From NCBI GenBank assembly GCA_018267475.1, contig JAFDYI010000008.1, positions 1-42,788 on the forward strand: 42,788 bases of DNA. Direction: 5' to 3'. The notes beneath the pieces were generated by a model. That model made no database searches. It was not told the DNA's origin and worked only from the letters and a program-made list of their open reading frames with translations. This document shows positions 1-42,788 of this stretch, one piece after another. Within the stretch, counting starts at the first letter, position 1. Each line of letters starts with the position of its first letter. The position numbers and the translations under genes were made by a program. The DNA is from Bacteroidota bacterium. GTDB lineage: Bacteria > Bacteroidota > Bacteroidia > B-17B0 > Aurantibacillaceae.

Positions 1-11
1 CTTCTAAAGAA

Positions 12-57
12 AGTATAAAAAAAAAGAAACTAGGCGCTTCGGCTCCGCTCAGCGCCT
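12..57 (-). terminator. Rho-independent terminator behind rsmI
   Basis: Read on the minus strand, a perfect 7-bp stem (AGGCGCT with AGCGCCT, 12-nt loop) is followed by AGTTTC and a run of nine T. It lies about 80 nt beyond the rsmI stop codon and points the right way to end that transcript. The loop sequence GGCTCCGC also gives it the look of a dispersed hairpin repeat, which cannot be tested in one window. Confidence 0.7.
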
Positions 58-134
58 GTTGTAAAAAATAAAAAATCAAGGCTGTATAAAAATGTTTTTT
101 TAACGGCTTTCAGACCAAAGACATAAAAAACCTT

Positions 135-824
135 TTATTCCTCCTTTTTTACCGTACCCGCTGCCTCTACCACCAGTACTATTTCGCCTTTTACGTTTTT
201 AGACGAAAAATAAGTTAGCAATTCCTGCAGGGTTCCCCGTTTGTTTTCTTCGTATATTTTTGACAACTCGCGCGATACCGATGCTTTTCTATCAGCGCCT
301 AAGGCATTTTTTAATTCCTCCAACAGCTTTACCAAACGGTACGGCGATTCGTACAAGATAAAAGTGCGCGTTTCGGTTTGCAGCATTTTTAACTTTGTGG
401 CACGTCCTTTTTTTTGCGGAAGAAAGCCATAAAAAACAAAGGTATCGCAAGGGAAACCGCTGTTTACCAGTGCCGGTACAAAAGCCGTAGCCCCCGGCAA
501 GGTTTCTACTGCTATGTCGTTTTCAATACAGGCACGCACCAGCAAAAAACCCGGATCGCTGATGGCGGGCGTACCCGCATCGCTTACCAAAGCCACATTT
601 TTAGAGCTTTGCAGCAAAGCCAGTATCTCGGGCAGCACTTTATGCTCATTATGTTGGTGGTAGGCTTTTAGCGGTTTTTGTATATTAAGGTGTTTAAGCA
701 AAAAAACGGTGTTTCGCGTATCTTCGGCTAGTATCATTTCGCAGTCTTGCAGCACCTTAATAGCCCTAAGGGTTATATCTTCTAAATTGCCGATGGGCGT
801 AGGCACTATATAAAGTTTGGGCAT
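135..824 (-). CDS. rsmI: 16S rRNA (cytidine(1402)-2'-O)-methyltransferase RsmI
   Basis: RsmI transfers a methyl group from S-adenosylmethionine to the ribose of C1402 in the decoding centre of 16S rRNA. The 229-residue protein is a tetrapyrrole-methylase-fold enzyme. It has the N-terminal PTPIGNLEDITLRA signature (residues 8-21), AEDTRNT near 34-40, and the SAM-pocket motif SDAGTPAISDPG near 81-92, followed by LPGATAFVPAL. The length is close to the RsmI core; the C-terminal extension of some homologues is short here. The ATG at 824 has no Shine-Dalgarno sequence, as is usual in Bacteroidota. A CATTTTTG box about 20 nt upstream is one base off the TAnnTTTG promoter consensus. A terminator follows the gene. 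The family call is secure. Confidence 0.95.
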   Translation of the reverse strand: MPKLYIVPTPIGNLEDITLRAIKVLQDCEMILAEDTRNTVFLLKHLNIQKPLKAYHQHNEHKVLPEILALLQSSKNVALVSDAGTPAISDPGFLLVRACIENDIAVETLPGATAFVPALVNSGFPCDTFVFYGFLPQKKGRATKLKMLQTETRTFILYESPYRLVKLLEELKNALGADRKASVSRELSKIYEENKRGTLQELLTYFSSKNVKGEIVLVVEAAGTVKKEE

Positions 825-933
825 ATTTTTTCTTAATTAAGCACAAAAATGTTAATCTTTTTGTTTAAAACTAAATAATTTTTTCTACTTTTATAGAATA
901 CTTAATCGCACAAATTTATTTATCATTGCAAAA

Positions 934-1359
934 ATGAAAAAACTTTTTGGTATTATACTTTTTTTTGCGACTTTACTTTTATTAAGTCCAACGAGGACTT
1001 ATGCTCAAAAAAACTTTCACGAAAACACCAAGGGAGGGCGCAAAAAGGAAGCGAAAAACCAAGTGCGTGTACAGCGCGTAAGTATTTTTAAGCGGAAAAA
1101 GAGCGCGGGCAACGCCGATGCTTTTGCCAGTCATAAAGCGGGAGCCGGTTTTTTTTACCGTTTGTTTCACAGCAGCTCTTCAACCGCGCCTAAAAACGCT
1201 TCGCTGCGTAAAACCAAACCCGGCAAGGTGCAAGACCGAGAACAGAAACGCTTGTTTAGGCGCAATGCTTCTAAAACAAAACTATCGAACGAGCGCTTTC
1301 AAAGCCGACAGCGTAAAGACAGGGCTAGGAATAGGTCGCGAGGCGGCTCTTTTAATTAA
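934..1359 (+). CDS. Small, very basic secreted protein of unknown function
   Basis: The 141-residue product starts with a clear Sec signal peptide (residues 1-24: MKK, a Leu/Phe-rich core, then TYAQ). The mature part is remarkably rich in Lys and Arg (for example KGGRKKEAKNQ, FKRKKSAG, RKDRARNRSRGG), has almost no acidic residues and no cysteine. I recognise no domain. A mature protein like this would be strongly cationic and could bind an anionic surface polymer such as LPS or DNA, but that is inference. A TACTTTTA box about 45 nt upstream is one base off the -7 consensus. The gene is followed by an outer-membrane barrel gene that has its own promoter. The signal peptide and codon use resemble the neighbours, so I take it as a real gene. 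Confidence 0.7.
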   Translation: MKKLFGIILFFATLLLLSPTRTYAQKNFHENTKGGRKKEAKNQVRVQRVSIFKRKKSAGNADAFASHKAGAGFFYRLFHSSSSTAPKNASLRKTKPGKVQDREQKRLFRRNASKTKLSNERFQSRQRKDRARNRSRGGSFN

Positions 1360-1397
1360 CCCTATTAAGAATAATTTTTTTCAAGCCATTTTAATCG

Positions 1398-1405
1398 TAC
1401 TTTTG
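1398..1405 (+). promoter_or_regulatory. -7 promoter box of the beta-barrel gene
   Basis: TACTTTTG matches the Bacteroidota primary sigma factor -7 consensus TAnnTTTG exactly. It ends 10 nt before the ATG at 1416, so the 5' leader should be only about 5-6 nt. No clear TTTG is seen at -33. Confidence 0.6.
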
Positions 1406-1415
1406 TAAAGAGCCT

Positions 1416-2141
1416 ATGAAACAAGTAAGGTATATGGCGTTGCTGTTTTTCTTTGCGGGTACCCTTTTTGCCCAAGACGGAATAACGACCGAAGAGTACG
1501 ATGCGGCTATGGAAAGTCAAAAAATCCATACCGACTTTAAAGAATCGCTTTTCTCTATTCGCTTTGCGGCTACGCTGCCCACTCCTCTATCAAATGCCGT
1601 AATGCGCACCAAATTTAGGGGCATTTACGAACTAAACGTATCTTTTAACCTGCGTATTACTCACGGCTTTTTTGTTGGCTTGGGTTTTAAAAACGGATTG
1701 CTGGGGCTAAACCGAATACCCAGCCCATCAAACGGGTTAGACCTTAACACCAAAATGCATCTTTACACCGGGTATATACGGGTAGGCTATAATAAATTTC
1801 ATACCGAAAACATTTTCTCCACCTTTGCACTTAATGTAGGTTACAACACTTCTAATTTTAGCGGTGTGGTAAGTGTAAAATCGCCCATTATCAACACCAA
1901 CTTTACCTCCCTTATGTTTGAGCCCGAATACACACTCAACTTTGCAGTAGAAGATAATTTTTCTATTGGCATTTTTCTATCCTACAACTACATGCCTACC
2001 GTGTTTAACCCTACTAATATAGCCATGCAAGATATTACCAGCCTTAGCGGGCTAAACACCAGCAACTCAACCAGTTTTATTAGCTTCGGTTTTGGTTTTT
2101 ATTACGGTATAGGAAAAAAATTCATAAGAAGAGATAAGTAG
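1416..2141 (+). CDS. Predicted outer-membrane beta-barrel protein
   Basis: The 241-residue protein has a signal peptide ending in LFAQ (residues 1-19). The rest alternates polar and hydrophobic residues with many aromatic ends (IYELNVSFNLRI, GFFVGLGFKNGL, LYTGYIRVGYNKF, FISFGFGFYYGIG), as in 8- to 10-stranded outer-membrane barrels. No catalytic motif or known family signature is visible, so porin-like, adhesin or structural roles all remain open. A perfect -7 box lies just upstream. The stop codon TAG overlaps the GTG start of recQ by one base, so the two genes are co-transcribed and probably translationally coupled. The pairing of a barrel with a helicase is likely an accident of gene order. 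Confidence 0.7.
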   Translation: MKQVRYMALLFFFAGTLFAQDGITTEEYDAAMESQKIHTDFKESLFSIRFAATLPTPLSNAVMRTKFRGIYELNVSFNLRITHGFFVGLGFKNGLLGLNRIPSPSNGLDLNTKMHLYTGYIRVGYNKFHTENIFSTFALNVGYNTSNFSGVVSVKSPIINTNFTSLMFEPEYTLNFAVEDNFSIGIFLSYNYMPTVFNPTNIAMQDITSLSGLNTSNSTSFISFGFGFYYGIGKKFIRRDK

Positions 2142-4045
2142 TGCAAACCACCGAAATTTTAAAAAAATACTGGGGATATGCCTCGTTTCGCCCGCTGCAA
2201 GAAGATATTATACAATCTGTTTTGCAAGGGCAAGACACACTGGCTTTATTGCCTACCGGCGGGGGCAAATCGGTATGCTATCAGGTGCCGGCTATGGCGC
2301 AAGAGGGCTTGTGCATTGTAGTATCGCCCCTTATAGCCCTTATGAACGACCAAGTGCAGCAATTGCAAAAAAAAGGTATTAGGGCAGTAGCAATTACCTC
2401 GGCTATGAACTTTAGAGAAATAGACCTCGCTTTTAACAATGCCATACACAACGGTTACAAGTTTATATACCTATCGCCGGAGCGTATTCAATCTCAAACT
2501 TTTTTACGCAAGCTGCCTCACCTCCATGTAAATTTAATTGCCGTAGATGAGGCGCATTGCATCTCGCAATGGGGCTACGATTTTAGGCCCAGCTATTTGG
2601 GTATAAAAAAAATAAGAGAGATAAAACCACTAGTACCCATGCTGGCCGTTACCGCTACTGCCACCCAGCACACCGTACAAGATATTGGCAAACAACTGGA
2701 GTTAAACGAAGTTCGGGTTTTTAAAACCTCTTTTGGAAGAAGCAATTTGCATTACCACATTAAACAAGATGAAAACAAACAGCAAACCCTGCTCAATATC
2801 TGTAATAAAATAAAAGGAAGCGGCATTATATATGTGCGAAACAGAAAAAAAACAAAAGAAATTTCTGACTTTTTAAATGCCCAACAAATAAGCAGCGATT
2901 TTTATCATGCCGGCTTGGAAGTAGGCGAACGTGCCCAGAAGCAAAGCAATTGGCTGCACAACCACAAACGTATTATGGTTAGCACCAACGCTTTTGGTAT
3001 GGGTATTGACAAGCCCGACGTACGCTTAGTAATACATCTGGATTTGCCCGACAGCATGGAGGCCTGGTTTCAAGAAGCGGGGCGCGGCGGGCGCGATGGA
3101 CAAACGGCCTACGCCCTCACTTTGTACAACCAAACTGATATAGAAAACTTACACGAACAGTTAGAGCAAGCCTTTCCCAGTATAGAACAAATAAAACAAA
3201 CCTATTCGGCCCTTTGCAATTACTACCAAATAGCCGTGGGATCCGGCGAAGGACTGTGCCTGCATTTTGACATAAACAGCCTGTACGAAAAATACAAAAT
3301 ACATCCCGCAGTTGTATATCACTCCATAAAATTTTTAGAAAAAGAAAACTACCTGAGCTACTCCGAAGCCCTTTACCAACCCTCTAAACTGCATATTTTA
3401 GCAAGCAAATACGATTTATACAACTTTCAAGTACAAAACCCAAAAGTAGATAACCTCATAAAAGCACTGCTGCGAAGCTATGGGGGCTTGTTTCAAGATT
3501 ATGTAATAATACAAGAAGCTAAAATAGCCCGTGCTTTGAAAGAAGATGTGCTAAGTGTAAAGAAAACACTGAAGCACCTCAGCAAGTTAGAATTGATCGA
3601 TTATATAGAACAATCCGGAACGCCTAAAATTACCTTTACACAAGCGCGAATATCCAATGCTTTTTTCTTCATTTCAAAAGAACATTACGAAACCTTAAAA
3701 CAACAGCAACAACAACGTATTAAAGCGGTGATAGATTTTGTGGGGAACGAAAACATTTGCCGAAGCAGGCAAATTTTACAATACTTTAACGAACATACGT
3801 TTGAAGATTGCAACACCTGTGATGTGTGTATTAAAAAAAAGAAAAACAGTGCCCGCCATACCCCAGCACAAATAAGTATGCAAATACAAACCCTTTTAAA
3901 GCAAAAAAACTACGAAATAACCGAGCTTATTAAGCTGCTATACCCATTAAAGGAAGAAGATGTGCTGGCGTGTATCAATCAACTGATAGACGACCACGTA
4001 CTAAGCATCAACAAAGAAAAAATACTTTCTATAAAAAAAGAATAA
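2141..4045 (+). CDS. recQ: ATP-dependent DNA helicase RecQ
   Basis: RecQ unwinds DNA 3' to 5' in recombination and replication-fork repair. The 634-residue protein shows the Q-motif region FRPLQ (residues 16-20), Walker A TGGGKS (39-44), DEAH followed by CISQWGYDFRPSY (around 135), motif III AVTATAT, and motif VI EAGRGGRDG. A zinc-binding RQC segment with spaced cysteines follows (ICRSRQ, then EDCNTCDVC). The C-terminal 90 residues are poorly conserved and I see no clear HRDC domain. Translation starts at a GTG that overlaps the TAG of the preceding barrel gene (TAGTG), and no ATG nearby is compatible with the conserved N-terminus. There is no separate promoter. Confidence 0.96.
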   Translation: MQTTEILKKYWGYASFRPLQEDIIQSVLQGQDTLALLPTGGGKSVCYQVPAMAQEGLCIVVSPLIALMNDQVQQLQKKGIRAVAITSAMNFREIDLAFNNAIHNGYKFIYLSPERIQSQTFLRKLPHLHVNLIAVDEAHCISQWGYDFRPSYLGIKKIREIKPLVPMLAVTATATQHTVQDIGKQLELNEVRVFKTSFGRSNLHYHIKQDENKQQTLLNICNKIKGSGIIYVRNRKKTKEISDFLNAQQISSDFYHAGLEVGERAQKQSNWLHNHKRIMVSTNAFGMGIDKPDVRLVIHLDLPDSMEAWFQEAGRGGRDGQTAYALTLYNQTDIENLHEQLEQAFPSIEQIKQTYSALCNYYQIAVGSGEGLCLHFDINSLYEKYKIHPAVVYHSIKFLEKENYLSYSEALYQPSKLHILASKYDLYNFQVQNPKVDNLIKALLRSYGGLFQDYVIIQEAKIARALKEDVLSVKKTLKHLSKLELIDYIEQSGTPKITFTQARISNAFFFISKEHYETLKQQQQQRIKAVIDFVGNENICRSRQILQYFNEHTFEDCNTCDVCIKKKKNSARHTPAQISMQIQTLLKQKNYEITELIKLLYPLKEEDVLACINQLIDDHVLSINKEKILSIKKE

Positions 4046-4092
4046 CAAAAAAATATCCTAAAAAAGGACTACCGTCGCTGCTCGTATTTTCC

Positions 4093-4100
4093 TATATTTG
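4093..4100 (+). promoter_or_regulatory. -7 promoter box of ettA
   Basis: TATATTTG matches TAnnTTTG exactly and lies 34 nt before the ettA ATG, giving a leader of about 30 nt that is A-rich and lacks a Shine-Dalgarno sequence. No good -33 TTG is seen. Confidence 0.6.
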
Positions 4101-4134
4101 CCTGCTTTTTAACACATAAAAAACGTAAAAAAAC

Positions 4135-5814
4135 ATGAGTACAGAAGGAAGACAAATTATATACAGCATGGTGAATGTAAGTAAAATTCACCCCCCACAA
4201 AAACAAGTTTTAAAAGACATCTACATTTCTTTTTATTACGGTGCCAAAATTGGCGTATTAGGATTAAACGGTTCCGGAAAATCAACCCTGCTGCGCATTA
4301 TGGCCGGCATGGATAAAGACTATTTAGGGGAAATTCATCAATCGCCGGGCTACTCGGTAGGCATGCTGGAGCAAGAACCGCAGCTGGACGAAAACAAAAC
4401 CTGCATAGAAGTAGTACGAGAAGGAGTAAAAAAACATACCGATATTTTAAAAGAATACGAAGAGGTAAACAACAAATTTGCCGAAGATATGACTCCGGAA
4501 GAGATGGACAAACTCATTAACCGTCAAGCGCATTTGCAAGATGAGATTGACCGCCTAGACCTTTGGAACTTAGATAACCGACTAGAGCAAGCCATGGACG
4601 CCCTGCGCTGCCCCGAAAGCGATACGCCTATAAAAGTACTATCCGGTGGCGAACGCCGCCGCGTAGCCCTGTGCCGCCTGCTGCTGCAAGAGCCGGACAT
4701 CTTACTGTTAGACGAGCCCACCAACCACTTAGATGCCGAAAGCGTAGATTGGCTGGAACAACATTTACAACAATACAAAGGAACCATCATTGCCGTTACC
4801 CACGACCGCTACTTCTTAGATAACGTAGCCGGTTGGATATTAGAGCTTGACCGAGGCGAAGGCATTCCGTGGAAAGGCAATTACTCAAGTTGGCTGGAAC
4901 AAAAAGGAGAGCGACTTCGTCAAGAAGAAAAAACAGAAAGCAAACGCCAGAAAACGCTGGCTCGCGAGTTAGACTGGGTGCGCCAAGGCGTGAAAGGACG
5001 AGGTGTAAAACAAAAAGCCCGCCTAAGCAATTATGAAAAAATGCTAAGCGAAGACGTAAAAGAAAAAGAAGAAAAATTAGAAATTTTTATACCCAACGGC
5101 CCTCGCTTAGGCAATGAAGTGATAGAAGCCACCAACATATCCAAATCTTTTGGCGACAGGCTTTTGTACGAAAACCTTTCCTTTAAATTACCTCCTGCAG
5201 GCATTGTAGGCATTATAGGTCCTAACGGAGCCGGAAAAACCACCCTTTTCCGCATGATTATGGGGCAAGAAAAACCCAACACAGGCGAATTTAAGGTAGG
5301 CCCTACCGTAAAAATTGCTTACGTAGATCAAACCCATAAAGCCATTGATGCCAACAAAACCGTGTATGATGTAATTAGCGATGGGCTTGACAACATTACC
5401 TTAGGCGGTAAACCTATGAACTCTCGCGCTTACATATCGCGCTTTAATTTTAGCGGCAGCGACCAAGGAAAAAAATGCGCTGTACTATCTGGCGGCGAGC
5501 GCAACCGCCTGCACTTAGCACTCGCTTTAAAAGAAGAAGGAAACGTACTGCTTTTAGATGAGCCCACCAACGATTTGGACGTAAACACCCTGCGTGCCTT
5601 AGAAGAAGGTCTGAACGATTTTGCCGGCTGCGCCGTTATTATTAGTCACGACCGCTGGTTTTTAGACCGCGTGTGTACCCACATATTAGCCTTTGAGGGC
5701 GATAGCACCACCTACTGGTTTGAAGGCGGATACAGCGAGTATGAAGAAAACAAAAAGAAACGCTTGGGTAATGTAGAGCCTAAACGGGTGCGCTACAAAA
5801 AACTATCGGTGTAA
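4135..5814 (+). CDS. ettA: Energy-dependent translational throttle protein EttA (ABC-F ATPase)
   Basis: EttA is a soluble ABC-F ATPase that binds the ribosomal E site and gates entry into elongation according to the ATP/ADP ratio. The 559-residue protein contains two nucleotide-binding domains and no membrane segment. The first has Walker A GLNGSGKST, signature LSGGERRRVALCRLL and Walker B LLLDEPTNHLD. The second has GPNGAGKTT, LSGGERNRLHLALAL and LLLDEPTNDLD. The charged linker between them (residues about 240-320, many Arg, Lys and Glu) is the ABC_tran_Xtn P-site tRNA-interaction motif. Length and the N-terminal SMVNVSK fit EttA rather than Uup or the antibiotic-resistance ABC-F proteins. 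It is convergent with trmN6, with only 7 nt between the stop codons. Confidence 0.95.
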   Translation: MSTEGRQIIYSMVNVSKIHPPQKQVLKDIYISFYYGAKIGVLGLNGSGKSTLLRIMAGMDKDYLGEIHQSPGYSVGMLEQEPQLDENKTCIEVVREGVKKHTDILKEYEEVNNKFAEDMTPEEMDKLINRQAHLQDEIDRLDLWNLDNRLEQAMDALRCPESDTPIKVLSGGERRRVALCRLLLQEPDILLLDEPTNHLDAESVDWLEQHLQQYKGTIIAVTHDRYFLDNVAGWILELDRGEGIPWKGNYSSWLEQKGERLRQEEKTESKRQKTLARELDWVRQGVKGRGVKQKARLSNYEKMLSEDVKEKEEKLEIFIPNGPRLGNEVIEATNISKSFGDRLLYENLSFKLPPAGIVGIIGPNGAGKTTLFRMIMGQEKPNTGEFKVGPTVKIAYVDQTHKAIDANKTVYDVISDGLDNITLGGKPMNSRAYISRFNFSGSDQGKKCAVLSGGERNRLHLALALKEEGNVLLLDEPTNDLDVNTLRALEEGLNDFAGCAVIISHDRWFLDRVCTHILAFEGDSTTYWFEGGYSEYEENKKKRLGNVEPKRVRYKKLSV

Positions 5815-5821
5815 TCATTTT

Positions 5822-6538
5822 TTAAAAATGAATATAAAAATCTTTAGTTAGGTTTTTATACTCATCGGTGTAATTGTGTCTGCCTTCATGCTCTATGCTC
5901 ATAGTCTGTTCTGTAACAACCTCTTTTGCAAAAGCAAACTGCATGATGTGTCTTTTTTCTTTTTCGTTGGTAGATTTGGTTTTTACACGCAACCATTTCT
6001 TCAAATACAAATCGCTTTTTTCGGCTAATTTTTTAAAGTCAATAGCCTCTTTAGTTGGAAGAATGATATAAAACACGCCTTTTTTTTGTAATAAAATTTT
6101 TACCCCTAAAATAAGCTCCGAAAAACTAAGAGTGTCGGTATGGCGGGCATGGCTGCGCTCTTCGTCAGGTGCCTTTGAAGAATCAACAAAGTAAGGAGGG
6201 TTGGTAATAATAAGGTCGTATTTTTTTTCCGAGTCTTTTGCTAGGTTTTGCAAACTGGTTTGATATACCTTTATTCTATCTGCCCAAATAGAATGTTGTG
6301 CGTTTTCTTGAGCTTGTTCAAAAGAGCCTCGCTCAATATCTATAGCATCTATATATGCTTGGCTTTTTTGAGCCATCATTAACGCAATAATACCCGTGCC
6401 GGTGCCAATATCTAATATATTTTGTGCTTGCTGCGCTTCTGCCCAGGCACCTATCAATACCGCATCGGTACCTACTTTGTGGGCACTCTTGTGCTGATGT
6501 ACACTAAATTGTTTAAAAACAAATGTTTGCTGCGACAT
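5822..6538 (-). CDS. trmN6: tRNA1(Val) (adenine(37)-N6)-methyltransferase
   Basis: This SAM-dependent enzyme methylates N6 of A37 in tRNA1(Val), next to the anticodon. The 238-residue protein has the N-terminal F-K-Q-F-x-V segment and a KVGTDAVLIGAWA motif (22-34) typical of YfiC/TrmN6, the SAM motif LDIGTGTGIIALMMAQ (42-57), and the catalytic adenine-N6 motif NPPYF (around 120). The spacing of these motifs fits the family well. The gene stands alone: it is convergent with ettA, and the upstream lipoprotein gene ends in a terminator. A TATATTAG box upstream is one base off the promoter consensus. Confidence 0.92.
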   Translation of the reverse strand: MSQQTFVFKQFSVHQHKSAHKVGTDAVLIGAWAEAQQAQNILDIGTGTGIIALMMAQKSQAYIDAIDIERGSFEQAQENAQHSIWADRIKVYQTSLQNLAKDSEKKYDLIITNPPYFVDSSKAPDEERSHARHTDTLSFSELILGVKILLQKKGVFYIILPTKEAIDFKKLAEKSDLYLKKWLRVKTKSTNEKEKRHIMQFAFAKEVVTEQTMSIEHEGRHNYTDEYKNLTKDFYIHF

Positions 6539-6612
6539 ATTTAATAAACCGTTCGCTTTTTTTTAGCGGACTAATATAATAAGAGGTTTTCTACAAAATT
6601 CGTGCCTCATAA

Positions 6613-6646
6613 AAAAAGCCCCGCTTTACACAGCAGGGCTTTTCTT
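6613..6646 (-). terminator. Rho-independent terminator behind the collagen-like lipoprotein gene
   Basis: On the minus strand AGCCC and GGGCT arms (with a further GC/GC pair beyond one mismatch) close an 8-nt loop and are followed by seven T. It lies 17 nt past the stop codon at 6663. Flanking A and T runs extend the stem, so it could also work weakly in the other direction. Confidence 0.8.
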
Positions 6647-6662
6647 TTTTAAGAGGGTATTC

Positions 6663-7487
6663 CTATTGTATAGTAGCAAAAGTATTTACCGGCGCCGAGC
6701 TAAGAGCATTAAACACCGTTTTTCCAGTTGATTGATCCACATAGCTTGATGCTCCTAAATTTCCGCCTACTACGTAAGCTGCAAAATACACCTGGTTGCC
6801 CGATGAGTAACCTAAATCATAGATGTTTGATGTAGGTACCATAATTCTAAACCAACTGGAGCCGGGTGTTACCGTAGCTGTAAAGTAGCCCGAATAATTG
6901 CTTACCGAAGAGGAAGCGGTAGTGCTGCCCGGGTTAGATGCAAACACAATAACTTGTGCCCCGCCTGAGGTTGGAGCCGAAATATAACCTCGTATTTTTA
7001 CATAATTAGTAGAAACCGTAGTAGTACCCGATGTGGTGGTTAGCACGGTATCAATAGCCACAGCCGATGCTACATTTATAGTAGGCACCACCGATAAGGC
7101 TACGTTTTTGTACATAGGGCCGCCTACAAACTGTATGTTTTGCGACAATACAGAACCATAACCGGTGCCCGACACCATTAAATTGTAATTTCCGGTGCTT
7201 AAACCGGTAAAATTATAACGGCCTGTATTATCGGTAGCGGCGCGCATTACAGCATTGGTGCTGTTATTAGTAAGAATTAGAGAGTCGCCACTTAGGCCAC
7301 TTAATATCTTGGCACCCGATAGGTCGTATAAGTTAACGGCTACCTCCATATTTCCGGCAATGTTGGGGCCGGTGGCTCCGGTAGCGCCCGTAGGGCCGGC
7401 AGGACCCGCAGGGCCTGTTTTTGAACAAGAACTAGCTAAGGCTGTTGCCAGCAGCGATAAGGCGATGGTTTTAAATGTTTTTTTCAT
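6663..7487 (-). CDS. Lipoprotein with short collagen-like tract and regulatory-like beta domain
   Basis: The 274-residue product has a lipoprotein signal peptide with lipobox ASSC (Cys21). It is followed at once by six Gly-X-Y triplets (residues 25-42, GPAGPAGPTGATGATGPN), a miniature collagen-like tract. Residues about 46-130 resemble a carboxypeptidase-regulatory-like (CarboxypepD_reg) sandwich: VNLYDLSGAKI, then RAATDNTGRYNFTGLSTGNYNLMVSG. The rest is Ser/Thr/Gly-rich beta structure without a motif I know. It should be anchored in the outer membrane or the surface. Triplets directly behind the lipidated Cys are common in Bacteroidota lipoproteins and may serve as a spacer. The function is unknown. 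The gene is monocistronic, with its own terminator. Confidence 0.75.
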   Translation of the reverse strand: MKKTFKTIALSLLATALASSCSKTGPAGPAGPTGATGATGPNIAGNMEVAVNLYDLSGAKILSGLSGDSLILTNNSTNAVMRAATDNTGRYNFTGLSTGNYNLMVSGTGYGSVLSQNIQFVGGPMYKNVALSVVPTINVASAVAIDTVLTTTSGTTTVSTNYVKIRGYISAPTSGGAQVIVFASNPGSTTASSSVSNYSGYFTATVTPGSSWFRIMVPTSNIYDLGYSSGNQVYFAAYVVGGNLGASSYVDQSTGKTVFNALSSAPVNTFATIQ

Positions 7488-7804
7488 AAAAATTGTTTTT
7501 TGGGTTTATATACGTTTAAGATGCAAAAATCAAAAAAAGTTTAATGGCTCGTTACATCATTTAACAAACTTTATTTTTTTTAACTTTTAAGCATTATTTT
7601 TAACACAAAACAAAGAGGTATCCCGCCATAGCCACCGAAAAAACATAAAAATACAGCGCCTATTTGTAGCAGCGGAAGCCTTAAAGGTAGCACTATACCA
7701 TTCCGTAATAATGAAATTATTTATTGTATTTTCCCTTAGTTACGGAAAAATACATTTACCGAAAAAAGAGTTTTTTTAAAAAAAACTAGTAAAGGAAAAG
7801 CCGA
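7488..7804. other. 317-nt stretch without a gene
   Basis: No coding frame with believable composition is seen on either strand. It holds the leader of the collagen-like lipoprotein gene at its left end. TTCCGTAA at 7701-7708 and TTACGGAA at 7740-7747 form a perfect 8-bp inverted repeat around an A/T-rich 31-nt loop. Beside hpf, an A/T-only hairpin (AGTTTTTTT with AAAAAAACT, about 7769-7787) is followed on the minus strand by CTCTTTTTT. The latter may be a weak terminator for the rpsU-hpf operon. Confidence 0.5.
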
Positions 7805-8101
7805 TTAACCGATGCTTTTTTCTTTGTGCTTTTTTATTTGCGCACGAATGGCATCTACCGCTGTATCTACCGCTTCCTCAAAGGTGGTACACTGTTTTTT
7901 TGCAAACAAAGGATTGCCGCTAAGGTGCAACTTTATCTCGGCTGCTTTATTCGCATTATCCGATGATTTTTCTACCCGTAAAATAACATCAGTACCTATA
8001 ATCCCGTCATGGAACTGAGTTAGTTTATTTATTTTTTCGTGGATAAACTCAATTAACTTTTTGTCTGCATCAAAGTGCACGGATTGAATGTTGGTTTTCA
8101 T
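7805..8101 (-). CDS. hpf: Ribosome hibernation-promoting factor (short HPF/YfiA family)
   Basis: This small protein binds the decoding centre of the 30S subunit and silences or dimerises ribosomes in stationary phase. The 98 residues cover one beta-alpha-beta-beta-beta-alpha domain: IQSVHFDADKKLIEFIHEKI, then DVILRVEK, AAEIKLHLSG and the helix FEEAVDTAVDAIRAQIKKHK. It lacks the C-terminal dimerisation domain of long HPF. It is the third gene of an rpsU-recombinase-hpf operon, 22 nt after the recombinase gene. That gene order recurs in Bacteroidota and ties ribosome hibernation to bS21 supply. An A/T hairpin plus T run behind the gene may end the transcript. Confidence 0.93.
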   Translation of the reverse strand: MKTNIQSVHFDADKKLIEFIHEKINKLTQFHDGIIGTDVILRVEKSSDNANKAAEIKLHLSGNPLFAKKQCTTFEEAVDTAVDAIRAQIKKHKEKSIG

Positions 8102-8123
8102 AATTTAAGATATTTATTTGTTT

Positions 8124-9029
8124 TTAAATAGCTCTTGGGTGAGCCTGTTTATATGTTTTTTTTAATTTTTCTATGGTGTTGTGCGTATATATTTGTGTAG
8201 CGGCTAAGCTGCTATGCCCTAATAATTTTTTTACAGAAGTAATTTCGGCTCCATTATTAAGCAGGTGCGTAGCAAAGCTATGGCGCAATACATGCGGGCT
8301 TTTTTTGCTAAGCGTGCTTACAGCCGCTAATTCTTTTTTTACTAAAGTATAGATGTAGTGTACACGCACGTTTTTTCCGTTTTGGTGATATAAAAAAGCA
8401 TCTTGAGGCAGCTTGTTTTTTTCTTTTTCTACAATAAAATTTTGCAACAAGGTACTCAATTCTTTTCCAAACGGTATGATGCGCTCTTTATTGCGTTTGC
8501 CCCACACTTTTAGTTCTTGAGTATAAAAATCAATGTTTTTTTGCTGAAGACCTAACAATTCGCTGCGGCGCATGCCGGTTTGGTACAGCAACTCTATAAT
8601 TACTTGTTGCAATAAATAATCATAAAAAGGTAAAGTGCCTGTTTTATCTTTCTCTATTTGTTGCAGCGTGCTCATTTTTTTTTCATCTACAAAAACGGGT
8701 ATTCTTTTCGGTTTTTTGGGCAATAGTAAAGCTTCGGTAGGATTTTTTTCTACAAGACGGTTTTTTAATAAAAACTTGTAGTAGCTTTTTATGGTAGAAA
8801 TTTTTCGATGTACGCTGCCTGCCGATAACTTTTCTGTATTTAGCAAGTAATGTACCCAACTTCTCAAAAAATCGAGCGATACGTTTTTGGGGTTGTGTTC
8901 CTCAAAGTGGGTTTCTATATAGGCAGAAAAATCAGCCAGGTCTTTTTTGTAATTAACGCAGGTGCCCGCCGCATATCTTTTTTCAAAAGTAAGGTGGTTA
9001 ATAAACGATTCTATATGCCAGGCAGTCAT
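8124..9029 (-). CDS. xerC: XerC/XerD-type tyrosine recombinase
   Basis: The 301-residue protein is a core-length tyrosine recombinase. It has an N-terminal SAM-like DNA-binding domain (residues 1-90: FINHLTFEKRYAAGTCVNYK, then SVHRKISTIKSYYKFL) and a catalytic domain. The active-site set is visible: Arg in YQTGMRRSELLGL, Lys in VWGKRNKERIIP, HVLRHSFATHLL, LGHSS, and the nucleophile Tyr in ATQIYTHNT. It probably resolves chromosome dimers at dif. A role as an orphan integrase is unlikely, given its place between rpsU and hpf and the absence of other phage genes. Whether it is functionally XerC or XerD cannot be decided from one gene, so the symbol is tentative. Confidence 0.88.
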   Translation of the reverse strand: MTAWHIESFINHLTFEKRYAAGTCVNYKKDLADFSAYIETHFEEHNPKNVSLDFLRSWVHYLLNTEKLSAGSVHRKISTIKSYYKFLLKNRLVEKNPTEALLLPKKPKRIPVFVDEKKMSTLQQIEKDKTGTLPFYDYLLQQVIIELLYQTGMRRSELLGLQQKNIDFYTQELKVWGKRNKERIIPFGKELSTLLQNFIVEKEKNKLPQDAFLYHQNGKNVRVHYIYTLVKKELAAVSTLSKKSPHVLRHSFATHLLNNGAEITSVKKLLGHSSLAATQIYTHNTIEKLKKTYKQAHPRAI

Positions 9030-9050
9030 AAAAAAAACTCAACTCAGTTA

Positions 9051-9081
9051 CGAAAGTACAAACTTTTCATAACTAAATCAA
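9051..9081 (-). promoter_or_regulatory. Possible internal promoter for recombinase gene and hpf
   Basis: On the minus strand TTG (9079-9081), a 20-nt spacer and TACTTTCG (9051-9058) resemble TTTG-N19-21-TAnnTTTG, with one mismatch in the -7 box. It lies in the 84-nt gap after rpsU and would let the two downstream genes be expressed apart from rpsU. Confidence 0.45.
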
Positions 9082-9101
9082 GTTTTTGAGTATTTTTTGT
9101 A

Positions 9102-9123
9102 AAAAAGGAGGTTTTAATCCTCT
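9102..9123 (-). other. Hairpin with anti-Shine-Dalgarno-like arm over the rpsU stop codon
   Basis: On the minus strand GAGG, the loop ATTAAAA (holding the rpsU stop TAA) and CCTC are followed by C and six T. This is a short, weak terminator or attenuator. The 3' arm with its tail reads ACCTCCTTT, which is identical to the anti-Shine-Dalgarno tail of 16S rRNA. Confidence 0.5.
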
Positions 9124-9311
9124 AACAAACCTTGTTGCAGCTTGTTTTTATATACCGCTTTTATTACTTGTTGGCGGCGGCGTACCGATTTTTTAGTAAA
9201 TTTTTGGCGCTCGCGCAATTCTTTTACTACACCGGTTTTTTCAAACTTCTTTTTAAATTTTTTTAAGGCTTTTTCTACTGTATCGCCTTCTTTTAGTTGT
9301 ACTACTAACAT
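9114..9311 (-). CDS. rpsU: 30S ribosomal protein bS21
   Basis: bS21 sits on the 30S platform near the 3' end of 16S rRNA. In Bacteroidota ribosomes it helps hide the anti-Shine-Dalgarno tail, which explains why these bacteria rarely use Shine-Dalgarno sequences. The 65 residues fit the family: an acidic start (MLVVQLKEGDTVEKALKKFKK), then the basic RERQKFTKKSVRRRQQ helix. The ATG at 9311 is preceded by an A-rich leader of about 25 nt with no Shine-Dalgarno match. The promoter is one of the best in the window. A hairpin covers the stop codon, so rpsU may be made in excess over the two genes that follow. Confidence 0.95.
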   Translation of the reverse strand: MLVVQLKEGDTVEKALKKFKKKFEKTGVVKELRERQKFTKKSVRRRQQVIKAVYKNKLQQGLLED

Positions 9312-9339
9312 TTTTATTTTTTGTATTTTTTTAAGGGCG

Positions 9340-9370
9340 CAAAGATAAGGTATTTTTTCTTACTCCCAAA
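9340..9370 (-). promoter_or_regulatory. rpsU promoter, full consensus
   Basis: On the minus strand TTTG (9367-9370), a spacer of exactly 19 nt and TATCTTTG (9340-9347) match TTTG-N19-TAnnTTTG without a mismatch. Transcription should start near 9335. Confidence 0.8.
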
Positions 9371-9382
9371 TTCTTTTAAAAG

Positions 9383-9419
9383 AAAAAGCCCCGAAATTTT
9401 GTAATAACGGGGCTTTTTT
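9383..9419 (-). terminator. Bidirectional-type terminator behind the small lipoprotein pair
   Basis: AAAAAGCCCCG (9383-9393) and CGGGGCTTTTT (9408-9418) form a perfect 11-bp stem with a 14-nt loop. The sequence has A and T runs on both sides. It ends the two-lipoprotein transcript just upstream of the rpsU promoter. Confidence 0.88.
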
Positions 9420-9442
9420 CATCAACTAACTACACAAACAAA

Positions 9443-9715
9443 TTATTTTTTGCCTTTTTTGCCTTTAGCTTCTTCTTCTTTTTTCAAAGAATCTGCTTTT
9501 GCAACTTGTGCAAGAGAATCCGCTTTTGCAGCTTCAGCAGCAGCCATTTTAGCAGCTTCTTCTGCTTTTGCAATAGAATCAGCTTGAGCCACAGCAGCGA
9601 TAGAATCAGCTTTTGCTTTTTCAGCAGCTTCAACTTCTGCTTTGCTAGGACCGCAAGCAACTAACGAAGTAGCTACGAAAGCAGCTACAGCAACGATTGA
9701 GATGGTTTTTTTCAT
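9443..9715 (-). CDS. Small Ala/Lys/Glu-rich lipoprotein
   Basis: The 90-residue product has a lipoprotein signal peptide (lipobox LVAC, Cys21). The mature part is low-complexity helix made of AD-S-(I/L)-A, AEAAK and similar repeats, and ends in a Lys-rich tail (KGKKGKK). The regular pattern suggests one long coiled coil standing up from a membrane, and the tail could touch peptidoglycan or DNA. I know no family function; Lpp-like spacer roles are only a guess. It shares CGPS directly behind the lipidated Cys and the K-A-D-S-type repeats with the gene immediately upstream (24 nt apart), so the two look like diverged tandem copies in one operon. Confidence 0.7.
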   Translation of the reverse strand: MKKTISIVAVAAFVATSLVACGPSKAEVEAAEKAKADSIAAVAQADSIAKAEEAAKMAAAEAAKADSLAQVAKADSLKKEEEAKGKKGKK

Positions 9716-9739
9716 GGTTTTTGTTTTTTTTTGTTTTGG

Positions 9740-9970
9740 TTATTTATTTGATTTACTTTTTTCTCCCATTTTTACAAGCGAATCTTCTCCGCCGTTCTTT
9801 TTTAAGCTATCCATTTGCGAAGCAATATCTTGTTTAATGCTGTTTTTAGTAGAATCTGCTTCTATTTTAAGGCGCTCTTCCTCCGCTTTGCGTGCCTCCT
9901 CAGAGGGGCCGCAAGAGCAAAAAGTGCCAGCTACCATTAAAAAACCTGCTATTAAACCTACTTTTGTCAT
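9740..9970 (-). CDS. Small charged lipoprotein, paralogue of the following gene
   Basis: The 76-residue product has a signal peptide with lipobox FCSC (Cys20), followed by GPSEEARKAEEERLKIEADSTKNS, broken here at the lipobox only for description; the first mature residues are CGPSEEARKAEEER. The mature part is a charged helix, probably a coiled coil. I place the start at the ATG at 9970; the TTG just before it adds one residue and is not needed. It is the first gene of a two-gene operon with a similar lipoprotein and ends in the same strong terminator. No function can be assigned. Confidence 0.65.
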   Translation of the reverse strand: MTKVGLIAGFLMVAGTFCSCGPSEEARKAEEERLKIEADSTKNSIKQDIASQMDSLKKNGGEDSLVKMGEKSKSNK

Positions 9971-10146
9971 CAAACATTTTATGTTTTACGTGCATTTATA
10001 CCGTTTAACAAAAAAAGTAACCTAAAAAAATAAAAAAAAATACTTTTTAAACATAAAAAACTGATTACCAGAAACATAATTTTAATTACTTATTTTCACA
10101 CAAATGTTAAAAAGCAAAATATTTTAATAAAAAACATTCAAAAGAG

Positions 10147-10154
10147 TACTTTTG
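10147..10154 (+). promoter_or_regulatory. -7 promoter box of mutY, four bases before the ATG
   Basis: TACTTTTG matches TAnnTTTG exactly. Only GCGC separates it from the mutY ATG at 10159, so transcription should begin at or within a base of the start codon and the mRNA would be leaderless. Confidence 0.65.
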
Positions 10155-10158
10155 GCGC

Positions 10159-11214
10159 ATGAATAGCCAACTGTTGCTAAAATGGTATGAAGAAAACAAA
10201 CGCGATTTACCTTGGCGCGGGATAAACGACCCTTACAAAATATGGATTTCGGAGGTTATTTTACAACAAACACGTGTAGCACAAGGCATGCCGTACTACC
10301 TCGCTTTTGTGCAAGAGTTCCCTACCGTATTTGACTTAGCCAAAGCAACAGAACAAAAAGTGCTAAAACTTTGGGAGGGCTTGGGCTATTACTCGCGGGC
10401 ACTCCATTTGCTTAGCACAGCCAAAACAGTAGTAAAAAAATATAAAGGCGTTTTTCCGGAAGATTTTGACGAGCTACGCAAACTAAAGGGCGTAGGCGAT
10501 TACACGGCTGCGGCCATAGCTTCTTTCTGCTTTAATAAACCGGTGGCGGTGGTTGATGGCAACGTGTACCGGGTTTTGGCGCGTTTATTTGCCATCAGTA
10601 CACCTATCAACTCCCTAAAAGGAAAAAAAGAATTTGCTGCCCTTGCTCAACAACTGTTAGATAAAAAAAATGCCGGCACCTACAACCAAGCCATTATGGA
10701 GTTTGGCGCTTTATACTGCACGCCGGCGCTACCCGACTGCCCTGCCTGTATTTTTTACAACGTATGCCAAAGCGGCCCGGCTAACACAGCCTTAGAGTAT
10801 CCTCAAAAAAATGGAGGAAAGAAAAATACCGTTCGCTATTTTGAATACTTTATACTGTTGCAAGACGACCATACCTTTGTAGAAAAGCGAACCAAAAAAG
10901 ATATATGGAAAAATTTATACCAATTTCCCCTGCTTGAGTACAATCAAAAACCCGAATCGATGGTACTGTTTAAAGACCTCAATACCAAAATTTTACACAA
11001 AAAAGACAGCCATTTTAAAGTGATAAAACGCAGCGCCTACAAAAAACACAAACTTTCTCATCAAACTATTTTTGCCCGTTTTACCTATATGAGGATACCC
11101 GGCACCATCGTATTACAATATAAACACGTACGCCTAAACGACCTGCATCAAAATCCCTTTCCGGTACTTATAGCCAACGAAATAAAAACGATGGACGACC
11201 GTTTAAAAAAGTAA
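10159..11214 (+). CDS. mutY: A/G-specific adenine glycosylase MutY
   Basis: MutY removes adenine mispaired with 8-oxoguanine. The 351-residue protein starts with the LPWRGINDPYKIWISEVILQQTRV block (given here in parts: LPWRG at 17-21 and SEVILQQTRV near 30-39). It has the helix-hairpin-helix LKGVGDYTAAAI with the catalytic Asp in VVDGNVYRVLAR. The iron-sulfur cluster loop is C-x6-C-x2-C-x5-C (from CTPALPDC to NVC, around 184-200). The C-terminal third (from about 225) is the NUDIX-like domain that recognises 8-oxoguanine. The ATG is fixed by homology and lies 4 nt after a -7 box. Confidence 0.95.
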   Translation: MNSQLLLKWYEENKRDLPWRGINDPYKIWISEVILQQTRVAQGMPYYLAFVQEFPTVFDLAKATEQKVLKLWEGLGYYSRALHLLSTAKTVVKKYKGVFPEDFDELRKLKGVGDYTAAAIASFCFNKPVAVVDGNVYRVLARLFAISTPINSLKGKKEFAALAQQLLDKKNAGTYNQAIMEFGALYCTPALPDCPACIFYNVCQSGPANTALEYPQKNGGKKNTVRYFEYFILLQDDHTFVEKRTKKDIWKNLYQFPLLEYNQKPESMVLFKDLNTKILHKKDSHFKVIKRSAYKKHKLSHQTIFARFTYMRIPGTIVLQYKHVRLNDLHQNPFPVLIANEIKTMDDRLKK

Positions 11215-11238
11215 TTTTTTCTTTCTAAGAAAAATGTG

Positions 11239-11246
11239 TATATTCG
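11239..11246 (+). promoter_or_regulatory. Possible -7 box of the first adhesin operon
   Basis: TATATTCG differs from TAnnTTTG at one base and lies 42 nt upstream of the ATG at 11289. No good -33 element is visible, so this is a weak call. Confidence 0.35.
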
Positions 11247-11288
11247 TGGTTTGAATTTTTTAAGTATTAAAGATATATCACGCCATAT

Positions 11289-14200
11289 ATGAAGAAGATT
11301 TACGCCCTTTTCCTATTGTACTTATGTACACATGCCCTGCAAGCTCAAACCGTTTTTTGGGCAGAAACTTTTAGCGTAGGCACCAGTTGCCCGGGCAATC
11401 AAGGCACCTTGGCCAACGGCTTTGTAAGCAGCAACGGCACCTGGGCTACCTCTGCCACCGGAGTAAACAATGCCTTTGCCAACACATGGTACGTAAGTCA
11501 AACCGAGGCCGGACAAACCCCAACCTCTTGTGGGCAACGCTGTATAGACAACAACCCCACCCTTACCAACCGCACCCTGCACATAGGCAACGTACCCGGC
11601 TCGCCCAACGCGGCCGCTTTTTGCCCTACCGGCGATTGCGGTGCCCGATACGATTTTGGAGTAGGCACCAATAAAGTAACTACCCATTTGCGTGCCGAAT
11701 CGCCCGCCATTAGCTGCTTAGCAAAATCAGGTATTACTTTGCAATTTGATTATATAACCCGTCGCTATCCCGGCGACTCGCTTACTGTTTGGTATTTTGA
11801 CGGAGCTTTATGGAGTACCCTAATGGTACCTGCCGCCACCCCCACATGCGCCGGCGCTATAGCCGGTGATACCAGCGGCACTTGGACCACTCAAGCGGCC
11901 ATTACCTTACCCGCCTCGGCCAACAACAACGCGCAAGTAAAAATAGGTTTTGAGTGGGCGAACAACGATGATGGAAAAGGAGGTAACCCCTCGGTAGCTA
12001 TTGACAACATTAAACTATCTGCCACCACCTTAGGCGGAGGCCCCTCTACCCTTACCGTTACCATCGTTCCACCCGATACGGTAAGCGCTACCCCTCTTTA
12101 TTGCACCAACACACCTTATCATTTTACCGGAAAAGCCAACCCGGGCCCTATTCTTTTTTATCAATGGAAAAGCTATCCTGCCCCCCCGCAAGTATTGTTT
12201 AACCCCAACCCTCCTTTTCAAAACGGAGTAGATATCAGTTTTACCCTACCGGGCACTTACACGCTTGTGTTAGTAGCTAACAGCCAATTTAATGGCTTAG
12301 ACTCTACCCAATTAGTACTAACGGTAAAACCTACCCCCACTATTACCGCCTCGCCACTAAACGCCATGGTGTGTTTAAACGGAACAGGCACCAACCTTTA
12401 TGTAACCGGAGCCGGTACCGGCGGCACTTACACCTGGACAACATCTGGCGCTACCCTGCCTCCCACCTATTTTCCTACCGATCCTAACGCCGATAGTGTA
12501 AACGTAAACCCGGTGCCCGCACCCAACACATGGGCTACTTACACCGTAGTAGGAACCAGCACCGTAGGCTGTGTATCGGCACCTGTAGCCGTAACCGTAA
12601 CGATTGCCCCCGCTCCTACCCCTCAATATATATTAGCCCCGGATAGCGTGTGCAGCGGCTCCTTTGTTATTATGAGTGTAGCCGGTATGCCCGTTACCAC
12701 TACCTACACCTGGTCGGCCCCCGCCGCCGGAGGCTTAGGCACCAACTCGGGCTCATCAGCTCAGGCAACCCCCATATATTCAGGCATGACCGATACTACT
12801 TTTACTTACTATTCTCAAATAAATGTGCCGGGTTGTCCCTCCTATTCTTTACATCCGGTAAACGTAGTAGTACAACCTACGCCTAAAGTAAAATTACTGT
12901 CTGACACGGTAGATAATTGCAACAATATGGGAGCGCTTCTATCCACTACCTGCACGCCCTCCGGAGTGGCTACTTATAGCTGGACCCCTAATTACCACCT
13001 ATCAAGCACAACAGGAAGTACCGTAACGGCTACCCCTACCGTGCCTACCAAGTATTATGTAACGGCCACTCTAAACGGCTGTATCAGCAAGAAAGATTCC
13101 GTTTTAGTTCGCGTAGGCGATACGGTGAATGCTGCCATATCCAGCGAAAATCAAGTTATTTGCTCCGGACAAAAAAACCAATTCATAGGCTTCCCGCAAA
13201 ACGGCCCTCTCAACCATTCTTACACCTACCAATGGCAGCCCAGTGTTAGCATCATATCTACCAGTATAGGGGGCGACACCATAGAAACGCAACCCATTAT
13301 GCCTTCTTCAGGTACGGGCGTTATATACACCCTTACAGTGCGAGGCACTTGCGTAAAACACAATATAGCTACCTATCAATTATACATAAATAATTGTACT
13401 CCTCCTAACCCCTCGTTTACCGCTAGCAGCCATACGATATGCCGTCAGCACTGCATCATATACAGAGACTCTACCCAATACACGAGTACCAAGCCCTTGC
13501 AGTACAAATGGATTTTTGTAGGAGGCTCTATAAATCCGGTTACAGGCGGTACGGTAAGTGGCGACACCTTATTTTACAACTTAAACCACAACAACCCCTT
13601 GCCCCCAGTAAAAGTGTGTTACCCTATAACCAGCTATGGAAACACCCACGGCTCTACCGTTAGCAACAACTTCCCCGTAATAGAAATGGTAACCAGTGGC
13701 AGCTACTCGGCTACAGCAATAGACAGTGTTAATGTAATGAAAGCGCCTGTGGCCAACGCAGGTACCAGCCAAACGGTGCAAGAAGGAACTCCCATCACCC
13801 TTAGCGGCTCTGCCAGCCAAGGAAGTGCCAACAACGGCTACGGACAAATAACCTCATACCAATGGGCGCAATCCGATTCGTGTTTAATATCTTGCTACTC
13901 TTGCATGAACACCGTAGTAACCCCCACCACCACTACTAACTACACCCTTACCGTAATGGATAACAACGGCTGTGCCAGCCAGGCAGTAGTAACGGTATAT
14001 GTAGATGTAGTTTGCATGAGTGTATTTATAGCCAATGCTTTTTCACCTAACGGAGATGGGCTGAACGACGTGCTGCACGTAAAAAGCAATTGCGGCATGA
14101 CGAGTATGGCTTTTAGAATATACGACCGCTGGGGTGAAAAAGTTTTTGAAAGTGCTGATTTGAATTACGGCTGGGACGGCACCTATAAAGGCAAGCCTGT

Positions 14201-14291
14201 AGATAGCGGCGTATTTATATACACCTTAGATGGCTTTTTAAGCAACGGAAACGAAGTAAAGAAAAAAGGAAACGTAACTTTAATGAGATAG
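11289..14291 (+). CDS. Large secreted adhesin-like protein with T9SS type B sorting domain
   Basis: The 1000-residue protein has a signal peptide (ending LQAQ, residue 19). Residues about 22-245 form a Cys-containing jelly-roll-like domain with a closing SVAIDNIKL strand, similar to MAM or concanavalin-like modules. Several Ig-like/PKD-like repeats follow (for example GSYTWTTSG-type strands, SYQWAQSD, and Thr/Pro-rich linkers), up to about 905. The last 85 residues are the type B C-terminal domain of the T9SS: NAFSPNGDGLNDVLHV, YDRWGEKVFES, GWDGTYKGKPVDSG and GNVTLMR. Proteins of this type, such as SprB, move over or stay on the cell surface in gliding Bacteroidota. A PorP/SprF gene follows 27 nt later, which suggests a dedicated export partner. 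The ligand is unknown. Confidence 0.88.
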   Translation: MKKIYALFLLYLCTHALQAQTVFWAETFSVGTSCPGNQGTLANGFVSSNGTWATSATGVNNAFANTWYVSQTEAGQTPTSCGQRCIDNNPTLTNRTLHIGNVPGSPNAAAFCPTGDCGARYDFGVGTNKVTTHLRAESPAISCLAKSGITLQFDYITRRYPGDSLTVWYFDGALWSTLMVPAATPTCAGAIAGDTSGTWTTQAAITLPASANNNAQVKIGFEWANNDDGKGGNPSVAIDNIKLSATTLGGGPSTLTVTIVPPDTVSATPLYCTNTPYHFTGKANPGPILFYQWKSYPAPPQVLFNPNPPFQNGVDISFTLPGTYTLVLVANSQFNGLDSTQLVLTVKPTPTITASPLNAMVCLNGTGTNLYVTGAGTGGTYTWTTSGATLPPTYFPTDPNADSVNVNPVPAPNTWATYTVVGTSTVGCVSAPVAVTVTIAPAPTPQYILAPDSVCSGSFVIMSVAGMPVTTTYTWSAPAAGGLGTNSGSSAQATPIYSGMTDTTFTYYSQINVPGCPSYSLHPVNVVVQPTPKVKLLSDTVDNCNNMGALLSTTCTPSGVATYSWTPNYHLSSTTGSTVTATPTVPTKYYVTATLNGCISKKDSVLVRVGDTVNAAISSENQVICSGQKNQFIGFPQNGPLNHSYTYQWQPSVSIISTSIGGDTIETQPIMPSSGTGVIYTLTVRGTCVKHNIATYQLYINNCTPPNPSFTASSHTICRQHCIIYRDSTQYTSTKPLQYKWIFVGGSINPVTGGTVSGDTLFYNLNHNNPLPPVKVCYPITSYGNTHGSTVSNNFPVIEMVTSGSYSATAIDSVNVMKAPVANAGTSQTVQEGTPITLSGSASQGSANNGYGQITSYQWAQSDSCLISCYSCMNTVVTPTTTTNYTLTVMDNNGCASQAVVTVYVDVVCMSVFIANAFSPNGDGLNDVLHVKSNCGMTSMAFRIYDRWGEKVFESADLNYGWDGTYKGKPVDSGVFIYTLDGFLSNGNEVKKKGNVTLMR

Positions 14292-14318
14292 TTTAAAACA
14301 AAGCAGACACCTCTTTAT

Positions 14319-15380
14319 ATGAAGAAAAAAATACGCATAGCCATACTGTTTTTGCTGACGATACAAGCCACCTACGTGCTGGCTCAGGATCCTCACTATT
14401 CGCAATATACCGAAACCCCCGTAAACGTAAACCCCGCCCTGTGTGGGGTAGCTTACGATGTGCGCGTAATTGCCAACTACCGAAGCCAATGGCAAAGTGT
14501 AGCAGGGCAGGCCTACAAAACATACGGACTTACCGGCGAGTTTGCCATTAAGCACAAAAAAACAAAAGGGGCTTACCTTACAGCCGGTTTCAATGCCTAT
14601 CAAGACCAAGCCGGTGTAGGTAATTACACCAACTTACACATTGGGGCTATCTTAGGCGTAGTGGTGCGCACAGGTGCTTCCGGACGTCTATCGTTTGGGG
14701 CAACGGGTTCTTTTGACCAGCGCCGAGTAAACGCCACTAATTTTCAGTGGGAAAACCAATATAATGGATTGCAGTACGATCCCTCCCTGGCCGGCGAAAA
14801 CATACCCGCCACACAAATAAACTACGCCGATTTTGGTGCAGGCGTAAACTATCATTACAGCAAAAGCAATCGTTATATAAGTTCAAATGATGGACATCGT
14901 TTCGATATAGGTTTTTCGGTATTTCATGTGAACACCCCCATGATTTCTTTTTACAACACGGCCGAAAAGCAATACATGAAATTTAGTGGAAATGCTAGTT
15001 TTACCATCGCCTTACCTCAAATAAAATCAAACCTAATACCCAGTATTTTGTTTATGTCGCAAGGTACTATGATGGAATGGAACATCGGCTTTATGTATAA
15101 ATTTATTTTATCAGAAGCCTCGTTGCGTACCAGTATGAACAAACCCATGGCAATAGCCGCCGGTATGTACTACCGCACCGGCGACTCCTTTATTCCACAG
15201 ATACTTTTTGAATGGGATAAATATGCGGTAGGCGTAAGCTACGATGTTAATACCTCTTCACTTTCTTCGTACAGCAGTTTGCGTGGAGGCTTAGAAATTA
15301 TGCTTCGCTTTAACTGGAACCCGGGTTATGGAAAAAATACTGGATTAAACACAAAACCAAAAGCCACACCATCGTTTTAA
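14319..15380 (+). CDS. PorP/SprF family type IX secretion membrane protein
   Basis: The 353-residue protein has a signal peptide ending LAQ, then the family hallmark DPHYSQYTETPVNVNPALCG (residues 24-43) and VIANYRSQWQSV. The rest alternates like an outer-membrane beta-barrel (SFGATGSFDQRR, FDIGFSVFHVN, PMAIAAGMYYRTGDSFIPQ). In Flavobacterium, SprF-like proteins are needed to export and attach the type B protein encoded next to them. The gene sits directly behind such a gene, in the same operon, so I infer that it serves the 1000-residue adhesin. It shares the family signature with the copy at 24336. Confidence 0.92.
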   Translation: MKKKIRIAILFLLTIQATYVLAQDPHYSQYTETPVNVNPALCGVAYDVRVIANYRSQWQSVAGQAYKTYGLTGEFAIKHKKTKGAYLTAGFNAYQDQAGVGNYTNLHIGAILGVVVRTGASGRLSFGATGSFDQRRVNATNFQWENQYNGLQYDPSLAGENIPATQINYADFGAGVNYHYSKSNRYISSNDGHRFDIGFSVFHVNTPMISFYNTAEKQYMKFSGNASFTIALPQIKSNLIPSILFMSQGTMMEWNIGFMYKFILSEASLRTSMNKPMAIAAGMYYRTGDSFIPQILFEWDKYAVGVSYDVNTSSLSSYSSLRGGLEIMLRFNWNPGYGKNTGLNTKPKATPSF

Positions 15381-15389
15381 TTAAATTGA

Positions 15390-15397
15390 TACTTTTG
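15390..15397 (+). promoter_or_regulatory. -7 promoter box of the DUF5606 gene
   Basis: TACTTTTG matches TAnnTTTG exactly and ends 14 nt before the ATG at 15412, giving a leader of about 10 nt. Confidence 0.6.
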
Positions 15398-15411
15398 CAA
15401 AAAATAATGAT

Positions 15412-15951
15412 ATGAATTTAGAAGGAATTATCTCTATCGGCGGAATGCCCGGCTTATATAAAGCTGTAGGTCAGATGAAAAATGGCGTAATAGCCGAATC
15501 GTTAAGCGATAAAAAACGTACGCCCGTTTACTCGCACCAACAAATATCCTCGTTGGAAGATATCAGCATGTTTACCACAGGTGATAATAAAGCTATAAGC
15601 GATATTATGAAAAGCATTTATGAAAAAGAAAAAGGCGGTGCTTGCATCGATCATAAAGCAGATGAAAAAGAAATTATAGCCTATTTTGCCTCCATACTAC
15701 CCGATTACGATAAAGAACGGGTACACCCCTCCAATATGCGCAAGCTCTTTAACTGGTACAACATATTGCATAAAACAGAAAATTTAAAATTAAAAGAGCT
15801 ATCGGATAAGAAAGAAGAAAAAACAAAAACATCTTCCGACGAAAAAGCAAAAACGCACACCCCCAAACAACACAAACCCGATACAGCTAAAGTAGCTGTA
15901 AGTAAAGGAGTGAAAAAAACAACCGGAGTAAGAAAAACCGGAACTGCTTAA
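15412..15951 (+). CDS. DUF5606 domain protein
   Basis: The 179-residue cytoplasmic protein belongs to a family conserved in Bacteroidota but of unknown function. The N-terminal 125 residues carry the family features: LEGIISIGGMPGLYKAV (3-19), ESLSDKKRTPVYSHQQIS, and the helical stretch VHPSNMRKLFNWYNIL (around 107-122). The C-terminal 50 residues are Lys/Thr/Glu-rich and probably disordered. The N-terminal beta domain resembles small RNA- or nucleotide-binding barrels, but I would not assign a role on that basis. It has its own promoter and is convergent with ribBA, 29 nt away. Confidence 0.85.
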   Translation: MNLEGIISIGGMPGLYKAVGQMKNGVIAESLSDKKRTPVYSHQQISSLEDISMFTTGDNKAISDIMKSIYEKEKGGACIDHKADEKEIIAYFASILPDYDKERVHPSNMRKLFNWYNILHKTENLKLKELSDKKEEKTKTSSDEKAKTHTPKQHKPDTAKVAVSKGVKKTTGVRKTGTA

Positions 15952-15980
15952 ACAAGCATAAAAAAACGAATATAAGGGTA

Positions 15981-17192
15981 CTAATCTAATTTTAGATTGT
16001 GCCCTAGTTTTTCTTTCTTAGCTTTTAGATATAAGCTATTGTGCTCGTTGCTTTTTATTTCAATAGGTACATTTTCTATAATTTCCAAGCCGTAGCCAAT
16101 TAAGCCGGCTCGTTTTTTGGGGTTATTAGTCATGAGTTTTATTTTACTAATACCTAAGTCGCGTAGTATTTGTGCGCCCACTCCATAATCACGCTCATCG
16201 GGCTTAAAGCCTAACTCTACATTAGCCTCTACAGTGTCGCGCCCTTGCTCTTGCAGTTTGTACGCCTTTAACTTATTAAGCAAACCGATGCCGCGCCCCT
16301 CTTGATTCATATATACCAACACTCCCTTTCCTTCTTTTTCTATCATTTCAAGAGCTTTGTGCAGTTGGGGGCCGCAATCGCAGCGGCAAGACCCAAAAAT
16401 ATCGCCTGTAAGGCACGACGAGTGCATGCGCACCAAAACAGCTTCATTTTTTTTCCAATCTCCTTTGCAAATAACAATGTGCTCTTGTCCGGTAGTGGTT
16501 TGCTTATAAGCAATAAGATTAAAGTTGCCCCACTGGGTAGGAAGTTGTACTTCTACCTCCTTTTCAATAATGCTTTCTTTTTGCAGGCGATAGGCAATCA
16601 AATCTTTGATGCTGATAATTTTTAAATTGAATTTTTCACGCACCTTGGCCAAATCGGGTAAGCGGGCCATGGTACCGTCTTCATTCATTATTTCTACTAA
16701 AACCCCACAGGGTTCAAAGCCGGCCAAAACCGACAAATCTACGGTAGCTTCGGTATGACCAATGCGGCGCAACACCCCTCCTTTTATAGCTTTTAGGGGG
16801 AAAATGTGACCGGGTTTCCCAAAGTCTTCGGGCTTGGTGTTGGGGTTTATAAGGGCTTGTACCGTTTTGGCTCTATCAGAGGCCGAGATGCCGGTGGTAC
16901 AGCCATTGCCCAGCAAATCAATAGATACGGTGAAAGGAGTTTCGTGCAGCGAGGAGTTGCTGCTTACCATCATTTCTAATTTTAACTTGCGAGTAATTTC
17001 TTCACTTACCGGCGCACATATCAACCCACGACCGTGGGTAGCCATAAAGTTAATTATTTCGGGGGTAACATTGCGAGCAGCCGTAATAAAATCGCCTTCG
17101 TTTTCACGGTCTTCATCATCTACTACAATTACTAATTTTCCATTTTTTATGTCCGTAATAGCAGACTCAACACTATCTAGTTTAATTTCCAT
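15981..17192 (-). CDS. ribBA: Bifunctional DHBP synthase / GTP cyclohydrolase II
   Basis: RibBA makes both riboflavin precursors: 3,4-dihydroxy-2-butanone 4-phosphate from ribulose 5-phosphate, and the pyrimidine from GTP. The N-terminal RibB half (to about residue 200) shows [13 protein letters not shown], the metal-site acidic motif, and [13 protein letters not shown]. The RibA half has [20 protein letters not shown] (the zinc-binding cysteines) and [14 protein letters not shown] choose the ATG at 17192 (403 residues). A TTG at 17207 in the same frame would make the start overlap the -7 box TACCTTTG and add five residues not expected in the family. The real start lies 4 nt after that box, so the mRNA is probably leaderless. 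Confidence 0.95.
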
Positions 17193-17196
17193 GCGG

Positions 17197-17204
17197 CAAA
17201 GGTA
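17197..17204 (-). promoter_or_regulatory. -7 promoter box of ribBA, four bases before the ATG
   Basis: On the minus strand TACCTTTG matches TAnnTTTG exactly, and CCGC is all that separates it from the ATG at 17192. The spacing is the same as at mutY. Confidence 0.65.
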
Positions 17205-17245
17205 CAAAACCTTATTTTAATACCCTATGAGATAGGAAGCAGAAA

Positions 17246-19324
17246 CTAATATCGTAGCAGTTTTTCTATAGCTGCTTCGGTTTTTTCTGTATTAGGCAAC
17301 ATGGTTTTTTCTAAGATAGCATTAAGCGGTATAGCCGGCAAATTTTCGGCTCCCAGCACTTGCACGGGCGCATCTAAATACTCAAAACAATGCTCGCTAA
17401 TGCGTGCTGCTATGCTCTGTGCAAAGCTATTTGCCTTAGGTTCTTCGGTTAAAACCAATACTTTTCCGTGTTTTTTTGCGGAAGCATATATCATCTCCTC
17501 ATCTAAAGGAGCAAGGGTACGTAAGTCAATAATTTCTACTTGGTTGGGGAATTTTTTTGCAGCATTTTTTGCCCAGTACACTCCCATGCCGTAGGTAATA
17601 ATGGCGGCGGTGTTTTGAGAAGATGGCGTTGCTTCTTGTACCATACGCGCTTTTCCAAAAGGAACGATATATTCTTCGTCGGGCTCAATTGTTTTAGCCT
17701 CTTCAGTGCCTTTTATTTTACTCCAATACAAGCCTTTGTGTTCCAACATCAATACCGGATTGGGATCGTAATAGGCGGCTTTCATCAAACCTTTTAAATC
17801 GGCACCGGTGCTTGGATAAGCTACTTTTATTCCTTTTATATTACATACTACGCTTTCTACACTACTGCTGTGATAAGGGCCTCCGCTGCCATAAGCTCCA
17901 ATAGGCACGCGTAAAATACAGCTCACCGGCCACTTGCCATTAGACAAAAAGCAAGAACGAGATACCTCGGTAAACAGTTGATTTAAACCCGGCCATATAT
18001 AATCGGCAAACTGCACCTCTACAATCGGTTTTAATCCTACAGCGCTCATACCCACCGTAGAGCCTATAATAAAAGCCTCTTGTATAGGAGTGTTAAATAC
18101 GCGATGTGTTCCAAACTTTTGCGCCAAGGTGGCGGCCTCTCTAAATACTCCCCCTAGGCGATGCCCTACATCTTGCCCATACAACAAACATTCAGGGTGT
18201 TTTTCCATCAGTTCTCTTATAGCAAAAAGGGCGGCATCTACCATTACAGTGGCTTGCTTGCCCGCCGGTGCGCGGTTTCCTTTTTCTTCGATAATGGGGG
18301 TAGGAGCAAAATCATGCAGAAATAAATCTTCGGGGCGTGGATCTTCTGCTTGCAAGGCTTTTTCGTAATCGGCTTTTACTAAAGCTATGGAAGATTCTTC
18401 TATCTTTTTTAAGGCATCGGTATCTACGCCTTCTATCAGCAATCTGTTTTTTAGTTTAGGTAAAGGGTCTTTTTTTGAGGCTTCCTCCAAATCATCGCGG
18501 TACCACTCTTTGCGCACGCCCGATGTGTGGTGGTTAAGCAAAGGTACTTTAGCGTGAATTAAAAAAGGGCGGCGCTCTTTTCTGATAATAGAAATAACCT
18601 CCTGTATGGTATGATAGCATTTAATAAAATCGGTGCCATCAATCGTGCGCGTTTCTATACCTTTAAAGCCTTTGGCATACTCGGTAGCATCTTGTGCGCG
18701 TATTTCTTTTGCATGGGCTGATATATCCCACTCATTATCTTGAACCAGATATAATATAGGTAATTGCTTAAGGGCAGCCATCTGAAAAGCCTCTGCCACC
18801 TCGCCTTCAGTAATGCAAGCATCGCCTAAAGAGCAAACGGCTATTGGGTTTCCGCCTTTGTATTCTTTTTGTTGCTGAGTGATTTCTAAATACTGCAAGC
18901 CCATAGCAATGCCGGTAGTAGGAATAGCTTGCATACCCGTAGCGCTGCTTTGATGCGGTATTTTGGGCATATCCTCTCTACGCAACGATGGGTGCGAATA
19001 ATAAGTGCGCCCACCCGAAAAGGGATCGTCTCTTTTTGCTAATAACTGCAACATCAATTCGTAAGGCTGCATACCTATAGATAGCAAAATGCTATCATCA
19101 CGATAGTAAGCACTTAAAAAATCTTGAGGCAGTAAGTGCATACCTAAGGCTATTTGCACGGCCTCGTGCCCACGACTGGTAGCGTGCACATACTTCGCTG
19201 TAACTTCTTTATTTTGCTCATACAGCTCGGTCATGGCTTTGGCGGTAGCCATAAAACGATACGCTCTTTTTAATACCTCTATGGAAATCTCTTTGCTCAC
19301 TGCTGCTGGGGTTAATATGGACAT
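17246..19324 (-). CDS. Fused alpha-beta E1 component of a 2-oxoacid dehydrogenase
   Basis: The 692-residue protein joins the E1 alpha and beta chains, which are separate in most bacteria; the fused form is common in Bacteroidota. Residues 1-330 are the thiamine-diphosphate alpha half: SRGHEAVQIALG, YYRDDSILLSIG, then GDACITEGEVAEAFQ and LVQDNEWDIS. This corresponds to the GDG...NN diphosphate motif but has Ala and Asp-Asn. Residues about 355-690 are the beta half (YGQDVGHRLGGVFREA, FNTPIQEAFIIG, VEVQFADYIWPGLNQL, YGSGGPYHSSSVE). The substrate is probably a branched-chain 2-oxoacid, but pyruvate cannot be excluded. E2 and E3 genes are not nearby. The promoter matches the full consensus and ends 5 nt before the ATG. 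Confidence 0.9.
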   Translation of the reverse strand: MSILTPAAVSKEISIEVLKRAYRFMATAKAMTELYEQNKEVTAKYVHATSRGHEAVQIALGMHLLPQDFLSAYYRDDSILLSIGMQPYELMLQLLAKRDDPFSGGRTYYSHPSLRREDMPKIPHQSSATGMQAIPTTGIAMGLQYLEITQQQKEYKGGNPIAVCSLGDACITEGEVAEAFQMAALKQLPILYLVQDNEWDISAHAKEIRAQDATEYAKGFKGIETRTIDGTDFIKCYHTIQEVISIIRKERRPFLIHAKVPLLNHHTSGVRKEWYRDDLEEASKKDPLPKLKNRLLIEGVDTDALKKIEESSIALVKADYEKALQAEDPRPEDLFLHDFAPTPIIEEKGNRAPAGKQATVMVDAALFAIRELMEKHPECLLYGQDVGHRLGGVFREAATLAQKFGTHRVFNTPIQEAFIIGSTVGMSAVGLKPIVEVQFADYIWPGLNQLFTEVSRSCFLSNGKWPVSCILRVPIGAYGSGGPYHSSSVESVVCNIKGIKVAYPSTGADLKGLMKAAYYDPNPVLMLEHKGLYWSKIKGTEEAKTIEPDEEYIVPFGKARMVQEATPSSQNTAAIITYGMGVYWAKNAAKKFPNQVEIIDLRTLAPLDEEMIYASAKKHGKVLVLTEEPKANSFAQSIAARISEHCFEYLDAPVQVLGAENLPAIPLNAILEKTMLPNTEKTEAAIEKLLRY

Positions 19325-19329
19325 AGCTG

Positions 19330-19360
19330 CAAATGTAATAGACTTTATTTAAAAGCCAAA
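19330..19360 (-). promoter_or_regulatory. Promoter of the E1 gene, full consensus, near-leaderless
   Basis: On the minus strand TTTG (19357-19360), a 19-nt spacer and TACATTTG (19330-19337) match the Bacteroidota consensus at every position. Only CAGCT separates the -7 box from the ATG at 19324. Confidence 0.8.
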
Positions 19361-19448
19361 AGCTTTATTTTAAAAATACGGCGCAGCCACAAAAACACGG
19401 TAGTTTTTTAAAAAAAATAAAACAAACGCATGGCTCATTTTATAAAAA

Positions 19449-20510
19449 CTACTGGGTTTTTTCCTTCAAAATTTCTTTTAAGTTGGGGCGCAAACGGCTT
19501 TTATATACAGCCAACGTTTCTTTAGTTTCTTTCGTTTTTCCTTTTCGTAGTTTTCTTTGTTCTTCTTGAGGTAATGATATTATTTGCATGCAAGCGGGAG
19601 TGCAACAACCCTGGTATTTTTCTTCGCAGGCGGGGCACTGTATAAAAAGCAAGTGGCAATCGTCGTTTTTGCAGTTCACGTGCCTATCGCAGGCAGTACC
19701 GCACTGATGGCACTCGGCAATTACATCGTCGGTAATGCGCTCTCCCACACGCTCATCAAACACAAAATTTTTTCCAATAAATTTACTGGTCATGTTTTGT
19801 TCTTTTATTTCATGCGCGTACTGAATGATACCTCCCTTTAGGTGAAACACGTTTTTAAAGCCCTTGTGTTTGAAATAAGCGCTGGCTTTTTCGCAGCGAA
19901 TGCCGCCGGTACAATACATGAGTACGTTTTTGTCTTCTTGTCCTTGCAAATGTGCTGTTACCAAGGGCAATTCTTCTTTAAAGGTATCGGCATCGGGGCA
20001 AAAGGCATTTTTAAAACGACCTACCTCGCTTTCGTAATGGTTTCGCATATCTACCACTATCGTGTCGGGCTTTTCTAAGTATTCGTTAAACTCTTTTGCG
20101 TTGAGGTAGGCACCGGTATTGCTGGCGTCAAAAGTAGGATCGTTAATGCCGTCGGCCACAATTTTTTCGCGTACTTTAATGATGAGTTTGTAAAACGATT
20201 TTCCATTGTCTTCAACCGCCATTTTAAACGGCACGTCTGTAAAATAGTTTCTTGCGTAAAGCAGTGTTACAAAAGCGTTCCATTGATTTTTCGGAACGCT
20301 CATTTGTGCGTTAATACCTTCTTTTGAAAGGTAAATGCGACCAAAGACTTGCAGGTTGGTCCACTCAACGTACAATTCGTCTCTAAGTTCTTGAGGATTT
20401 TCTATTTTCACGTAGCGATAAAAAGAGATGGTTTTTCTTTCAAAACTTTCTTTTTGCAGAAGTGTTTTAAGCTCTTCTTTGCTTTTTCGGTTTCTTAATT
20501 CTTTTGCCAT
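19449..20510 (-). CDS. trhO: tRNA uridine(34) hydroxylase TrhO (rhodanese-like)
   Basis: TrhO hydroxylates uridine 34 in tRNA anticodons using molecular oxygen, a step toward 5-methoxyuridine-type modifications. The 353-residue protein contains the N-terminal family domain (FYRYVKIENP, then GRIYLSKEGINAQMS), the rhodanese domain with VVDMRNHYESEVGRF and the active-site loop CTGGIRCEKASA (around 198-209). A Cys-rich segment follows (ECHQCGTACDRHVNC, then CPACEEKYQGCCTPAC) that is likely to bind zinc. The C-terminus is Lys-rich. A perfect -7 box lies about 45 nt upstream, so this gene, unlike several neighbours, has a leader of about 40 nt. Confidence 0.93.
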   Translation of the reverse strand: MAKELRNRKSKEELKTLLQKESFERKTISFYRYVKIENPQELRDELYVEWTNLQVFGRIYLSKEGINAQMSVPKNQWNAFVTLLYARNYFTDVPFKMAVEDNGKSFYKLIIKVREKIVADGINDPTFDASNTGAYLNAKEFNEYLEKPDTIVVDMRNHYESEVGRFKNAFCPDADTFKEELPLVTAHLQGQEDKNVLMYCTGGIRCEKASAYFKHKGFKNVFHLKGGIIQYAHEIKEQNMTSKFIGKNFVFDERVGERITDDVIAECHQCGTACDRHVNCKNDDCHLLFIQCPACEEKYQGCCTPACMQIISLPQEEQRKLRKGKTKETKETLAVYKSRLRPNLKEILKEKTQ

Positions 20511-20554
20511 AGGGGGTAGTATAAATGCACGTTATAGTACCTAATTTCCGAATG

Positions 20555-20562
20555 CAAAGATA
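20555..20562 (-). promoter_or_regulatory. -7 promoter box of trhO
   Basis: On the minus strand TATCTTTG matches TAnnTTTG exactly. The predicted leader is about 40 nt. The -33 element is not clear. Confidence 0.6.
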
Positions 20563-20593
20563 CGAGAAAAACCATCAAGAAAAGTATGTAGCT

Positions 20594-21367
20594 TTAAAAA
20601 TCTATTTCCAGCAGTACCGGGCAGTGGTCGCTGTGTTTGGCATCGGGTAAAATGAGCGCTCTCTTTAAGTGTGGCTCTAAGTTTTGGGTAACCATATTGT
20701 AATCAATACGCCAGCCCAAATTTTTGGCGCGCGCACCGGCGCGGTAGCTCCACCAACTGTACTGATGCGGCTCTTGATTAAAATGCCTGAAACTATCTAC
20801 CCAACCTTGGGCTACAAAGGCATCAAACCACTGGCGCTCTTCGGGCAAAAAGCCCGATGTGTTGGCATTGCTTTTTGGGTTATGAATGTCTATCGCTTTG
20901 TGGCAGATGTTGTAATCGCCGCACACAATAAGCTGGCGGCGTTCTTGCTGAAGTTGGGTTATATACTTTAAAAAATAATCCAACCAACGCATCTTAAAGG
21001 CCTGCCGCTCATCGCCGCTGCTGCCGCTGGGGTGATATACACTTACTACGCTTACCTCGCCATAGTCGGCCCTAAGAAAACGCCCTTCTTGGTCGTATAA
21101 TTCTTTATTGCAGCCATACACCACCTTATCGGGCTTTGTTTTACTTAAAATAGCTACGCCGCTATAGCCTTTTTTTTGCGCAGAATACCAAAAATGGTGC
21201 TTGTAGCCCAAGGCCTCAAACAAGGTGGTATCTATTTGTTCTTTTTCGGCTTTTATCTCTTGCAGGCACAGTATATCGGGGTTTGCGGCTCGCAGCCAAT
21301 CTACAAAACCTTTATTAAGGGCTGCTCTTATTCCATTTACATTATAGGTTATAATTTTTTTATTCAT
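20594..21367 (-). CDS. xth: Exodeoxyribonuclease III (AP endonuclease, ExoA/Xth family)
   Basis: This Mg-dependent endonuclease cuts DNA at abasic sites and removes 3' blocks. The 257 residues contain the metal and active-site motifs of the family: ITYNVNGIRAAL with the Asn ligand, LCLQEIKA (Glu), SGVAILSK, VYHPSGSSG, VCGDYNICHKAIDI (Asp/Asn), WRIDYNMVT and the final SDHCPVLLEIDF (Asp-His pair). I use the ATG at 21367. A TTG four codons upstream keeps the frame open but would add MPED to a start that already aligns with the family. MutY, nearby, works in the same base-excision pathway, but the genes are not linked in an operon. Confidence 0.94.
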   Translation of the reverse strand: MNKKIITYNVNGIRAALNKGFVDWLRAANPDILCLQEIKAEKEQIDTTLFEALGYKHHFWYSAQKKGYSGVAILSKTKPDKVVYGCNKELYDQEGRFLRADYGEVSVVSVYHPSGSSGDERQAFKMRWLDYFLKYITQLQQERRQLIVCGDYNICHKAIDIHNPKSNANTSGFLPEERQWFDAFVAQGWVDSFRHFNQEPHQYSWWSYRAGARAKNLGWRIDYNMVTQNLEPHLKRALILPDAKHSDHCPVLLEIDF

Positions 21368-21421
21368 ATCTTCGGGCAAAAATTCTTGTTAAAGTACCGT
21401 ATTTATTTAGGAATAAAGTAT

Positions 21422-21429
21422 TACCTTTG
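21422..21429 (+). promoter_or_regulatory. -7 promoter box of the CotH-type gene
   Basis: TACCTTTG matches TAnnTTTG exactly and lies 75 nt before the ATG at 21505, giving a leader of about 70 nt, the longest inferred here. No clear -33 TTTG. Confidence 0.55.
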
Positions 21430-21504
21430 GAAAATTTGTTAATAAAAACTATACAAGCACATAGAAACAATTTGTCGTAAAAAAAACATAAACCCTTTCG
21501 AACT

Positions 21505-24321
21505 ATGAAAATAAAATATGCGTTACTCTTGTTATTTGCTGCCGGTTGCAGCCTTATGAACGCACAGTTTAAATTTAATGAGTACTCGTGCTCCAACACG
21601 GGGCAGGTGGCCAACACTATAGGTGCCGGCATACAGGTAAGCCCCAATTGGGTGGAGCTGATGAATATCAGCAGCAACACGCAACAACTATCGGGTTGGT
21701 TTATTAGTAATGATAGAAACAACCTTACTAAGTATCAAGTACCTTTTTACAACAACAGCCCCATAAAGGTAGATAGCTTCAGCATGTTTGTTATTTTATT
21801 AGATACCTACGACAAAACTACAGTAGCCTCTATAGGCACTCAAACACTGGTGCTGCATACTAATTTTCAAGTATATCAAACTTATATTTCGCCTACTACC
21901 AACACCAATACGGTTATTTATCTTTCGCGTCCTCCGGGCACCGCCCCTTACGACTCTATTGTGATACAACGCGTGCGCCCCTCTCAATCGTGGGGAAAGC
22001 CTAACAGCGCACAGGGCTACTTAGCCTCGGGCGGCGGCGGTTTAAACCAATGGAAGTTATACAAAACCCCCACGCCGGGCGCTAAAAACCCAACCAACCC
22101 ATCGCCCATTACCACTACTCGCAACTGGTACAACGGTTACACCCCTACCCCAAAATTTTCGGTGCCGGCAGGTTATGTAAGCAGCTCAACTCAAATAAAT
22201 TTAAACGATACCACCACCTGGGGAAGCACCAATCCTAATTTTGAAATTTTTTATACTACCGATTGTACTACACCCACCTATACAGCACCTACCGCCCAAT
22301 CTATGGGAGTGGGCTCGGGAGGAGGCACCGTAACCATGCCTATTGTTACACCGGGTTCATCGCCCGCCTATGTGGGCGTAGTGGTACGTGGCCTCATACA
22401 CGACCAAAGCACGCCACAAGCTTATTTAGATGGCTTTGAAGCTTATGGAGGCTATATACAAGACTCTTTATACCACATGAACGTACTCTGCACTTGCATA
22501 GATACCAACAGCCTGTTTATTACTCACAGTAAAGATACCGTACCCGCGGTATATAGCTACATCAGCTCTTCCTCTAAAAAAGAAATATACCGAAACCAAG
22601 GGCAAGCTTTGGTAAAAAAATTAGACTTTTACAACCCGGCAACCCCCAGGCAGCAATGGCAGTTTCAGTTTAGAGCCGAGGATAAATACGGCTACCATTA
22701 CAGCAATTTATATCCCTTTTTTAGCTCGCAAAACATTTTAGGCATTAGCCCACGAAGCAGCTTTCCGGAGTTTGTAGTACGCTCGGCTTCGGTAGATAAC
22801 TTTTTACCACCCGGCACGGCCACCTTAGTTACATCGGGCAGCCTGCCCGGCTACGGATACGCCCCCAACCACGTACGCGATTTTTACAATCACAGCATCA
22901 CACTACGCCACAAACTAAATTTTGAATCGTCGCACTACACACCCACTTATGTATTTATAAACGGTATGAACAAAGGCATTTATTATATTAAAGAACTGAT
23001 TGATACCAACTACACACAATACTACTACAACTACGCACAAGCCACTATTATTGCCAACGATTTAGCACCCAACTCTACCACCCCGCAAATAAAAGCCCTC
23101 TCAGGCTCTTTAAGCACATGGAACAACTGGTACAGCACCGTGATGCAAGCCAGCTACAACGTACATCAACCGGGTGTTTACAAACAAATAGGCGACTCGT
23201 TGGATATAGCCTCTTTTATAGATTACAACTTCTATAATATGTTTAGCGTGAATACCGATTTTGTAAAAACACAAGCCCTTTGGTGGAAAGGCATTGCCGA
23301 TACCAGCAACCATACCCTGCGCAAATGGCGCTTTGGCTTATCTAACACCGATATGACCTGGGGCTTTATGGCCAACAATACCGGCATAGCCGACTACACC
23401 CCTACCAGTTCTCCTTGCGACTACATCAATGCCTTTGGCTCAGGCGCTAACAATCAATACCCCCTTATGCCCTTGTTTTACAAGCTAATGGCGAACGATA
23501 CCTTTAAGTCGGCCTTTTTGTCGCGCTACCAAGATTTGTTGAATACCTCCTACTCCTGCGATACCTTAACCCAACATCTAAGCGATATTAGAGCCCTCAT
23601 TAAACAAGATATGCCCAGCCAAGTGTGGTGGTATCAACCCAACCCCGCAGGCGCTTGTACCGGCTGCGATTCCGTAAAACTATGGAACAATTTTTTAGAC
23701 TCTATGAACCTGTTTTTAACCCAACGCTGCTCGCTGGCCGTACAAGGCTTGAAAAACTGCTACAACCTAAACGGCCCCTACAACGTATGCGTAGATGCCG
23801 CTCCACAAACAGCAGGGCAAGTAAAACTAAACACCATTACCATTCAAAATTTTATATGGAACGGGAAGTACTTAGACAGCGTAATAACTACTGCCATAGC
23901 CATACCCGACAGCAACTATGTATTTGACCACTGGGTAAGCACCTATAGTTTAATGCCCAATCAATACAGCGATACGGTAACTTTTTATGTAACCAACAAT
24001 GCCTGCATACAGGCCGTATTTAAACTAAAACCGGCTTATCAAACCTATGGCAACCCCATGCTGCCCACCGCCTTTACACCCAACGGAGATGGCAACAACG
24101 ATATAATGAATATATACGGGATAGCCAACGCTACCTCCTACGAATTTGAAGTGTATAACCGCTGGGGCGAACGTGTTTTTCACTCGTTAGACAAAACCCA
24201 AGGCTGGGACGGCAACTACAACGGAAACCCCGCGCCGGTAGGCTTATATGCCTATTGGTACAACATTGTAATTGACGGAAAAACATACAACCAAAAAGGC
24301 AACTTTACATTATTAAGATAA
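21505..24321 (+). CDS. Secreted CotH-kinase-like protein with lamin-tail domain and T9SS type B domain
   Basis: The 938-residue protein has a signal peptide (to about residue 22). A lamin-tail-like domain follows (residues 23-180: FKFNEYSCSNTG, NWVELMNISS, LSGWFISND), then a chitobiase/Fn3-like segment. A CotH-like region spans about 390-760: RDFYNHSITLRHKLNF, YVFINGMNKGIYYIKELID, DIASFIDYNFYNMFSVNTDF and LRKWRFGLSNTDMTWGF. CotH proteins are secreted protein kinases first known from spore coats. The loop SNTDMTWGF corresponds to the usual W-D-x-D-x-G metal motif but is altered, so activity is uncertain. The C-terminal 85 residues are a type B domain (TAFTPNGDGNNDIMNIY, YNRWGERVFHS, GWDGNYNG). 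A PorP/SprF gene follows after 14 nt. Confidence 0.85.
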   Translation: MKIKYALLLLFAAGCSLMNAQFKFNEYSCSNTGQVANTIGAGIQVSPNWVELMNISSNTQQLSGWFISNDRNNLTKYQVPFYNNSPIKVDSFSMFVILLDTYDKTTVASIGTQTLVLHTNFQVYQTYISPTTNTNTVIYLSRPPGTAPYDSIVIQRVRPSQSWGKPNSAQGYLASGGGGLNQWKLYKTPTPGAKNPTNPSPITTTRNWYNGYTPTPKFSVPAGYVSSSTQINLNDTTTWGSTNPNFEIFYTTDCTTPTYTAPTAQSMGVGSGGGTVTMPIVTPGSSPAYVGVVVRGLIHDQSTPQAYLDGFEAYGGYIQDSLYHMNVLCTCIDTNSLFITHSKDTVPAVYSYISSSSKKEIYRNQGQALVKKLDFYNPATPRQQWQFQFRAEDKYGYHYSNLYPFFSSQNILGISPRSSFPEFVVRSASVDNFLPPGTATLVTSGSLPGYGYAPNHVRDFYNHSITLRHKLNFESSHYTPTYVFINGMNKGIYYIKELIDTNYTQYYYNYAQATIIANDLAPNSTTPQIKALSGSLSTWNNWYSTVMQASYNVHQPGVYKQIGDSLDIASFIDYNFYNMFSVNTDFVKTQALWWKGIADTSNHTLRKWRFGLSNTDMTWGFMANNTGIADYTPTSSPCDYINAFGSGANNQYPLMPLFYKLMANDTFKSAFLSRYQDLLNTSYSCDTLTQHLSDIRALIKQDMPSQVWWYQPNPAGACTGCDSVKLWNNFLDSMNLFLTQRCSLAVQGLKNCYNLNGPYNVCVDAAPQTAGQVKLNTITIQNFIWNGKYLDSVITTAIAIPDSNYVFDHWVSTYSLMPNQYSDTVTFYVTNNACIQAVFKLKPAYQTYGNPMLPTAFTPNGDGNNDIMNIYGIANATSYEFEVYNRWGERVFHSLDKTQGWDGNYNGNPAPVGLYAYWYNIVIDGKTYNQKGNFTLLR

Positions 24322-24335
24322 TAGAAACAAAAGGT

Positions 24336-25409
24336 ATGAAGAAAATTTTATATATATCCTTTTTTTGTATAACAAGCAAAATAATAGCTCAGGATACACA
24401 CTTCTCGCAGCTGGCACAACAACCTCTGCTGATAAACCCCGCCAACGCCGGCTTTTTTGACGGCTACGCACGTGCTATAGCCAACTACCGAACCCAGTGG
24501 AATGCAGGCGGCGCCCCCTTTCAAACCATTATGGTTTCCTTTGATGCCAATGCCGGACTAAAAAAATCAAAAAAAGCCTACCTGGGCTTGGGCGGCTATG
24601 TGTATCAAGACTTTGCCGGAACAAGCGGTACCTCCTACAAAACCTTTAATGCCAACATGGTTGGCAACGCCATTGTAAACATAGGTGCTAAATCGCAACT
24701 AAGTGGTGCCTTAATGTTGGGCATGGGGCAAACCTCTACCAACAACAACAACTACTCCTTTGGAGTGCAATATACAGGAAATCAATTCAACACCAACTTA
24801 CCCAATTTTGAAAACCTAAACACCAACCGACATTACAATTGGTTTGATTTATCATCGGGTATCAACTACGAATTTAATAAAATAAAAGGCGACTTTTCGT
24901 ACGACAATCGCTTCTCTTTAAAAGTAGGTTTTGCCGGCTACCACCTCAACAACCCACAGCTAGAATTTACTACCAACAACAAGCAGCCTATTGGCCGCCG
25001 CTTTGTGGCCAGCTCGCAAGCCCGCATCGATATAAAAGAATCGCCTATCAGTATTTTACCCAGCGTTATTTATATGTTTCAGGGGCCTTACAGAGAGTTA
25101 AACATTGGCACTTTTGCGCGCTACCGCTTTAAAGATGCCACCAAAACCACCGGCTTAAAAAGCGAAGTGGCCCTTTCTTTAGGTTTTTATTACCGCACCG
25201 GCGATGCTTTAATCCCCCAATTTTTAGTCGAATTTAAAAGTTTAAGTTTCGGGTTTTCTTACGACCAAACCATCTCTACCTACAAAAACGCCAACCGAGG
25301 CTTAGGTGCTTTTGAAGTATCTTTATCGTGGAGAAACTTGCGAAACGGCTTATATAACCAACGCCGCGAATACAACTCGGGTTCTAAAAATGTAATGACC
25401 CCCAACTAA
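24336..25409 (+). CDS. PorP/SprF family type IX secretion membrane protein (second copy)
   Basis: The 357-residue protein has a signal peptide, the family motif DTHFSQLAQQPLLINPANAG (residues 20-39), IANYRTQWNAGG, and a beta-barrel pattern to the end (ALSLGFYYRTGDALIPQFLV). It lies 14 nt behind the CotH-type gene, which carries a type B sorting domain, so it probably acts as that protein's outer-membrane export and anchoring partner. It is recognisably related to the copy at 14319 but clearly diverged, as expected if each SprF-like protein serves its own client. Confidence 0.92.
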   Translation: MKKILYISFFCITSKIIAQDTHFSQLAQQPLLINPANAGFFDGYARAIANYRTQWNAGGAPFQTIMVSFDANAGLKKSKKAYLGLGGYVYQDFAGTSGTSYKTFNANMVGNAIVNIGAKSQLSGALMLGMGQTSTNNNNYSFGVQYTGNQFNTNLPNFENLNTNRHYNWFDLSSGINYEFNKIKGDFSYDNRFSLKVGFAGYHLNNPQLEFTTNNKQPIGRRFVASSQARIDIKESPISILPSVIYMFQGPYRELNIGTFARYRFKDATKTTGLKSEVALSLGFYYRTGDALIPQFLVEFKSLSFGFSYDQTISTYKNANRGLGAFEVSLSWRNLRNGLYNQRREYNSGSKNVMTPN

Positions 25410-25445
25410 GCATCAAGTCCTTTTATATCTTTTTTATTCTCATTT

Positions 25446-26399
25446 ATGAAGCTAACCGATAAACTTTCTCAAAGCAAAAAAACGCTTTTTTCTATAGAAA
25501 TACTCCCCCCTCTAAAAGGAAAAAGCATACAATCTATATACGACTCTATTGACCCTTTGATGGAGTTTAAGCCCGCCTTTGTAGATGTTACCTACCACCG
25601 CGAAGAATACGTATATAAAAAACGAGAAGGAGGCTATTTAGAAAAAGTATCTATACGCAAGCGCCCCGGCACCGTGGGTATTTGCGCCGCTATTATGAAT
25701 AAATACAATGTGGATGCCGTGCCACACATTATTTGCGGAGGCTTTACCAAAGAAGAAACCGAAAACGCCCTGATAGACCTGCAATTTTTAGGTGTGGATA
25801 ACGTACTGGCGTTGCGTGGCGACAGCATTAAAACCGAGCCCCAATTTGTACCCGAACCCGGTGGACACCACTACGCCCTGGATTTGGTAAAACAAATTGC
25901 CGGCATGAACAAAGGGCAATATATAGACGACGAAATGAAACACGCCGAGCCTACCAACTTTTGTATGGGAATAGCCGGATACCCCGAAAAACATTTTGAA
26001 GCGCCCAACCTGTACAGCGATATAAAATGGCTAAAAGCCAAAGTAGATGCCGGCGCACAATATATTGTAACCCAAATGTTTTTTGACAATAAAAAATTTT
26101 TTGAGTTTGTACAAATTTGTAAAGAAAACGGCATTGACGTGCCCATTATACCGGGCATAAAAATGATTACACAAAAAAAACAACTTACCGTGCTGCCCAA
26201 AATTTTTCATATAGACATACCCGTTGATTTGTACAAAGAAATAGAGGCCTGCAAAGACGACAAACAAGTAAAAGAAGTAGGTATAAAATGGGCTATTATG
26301 CAATGCAAAGAATTAGTAAAACAACAAGCAGCCTGCCTGCATTTTTATACGATGGGCACCTCCGAAACCACACGCCGGGTAGCCTCCGAAGTTTTTTAG
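25446..26399 (+). CDS. metF: 5,10-methylenetetrahydrofolate reductase
   Basis: MetF reduces 5,10-methylene-THF to 5-methyl-THF for methionine synthesis, with FAD as cofactor. The 317-residue TIM barrel shows FSIEILPPLKGKS (16-28, with the catalytic Glu), FVDVTYHREEY, VPHIICGGFTKEE, NVLALRGDS (flavin/folate site), MGIAGYPEKHFEAPN and ITQMFFDN as VTQMFFDNKKFFEF. The Bacteroidota-type insertion around the PGGHHYALDLV segment is present. The gene follows the CotH/SprF pair by 36 nt; a TATCTTTT box in that gap is one base from consensus, so it may have its own promoter. Confidence 0.94.
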   Translation: MKLTDKLSQSKKTLFSIEILPPLKGKSIQSIYDSIDPLMEFKPAFVDVTYHREEYVYKKREGGYLEKVSIRKRPGTVGICAAIMNKYNVDAVPHIICGGFTKEETENALIDLQFLGVDNVLALRGDSIKTEPQFVPEPGGHHYALDLVKQIAGMNKGQYIDDEMKHAEPTNFCMGIAGYPEKHFEAPNLYSDIKWLKAKVDAGAQYIVTQMFFDNKKFFEFVQICKENGIDVPIIPGIKMITQKKQLTVLPKIFHIDIPVDLYKEIEACKDDKQVKEVGIKWAIMQCKELVKQQAACLHFYTMGTSETTRRVASEVF

Positions 26400-26433
26400 C
26401 TATACTTTTAAACTTTTTGAAAAAAAATACATC

Positions 26434-26470
26434 TACCTATTGGTAGGTACTGCGCCATGTATTATATTTG
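26434..26470 (+). promoter_or_regulatory. Promoter of the FG-GAP gene with overlapping inverted repeat
   Basis: TTG (26440-26442), a 20-nt spacer and TATATTTG (26463-26470) fit the consensus. The -33 element lies in the loop of a perfect 6-bp inverted repeat, TACCTATTGGTAGGTA (26434-26449), which could be an operator. The leader to the ATG at 26516 is about 40 nt. Confidence 0.6.
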
Positions 26471-26515
26471 CATAACCAGAAGCCCATTACCAAAAACATA
26501 AAAAACAAAACACCC

Positions 26516-28759
26516 ATGAAAAAAATACTATTAAGCGCAGCCCTTTTAATGACCTGCCTATTACAAAGTCAAGTGCAAAACCCTTGTTTTTCATCGCCAA
26601 CAAATTACGTAACGGGAGGTTACCCTAGAGGAATATGCGCTACTGATTTTAATAACGACGGACACCCTGATATAGCGGTAGTTAATTCTGCTCTCAATAG
26701 CATATCTGTTTTATTAGGCTCGGCTACGGGCACCCTTTCGGCTGCTGCAAATTATGGAGTTGGAACTAACCCTCAAGGGATATGCACCGCCGACTTTAAC
26801 AGCGATGGGCATCCGGATTTGGCAGTAACCAATACTACGGGCACCGTTACAGGGGTATCTGTTTTATTGGGCTCGGCTACGGGCACTATTTCCTCTTCAG
26901 CAAATTATGCTATAGGAACCAGTCCTATAGAAATATGTTCGGCCGATTTTAATGGAGACGGCCACCCCGATGTGGCAGTAACAAATCAAGGTGCTGCTAA
27001 TCTTTCTATTTTTTTAGGCTCGGCTACAGGTGCCCTTTCTGCAGCAACAAATTACTCCTTAGCCCTTGCTCCTTATAGTGTAGAATCAACTGATTTTAAT
27101 AACGATGGGCACCTCGATATAGTAACAAGTAATTACAACAACAGCAGCATATCTGTTTTATTAGGCTCGGCTACCGGTACCCTTTCGGCCGCAACAAACT
27201 ATTCGGTAGGGGCTAGCCCTTCGTTTGTATGTACTGCTGATTTTAATGGAGACGGGCACCCGGATGTAGCTTCTAGCAATGGAGGTAGCAATACCGTATC
27301 TGTTTTACTAGGCTCGGCTACTGGTACGCTCTCGCCAGCAATGAACTATAACATTGGGATAGGTCCTCAAAGAATCTGTTCTGCTGATTTTAATAATGAT
27401 GGACATCTTGATGTAGCCCTTACTGCTAGCAATACCGTTTCTTTTTTGTTAGGATCGGCTACTGGCGCCCTTTCCCCATCTACAAATTACACTATAGGAA
27501 ACGGCCCTTACGGTATCTGCTCTGCTGATTTTAATGGCGATGGTTATATAGATGTAGCAGTAGGTCGCAACAATATAACCCAAACAGCAGTTTTCTTAAG
27601 CAGCCCTTCTCCCTCTGTAGCAGTAAGTGTTATGCCGGTTACTCCTTTGTGTGCAGGCAGTACAGCCACCTTGGTTGCTATCGGCGCAACTACTTATACT
27701 TGGAGCACCGGCGCCACGGCCAGCAATACTACGGCCAGCCCTAGCGTTACCACCACCTACAGCGTAACAGGCACCAATACCGTAGGCTGCACCAATACAG
27801 CCACGACCAGCATTGTTGTAAATGCATACGATGTTATACACGGGCAAGTAGATACCAGCGGCACGCTTATTACACACAGCGCTTGGGTTTATTTATACCA
27901 ACACCTTAGCTCAAACATCCACTTAGCTGCTGTAGATTCCATGCAAATACAAGCTAATGGTGCCTATAGCTTTAGCGTTGCCACACCGGGAAACTATTTT
28001 ATAGGCGTAGTACCCGATACTACAGTCTATCATCGAGCTGCTACCACCTACTACAACAGCACCCACCCTGTCTATCTTTGGGATAGTGCCCAGTTTGTAA
28101 GCATAGGCGGCTGCAACAACAATACTACCTATATTGCCATAAGTCTGATACAAACCCCTGCCGTAAACCCCTTGGCTACAGGAATTATTAGCGGCAACGT
28201 GCAGTCTGATGGTACTTATATAGGGCACCGCATGGCGCAAGGAGGCAACAACAGCGTGATGGGGGTACCCCTAAGAGGAATAGGCGTGAGTTTAGGTAAA
28301 GTGCCGGGAGGAGGCTGCGCAGCACGCACAGCAACCGATGCCTCGGGCAACTATGCCTTCTCGCATGTGGAGGTAGGCAACTATATTGTGTATGTGGACT
28401 TACCCAACTATAAAAGAGACAGCAGCTACCACGTAAGCATCAGCGCTACCAGCTCAGTAAGTGCCAACAACAACTATTTGGTGGACTCTACTTCTATATA
28501 CACCACGCATGCAACAGGCATTAAACAATTTGCAAGCGGCAGCCATAACGTGTGGATATACCCCAACCCGGCAGGCAGCCAACTGCATATACAAAACAGC
28601 GCCGCTTTAGGAAGCATTAGCGTTTACAACGCTTTAGGGCAAATGGTAGAGGCAATACAAAGCAAAGAAAACACAACAACACTGGATGTAAGCAGCTACG
28701 CACCGGGTTTATACACCGTTTTGCTATCAAGCGGGTATAGTACTTTTGTAAAAGAGTAA
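26516..28759 (+). CDS. Secreted seven-bladed FG-GAP/VCBS propeller protein with T9SS type A tail
   Basis: The 747-residue protein begins with a signal peptide (MKKILLSAALLMTCLLQSQ). Seven tandem repeats of about 49 residues follow (residues 37 to about 375). Each has the calcium-type loop DFNxDGHxD and a VSVLLGSATGTLS strand pair, so a closed seven-bladed integrin-like propeller is likely. Next come an Ig/PKD-like domain (CAGSTATLVAIGATTYTWST), two beta domains with CarboxypepD_reg character, and the type A sorting tail (VWIYPNPAGSQLHI, VYNALGQMV, APGLYTVLL). I start at the ATG at 26516. A TTG 16 codons upstream lies inside the -7 box and cannot be the start. The propeller probably binds a carbohydrate or protein ligand, but this is unproven. 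Confidence 0.87.
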   Translation: MKKILLSAALLMTCLLQSQVQNPCFSSPTNYVTGGYPRGICATDFNNDGHPDIAVVNSALNSISVLLGSATGTLSAAANYGVGTNPQGICTADFNSDGHPDLAVTNTTGTVTGVSVLLGSATGTISSSANYAIGTSPIEICSADFNGDGHPDVAVTNQGAANLSIFLGSATGALSAATNYSLALAPYSVESTDFNNDGHLDIVTSNYNNSSISVLLGSATGTLSAATNYSVGASPSFVCTADFNGDGHPDVASSNGGSNTVSVLLGSATGTLSPAMNYNIGIGPQRICSADFNNDGHLDVALTASNTVSFLLGSATGALSPSTNYTIGNGPYGICSADFNGDGYIDVAVGRNNITQTAVFLSSPSPSVAVSVMPVTPLCAGSTATLVAIGATTYTWSTGATASNTTASPSVTTTYSVTGTNTVGCTNTATTSIVVNAYDVIHGQVDTSGTLITHSAWVYLYQHLSSNIHLAAVDSMQIQANGAYSFSVATPGNYFIGVVPDTTVYHRAATTYYNSTHPVYLWDSAQFVSIGGCNNNTTYIAISLIQTPAVNPLATGIISGNVQSDGTYIGHRMAQGGNNSVMGVPLRGIGVSLGKVPGGGCAARTATDASGNYAFSHVEVGNYIVYVDLPNYKRDSSYHVSISATSSVSANNNYLVDSTSIYTTHATGIKQFASGSHNVWIYPNPAGSQLHIQNSAALGSISVYNALGQMVEAIQSKENTTTLDVSSYAPGLYTVLLSSGYSTFVKE
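26624..27610 (+). repeat. Seven tandem FG-GAP blade repeats (about 147 bp each)
   Basis: The blade-encoding units repeat at DNA level, with the near-constant core TTAGGCTCGGCTAC and the GATTTTAA(C/T) calcium-loop codons. The repeats are similar enough to have arisen by recent duplication and to allow unequal recombination. Confidence 0.75.
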
Positions 28760-28804
28760 AACATTATTGAAAAAGACGCAAAAGCAACAGGTTCAAGCGT
28801 ATCG

Positions 28805-29908
28805 CTAACCCATACTTTTTACAAAATCATCAAACAGATAGCGGCTATCATGCGGGCCTGGTGCGGCTTCCGGGTGGTACTGAACTGAAAAAACAGGCTT
28901 GCCTTTTAGGCGTATGCCTTCAATGGTGTGGTCGTTTAGGTTAATATGTGTAACCTCTACCTGATTGTTTTTAGCTACATCTTCTGCTTTCACGCTAAAG
29001 CCATGGTTTTGAGAGGTTATTTCGCTTTTGCCGGTTATGATATTTTTTACCGGGTGGTTAATGCCCCTGTGTCCGCTGTGCATTTTGTAGGTAGCAATAC
29101 CCTGCGATTGCGCTAAGAGTTGGTGCCCTAAGCAAATGCCAAAAGTAGGCAAATGGCTATCTACAATTTGTTTTACCAAAGCGGTTTCTTCTTTCATTAC
29201 AGAGGGGTCGCCGGGGCCGTTGCTAAGCATAAATCCCTTGGGGTGAAAAGAAAGCAGCTCTTGCAAACTGGTTTTCATGGGAAATACTTTTACATAACAG
29301 CCGCGCTCTACTAAAGAGCGTATGGTATTTTTTTTCACGCCAAAGTCCACCAAAGCAACTCTTTTTGCGGCCTTTTCATCTCCTACCTCATAAGCTTTTT
29401 TAGTACTCACTTTAGAAGATAGTTCCAAGCCTTCCATGCTGGGCGTTTGGGCTAATTGTTTTTTTAATTCATCTATATCAAATACAGAAGAAGATATGAT
29501 GCAGTTCATAGCTCCTTTATCTCGTATGTAGCGCACCAAAGCGCGTGTATCCACATCGCTAATACTTACAATATGATGCTCTGTAAAATAATCGTGTAGT
29601 GATTTTTGTGCAGCGGGGCGCGAGAAGCCGTTATTAAACTTTTTGCATATCATGCCCGATATTTTAATGCTTTCGCTTTCAACTTCTACATCGTTAATAC
29701 CATAATTGCCAATGTGTGCGTTGTTCATTACTACAATTTGCCCGTAATAAGAGGGATCTGTAAAAATTTCTTGGTAACCCGTCATGCCGGTATTAAAACA
29801 AATTTCACCGGTAGTAGTACCTATGGCGCCGGCTGCTTTTCCTTCAAAAAAGGTACCGTCTTCTAATAACAAAATGGCTTTGGGCTTGGGTTGGTATTTT
29901 AATTGCAT
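28805..29908 (-). CDS. carA: Carbamoyl-phosphate synthase small subunit
   Basis: CarA is the glutaminase subunit that feeds ammonia to CarB for pyrimidine and arginine synthesis. The 367 residues show the N-terminal CPSase domain (LLEDGTFFEGKAAGA, NTGMTGYQEIFTDPSY) and a class I glutamine amidotransferase domain with NGPGDP, the nucleophile Cys in FGICLGHQLLAQ, and the His/Glu pair in VQYHPEAAPGPHD. carB is not in the window. The start fits the family. A TATTTTCG box, one base off consensus, ends 4 nt before the ATG. The gene lies 73 nt behind kmo and is convergent with the FG-GAP gene. Confidence 0.95.
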   Translation of the reverse strand: MQLKYQPKPKAILLLEDGTFFEGKAAGAIGTTTGEICFNTGMTGYQEIFTDPSYYGQIVVMNNAHIGNYGINDVEVESESIKISGMICKKFNNGFSRPAAQKSLHDYFTEHHIVSISDVDTRALVRYIRDKGAMNCIISSSVFDIDELKKQLAQTPSMEGLELSSKVSTKKAYEVGDEKAAKRVALVDFGVKKNTIRSLVERGCYVKVFPMKTSLQELLSFHPKGFMLSNGPGDPSVMKEETALVKQIVDSHLPTFGICLGHQLLAQSQGIATYKMHSGHRGINHPVKNIITGKSEITSQNHGFSVKAEDVAKNNQVEVTHINLNDHTIEGIRLKGKPVFSVQYHPEAAPGPHDSRYLFDDFVKSMG

Positions 29909-29912
29909 GCTG

Positions 29913-29920
29913 CGAAAATA
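29913..29920 (-). promoter_or_regulatory. Probable -7 box of carA, four bases before the ATG
   Basis: On the minus strand TATTTTCG differs from TAnnTTTG at one base. It is separated from the ATG by CAGC only, the same geometry as mutY, ribBA and the E1 gene. Confidence 0.45.
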
Positions 29921-29981
29921 GCAATTAAGAACGAAGAATAAGAAACGAAAAATACACGAGTTACTAACGGGTGTAAAAAAC

Positions 29982-31331
29982 TTATTTTAGCTGCGCCAGC
30001 ATCAACTGTTCTACCTCTTCGCTATCCCATTTTTGGGTAATATGAGGCAAGGCCATGATGCTATCCATAATAGCTTGTTGTTTTACCCCTTCTTTTAAGG
30101 CGGTACTGTAGCGCACTTGCGGACTAAAAGTAACCATGGAATATAGAGGGAGCCACTTGTCGGGGTATTTTTCGCTAAAGCGGGCTTCGATTTTTTTTTG
30201 CAATACAAAGGTAGGGTCGGCGGTTTTATCGCGCATTTCTACAAAGTTGCCAATGGCTAAATCGGCAATGGCATCGCTATCAGGTTTGCGGAGGTGCTGA
30301 TAGGTGGATAGTATGGTGTCCCAATCGTTTGGGTGTTTTGCCATCAGCTCGTCTAAAACCACACAATCTTCAAAGCCACAATTCATGCCTTGTCCGTAAA
30401 AAGGGACAATAGCATGGGCAGCATCGCCTATCAGGGTTATTTTATTTTCAAACACCCAGGGGTAGCACTTTACGGTAACCAAAGAAGAGGTGGGGTTGTT
30501 CATAAAATCATCTAACAGCGTAGGCATCAGCGGTACGGCATCTGGAAACTCTTCCTCAAAAAACTGTTTTACGGCTTCTTTGGTGTTTAGTTTAGCAAAT
30601 GATTTTTCGCCTTCAAAAGGTAAAAAAAGGGTGCAGGTAAAATTGCCATCGGGGTTGGGCAGGGCTATCATCATAAAGCTGCCTCGTGGCCATATATGAA
30701 GTGCGTTTTTTTCCATTAAAAATTTTCCGTTTTCACCGGGAGGGATGATGAGCTCTTTATACCCCGCCGATATGTAGTGTTGGCTGTACTCAAACCTATC
30801 GCTATGCAACTGCATGTTGAGGCGGCTGGCAGCAAAAGCGCCATCGGCTCCAAAAACAAGGTGGCTTTGCGATTGGGTTGTTTTTTTGGTTTCGTTATGC
30901 TCTAAATAGGTGGTAAGCGTGGCTTTATCAATATGAGTACAACGCTCGTTGAAATAGATTTTAACCTTGGCTTGCTGCTCGGCCAAATCCATCAGTTTCA
31001 TATTGATCTCGGCCCGCGAAACGGAATTAATGGCCTGGTCTTTTTTTCCGTAAGGTTGAAACTGGGTGTTCCCATTTTTATTATGAATAAAACGACCATA
31101 CATCGGTATGGCTATTTTTTTTATTTCGTTGGCAATACCTACTCCTTCTAAACCCCGCCAACCACGATCGCTAAGGGCTAAGTTGATAGACTTGCCGGCG
31201 CTGATATTTGCTTTGCGCATGTCGGGGCGGCGCTCGTATATCGTAATGTTATGCCCTCGTTTGGATAAATATATAGAGAGTAAAGAGCCTACTAAGCCGG
31301 CTCCTATAATGTTGATGTTTTTAGCGCTCAT
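29982..31331 (-). CDS. kmo: Kynurenine 3-monooxygenase
   Basis: KMO hydroxylates L-kynurenine to 3-hydroxykynurenine with FAD and NADPH, in aerobic tryptophan breakdown or de novo NAD synthesis. The 449-residue protein has the dinucleotide fold IIGAGLVGSLLSIYLSKRGH (8-27), the KMO-specific SINLALSDRGWRGLE (48-62), VFGADGAFAASR, and the FAD motif LIGDAAHAIVPFYGQGMNCG (near 309-328). The C-terminal helices lack the clear membrane anchor of the mitochondrial enzyme. The ATG overlaps the TGA of the CPBP protease gene by 4 nt, so the two are translated from one mRNA. No other kynurenine-pathway genes are in the window. Confidence 0.93.
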   Translation of the reverse strand: MSAKNINIIGAGLVGSLLSIYLSKRGHNITIYERRPDMRKANISAGKSINLALSDRGWRGLEGVGIANEIKKIAIPMYGRFIHNKNGNTQFQPYGKKDQAINSVSRAEINMKLMDLAEQQAKVKIYFNERCTHIDKATLTTYLEHNETKKTTQSQSHLVFGADGAFAASRLNMQLHSDRFEYSQHYISAGYKELIIPPGENGKFLMEKNALHIWPRGSFMMIALPNPDGNFTCTLFLPFEGEKSFAKLNTKEAVKQFFEEEFPDAVPLMPTLLDDFMNNPTSSLVTVKCYPWVFENKITLIGDAAHAIVPFYGQGMNCGFEDCVVLDELMAKHPNDWDTILSTYQHLRKPDSDAIADLAIGNFVEMRDKTADPTFVLQKKIEARFSEKYPDKWLPLYSMVTFSPQVRYSTALKEGVKQQAIMDSIMALPHITQKWDSEEVEQLMLAQLK

Positions 31332-32197
31332 GATATTTCTTTTTTTTGTTTTTGTATAATACGATGCAATACCAGCAATTGACCAATCACCAAAGCTAGG
31401 CTTAATAAAATAAACAGAACGGCAGACAAACCGGTTGTGGGTGTTTTGGGGCTTGTTACTTCTTCGCTATAAAAGTGCATGGCAATAACAGCAAAGGCAT
31501 TGTTGCAAAAATGCGCAATAACAGATACCCATAAATTTTGGGTGAGGTAATATAGATAACCCAACACCATGCCCAACAACATACGCGGTATAAAACCAAA
31601 AAACTGCAAGTGAAAAGCGCTAAACAAAAAAGCAGTAAGAGCAATGGCTATATGCGCATTCATTTTATTTTTAATAAGCATTTGCTGCAACAAACCTCTA
31701 AAAAAAATCTCTTCGCTAAGGGCGGCCACAAAAGCCATGACTAAGATGTTGGACACCAAACCGTACCACGATTTATCTACAAAAAACAAAAGCGTTATCT
31801 GGGTAGCGCTATCTTCTTTAGCCCTTGCCCATTGCTCTATAGCCGAAAAACTTTGAGGCAGGTGCATTTGAGTATTAAACGCTTCTAAACCGCTAACGGC
31901 AGGCATGGATAGTAAAACAGCACTTATACTGGCAAACACAAAATAAAAACGAGGCAGGTGGTTCAGGTTTAAAAAAGCACTGCGTTCTTCGCGCAAAAAA
32001 CGGCAAAACAAGGTGGCAGGTAAAATAAACAATACCGTGGACATAAGCACTTGCATTATTTTTAGCAGATTGATGGTTTTAGTATCTTCTGTAACCTGAG
32101 GGGCGCCTGAATCCATAAGCATAAGACCAAAGCACATAAAAAAATAAAGCAACAGCACGATAAGCCCTAACCGATCTTTATAGGTATTGATATTCAT
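31328..32197 (-). CDS. CPBP family intramembrane glutamic protease
   Basis: The 289-residue integral membrane protein has about seven or eight hydrophobic segments and the ABI/CAAX-protease motifs: SEEIFFRGLLQQ (EExxxR, around 160), FLFSAFHLQFFG (FxxxH) and SVIAHFCNNAFAV (HxxxN). Prokaryotic members are linked to bacteriocin self-immunity or to processing of membrane proteins, but the substrate here is unknown. The gene leads a two-gene operon with kmo (4-nt overlap), a link with no obvious biochemical meaning. A TACTTTAG box, one base off consensus, ends 6 nt before the ATG. Confidence 0.85.
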   Translation of the reverse strand: MNINTYKDRLGLIVLLLYFFMCFGLMLMDSGAPQVTEDTKTINLLKIMQVLMSTVLFILPATLFCRFLREERSAFLNLNHLPRFYFVFASISAVLLSMPAVSGLEAFNTQMHLPQSFSAIEQWARAKEDSATQITLLFFVDKSWYGLVSNILVMAFVAALSEEIFFRGLLQQMLIKNKMNAHIAIALTAFLFSAFHLQFFGFIPRMLLGMVLGYLYYLTQNLWVSVIAHFCNNAFAVIAMHFYSEEVTSPKTPTTGLSAVLFILLSLALVIGQLLVLHRIIQKQKKEIS

Positions 32198-32203
32198 AGG
32201 CAG

Positions 32204-32211
32204 CTAAAGTA
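32204..32211 (-). promoter_or_regulatory. Probable -7 box of the CPBP-kmo operon
   Basis: On the minus strand TACTTTAG is one base off TAnnTTTG and lies 6 nt before the ATG at 32197, so the leader would be very short. Confidence 0.4.
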
Positions 32212-32364
32212 CTAAGAATTATGAATTTTACGAATATCTACAAACTACCTTTTGCATACAGACAGAACCAAAGAACCCCAATACGCATACAAAAAATGCA
32301 CAATCACCGCTTTTCATTCCTTACTCACCAAAAAAAATAAAAAAAAGACGTGGGTATGAAATAT

Positions 32365-32387
32365 ATTGAGTAATTTTGTTACTCAAT
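32365..32387 (+). promoter_or_regulatory. Palindromic operator-like site over the -7 box of the regulator gene
   Basis: ATTGAGTAA (32365-32373) and TTACTCAAT (32379-32387) form a perfect 9-bp inverted repeat with a TTTTG spacer. The -7 box TAATTTTG (32371-32378) lies across its left arm and spacer. The ATG of a winged-helix protein follows 1 nt after the palindrome. A dimeric repressor bound here would block the promoter, so autoregulation is a natural inference. Confidence 0.65.
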
Positions 32388-32388
32388 A

Positions 32389-32931
32389 ATGATAGAAACC
32401 CTCATATCCTCTAAAACGCGCGTAAAGTTGTTAATGAAATTTTTTCTAAACAGCCAGACTACCGCCTATTTACGCAGCTTAGAAGAAGAGTTTGGCGAAT
32501 CTACCAACGGCATACGTTTAGAACTTAATAAATTTGAGAAAGCCGGTTTTATCGATTCTTTTTCTCAAGGAAACAAAAAATTATTCAAAGCAAACATAAA
32601 ACACCCTTTGTTTAAAGACATCAACAGTATTGTATTAAAACTCACCGGTTTAGACCATATTGTAGATTATATCGTGCAGCGCATAGGCGATTTGCACAAG
32701 GTATATTTAGTAGGTAAGCTAGCCAACGGGCAAAATACCGGTATTATAGATATTGTATTGATAGGAGACAACATAAACCAAACTTTTTTACTAGAACAAA
32801 TAAAAAAAGCAGAAAAAAAAATTGATAAAAAAATCAGGTATGTACTATTTGGCTCTGATGAATTTAGTATAAAAAAAATAACAGAGCCCGATATGCACCC
32901 TTTGCTTTTATGGAGCAAAGAAAAGAAATGA
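32389..32931 (+). CDS. Winged-helix regulator with degenerate nucleotidyltransferase-like domain
   Basis: The 180-residue protein has an ArsR/MarR-like winged helix at the N-terminus (residues 1-70: SSKTRVKLLMKFFLN, AYLRSLEEEFGESTNGIRLELNKFEKAGFID, given in two parts, then a wing with FSQGNKKLFKAN). The C-terminal half (88-175) resembles a minimal nucleotidyltransferase fold: VYLVGKLANGQ corresponds to the usual G-S-x-A-R-G, and GIIDIVLIGD to the D-x-D strand. Gly-Lys replaces Gly-Ser and one Asp is missing, so it is probably inactive and serves as a sensor. Proteins of this build often stand at the head of polysaccharide loci in Bacteroidota, as here before upxY. The promoter carries a perfect palindrome, which suggests autoregulation. 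Confidence 0.75.
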   Translation: MIETLISSKTRVKLLMKFFLNSQTTAYLRSLEEEFGESTNGIRLELNKFEKAGFIDSFSQGNKKLFKANIKHPLFKDINSIVLKLTGLDHIVDYIVQRIGDLHKVYLVGKLANGQNTGIIDIVLIGDNINQTFLLEQIKKAEKKIDKKIRYVLFGSDEFSIKKITEPDMHPLLLWSKEKK

Positions 32932-33046
32932 TAAAAACAAGGTTGAAAACTTTAAGAAAAAGGATTCTTTTTTAGAGTTAAAACATGTACATTAGCCAAC
33001 CTACTTAGCCCCAATGGGACTGAGGAGGCGAAGCCGTGAGAAGAGC
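32932..33046 (+). promoter_or_regulatory. Leader region of the UpxY gene and glycan operon
   Basis: This 115-nt gap holds a possible -7 box TACATTAG (32988-32995, one base off) and a G/C-rich patch (about 33007-33046) that stands out from the A/T-rich surroundings. In it are CCC/GGG around AAT, GGC/GCC around GAA, and GAGGAGG (33022-33028), the only strong Shine-Dalgarno match near a start seen in the window. It is placed 7 nt before a GTG that opens a 9-codon frame overlapping the upxY ATG. The patch may be the RNA on which UpxY loads. Confidence 0.45.
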
Positions 33047-33601
33047 ATGCAAAAAGCAGAACTAAATACACAAACAAAACCCTCCTACTACAAGGCAGCA
33101 GGGCCGGCACGCAACTGGTATGCGCTGTACGTAGCTTCTCGTGCCGAAAAAAAAGTGCAAGAAGGGCTTTTATACAAAAATATAGAAGCTTATACCCCCA
33201 TTGTAAAAACCATACGCCAGTGGAGTGATAGAAAAAAAACAGTAGAGATACCCTTGCTTAACGGATATGTGTTTGTAAAACACAACGAAGCAGAAAAAGA
33301 TACCGTGTTTAGTATAAACGGCGTTGTAAACTACGTACGTTTTGATGGCAAGCCCGCCATTATAAGCGAAAAAGAAATACAAACCCTAAAAGATGTTACC
33401 ACCCTGGGCTATGAAACATCAGTAACAAACTACAAGCAGTTTACCGAAGGCATAGAGGTAAAAATAACACAAGGCACCTTCAAAGGCTTTGAGGGCACCA
33501 TTGTTCGTAAAGATAAAAACGAATACTTGTTGGTAGCCCTCCACTCCATACAACAGCATATCGTAATAAAACTACCCGCAGCTCTTTTAGAAAAAGCATA
33601 A
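33047..33601 (+). CDS. UpxY-type transcription antiterminator (NusG paralogue)
   Basis: The 184-residue protein has an NGN domain (NWYALYVASRAEKKVQEGL near residue 24, YTPIVKTIRQWSDRKK, IPLLNGYVFVKH, VNYVRFDGKPAII) and a C-terminal KOW domain (IEVKITQGTFKGFEGTIVRK). In Bacteroides, UpxY proteins ride with RNA polymerase and prevent premature termination in their own capsule operon. Its place as first gene before the glycan genes fits this. I use the ATG at 33047. An ATG at 33014 in frame would add MGLRRRSREKS from a structured G/C-rich leader and is less likely. The next gene starts directly after the stop (TAAATG). Confidence 0.9.
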   Translation: MQKAELNTQTKPSYYKAAGPARNWYALYVASRAEKKVQEGLLYKNIEAYTPIVKTIRQWSDRKKTVEIPLLNGYVFVKHNEAEKDTVFSINGVVNYVRFDGKPAIISEKEIQTLKDVTTLGYETSVTNYKQFTEGIEVKITQGTFKGFEGTIVRKDKNEYLLVALHSIQQHIVIKLPAALLEKA

Positions 33602-34564
33602 ATGTTGGATAAAGAAAAAAAGATACTCATTACAGGAGGTGCCGGTTTTATTGGCAGCAACATAGTGGATTATTTAGTAGCTCAAGGCTTTAAACACATT
33701 CGGGTTTTAGACAATTTAGAAACCGGTTTTTTAAAAAATATAGAAGCGCATATAAAAAACAATACCATACAGTTTATACAAGGCTCTATTACCCATTACG
33801 AAACTTGTTTGCAAGCTACCCAAAACCAAGATATTATTCTGCATCAAGCGGCGTTGGGAAGCGTGCCCCGCAGCATTGCCAACCCCTTAGCCACACACCA
33901 AACCAACGCTACCGGCTTTGTAAACATGTTAGAAGCCGCAAAAGAAAATAAGGTACAACGTTTGGTATATGCTTCGTCCTCATCGGTTTATGGAGATGAT
34001 GCAACCATGCCCAAAAAAGAAGAGGTAGTAGGCACTCCTTTGTCGCCCTATGCAGTAAGCAAAAAAACCAATGAATTATACGCCGATGTTTTTGCCACCA
34101 CCTATCAAATGGAACTAATTGGCTTACGCTATTTCAATGTGTTTGGCCCTAAGCAAAACCCGCAAGGCCCTTACGCGGCGGTTATTCCTATTTTTATAAA
34201 CAAGCTATTGCAAGGACAAGCGCCTACCATATATGGCGATGGAAACAATACCCGCGATTTTACATACATAGAAAACGTGGTGCAAGCCAATTTGTTAGCC
34301 GCTTTTACCCCAAACAAACAAGCGTTAAACCGAGTGTATAACATAGCCTGCGGCGCCACCACATCGCTCAACACCCTGTACCAACTTATTACGAAAGAGC
34401 TACAAAGCCAAGTACCGGTGGCTTATGCCCCAAATCGTAAAGGAGAAATAAAAGACAGCTTTGCCTCTATTGATAAAGCAAAAAAAGAACTGGAGTACCT
34501 ACCCCAAATAAATTTGGAAGAAGGCATAAAAAAAACCGTACACTGGTACCAAAACAACCGATAA
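33602..34564 (+). CDS. UDP-N-acetylglucosamine 4-epimerase-like SDR (WbpP/TviC type)
   Basis: The 320-residue extended short-chain dehydrogenase has the NAD motif TGGAGFIGSN (11-20), the catalytic set SSSSVYG and YAVSK (Y-x3-K), and HQAALGSVPRSIANPLATHQ (82-101). The last motif is characteristic of the WbpP/TviC group, which interconverts UDP-GlcNAc and UDP-GalNAc or their uronic acids. It would supply an amino-sugar precursor to the locus. The start abuts the upxY stop, and only one base lies between its own stop and wzm. The exact substrate (GlcNAc, GlcNAcA or glucose) cannot be fixed from sequence alone. Confidence 0.85.
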   Translation: MLDKEKKILITGGAGFIGSNIVDYLVAQGFKHIRVLDNLETGFLKNIEAHIKNNTIQFIQGSITHYETCLQATQNQDIILHQAALGSVPRSIANPLATHQTNATGFVNMLEAAKENKVQRLVYASSSSVYGDDATMPKKEEVVGTPLSPYAVSKKTNELYADVFATTYQMELIGLRYFNVFGPKQNPQGPYAAVIPIFINKLLQGQAPTIYGDGNNTRDFTYIENVVQANLLAAFTPNKQALNRVYNIACGATTSLNTLYQLITKELQSQVPVAYAPNRKGEIKDSFASIDKAKKELEYLPQINLEEGIKKTVHWYQNNR

Positions 34565-34565
34565 T

Positions 34566-35423
34566 ATGCAGCAAGAACAAGAGCACTGGGATTTAGTTAT
34601 TAAACCTAAAAATAAATGGTACGATGTGGATTTGGCTGCTATATGGCATTACCGCGACTTACTCATGCTGCTGGTGCGCCGCGATTTTGTGGCTGTATAT
34701 AAACAAACCATTTTAGGGCCGCTTTGGTTTTTTATACAACCCATTTTTACCTCGCTTACCTTTACCCTTATTTTTGGCGGCATAGCCAAGATAAGTACAG
34801 ACAGCATGCCCCCCATCTTATTTTATATGGCCGGCGTAACGCTGTGGCGCTATTTTTCTGACTGCTTAAACAACACCTCAAACACCTTTATTGCCAATGC
34901 AGGAGTGTTTGGCAAAGTATATTTTCCAAGGCTTATTATGCCGCTATCGGTGTTGGTATCCAACCTTATTAAATTAGGCATACAACTGCTTATTTTTCTA
35001 ATTATATGGTTGTACTATTTAGTTACAGGCACACAGGTACAGCCGCAGTGGTACTTGCTTTTGGTATTGCCTCTATTGATATTGATGATGGCAGGCTTGG
35101 GCTTAGGCTTTGGTATTTTAATTTCTTCATTAACTACCAAGTACCGCGATTTAAGTTTTTTAATAGGCTTTGGGGTGCAACTGCTCATGTACGGAAGCTC
35201 GGTTATTATACCGGTATCCAGCATCACCAATGCACATTTAAAAATGGCCATGCTGCTCAACCCGCTTACCTCCATCATAGAAGCCTTTAAATATATTTTT
35301 TTAGGGAGCGGCTTTTTTAGCGCCTACTGGCTTATATACGATTTTGCTTTTATGATGATCGTACTGGCCGTAGCCGTGCTTATGTTCAATAAGGTAGAAA
35401 AAACATTTATGGATACGGTTTAG
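34566..35423 (+). CDS. wzm: ABC-2 type polysaccharide export permease (Wzm)
   Basis: Wzm forms the membrane channel that exports lipid-linked O-polysaccharide. The 285-residue protein has an N-terminal amphipathic stretch (LLMLLVRRDFVAVYKQTILG), six hydrophobic segments (IFTSLTFTLIFGGIA, ILFYMAGVTLWRYF, LGIQLLIFLIIWLYYLV, LLLVLPLLILMMAGLGLGFG, FLIGFGVQLLMYGSSVIIP, FAFMMIVLAVAVLMF) and the PLTSIIEAFKYIFLG loop of the family. The protein looks complete and ends EKTFMDTV. Its partner wzt normally follows directly, but here a 641-nt four-helix-bundle element begins at the first base after the stop codon. Confidence 0.93.
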   Translation: MQQEQEHWDLVIKPKNKWYDVDLAAIWHYRDLLMLLVRRDFVAVYKQTILGPLWFFIQPIFTSLTFTLIFGGIAKISTDSMPPILFYMAGVTLWRYFSDCLNNTSNTFIANAGVFGKVYFPRLIMPLSVLVSNLIKLGIQLLIFLIIWLYYLVTGTQVQPQWYLLLVLPLLILMMAGLGLGFGILISSLTTKYRDLSFLIGFGVQLLMYGSSVIIPVSSITNAHLKMAMLLNPLTSIIEAFKYIFLGSGFFSAYWLIYDFAFMMIVLAVAVLMFNKVEKTFMDTV

Positions 35424-35579
35424 GCTGGAGTTGGGCTGAGGGTGAGATTGAGACTGAGGGTGAGATTGAGACGGAGGGTGAGGGTGAGGTTGAGGATGAG
35501 GTTGAGGTTAAGGTTGAGGTTAAGGTTGAGACTGAGATTGAGACGGAGGGGGAGATTGGAGTTAAAATTGAGAATAAGA
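35424..35579 (+). repeat. Left hexamer array, 26 units of TTGAGG type
   Basis: Twenty-six consecutive hexamers run without any break in phase from the base after the wzm stop to the base before the ATG at 35580. Common units are TTGAGG, TTGAGA, TTAAGG, GTGAGG, CTGAGG and CGGAGG. The two ends are the most degenerate. In one frame the array encodes alternating Leu and Arg (or Val-Arg) with no stop codon. Confidence 0.9.
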
Positions 35580-35963
35580 ATGTACAAAGATTTTATAGAA
35601 ACAAGCTTTTGGAAAGGCGCCATGAAAATTGCCGAAATGGTTTTTGTATTGACTAACGAATTACCAAGAAAAGAAGATTATGGATTGACCTCTCAGCTAA
35701 GACGAGCATCGGTTAGTATTTCAGCCAACATTGCCGAAGCCTTTGGGAGAAGCACCGCCCCCGATAAAAATAAATTTTACGATTATGCAAGAGGCTCGGC
35801 ATTTGAAACAAAAAGTTTATTATTGTATGGAATGTCGGTTAACTATTTTAATGAAACAGAAACAAAAAACGTAATTGAGCTTTTGGAACAAACTGTTTAC
35901 GAAATTAATAAAGTAAAAGTAACCTTAAAAAAACAATCTAAATATAAACCTTCTCAACCTTAA
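35580..35963 (+). CDS. Four-helix-bundle protein (S23/IVS-encoded family)
   Basis: The 127-residue protein starts MYKDFIETSFWKGAMKIAEM and shows the hallmark of the 23S-rRNA-intervening-sequence (S23) family: YGLTSQLRRASVSISANIAE (around 53-72), then GSAFETKSLLLYG and an amphipathic last helix (VIELLEQTVYEINKVKVTL). Family members are small, basic, form pentamers, and occur in rRNA intervening sequences and as Avd in diversity-generating retroelements. Most have no known function. I choose the ATG at 35580. The frame stays open upstream only because the hexamer array lacks stops there, which would give a Leu-Arg repeat of 46 residues. The stop TAA is supplied by the right array. Confidence 0.88.
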   Translation: MYKDFIETSFWKGAMKIAEMVFVLTNELPRKEDYGLTSQLRRASVSISANIAEAFGRSTAPDKNKFYDYARGSAFETKSLLLYGMSVNYFNETETKNVIELLEQTVYEINKVKVTLKKQSKYKPSQP

Positions 35964-36064
35964 CCTTAACCTCAATCTTAACCTCAACCTCACTCTAAAC
36001 CTTAACCTCACTCTAAACCTCAACCTTAACCTCACTCTCAACCTTAACCTCAACCTCAACCTCA
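35955..36064 (+). repeat. Right hexamer array, 18 units of YAACCT type
   Basis: Hexamers CAACCT, TAACCT, CACTCT, AAACCT and CAATCT follow one another in phase from the last codons of the four-helix-bundle gene to CA just before the wzt ATG. Their reverse complement (AGGTTG, AGGTTA, AGAGTG) is the unit of the left array, so the two arrays are inverted with respect to each other. Confidence 0.9.
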
Positions 36065-37333
36065 ATGACCGTAATAAAAGTAGAAAATTTAGGCAAGCAG
36101 TATCACTTGGGGCAGGTGGGCACAGGCACCATATCGCACGACCTAAACCGCTGGTGGCACCGTGTGCGGGGTAAAGAAGACCCCTACCTGAAAATAGGCG
36201 ACACCAACGACCGCACCACCAAAGGAAACAGCGATATTGTATGGGCGCTAAAAGACATTAATTTTGAAGTAAAACAGGGCGAAGTGCTGGGTATTATTGG
36301 GCGCAACGGCGCTGGCAAATCCACCTTACTAAAAATACTATCGCGTGTTACCGGCCCTACTGTGGGCGATGTAAAAGTAAAAGGCCGCATTGCCAGCCTG
36401 CTGGAGGTGGGTACCGGTTTCCACCCCGACTTATCGGGTAGAGAAAACATCTTTTTGAACGGAGCCATACTGGGTATGAGCAAGCAAGAAATAAAAAATA
36501 AGTTTGACGAGATAGTTGATTTTGCCGGTGTAGAGCGATATATAGATACCCCCGTAAAGCGCTACAGCAGCGGCATGTACGTGCGCTTGGCTTTTGCCGT
36601 AGCCGCACACCTAGAGCCCGAAATTTTAATTGTGGACGAGGTGCTGGCCGTGGGTGATGCCGAGTTTCAAAAAAAATGCCTGGGTAAAATGAAAGACGTA
36701 AGCGGACAAGGCAGAACCGTTTTATTTGTAAGCCATAATATGCCTTCTATAAAAGCGCTTTGCACAAGAGGCCTTTATTTAGAAAAGGGAGGGGTTACCT
36801 TTCTTGGGGATATCAACCAAACTATAGCAAAGTACTTTGAAATTAAAGCTGTTTTTGAAAAAAAAGGCATCGTTCCTGAAAGTTATGAAAGATATAACAC
36901 CGGGCAAGCAAAAATAAAAAGCGTTCAACTAGTTGACGAAAACGACATGGCTACGAGCGAGGTTTTGTATAGAAGCAAAATAAAATTTAAAATAAAAATA
37001 GATGTATTAGAAAGAATAAACGATGCCATAGTAGATATAAAAATAGTATCAAAAGATGGAGTTGTAATTACGCACACTATGAATATAGACCAAGATGACA
37101 AACCCTATAGCCTCGATGTTGGGATACACGATTTTGAAGTTGATTTACACAATTCTTTTCACCCCGATTATTACAACACAACGGTAGGTATTCACTACTC
37201 TATCGGAGCCACTATTGATTACCTGGAACACATATATGATTTTCAGATATTAAACATTGGGCAAGAAAGCGATTATACCGTTAGTTGGAAACATGGATAC
37301 TTAAAATTAGATAGCAAATGGCAGAAAGTATAA
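36065..37333 (+). CDS. wzt: Polysaccharide ABC exporter ATP-binding protein with Wzt C-terminal domain
   Basis: Wzt powers export through Wzm. The 422-residue protein has Walker A GIIGRNGAGKST (around 75-86), the polysaccharide-exporter signature YSSGMYVRLAFAVAA, Walker B ILIVDEVLAVGDAEFQ and the switch SHNM. Residues about 265-420 form the Wzt_C beta-sandwich (YNTGQAKIKSVQLVD, KIKFKIKIDVLE, HDFEVDLHNSF), which in E. coli O8/O9a reads the terminal modification of the glycan. Base composition drops sharply between the two parts. A hand count gives 32 G+C in 36301-36360 against 10 in 36961-37020. The specificity domain has probably been exchanged together with the genes downstream. Its last 16 nt overlap the aminotransferase gene. 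Confidence 0.93.
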   Translation: MTVIKVENLGKQYHLGQVGTGTISHDLNRWWHRVRGKEDPYLKIGDTNDRTTKGNSDIVWALKDINFEVKQGEVLGIIGRNGAGKSTLLKILSRVTGPTVGDVKVKGRIASLLEVGTGFHPDLSGRENIFLNGAILGMSKQEIKNKFDEIVDFAGVERYIDTPVKRYSSGMYVRLAFAVAAHLEPEILIVDEVLAVGDAEFQKKCLGKMKDVSGQGRTVLFVSHNMPSIKALCTRGLYLEKGGVTFLGDINQTIAKYFEIKAVFEKKGIVPESYERYNTGQAKIKSVQLVDENDMATSEVLYRSKIKFKIKIDVLERINDAIVDIKIVSKDGVVITHTMNIDQDDKPYSLDVGIHDFEVDLHNSFHPDYYNTTVGIHYSIGATIDYLEHIYDFQILNIGQESDYTVSWKHGYLKLDSKWQKV

Positions 37334-38445
37334 CTAATTTTATTCCTTTAGCGAAACCTAACATCTTAGAAAAAGATATTTTGTTAGTTAACGAAGTATT
37401 ACGAAGCGGAATGTTGGTACAAGGTAAATATGTTACCGAATTAGAAAACAGTTTTATCCAACTTGCAAAATCAAAATACGCAAGCGCAGTAAGCAACGGC
37501 ACTGCAACTTTACATTTAGCTTTAAAAGTGCTAGGGGTAAAAGAGGGAGATGAGGTTATTGTGCCTGCATTTTCATATATGGCTACGGCTAACGTGATAG
37601 AGTTAGTAGGGGCAAAACCTATTTTTGTAGATATTGATATACAAACATTTAATATAGATGTGCACAAAATAGAAGCTAATATCTCTAAAAAAACAAAGGC
37701 TATCATACCCGTGCATGAGTTTGGGTTGTCGTGCGATATAGAACCCATTATAGAAATTGCGAAACGCTACAATTTATACGTAATTGAAGATGCTGCCTGT
37801 GCACTTGGTGCTGAATATAAAGAAAAACATGTGGGAACCTTTGGTCATTTTGGTTCTTTTTCTTTACATCCAAGAAAAGCAATTAGCAGCGGAGAGGGGG
37901 GGGTACTCATTACAGATATTGAATATCATGATACTAAAGTAAAAATATTACGAAATCATGGCACAGAAATAATAAACGGTAAAATGGATTTTAGTGATTT
38001 TGGCTTTAATTACAGAATGACCGATTTTCAAGCAGCTCTTGTCGTTTCTCAAATGAACCGACTAAAAGAAAGTATTGCTCATAAAAAAAAGCTAGCTAAA
38101 CGATATAGCAACCTGTTAGACAGCTCTCTAATACAATTGCCGCACACACCTAACTATACAGAGCATACCTGGCAAACCTATCACGTTCTTCTTCATGAAA
38201 CAATAAATAGGGATCGCATTATTGAACAAATGAAACTAAAAAATATCGGAACGAATTATGGAGCGCAGTGCATGCCTTATATGCAATCGTTTAAGGAAAA
38301 ATACAACCTTAATTGCGACATGCTGTTTCCTCATGCACTTTCGGCCTACAAAAGAGGTTTAGCCCTACCTATTCATGATTTAATTACAGAAGAGCAAGTT
38401 GAATATATTGCAAACACATTGAACTATTTAATAAAACAAAAATGA
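37318..38445 (+). CDS. DegT/DnrJ/EryC1/StrS-type sugar aminotransferase
   Basis: The 375-residue PLP enzyme transfers an amino group to a nucleotide-bound keto sugar. Motifs: [58 protein letters not shown], and the PLP lysine in [16 protein letters not shown] (around 180-195), followed by RNHG and [12 protein letters not shown]. Ser-Leu-His-Pro-Arg-Lys is close to the usual SFH-x-x-K arrangement. It would supply an amino sugar to the surface glycan, perhaps one that the acyltransferase at 39404 then acylates. The gene starts inside the 3' end of wzt (16-nt overlap) and overlaps the next gene by 4 nt, so the operon is tightly packed. Confidence 0.9.
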
Positions 38446-39398
38446 TAACAAATAAAACAATTTTTATTACGGGCGGTGCCGGTTTTATTGCCAACACTAT
38501 TATTGGACGCTTAGTTGAAAAAAACAAAATTATTGTCTATGATAATTTCCATAGAGATACTTTAAGTAATTCGGCCTATGCCAAACACCCTAACATTAAA
38601 ATAGTGAAAGGAGATGTACTGGATTTGCCTGCGCTTACCCTAGCTATGGCAGGTGCTGATTTAGTAATACATGCGGCCGGTATTGCAGGTATAGACACTG
38701 TGATAAAAGACCCGGTAAAAACAATGCGCGTTAATATGATGGGCACCGCTAATGCCTTAGAAGCTGCTTGCGTAAATAAAATAAATGAACGTTTTATTGA
38801 TTTTTCAACCTCAGAGATATTTGGCTCCTATGCCTTCAAGTCTTCTGAAGAAGATAATACCGTAGCAGGTAGCGCCGGCGAAGCTCGATGGACTTATGCT
38901 GTAAGCAAGCTAGCGGGCGAACATTTAGCCCATGCTTATTTTAAACAATATAAGTTACCGGCAGTAACAGTTAGACCTTTTAATGTATATGGACCTGGAC
39001 AAACAGGCGAAGGAGCAATACAAATTTTTATTAAAAAAGCATTAAAAAATGAAGACATTATTATCAATGGCGATGGCAACCAAATTAGAGCTTGGTGCTA
39101 CGTAGATGATTTTGTAGATTGCATCATGCTGGCCCTAGAAAAAAAAGAAGCAATAGGAGAAAGTTTTAATATAGGCAATGCCCGCGCTGTTACCACCATT
39201 TTAGGTTTAGCAGAAACCGTGTTGCGGGTTCTAAAATCAAATTCTAAAATTATTTTTAAAGAAGCGCTCTCTGCCGATATAGAGTTAAGAATACCAAGCG
39301 TAGAAAAAGCCCGCAAACTGCTAGACTTTAAAGCTAAAGTAGATTTGGAAGAGGGGATAAAGGCTACCGCAACCTGGATAAAAAATAGTTTAAGCTAG
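38442..39398 (+). CDS. NAD-dependent epimerase/dehydratase (extended SDR)
   Basis: The 318-residue protein has the NAD motif [11 protein letters not shown] (10-20, with Ala in place of the usual Gly at the third position), [11 protein letters not shown], the catalytic [11 protein letters not shown] and YAVSK (Y-x3-K), and [10 protein letters not shown]. It resembles UDP-glucuronate decarboxylases and GDP-mannose or dTDP-sugar dehydratases. I cannot choose between an epimerase and a dehydratase. It overlaps the aminotransferase by ATGA, which suggests consecutive steps in one nucleotide-sugar pathway. The A/T-rich composition is shared with its neighbours. Confidence 0.82.
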
Positions 39399-39403
39399 GA
39401 AAA

Positions 39404-39988
39404 ATGGACAGAAAAAAATTATTAGGAAAAAAGCAAGAAAAAATTTTGTTCGATGAATTAAATAAGTTGCATCAATTTTTTTTTTCTGAATTTAAACAGC
39501 AATTTAATAGAAGTTTACCCTTTACTGACGAAATTTTTGACCGATGGGAGCGTGCAAAAGCTTTAAGTTTTGGAGGAGGATCATCAATATATGATAGCTC
39601 TTATGTGTTTGGTGATGTAAAAGTGGGTAAAAATACTTGGATAGGGCAGTTTACAATTATTGACGGCTCCGGAGGGTTAACAATTGGTGACAACTGCACT
39701 ATATCTTCGGGCGTTCATATCTATACACATGATAATGTAAAGCAAACCTTATCTGGAGGAAAATTACCGATAGAGAAAAAAAAAGTTTCCATTGGCAATT
39801 GTAGCTATATTGGCCCACATTCTATTATAGCTAAAGGCATAAAAATTGGCAATAATTGTATAGTAGCAAGTAACTCGTTTGTAAACAAAGATGTGGAAAA
39901 TTTTTCTATAGTGGCAGGAAACCCTGCTAAAAAAATAGGAAAGGTACTTGTTTCAGATAACGATATTAAATTTGAGTATAATAAATAA
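39404..39988 (+). CDS. Hexapeptide-repeat acyltransferase
   Basis: The 194-residue protein has a helical N-terminal 60 residues, then a left-handed beta-helix of hexapeptide repeats (VFGDVKVGKNTWIGQ, LTIGDNCTISSGVHIYTHDN, VSIGNCSYIGPHSIIAKGIK, IGNNCIVASNSFV) and the closing SIVAGNPAKKIGKV. The His in IYTHDN is the likely catalytic base. This is the maltose/galactoside acetyltransferase type, and the donor is probably acetyl-CoA. In this locus it may acetylate the amino group added by the DegT enzyme, or a hydroxyl on the finished glycan. It starts 5 nt after the SDR gene. Confidence 0.87.
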   Translation: MDRKKLLGKKQEKILFDELNKLHQFFFSEFKQQFNRSLPFTDEIFDRWERAKALSFGGGSSIYDSSYVFGDVKVGKNTWIGQFTIIDGSGGLTIGDNCTISSGVHIYTHDNVKQTLSGGKLPIEKKKVSIGNCSYIGPHSIIAKGIKIGNNCIVASNSFVNKDVENFSIVAGNPAKKIGKVLVSDNDIKFEYNK

Positions 39989-40019
39989 AATTTAAACAAG
40001 CCCTTAATTATCTGAAATA

Positions 40020-41240
40020 ATGTTTAAAAAGAAAATTTTAATTGTTACTAATATCCACGTGCAAGGTAACCCAGCACTATGGTTTATTTATAACCAATTA
40101 AAAGAAAAATACAATGTTACCATATCTAGTTTTCATCCCATAGAGAAAGGGATGCTCAATAAAAATATAAAATACAAAACCCATTCTTTTTTTTATAAAA
40201 AAATGGAAAAAAATAAACGAGCCTTTTTTTTTAGGCGAGCATATAACTATTTTTATGGACAACAATTAAAAAAAAAACCGAACCTATCTCAAATAATCAT
40301 AGAAGATAGATTACGCTTTTTTTATTCGAAAATAGAACTTTATTTAAAAAACAGAACAGTTGACTTCATAATAAATATTGATACTGAAGCAGCCTATATA
40401 AGTAAACCTCTTTCTGAAAAATGCAAAATACCTAATGCGTATTTTATTTATGAGTTTTATGCCCATCAAACTTTAGAAATAGATAATGCTGTTTTTGTTG
40501 AAAAAACGAATATTGAGAAAGAAGGTGTACTTAATTCAGATATTATACTAAGTGGGGCAAATGATTTAGCAGCTAACTATTTATTAAAAAAATATAATTC
40601 AAAAGCTAAAGCAGTAACATTTACTGTTTGCCCGTTAAAAAAAAACAATAAAACCACAGAATGCCATACACCTTTAAAATTATATTATCACGGAGCTTTG
40701 TTTGATAATAGAGGACTTAAAGAAGCCATACTTGCAATGAGGGAAATAGAAGGAGCAATATTACACATAAGGGGCTTTGGGGATTATGAAAAAGAACTAA
40801 AAGAAACTGTTATAAACAACGATTTAGCTAAAAAAGTTATATTCTTGCCTGTGGTTCCTACTGAACTATTAACTGAAGTTGCTGCTGAATTTGATATTGG
40901 CTTAACAATGGTTAGAATGAACATTTTAAATCATGTTTACGCTATGGGGTTTAAAACTTTTGAAAATATATCTGCTGGATTGGCATTAATAATGCCCGCT
41001 AGTGTTCCTTTAAAACAATTAAACAATGAGTATAAAGTTGGCTTGACTTACGAAGATGCCACTACTGATAATCTTGTAAAATTATTTCAATACTGTGTTG
41101 ATAACCCCAATTTAGTGCGCGAGTGGAAGAAAAATGCACAAACTGCTTACGAAAAAGAGTATAATCAATATGTACAACAAAATAGATTGATACGAGAAAT
41201 TGAAACATTATTAAATACTAAAAAAAAGAAGCCGAGGTAG
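40020..41240 (+). CDS. Glycosyltransferase (GT-B, family 4-like)
   Basis: The 406-residue protein has a Rossmann-like N-terminus (KKKILIVTNIHVQGNPALW) and a C-terminal sugar-nucleotide domain (LKLYYHGALFDNRGLKEAIL, LHIRGFGDYEKELKETV, VIFLPVVPTELLTEVAAEFD, IGLTMVRMNILNHVYAM, FKTFENISAGLALIMP). This matches the GT-B fold with the E-x-x-A-x-G-type loop altered to FENISAGLA. It has no membrane segment and should act at the cytoplasmic face on a lipid-linked acceptor. Donor and acceptor are unknown. The sequence is very A/T-rich, with many AAA runs, like the rest of this end of the window. Confidence 0.82.
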   Translation: MFKKKILIVTNIHVQGNPALWFIYNQLKEKYNVTISSFHPIEKGMLNKNIKYKTHSFFYKKMEKNKRAFFFRRAYNYFYGQQLKKKPNLSQIIIEDRLRFFYSKIELYLKNRTVDFIINIDTEAAYISKPLSEKCKIPNAYFIYEFYAHQTLEIDNAVFVEKTNIEKEGVLNSDIILSGANDLAANYLLKKYNSKAKAVTFTVCPLKKNNKTTECHTPLKLYYHGALFDNRGLKEAILAMREIEGAILHIRGFGDYEKELKETVINNDLAKKVIFLPVVPTELLTEVAAEFDIGLTMVRMNILNHVYAMGFKTFENISAGLALIMPASVPLKQLNNEYKVGLTYEDATTDNLVKLFQYCVDNPNLVREWKKNAQTAYEKEYNQYVQQNRLIREIETLLNTKKKKPR

Positions 41241-41346
41241 TTTGCTATTTTAATGTAAACTTGTGTGCAGCATAATAATTACACATCAATTTAAAACTAC
41301 GGAATAAACTGGCTATGCTGTGTAACTGTTGAAAAATACTAAAAAA
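41241..41346 (+). other. Spacer between glycosyltransferase genes with an inverted repeat
   Basis: The 106-nt gap contains CAGCATA (41268-41274) and TATGCTG (41314-41320), a 7-bp inverted repeat around 39 nt. It has no T run, so it is not a standard terminator. No promoter matching the consensus was found. The spacer is not similar to the one before the duplicate gene at 42605. Confidence 0.35.
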
Positions 41347-42516
41347 ATGAAAAAAAGTATTTTAATTATTTGTCGTAACCATCTGGCTAAAGCGCCGCGT
41401 TTTATGATGGAGGTTAATGCCCTGAAAGACTATTACAACCTAATAGCAGCCGGGGAATCTTATGATGCAAGCACATCTGATTTTGAGTTTGTTAGTTTAA
41501 TTAAAGAATTTTTAGCGTTCCATTATGGGTATCCCACTTTTTTTAAAAAAATTATTTCTTTTGGGTTACACATTTACTTTAAATTTCCTTTTGCCAAAAG
41601 ATCCTATAGCTACGAAGTAACCGTGAAGCACAACTTTAAAACATTAAAGAAAAAGCAGTTTGATTTAATTATAGTGCATCATTTTAAAGATATTCCACTC
41701 GCTGTAAAATTAGCTGACCTAAAAAAAGTAAACATTATTTTTAATGCACACGAGTATTACCCCTTAGAGTTTGACGATTCTGAAGAATGGGTAAAAAATA
41801 CGCAACCAACTTATTTACATATTGCCAAAACATATTTAAATAAAGTAAGTATTTGTTTTTGTGTAGGGCAAATAATAGCCGATAAGTATAAGAAAGAATT
41901 TGGTTTGCACTCCGTAGTAATACCTAATGCTAAGCCTTTTTATGATTTGCAGCCCACACTTTTAAAAGAAAGCGAGAAAATAAAAATAATTCATCACGGA
42001 GGAGCCGAAAAATCTAGAAAAATAGAACTAACAATAGAGATGATGCAGTATTTGGGGCAAGGATACCAGCTTGATTTAATTTTGATTCCGGGATCGGAGG
42101 AATATATAGAAGAAATAAAAGAAAAAGCAAAACCTTATAGCAACATCCGTTTTTTAGAGCCGGTACCCTTGTATGATATACCTACTTTTTTAAATACTTA
42201 TGATATAGGTTTGTTTTTACTGCCTCCTACTAACTATAATTATGCCAACGCCTTACCTAATAAGTTTTTTGAATTTGTGCAAGCTCGTTTAGCCATAGCC
42301 ATTGCCCCATCTCCTGAAATGGCTTTGCTAACCCAAAAGTATGATTTGGGTGTAGTAGCCCCTGATTTTACCCCGCAGGCACTGGCAAACAAAATAAAAG
42401 AATTGACCGTAGAAAAAATAATGTACCACAAAAACCAATGCCACAAACACGCAAAAGAGTTAAGCTCAGGCGTATATCAAGATTTAATAAAAAAGACAGT
42501 TGATGAGCTAGTATAA
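41347..42516 (+). CDS. Glycosyltransferase (GT-B), first of a near-identical tandem pair
   Basis: The 389-residue protein starts MKKSILIICRNHLAKAPRFM. It shows the GT-B layout: an acceptor domain with IIVHHFKDIPLAVKLA and FNAHEYYPLEF, and a donor domain with KIKIIHHGGAEKSRKIELTI, YQLDLILIPGSEEYI, IRFLEPVPLYDIPTFLNTYD, IGLFLLPPTNYNYANALPNK and FFEFVQARLAIAIAPS, which holds the E-F-x-x-x-x-L-A loop. I use the ATG at 41347. A TTG six codons upstream is in frame but has nothing to support it. The first 184 nt are repeated, with seven differences, at 42605. Donor and acceptor are unknown. Confidence 0.83.
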   Translation: MKKSILIICRNHLAKAPRFMMEVNALKDYYNLIAAGESYDASTSDFEFVSLIKEFLAFHYGYPTFFKKIISFGLHIYFKFPFAKRSYSYEVTVKHNFKTLKKKQFDLIIVHHFKDIPLAVKLADLKKVNIIFNAHEYYPLEFDDSEEWVKNTQPTYLHIAKTYLNKVSICFCVGQIIADKYKKEFGLHSVVIPNAKPFYDLQPTLLKESEKIKIIHHGGAEKSRKIELTIEMMQYLGQGYQLDLILIPGSEEYIEEIKEKAKPYSNIRFLEPVPLYDIPTFLNTYDIGLFLLPPTNYNYANALPNKFFEFVQARLAIAIAPSPEMALLTQKYDLGVVAPDFTPQALANKIKELTVEKIMYHKNQCHKHAKELSSGVYQDLIKKTVDELV

Positions 42517-42604
42517 AATGACAGTTTGTGATTTCGGTAAAATCATGTTATTGATACCCATCACACGATTAACTTTTAATAAATCTCAAATAACTTCTGA
42601 ATAA

Positions 42605-42788
42605 ATGAAAAAAAGCATTTTAATTATTTGTCGTAACCATCTAGCTAAAGCGCCGCGTTTTATAATGGAGGTTAATGCCCTGAAAAATTATTACAACCTA
42701 ATAGCAGCCGGAGAATCTTATGATGCAAGCACATCTGATTTTGAGTTTGTTAGTTTAATTAAAAAATTTTTAGCGTTCCATTATGGGT
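42605..42788 (+). CDS. Partial glycosyltransferase, duplicate of the gene at 41347, cut by the window edge
   Basis: The frame is open from the ATG to the end of the window (61 codons). Its product MKKSILIICRNHLAKAPRFI and onward differs from the first copy at only three residues (Met to Ile, Asp to Asn, Glu to Lys). At DNA level 177 of 184 positions agree. The upstream spacer (42517-42604) is unrelated to that of the first copy, so the duplicated unit starts close to the ATG. Whether the copy is full length cannot be seen here. Confidence 0.85.
   Translation, partial: MKKSILIICRNHLAKAPRFIMEVNALKNYYNLIAAGESYDASTSDFEFVSLIKKFLAFHYG

Follow-up and report, generated by a model that had tools for sequence, protein, structure and literature searches.

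Foldback (FB) transposons of Drosophila carry long inverted terminal repeats built of short tandem subrepeats, and REPIN/RAYT systems comprise few protein genes, RAYT being a tyrosine transposase, together with many gene-less short inverted repeats per genome. Dispersed heptamer repeats occur in cyanobacteria as STRR. Further dispersed heptamers are described, in the accessible text of the respective reports, as GGGAATC arrays in Xanthomonas, with 70 inverted pairs in X. campestris (PMC4692102), and as TAACTGA arrays in Beggiatoaceae (PMC4679880); the same portions of these two papers hold no mention matching S23 or four helix. Descriptions of short intergenic tandem repeats (6-9 nt) in bacteria have so far named no partner protein. 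In the 23S rRNA IVS, for instance that of Coxiella burnetii, an inverted-repeat element carries a gene for an S23p protein (PF05635) in its loop; according to the accessible portion of its description, the Coxiella IVS has inverted termini cut by RNase III and heptamers upstream of the gene (PMC4990558). PF05635 proteins are widespread and their structures have been solved since 2006, their function being so far unassigned. As far as the accessible sections of the sources go, the family resembles Avd (PMC10053308), is present in rRNA insertions of CPR bacteria (PMC11270868) and has 18 members in cas loci (PMC3936711).

The window analysed here, a stretch of 42,788 nt from a Bacteroidota genome, contains a member of this family within an insert between two genes of a polysaccharide export operon, laid out as follows:

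34566..35423, + strand: wzm, permease of an ABC-2 type polysaccharide exporter, upstream host gene (PF01061, E 3.2e-17)
35424..36064, + strand: whole inserted element, 641 nt from the wzm stop to the wzt start, composed of left hexamer arm, four-helix-bundle gene and right hexamer arm
35424..35579, + strand: left arm, 26 in-phase purine-rich hexamers, consensus TTGAGG/TTAAGG
35580..35963, + strand: gene of the four-helix-bundle protein, 127 aa (PF05635 23S_rRNA_IVP, TIGR02436)
35953..36064, + strand: right arm, 18.7 in-phase pyrimidine-rich hexamers, CTCAAC/CTTAAC
36065..37333, + strand: wzt, ATP-binding subunit with Wzt_C domain, downstream host gene (PF00005, PF14524)

The initial annotation had described 26 hexamers in perfect phase from a stop codon to a start codon, and this holds: the first base of the left array follows the wzm TAG, the last precedes the ATG at 35580, and the 156 nt between are free of indels. 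AG occupies unit positions 4-5 in 22 of the 26 units, against at most one unit in any other phase, and lag-6 identity reaches 0.70, compared with a mean of 0.33 (sd 0.036, maximum 0.46) in 5,000 shuffles and a peak of 0.46 elsewhere in the 42.8-kb window. This array has an inverted partner on the far side of the gene. The unit of the right arm is the reverse complement of the left-arm unit, both arrays being in phase; the first units on the right hold the last codons and the stop codon of the four-helix-bundle gene, and the wzt ATG stands immediately behind the last. In a computed fold, the RNA of the insert forms one long hairpin with the gene in its loop (-212 kcal/mol, z = -13.6), while an Rfam search returned a single match, far under its gathering score and outside the element. 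A four-unit hexamer pattern matched the window's genome three times, always within the wzm-wzt element, which disposed of the idea that hexamers occur throughout this genome. Elsewhere in the window, a 763-aa ORF contains at 26703-26986 a tandem repeat of 153 bp (1.9 copies with 76% match), which is probably a repeated protein domain.

Compared with the 23S rRNA IVS, the element has a protein of the same family, inverted terminal repeats forming a stem around the S23p gene, and short tandem repeats upstream of that gene; it differs in lying between two protein genes of an operon and not in rRNA, and in having long tandem hexamer arrays as arms, whose mismatches give no hint of selection on the RNA. 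Like FB transposons, it has inverted termini composed of tandem subrepeats and is present at some orthologous sites and absent from others (Geomonas and wzm-wzt junctions, below), but the present element is bacterial and tiny, encodes a four-helix bundle without a known nuclease, and has a unit length that tracks the protein branch. The occurrence, within single genomes, of few protein genes beside numerous short inverted repeats that lack a gene recalls REPIN/RAYT, whereas the window's family has no known catalytic domain and its repeats are tandem arrays. The dispersed heptamers (STRR, GGGAATC and TAACTGA) are likewise intergenic tandem units, mostly between co-directional genes and in Xanthomonas also paired in inverse orientation, with a unit of 7 nt in place of the 6 nt found here. 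Avd of diversity-generating retroelements (4dwl, 8ub7) has the same fold (TM about 0.72-0.77 to the AF2 model); it acts together with a reverse transcriptase and a template repeat, whereas the genes adjacent to the window gene are wzm and wzt, with no reverse transcriptase nearby. The only RVT_1 match in the window's genome, one reverse transcriptase, is on contig C4 and the window on C36, and a connection of the Avd fold and reverse transcriptase to movement of the element is only suggestive.

The window protein matches PF05635 at E 3.9e-29 (101.4 bits, curated cut-off 33.8) and TIGR02436 at E 9.1e-27 (93.4 bits, curated cut-off 24). Its AF2 model consists of four helices (pLDDT 93.3) and is nearest to Xcc0516 (2gsc, TM 0.82-0.87), followed by BT_0352 (2rld) and Avd (4dwl). 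Xcc0516, the closest solved relative, is a homopentameric ring of four-helix bundles according to the accessible part of PMC4990558, the ring being known from the relative and hypothetical for this protein. PF05635 matches occur in 71 of 100 related genomes. A profile of the window's branch (A1), run against 395 Bacteroidota genomes, yielded seven matches, that of the window among them, with scores of 169-190 bits and none above 122 bits beyond these, a gap that sets the branch sharply apart from common PF05635 members. The window's genome has a second, distant member (32% identity; G000:C33:219212-219553, sampled as L002 and L058), with two in-frame TAA codons within the matched stretch; no flanking period-6 array was detected there. 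Viral spread of the element was considered and rejected, as the viral_contigs collection yielded no relative of the window protein.

A scan of genome_contigs with the window protein gave 53 loci. In the high-scoring class, which was defined by BLAST score ('hex') and is cruder than a tree branch, the best flank period was 6 in 40 of 44 loci, from Bacteroidota, Nitrospirae, WOR-3, KSB1, Cloacimonadota, Planctomycetota, Geobacterales and others. Insertion sites, with gene names read by eye from the translated ends and not taken from tool annotations, include wzm-wzt (L059, L061, L063, L066), hisH-hisF (L060), cysD-cysN (L062) and pulC-gspD (L068, L076, L079). Flanks were scored for periods 4-11 against dinucleotide shuffles and, by this measure, nearly all sampled family genes carry periodic flanks: z was at least 4 in 107 of 119 family loci and at least 6 in 89, after removal of two duplicates (L193, L112) and two broken loci (L120, L139). 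Control genes from the same loci reached these thresholds in 34 and 13 of 117 cases, perhaps due in part to other arrays close by. The period called was that of Tandem Repeats Finder in 241 of 262 arrays, and where the two flanks were called independently at z of at least 3, they agreed in 74 of 85 loci, with 32.7 expected.

Period 7 is the commonest across the family, with 6 in the window's branch and 8 or 9 in others. The distribution of these lengths was followed on a tree of 113 proteins (L083, L091, L086, L090, L084 and L044 left out), where period labels required 13 changes, against a mean of 44.8 for shuffled labels and with none of 200 shuffles as low; the tree rests on few columns, has many open forks and includes near-copies. 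Period 6 is found in 35 of the 36 proteins of the window's branch, the exception being L085 with period 7, and one sub-branch of six proteins has period 8. As a prediction test, 60 further loci were fetched afterwards and assigned the period of the nearest protein, which proved right in 48 of the 54 loci with z of at least 4, including all 12 with period 8, compared with 40 for a constant guess of 7. In five of the six misses, 8 or 9 had been predicted and 7 was observed. Around the period-9 group the rule holds less strictly: L225 and L299 (the latter read by eye) have period 7, yet their nearest protein is L054, with period 9. Period 7 was also seen in four new loci nearest to L056, with period 8. 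Unit lengths differed between sampled genes in 10 of the 22 genomes with at least two such genes, so the host genome is not the cause; the notion that arrays are a trait of the genome and not of the element was rejected, as one genome holds different unit lengths beside different branches.

In the sequences sampled, unit length is thus a property of the protein branch. We consider both the element and this general rule well supported, and as far as our literature search goes the rule is undescribed; within the portion of the open-access literature covered, no paper was found linking the PF05635 family to tandem arrays outside rRNA. Selection on unit length, one of two origins suggested for the array in the initial annotation, gains support from this, since unit length tracks the branches of the protein even between phyla. 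That repeat length is inherited along with the protein branch joins two puzzles, the function of PF05635 and the orphan repeats, and makes both testable. Candidate determinants of unit length are residues specific to a branch, such as D33, Y67 and Y83, which were present in every period-6 row compared and in 0-6% of period-7 rows. K63, H80 and T77 of the branch consensus are further residues specific to the branch.

The two arms of one locus tend to share one unit, with units differing between loci. A locus's own left unit and its reverse-complemented own right unit matched with at most one mismatch in 19 of 30 period-6 loci (30% with partners from other loci), 33 of 55 period-7 loci (6%) and 6 of 12 period-8 loci (5%). 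Purines were more frequent in the flank preceding the gene than in the one following it, in 38 of 42, 49 of 60 and 11 of 14 loci, respectively. Selected RNA pairing should leave more G-U than A-C mismatches on the coding strand, and no such excess was observed among the 149 loci passing the score cut, with 249 wobble-type against 261 anti-wobble mismatches (composition-expected share 0.49). Given the locus-specific shared unit and the lack of G-U bias, the arms look matched at the DNA level, which limits a role of the RNA hairpin but leaves some room for one, and the hairpin as the selected object was discarded for want of a signal in this count.

Regarding change in length, each arm of L208 is exactly one unit of 6 nt longer or shorter than its counterpart in L209, the most similar orthologous element, supporting whole-unit slippage in the one close pair compared. 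The expectation that indels come in multiples of the unit is borne out by this pair and by the 63 of 72 period-6 arrays from Tandem Repeats Finder that are indel-free, but not throughout, as out-of-phase indels occur in some arrays. In the window the right array supplies the stop codon of the gene, but this failed as a rule, the stop context recurring in only 12 of 42 period-6 genes and 21 of 135 others. In L061, L064, L071 and L115, arms are nested, with purine and pyrimidine arrays both on one side of the gene, which looks like the insertion of a gene-less hairpin into or beside an arm. In L078, L080, L090, L296 and L297, the outermost unit, read by eye, has CAGG on the left and CCTG on the right, with GAGG or AAGG in the inner units; these ends are possibly a terminal recognition motif.

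Filled and empty sites were compared at two junctions. Among 29 other wzm loci, wzt followed 2-30 nt behind wzm in 20 and 59-230 nt behind in three; two held 0.9-1.3 kb of other sequence, and four had no wzt in the stretch examined. The 230-nt spacer (L164, in G009) is hexamer-free and carries an apparent short coding fragment, a different filler. Across 19 Geomonas genomes, with junction classes assigned by eye, the pulC-gspD junction held the full element in five (L195, L200, L207, L208, L209), right-array remnants only in two (L211, L212), short leftovers in five (L196, L197, L201, L202, L210), other spacers of 76-110 nt in three (L203, L205, L206) and array-free gaps of 18-41 nt in four (L198, L199, L204, L213). 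Empty orthologous junctions are free of arrays, which shows that the arrays are part of the element. On the gspD tree, the full, remnant and empty states are interspersed, which points to gain, loss or both within Geomonas; the tree fits either direction, and repeated loss rather than gain could account for the pattern. By eye, no target-site duplication was identified at either the wzm-wzt or the Geomonas pulC-gspD junctions.

Arrays are also dispersed without a family gene in some genomes, as judged from pattern matches. The four-unit hexamer pattern matched 143 times in G495, 260 in G496 and 187 in G497 (controls 0), and elsewhere 30 times in G491, 19 in G064, 16 in G492, 11 in G311, 5 in G489 and once each in G493, G494 and G501, the reversed control pattern giving none except 7 in G491, 3 in G492 and 1 in G493. 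A heptamer pattern matched 179 times in G100, 110 in G447 and 51 in G319, with 1-5 matches in the seven other genomes and 0-2 for controls. Twenty regions around hexamer matches encoded no recognisable relative of the window protein; most had an array on one side only, and complete intergenic mini hairpins were found at L297:895-1000 and L296:890-970. Among the 100 related genomes, at least three hexamer matches occurred in three, namely G000, the window's own (3), G064 (19) and G051 (112). A gene of the period-6 branch was present in G000 and G064, five of the other 98 genomes having one or two matches; a search of G051 for such a gene found none. The association of dispersed hexamers with a period-6-branch gene is accordingly good, not exclusive. 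At about 900-1090 of L300 (G051:C1), a C/T hexamer array directly follows the apparent first codons of wzm, as if it had truncated that gene.

From the element and its unit-length correlation, we infer that 35424-36064 is probably a mobile element, foldback- or IVS-like in kind, and that its protein probably contacts the repeats at a fixed spacing. The protein would touch the repeats once per unit, so that contact spacing would set the unit length while the letters of the unit drift, and a ruler-type protein most simply accounts for a constant length within a branch under such drift. A precedent for a ruler on RNA is the TRAP ring, with its binding to spaced NAG triplets; here, given the lack of G-U bias in the arms, binding would probably concern DNA. 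Such binding may let the element, together with gene-less copies in trans, persist or move in the manner of a foldback element, with expression from the host operon. Of the 108 loci whose flanks were sufficient, 90 have the family gene pointing the same way as the genes on either side (27 of 36 with period 6, 50 of 58 with period 7, 13 of 14 with period 8), a count based on ORFs in which some antisense assignments are doubtful in G+C-rich genomes; this fits reliance on the host operon transcript or orientation-specific insertion.

Co-orientation also fits an RNA-level element like the 23S rRNA IVS, with arms kept for folding of the transcript and RNase III cutting the hairpin out of the operon mRNA, thereby freeing or destroying the loop gene. 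The shared family, the strength of the computed hairpin and the accessible account of the Coxiella IVS, with its S23p, RNase III-cut termini and upstream heptamers (PMC4990558), also speak for it; the absent G-U excess does not, and RNA folding alone explains neither a branch-specific unit length nor single-sided dispersed arrays, which leaves this explanation unlikely. Rather less probable is a regulator that binds its own left array in RNA, like TRAP, and controls its own or the operon's expression, the right arm acting as anti-structure. AG repeated at fixed spacing, the purine-richer upstream flank and the nested arms near the start at some loci (L061, L071) are what such a regulator would lead one to expect, but units are locus-specific and free of G-U bias, some genomes have arrays far from any family gene, and the host operons, by eye, have no functional link.

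Slippage followed by point decay, the second origin suggested in the initial annotation, survives in part: whole-unit slippage is seen between L208 and L209, but by itself the process accounts neither for a branch-specific length nor for matched arms. A neutral microsatellite, in which hexamers arise by replication slippage and decay by substitution with length and arms irrelevant, is for that reason a poor candidate, even with those one-unit indels and with out-of-phase indels being few in Tandem Repeats Finder arrays; the inverted arms match, unit length tracks the protein across phyla and within genomes, and the window's genome contains no further match to the hexamer pattern. Translation of the array as a basic Leu-Arg stretch in front of the four-helix-bundle protein, also raised at the outset, can practically be dismissed. 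The gene's frame is indeed open across the left array, as had been noted, reading AGVGLRVRLRLRV..., and a GTG start in that frame is possible at 35442; however, two of the three frames are open, because the TTGAGG/TTAAGG repeat itself gives stops in one frame only, and among 39 period-6 loci (L083, L091, L086 and L142 left out) just 12 have the gene's frame open over at least 60 nt upstream, marking the Leu-Arg reading as a by-product of the unit. Read-through as a general feature was rejected on these grounds and because arrays of period 7 and 8 cannot keep one frame.

The heritable match of protein branch and unit length would also explain why family genes lie inside unrelated operons, cas loci included. 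A broader proposal, offered tentatively, is that PF05635 proteins may be molecular rulers, each branch recognising and maintaining, through slippage and selection, one length of 6, 7, 8 or 9 nt. In these proteins the dispersed hairpins of hexa- and heptanucleotide repeats in bacterial genomes, perhaps including those of cyanobacteria and Xanthomonas, would have the partners, so far missing, that mobilise or maintain them, as a transposon-like class without a recognisable transposase.

Two plasmid loci in the collection place the gene among cas genes and suggest that the PF05635 members reported in cas loci are hitch-hiking elements and not CRISPR parts. In a Picosynechococcus plasmid (L148), a four-helix-bundle gene with period-8 flanks lies at 1492-1848 between cas10 and cmr3, and in a Pseudanabaena plasmid (L149), one with period-7 flanks lies at 1498-1857 between cas6 and cas4.
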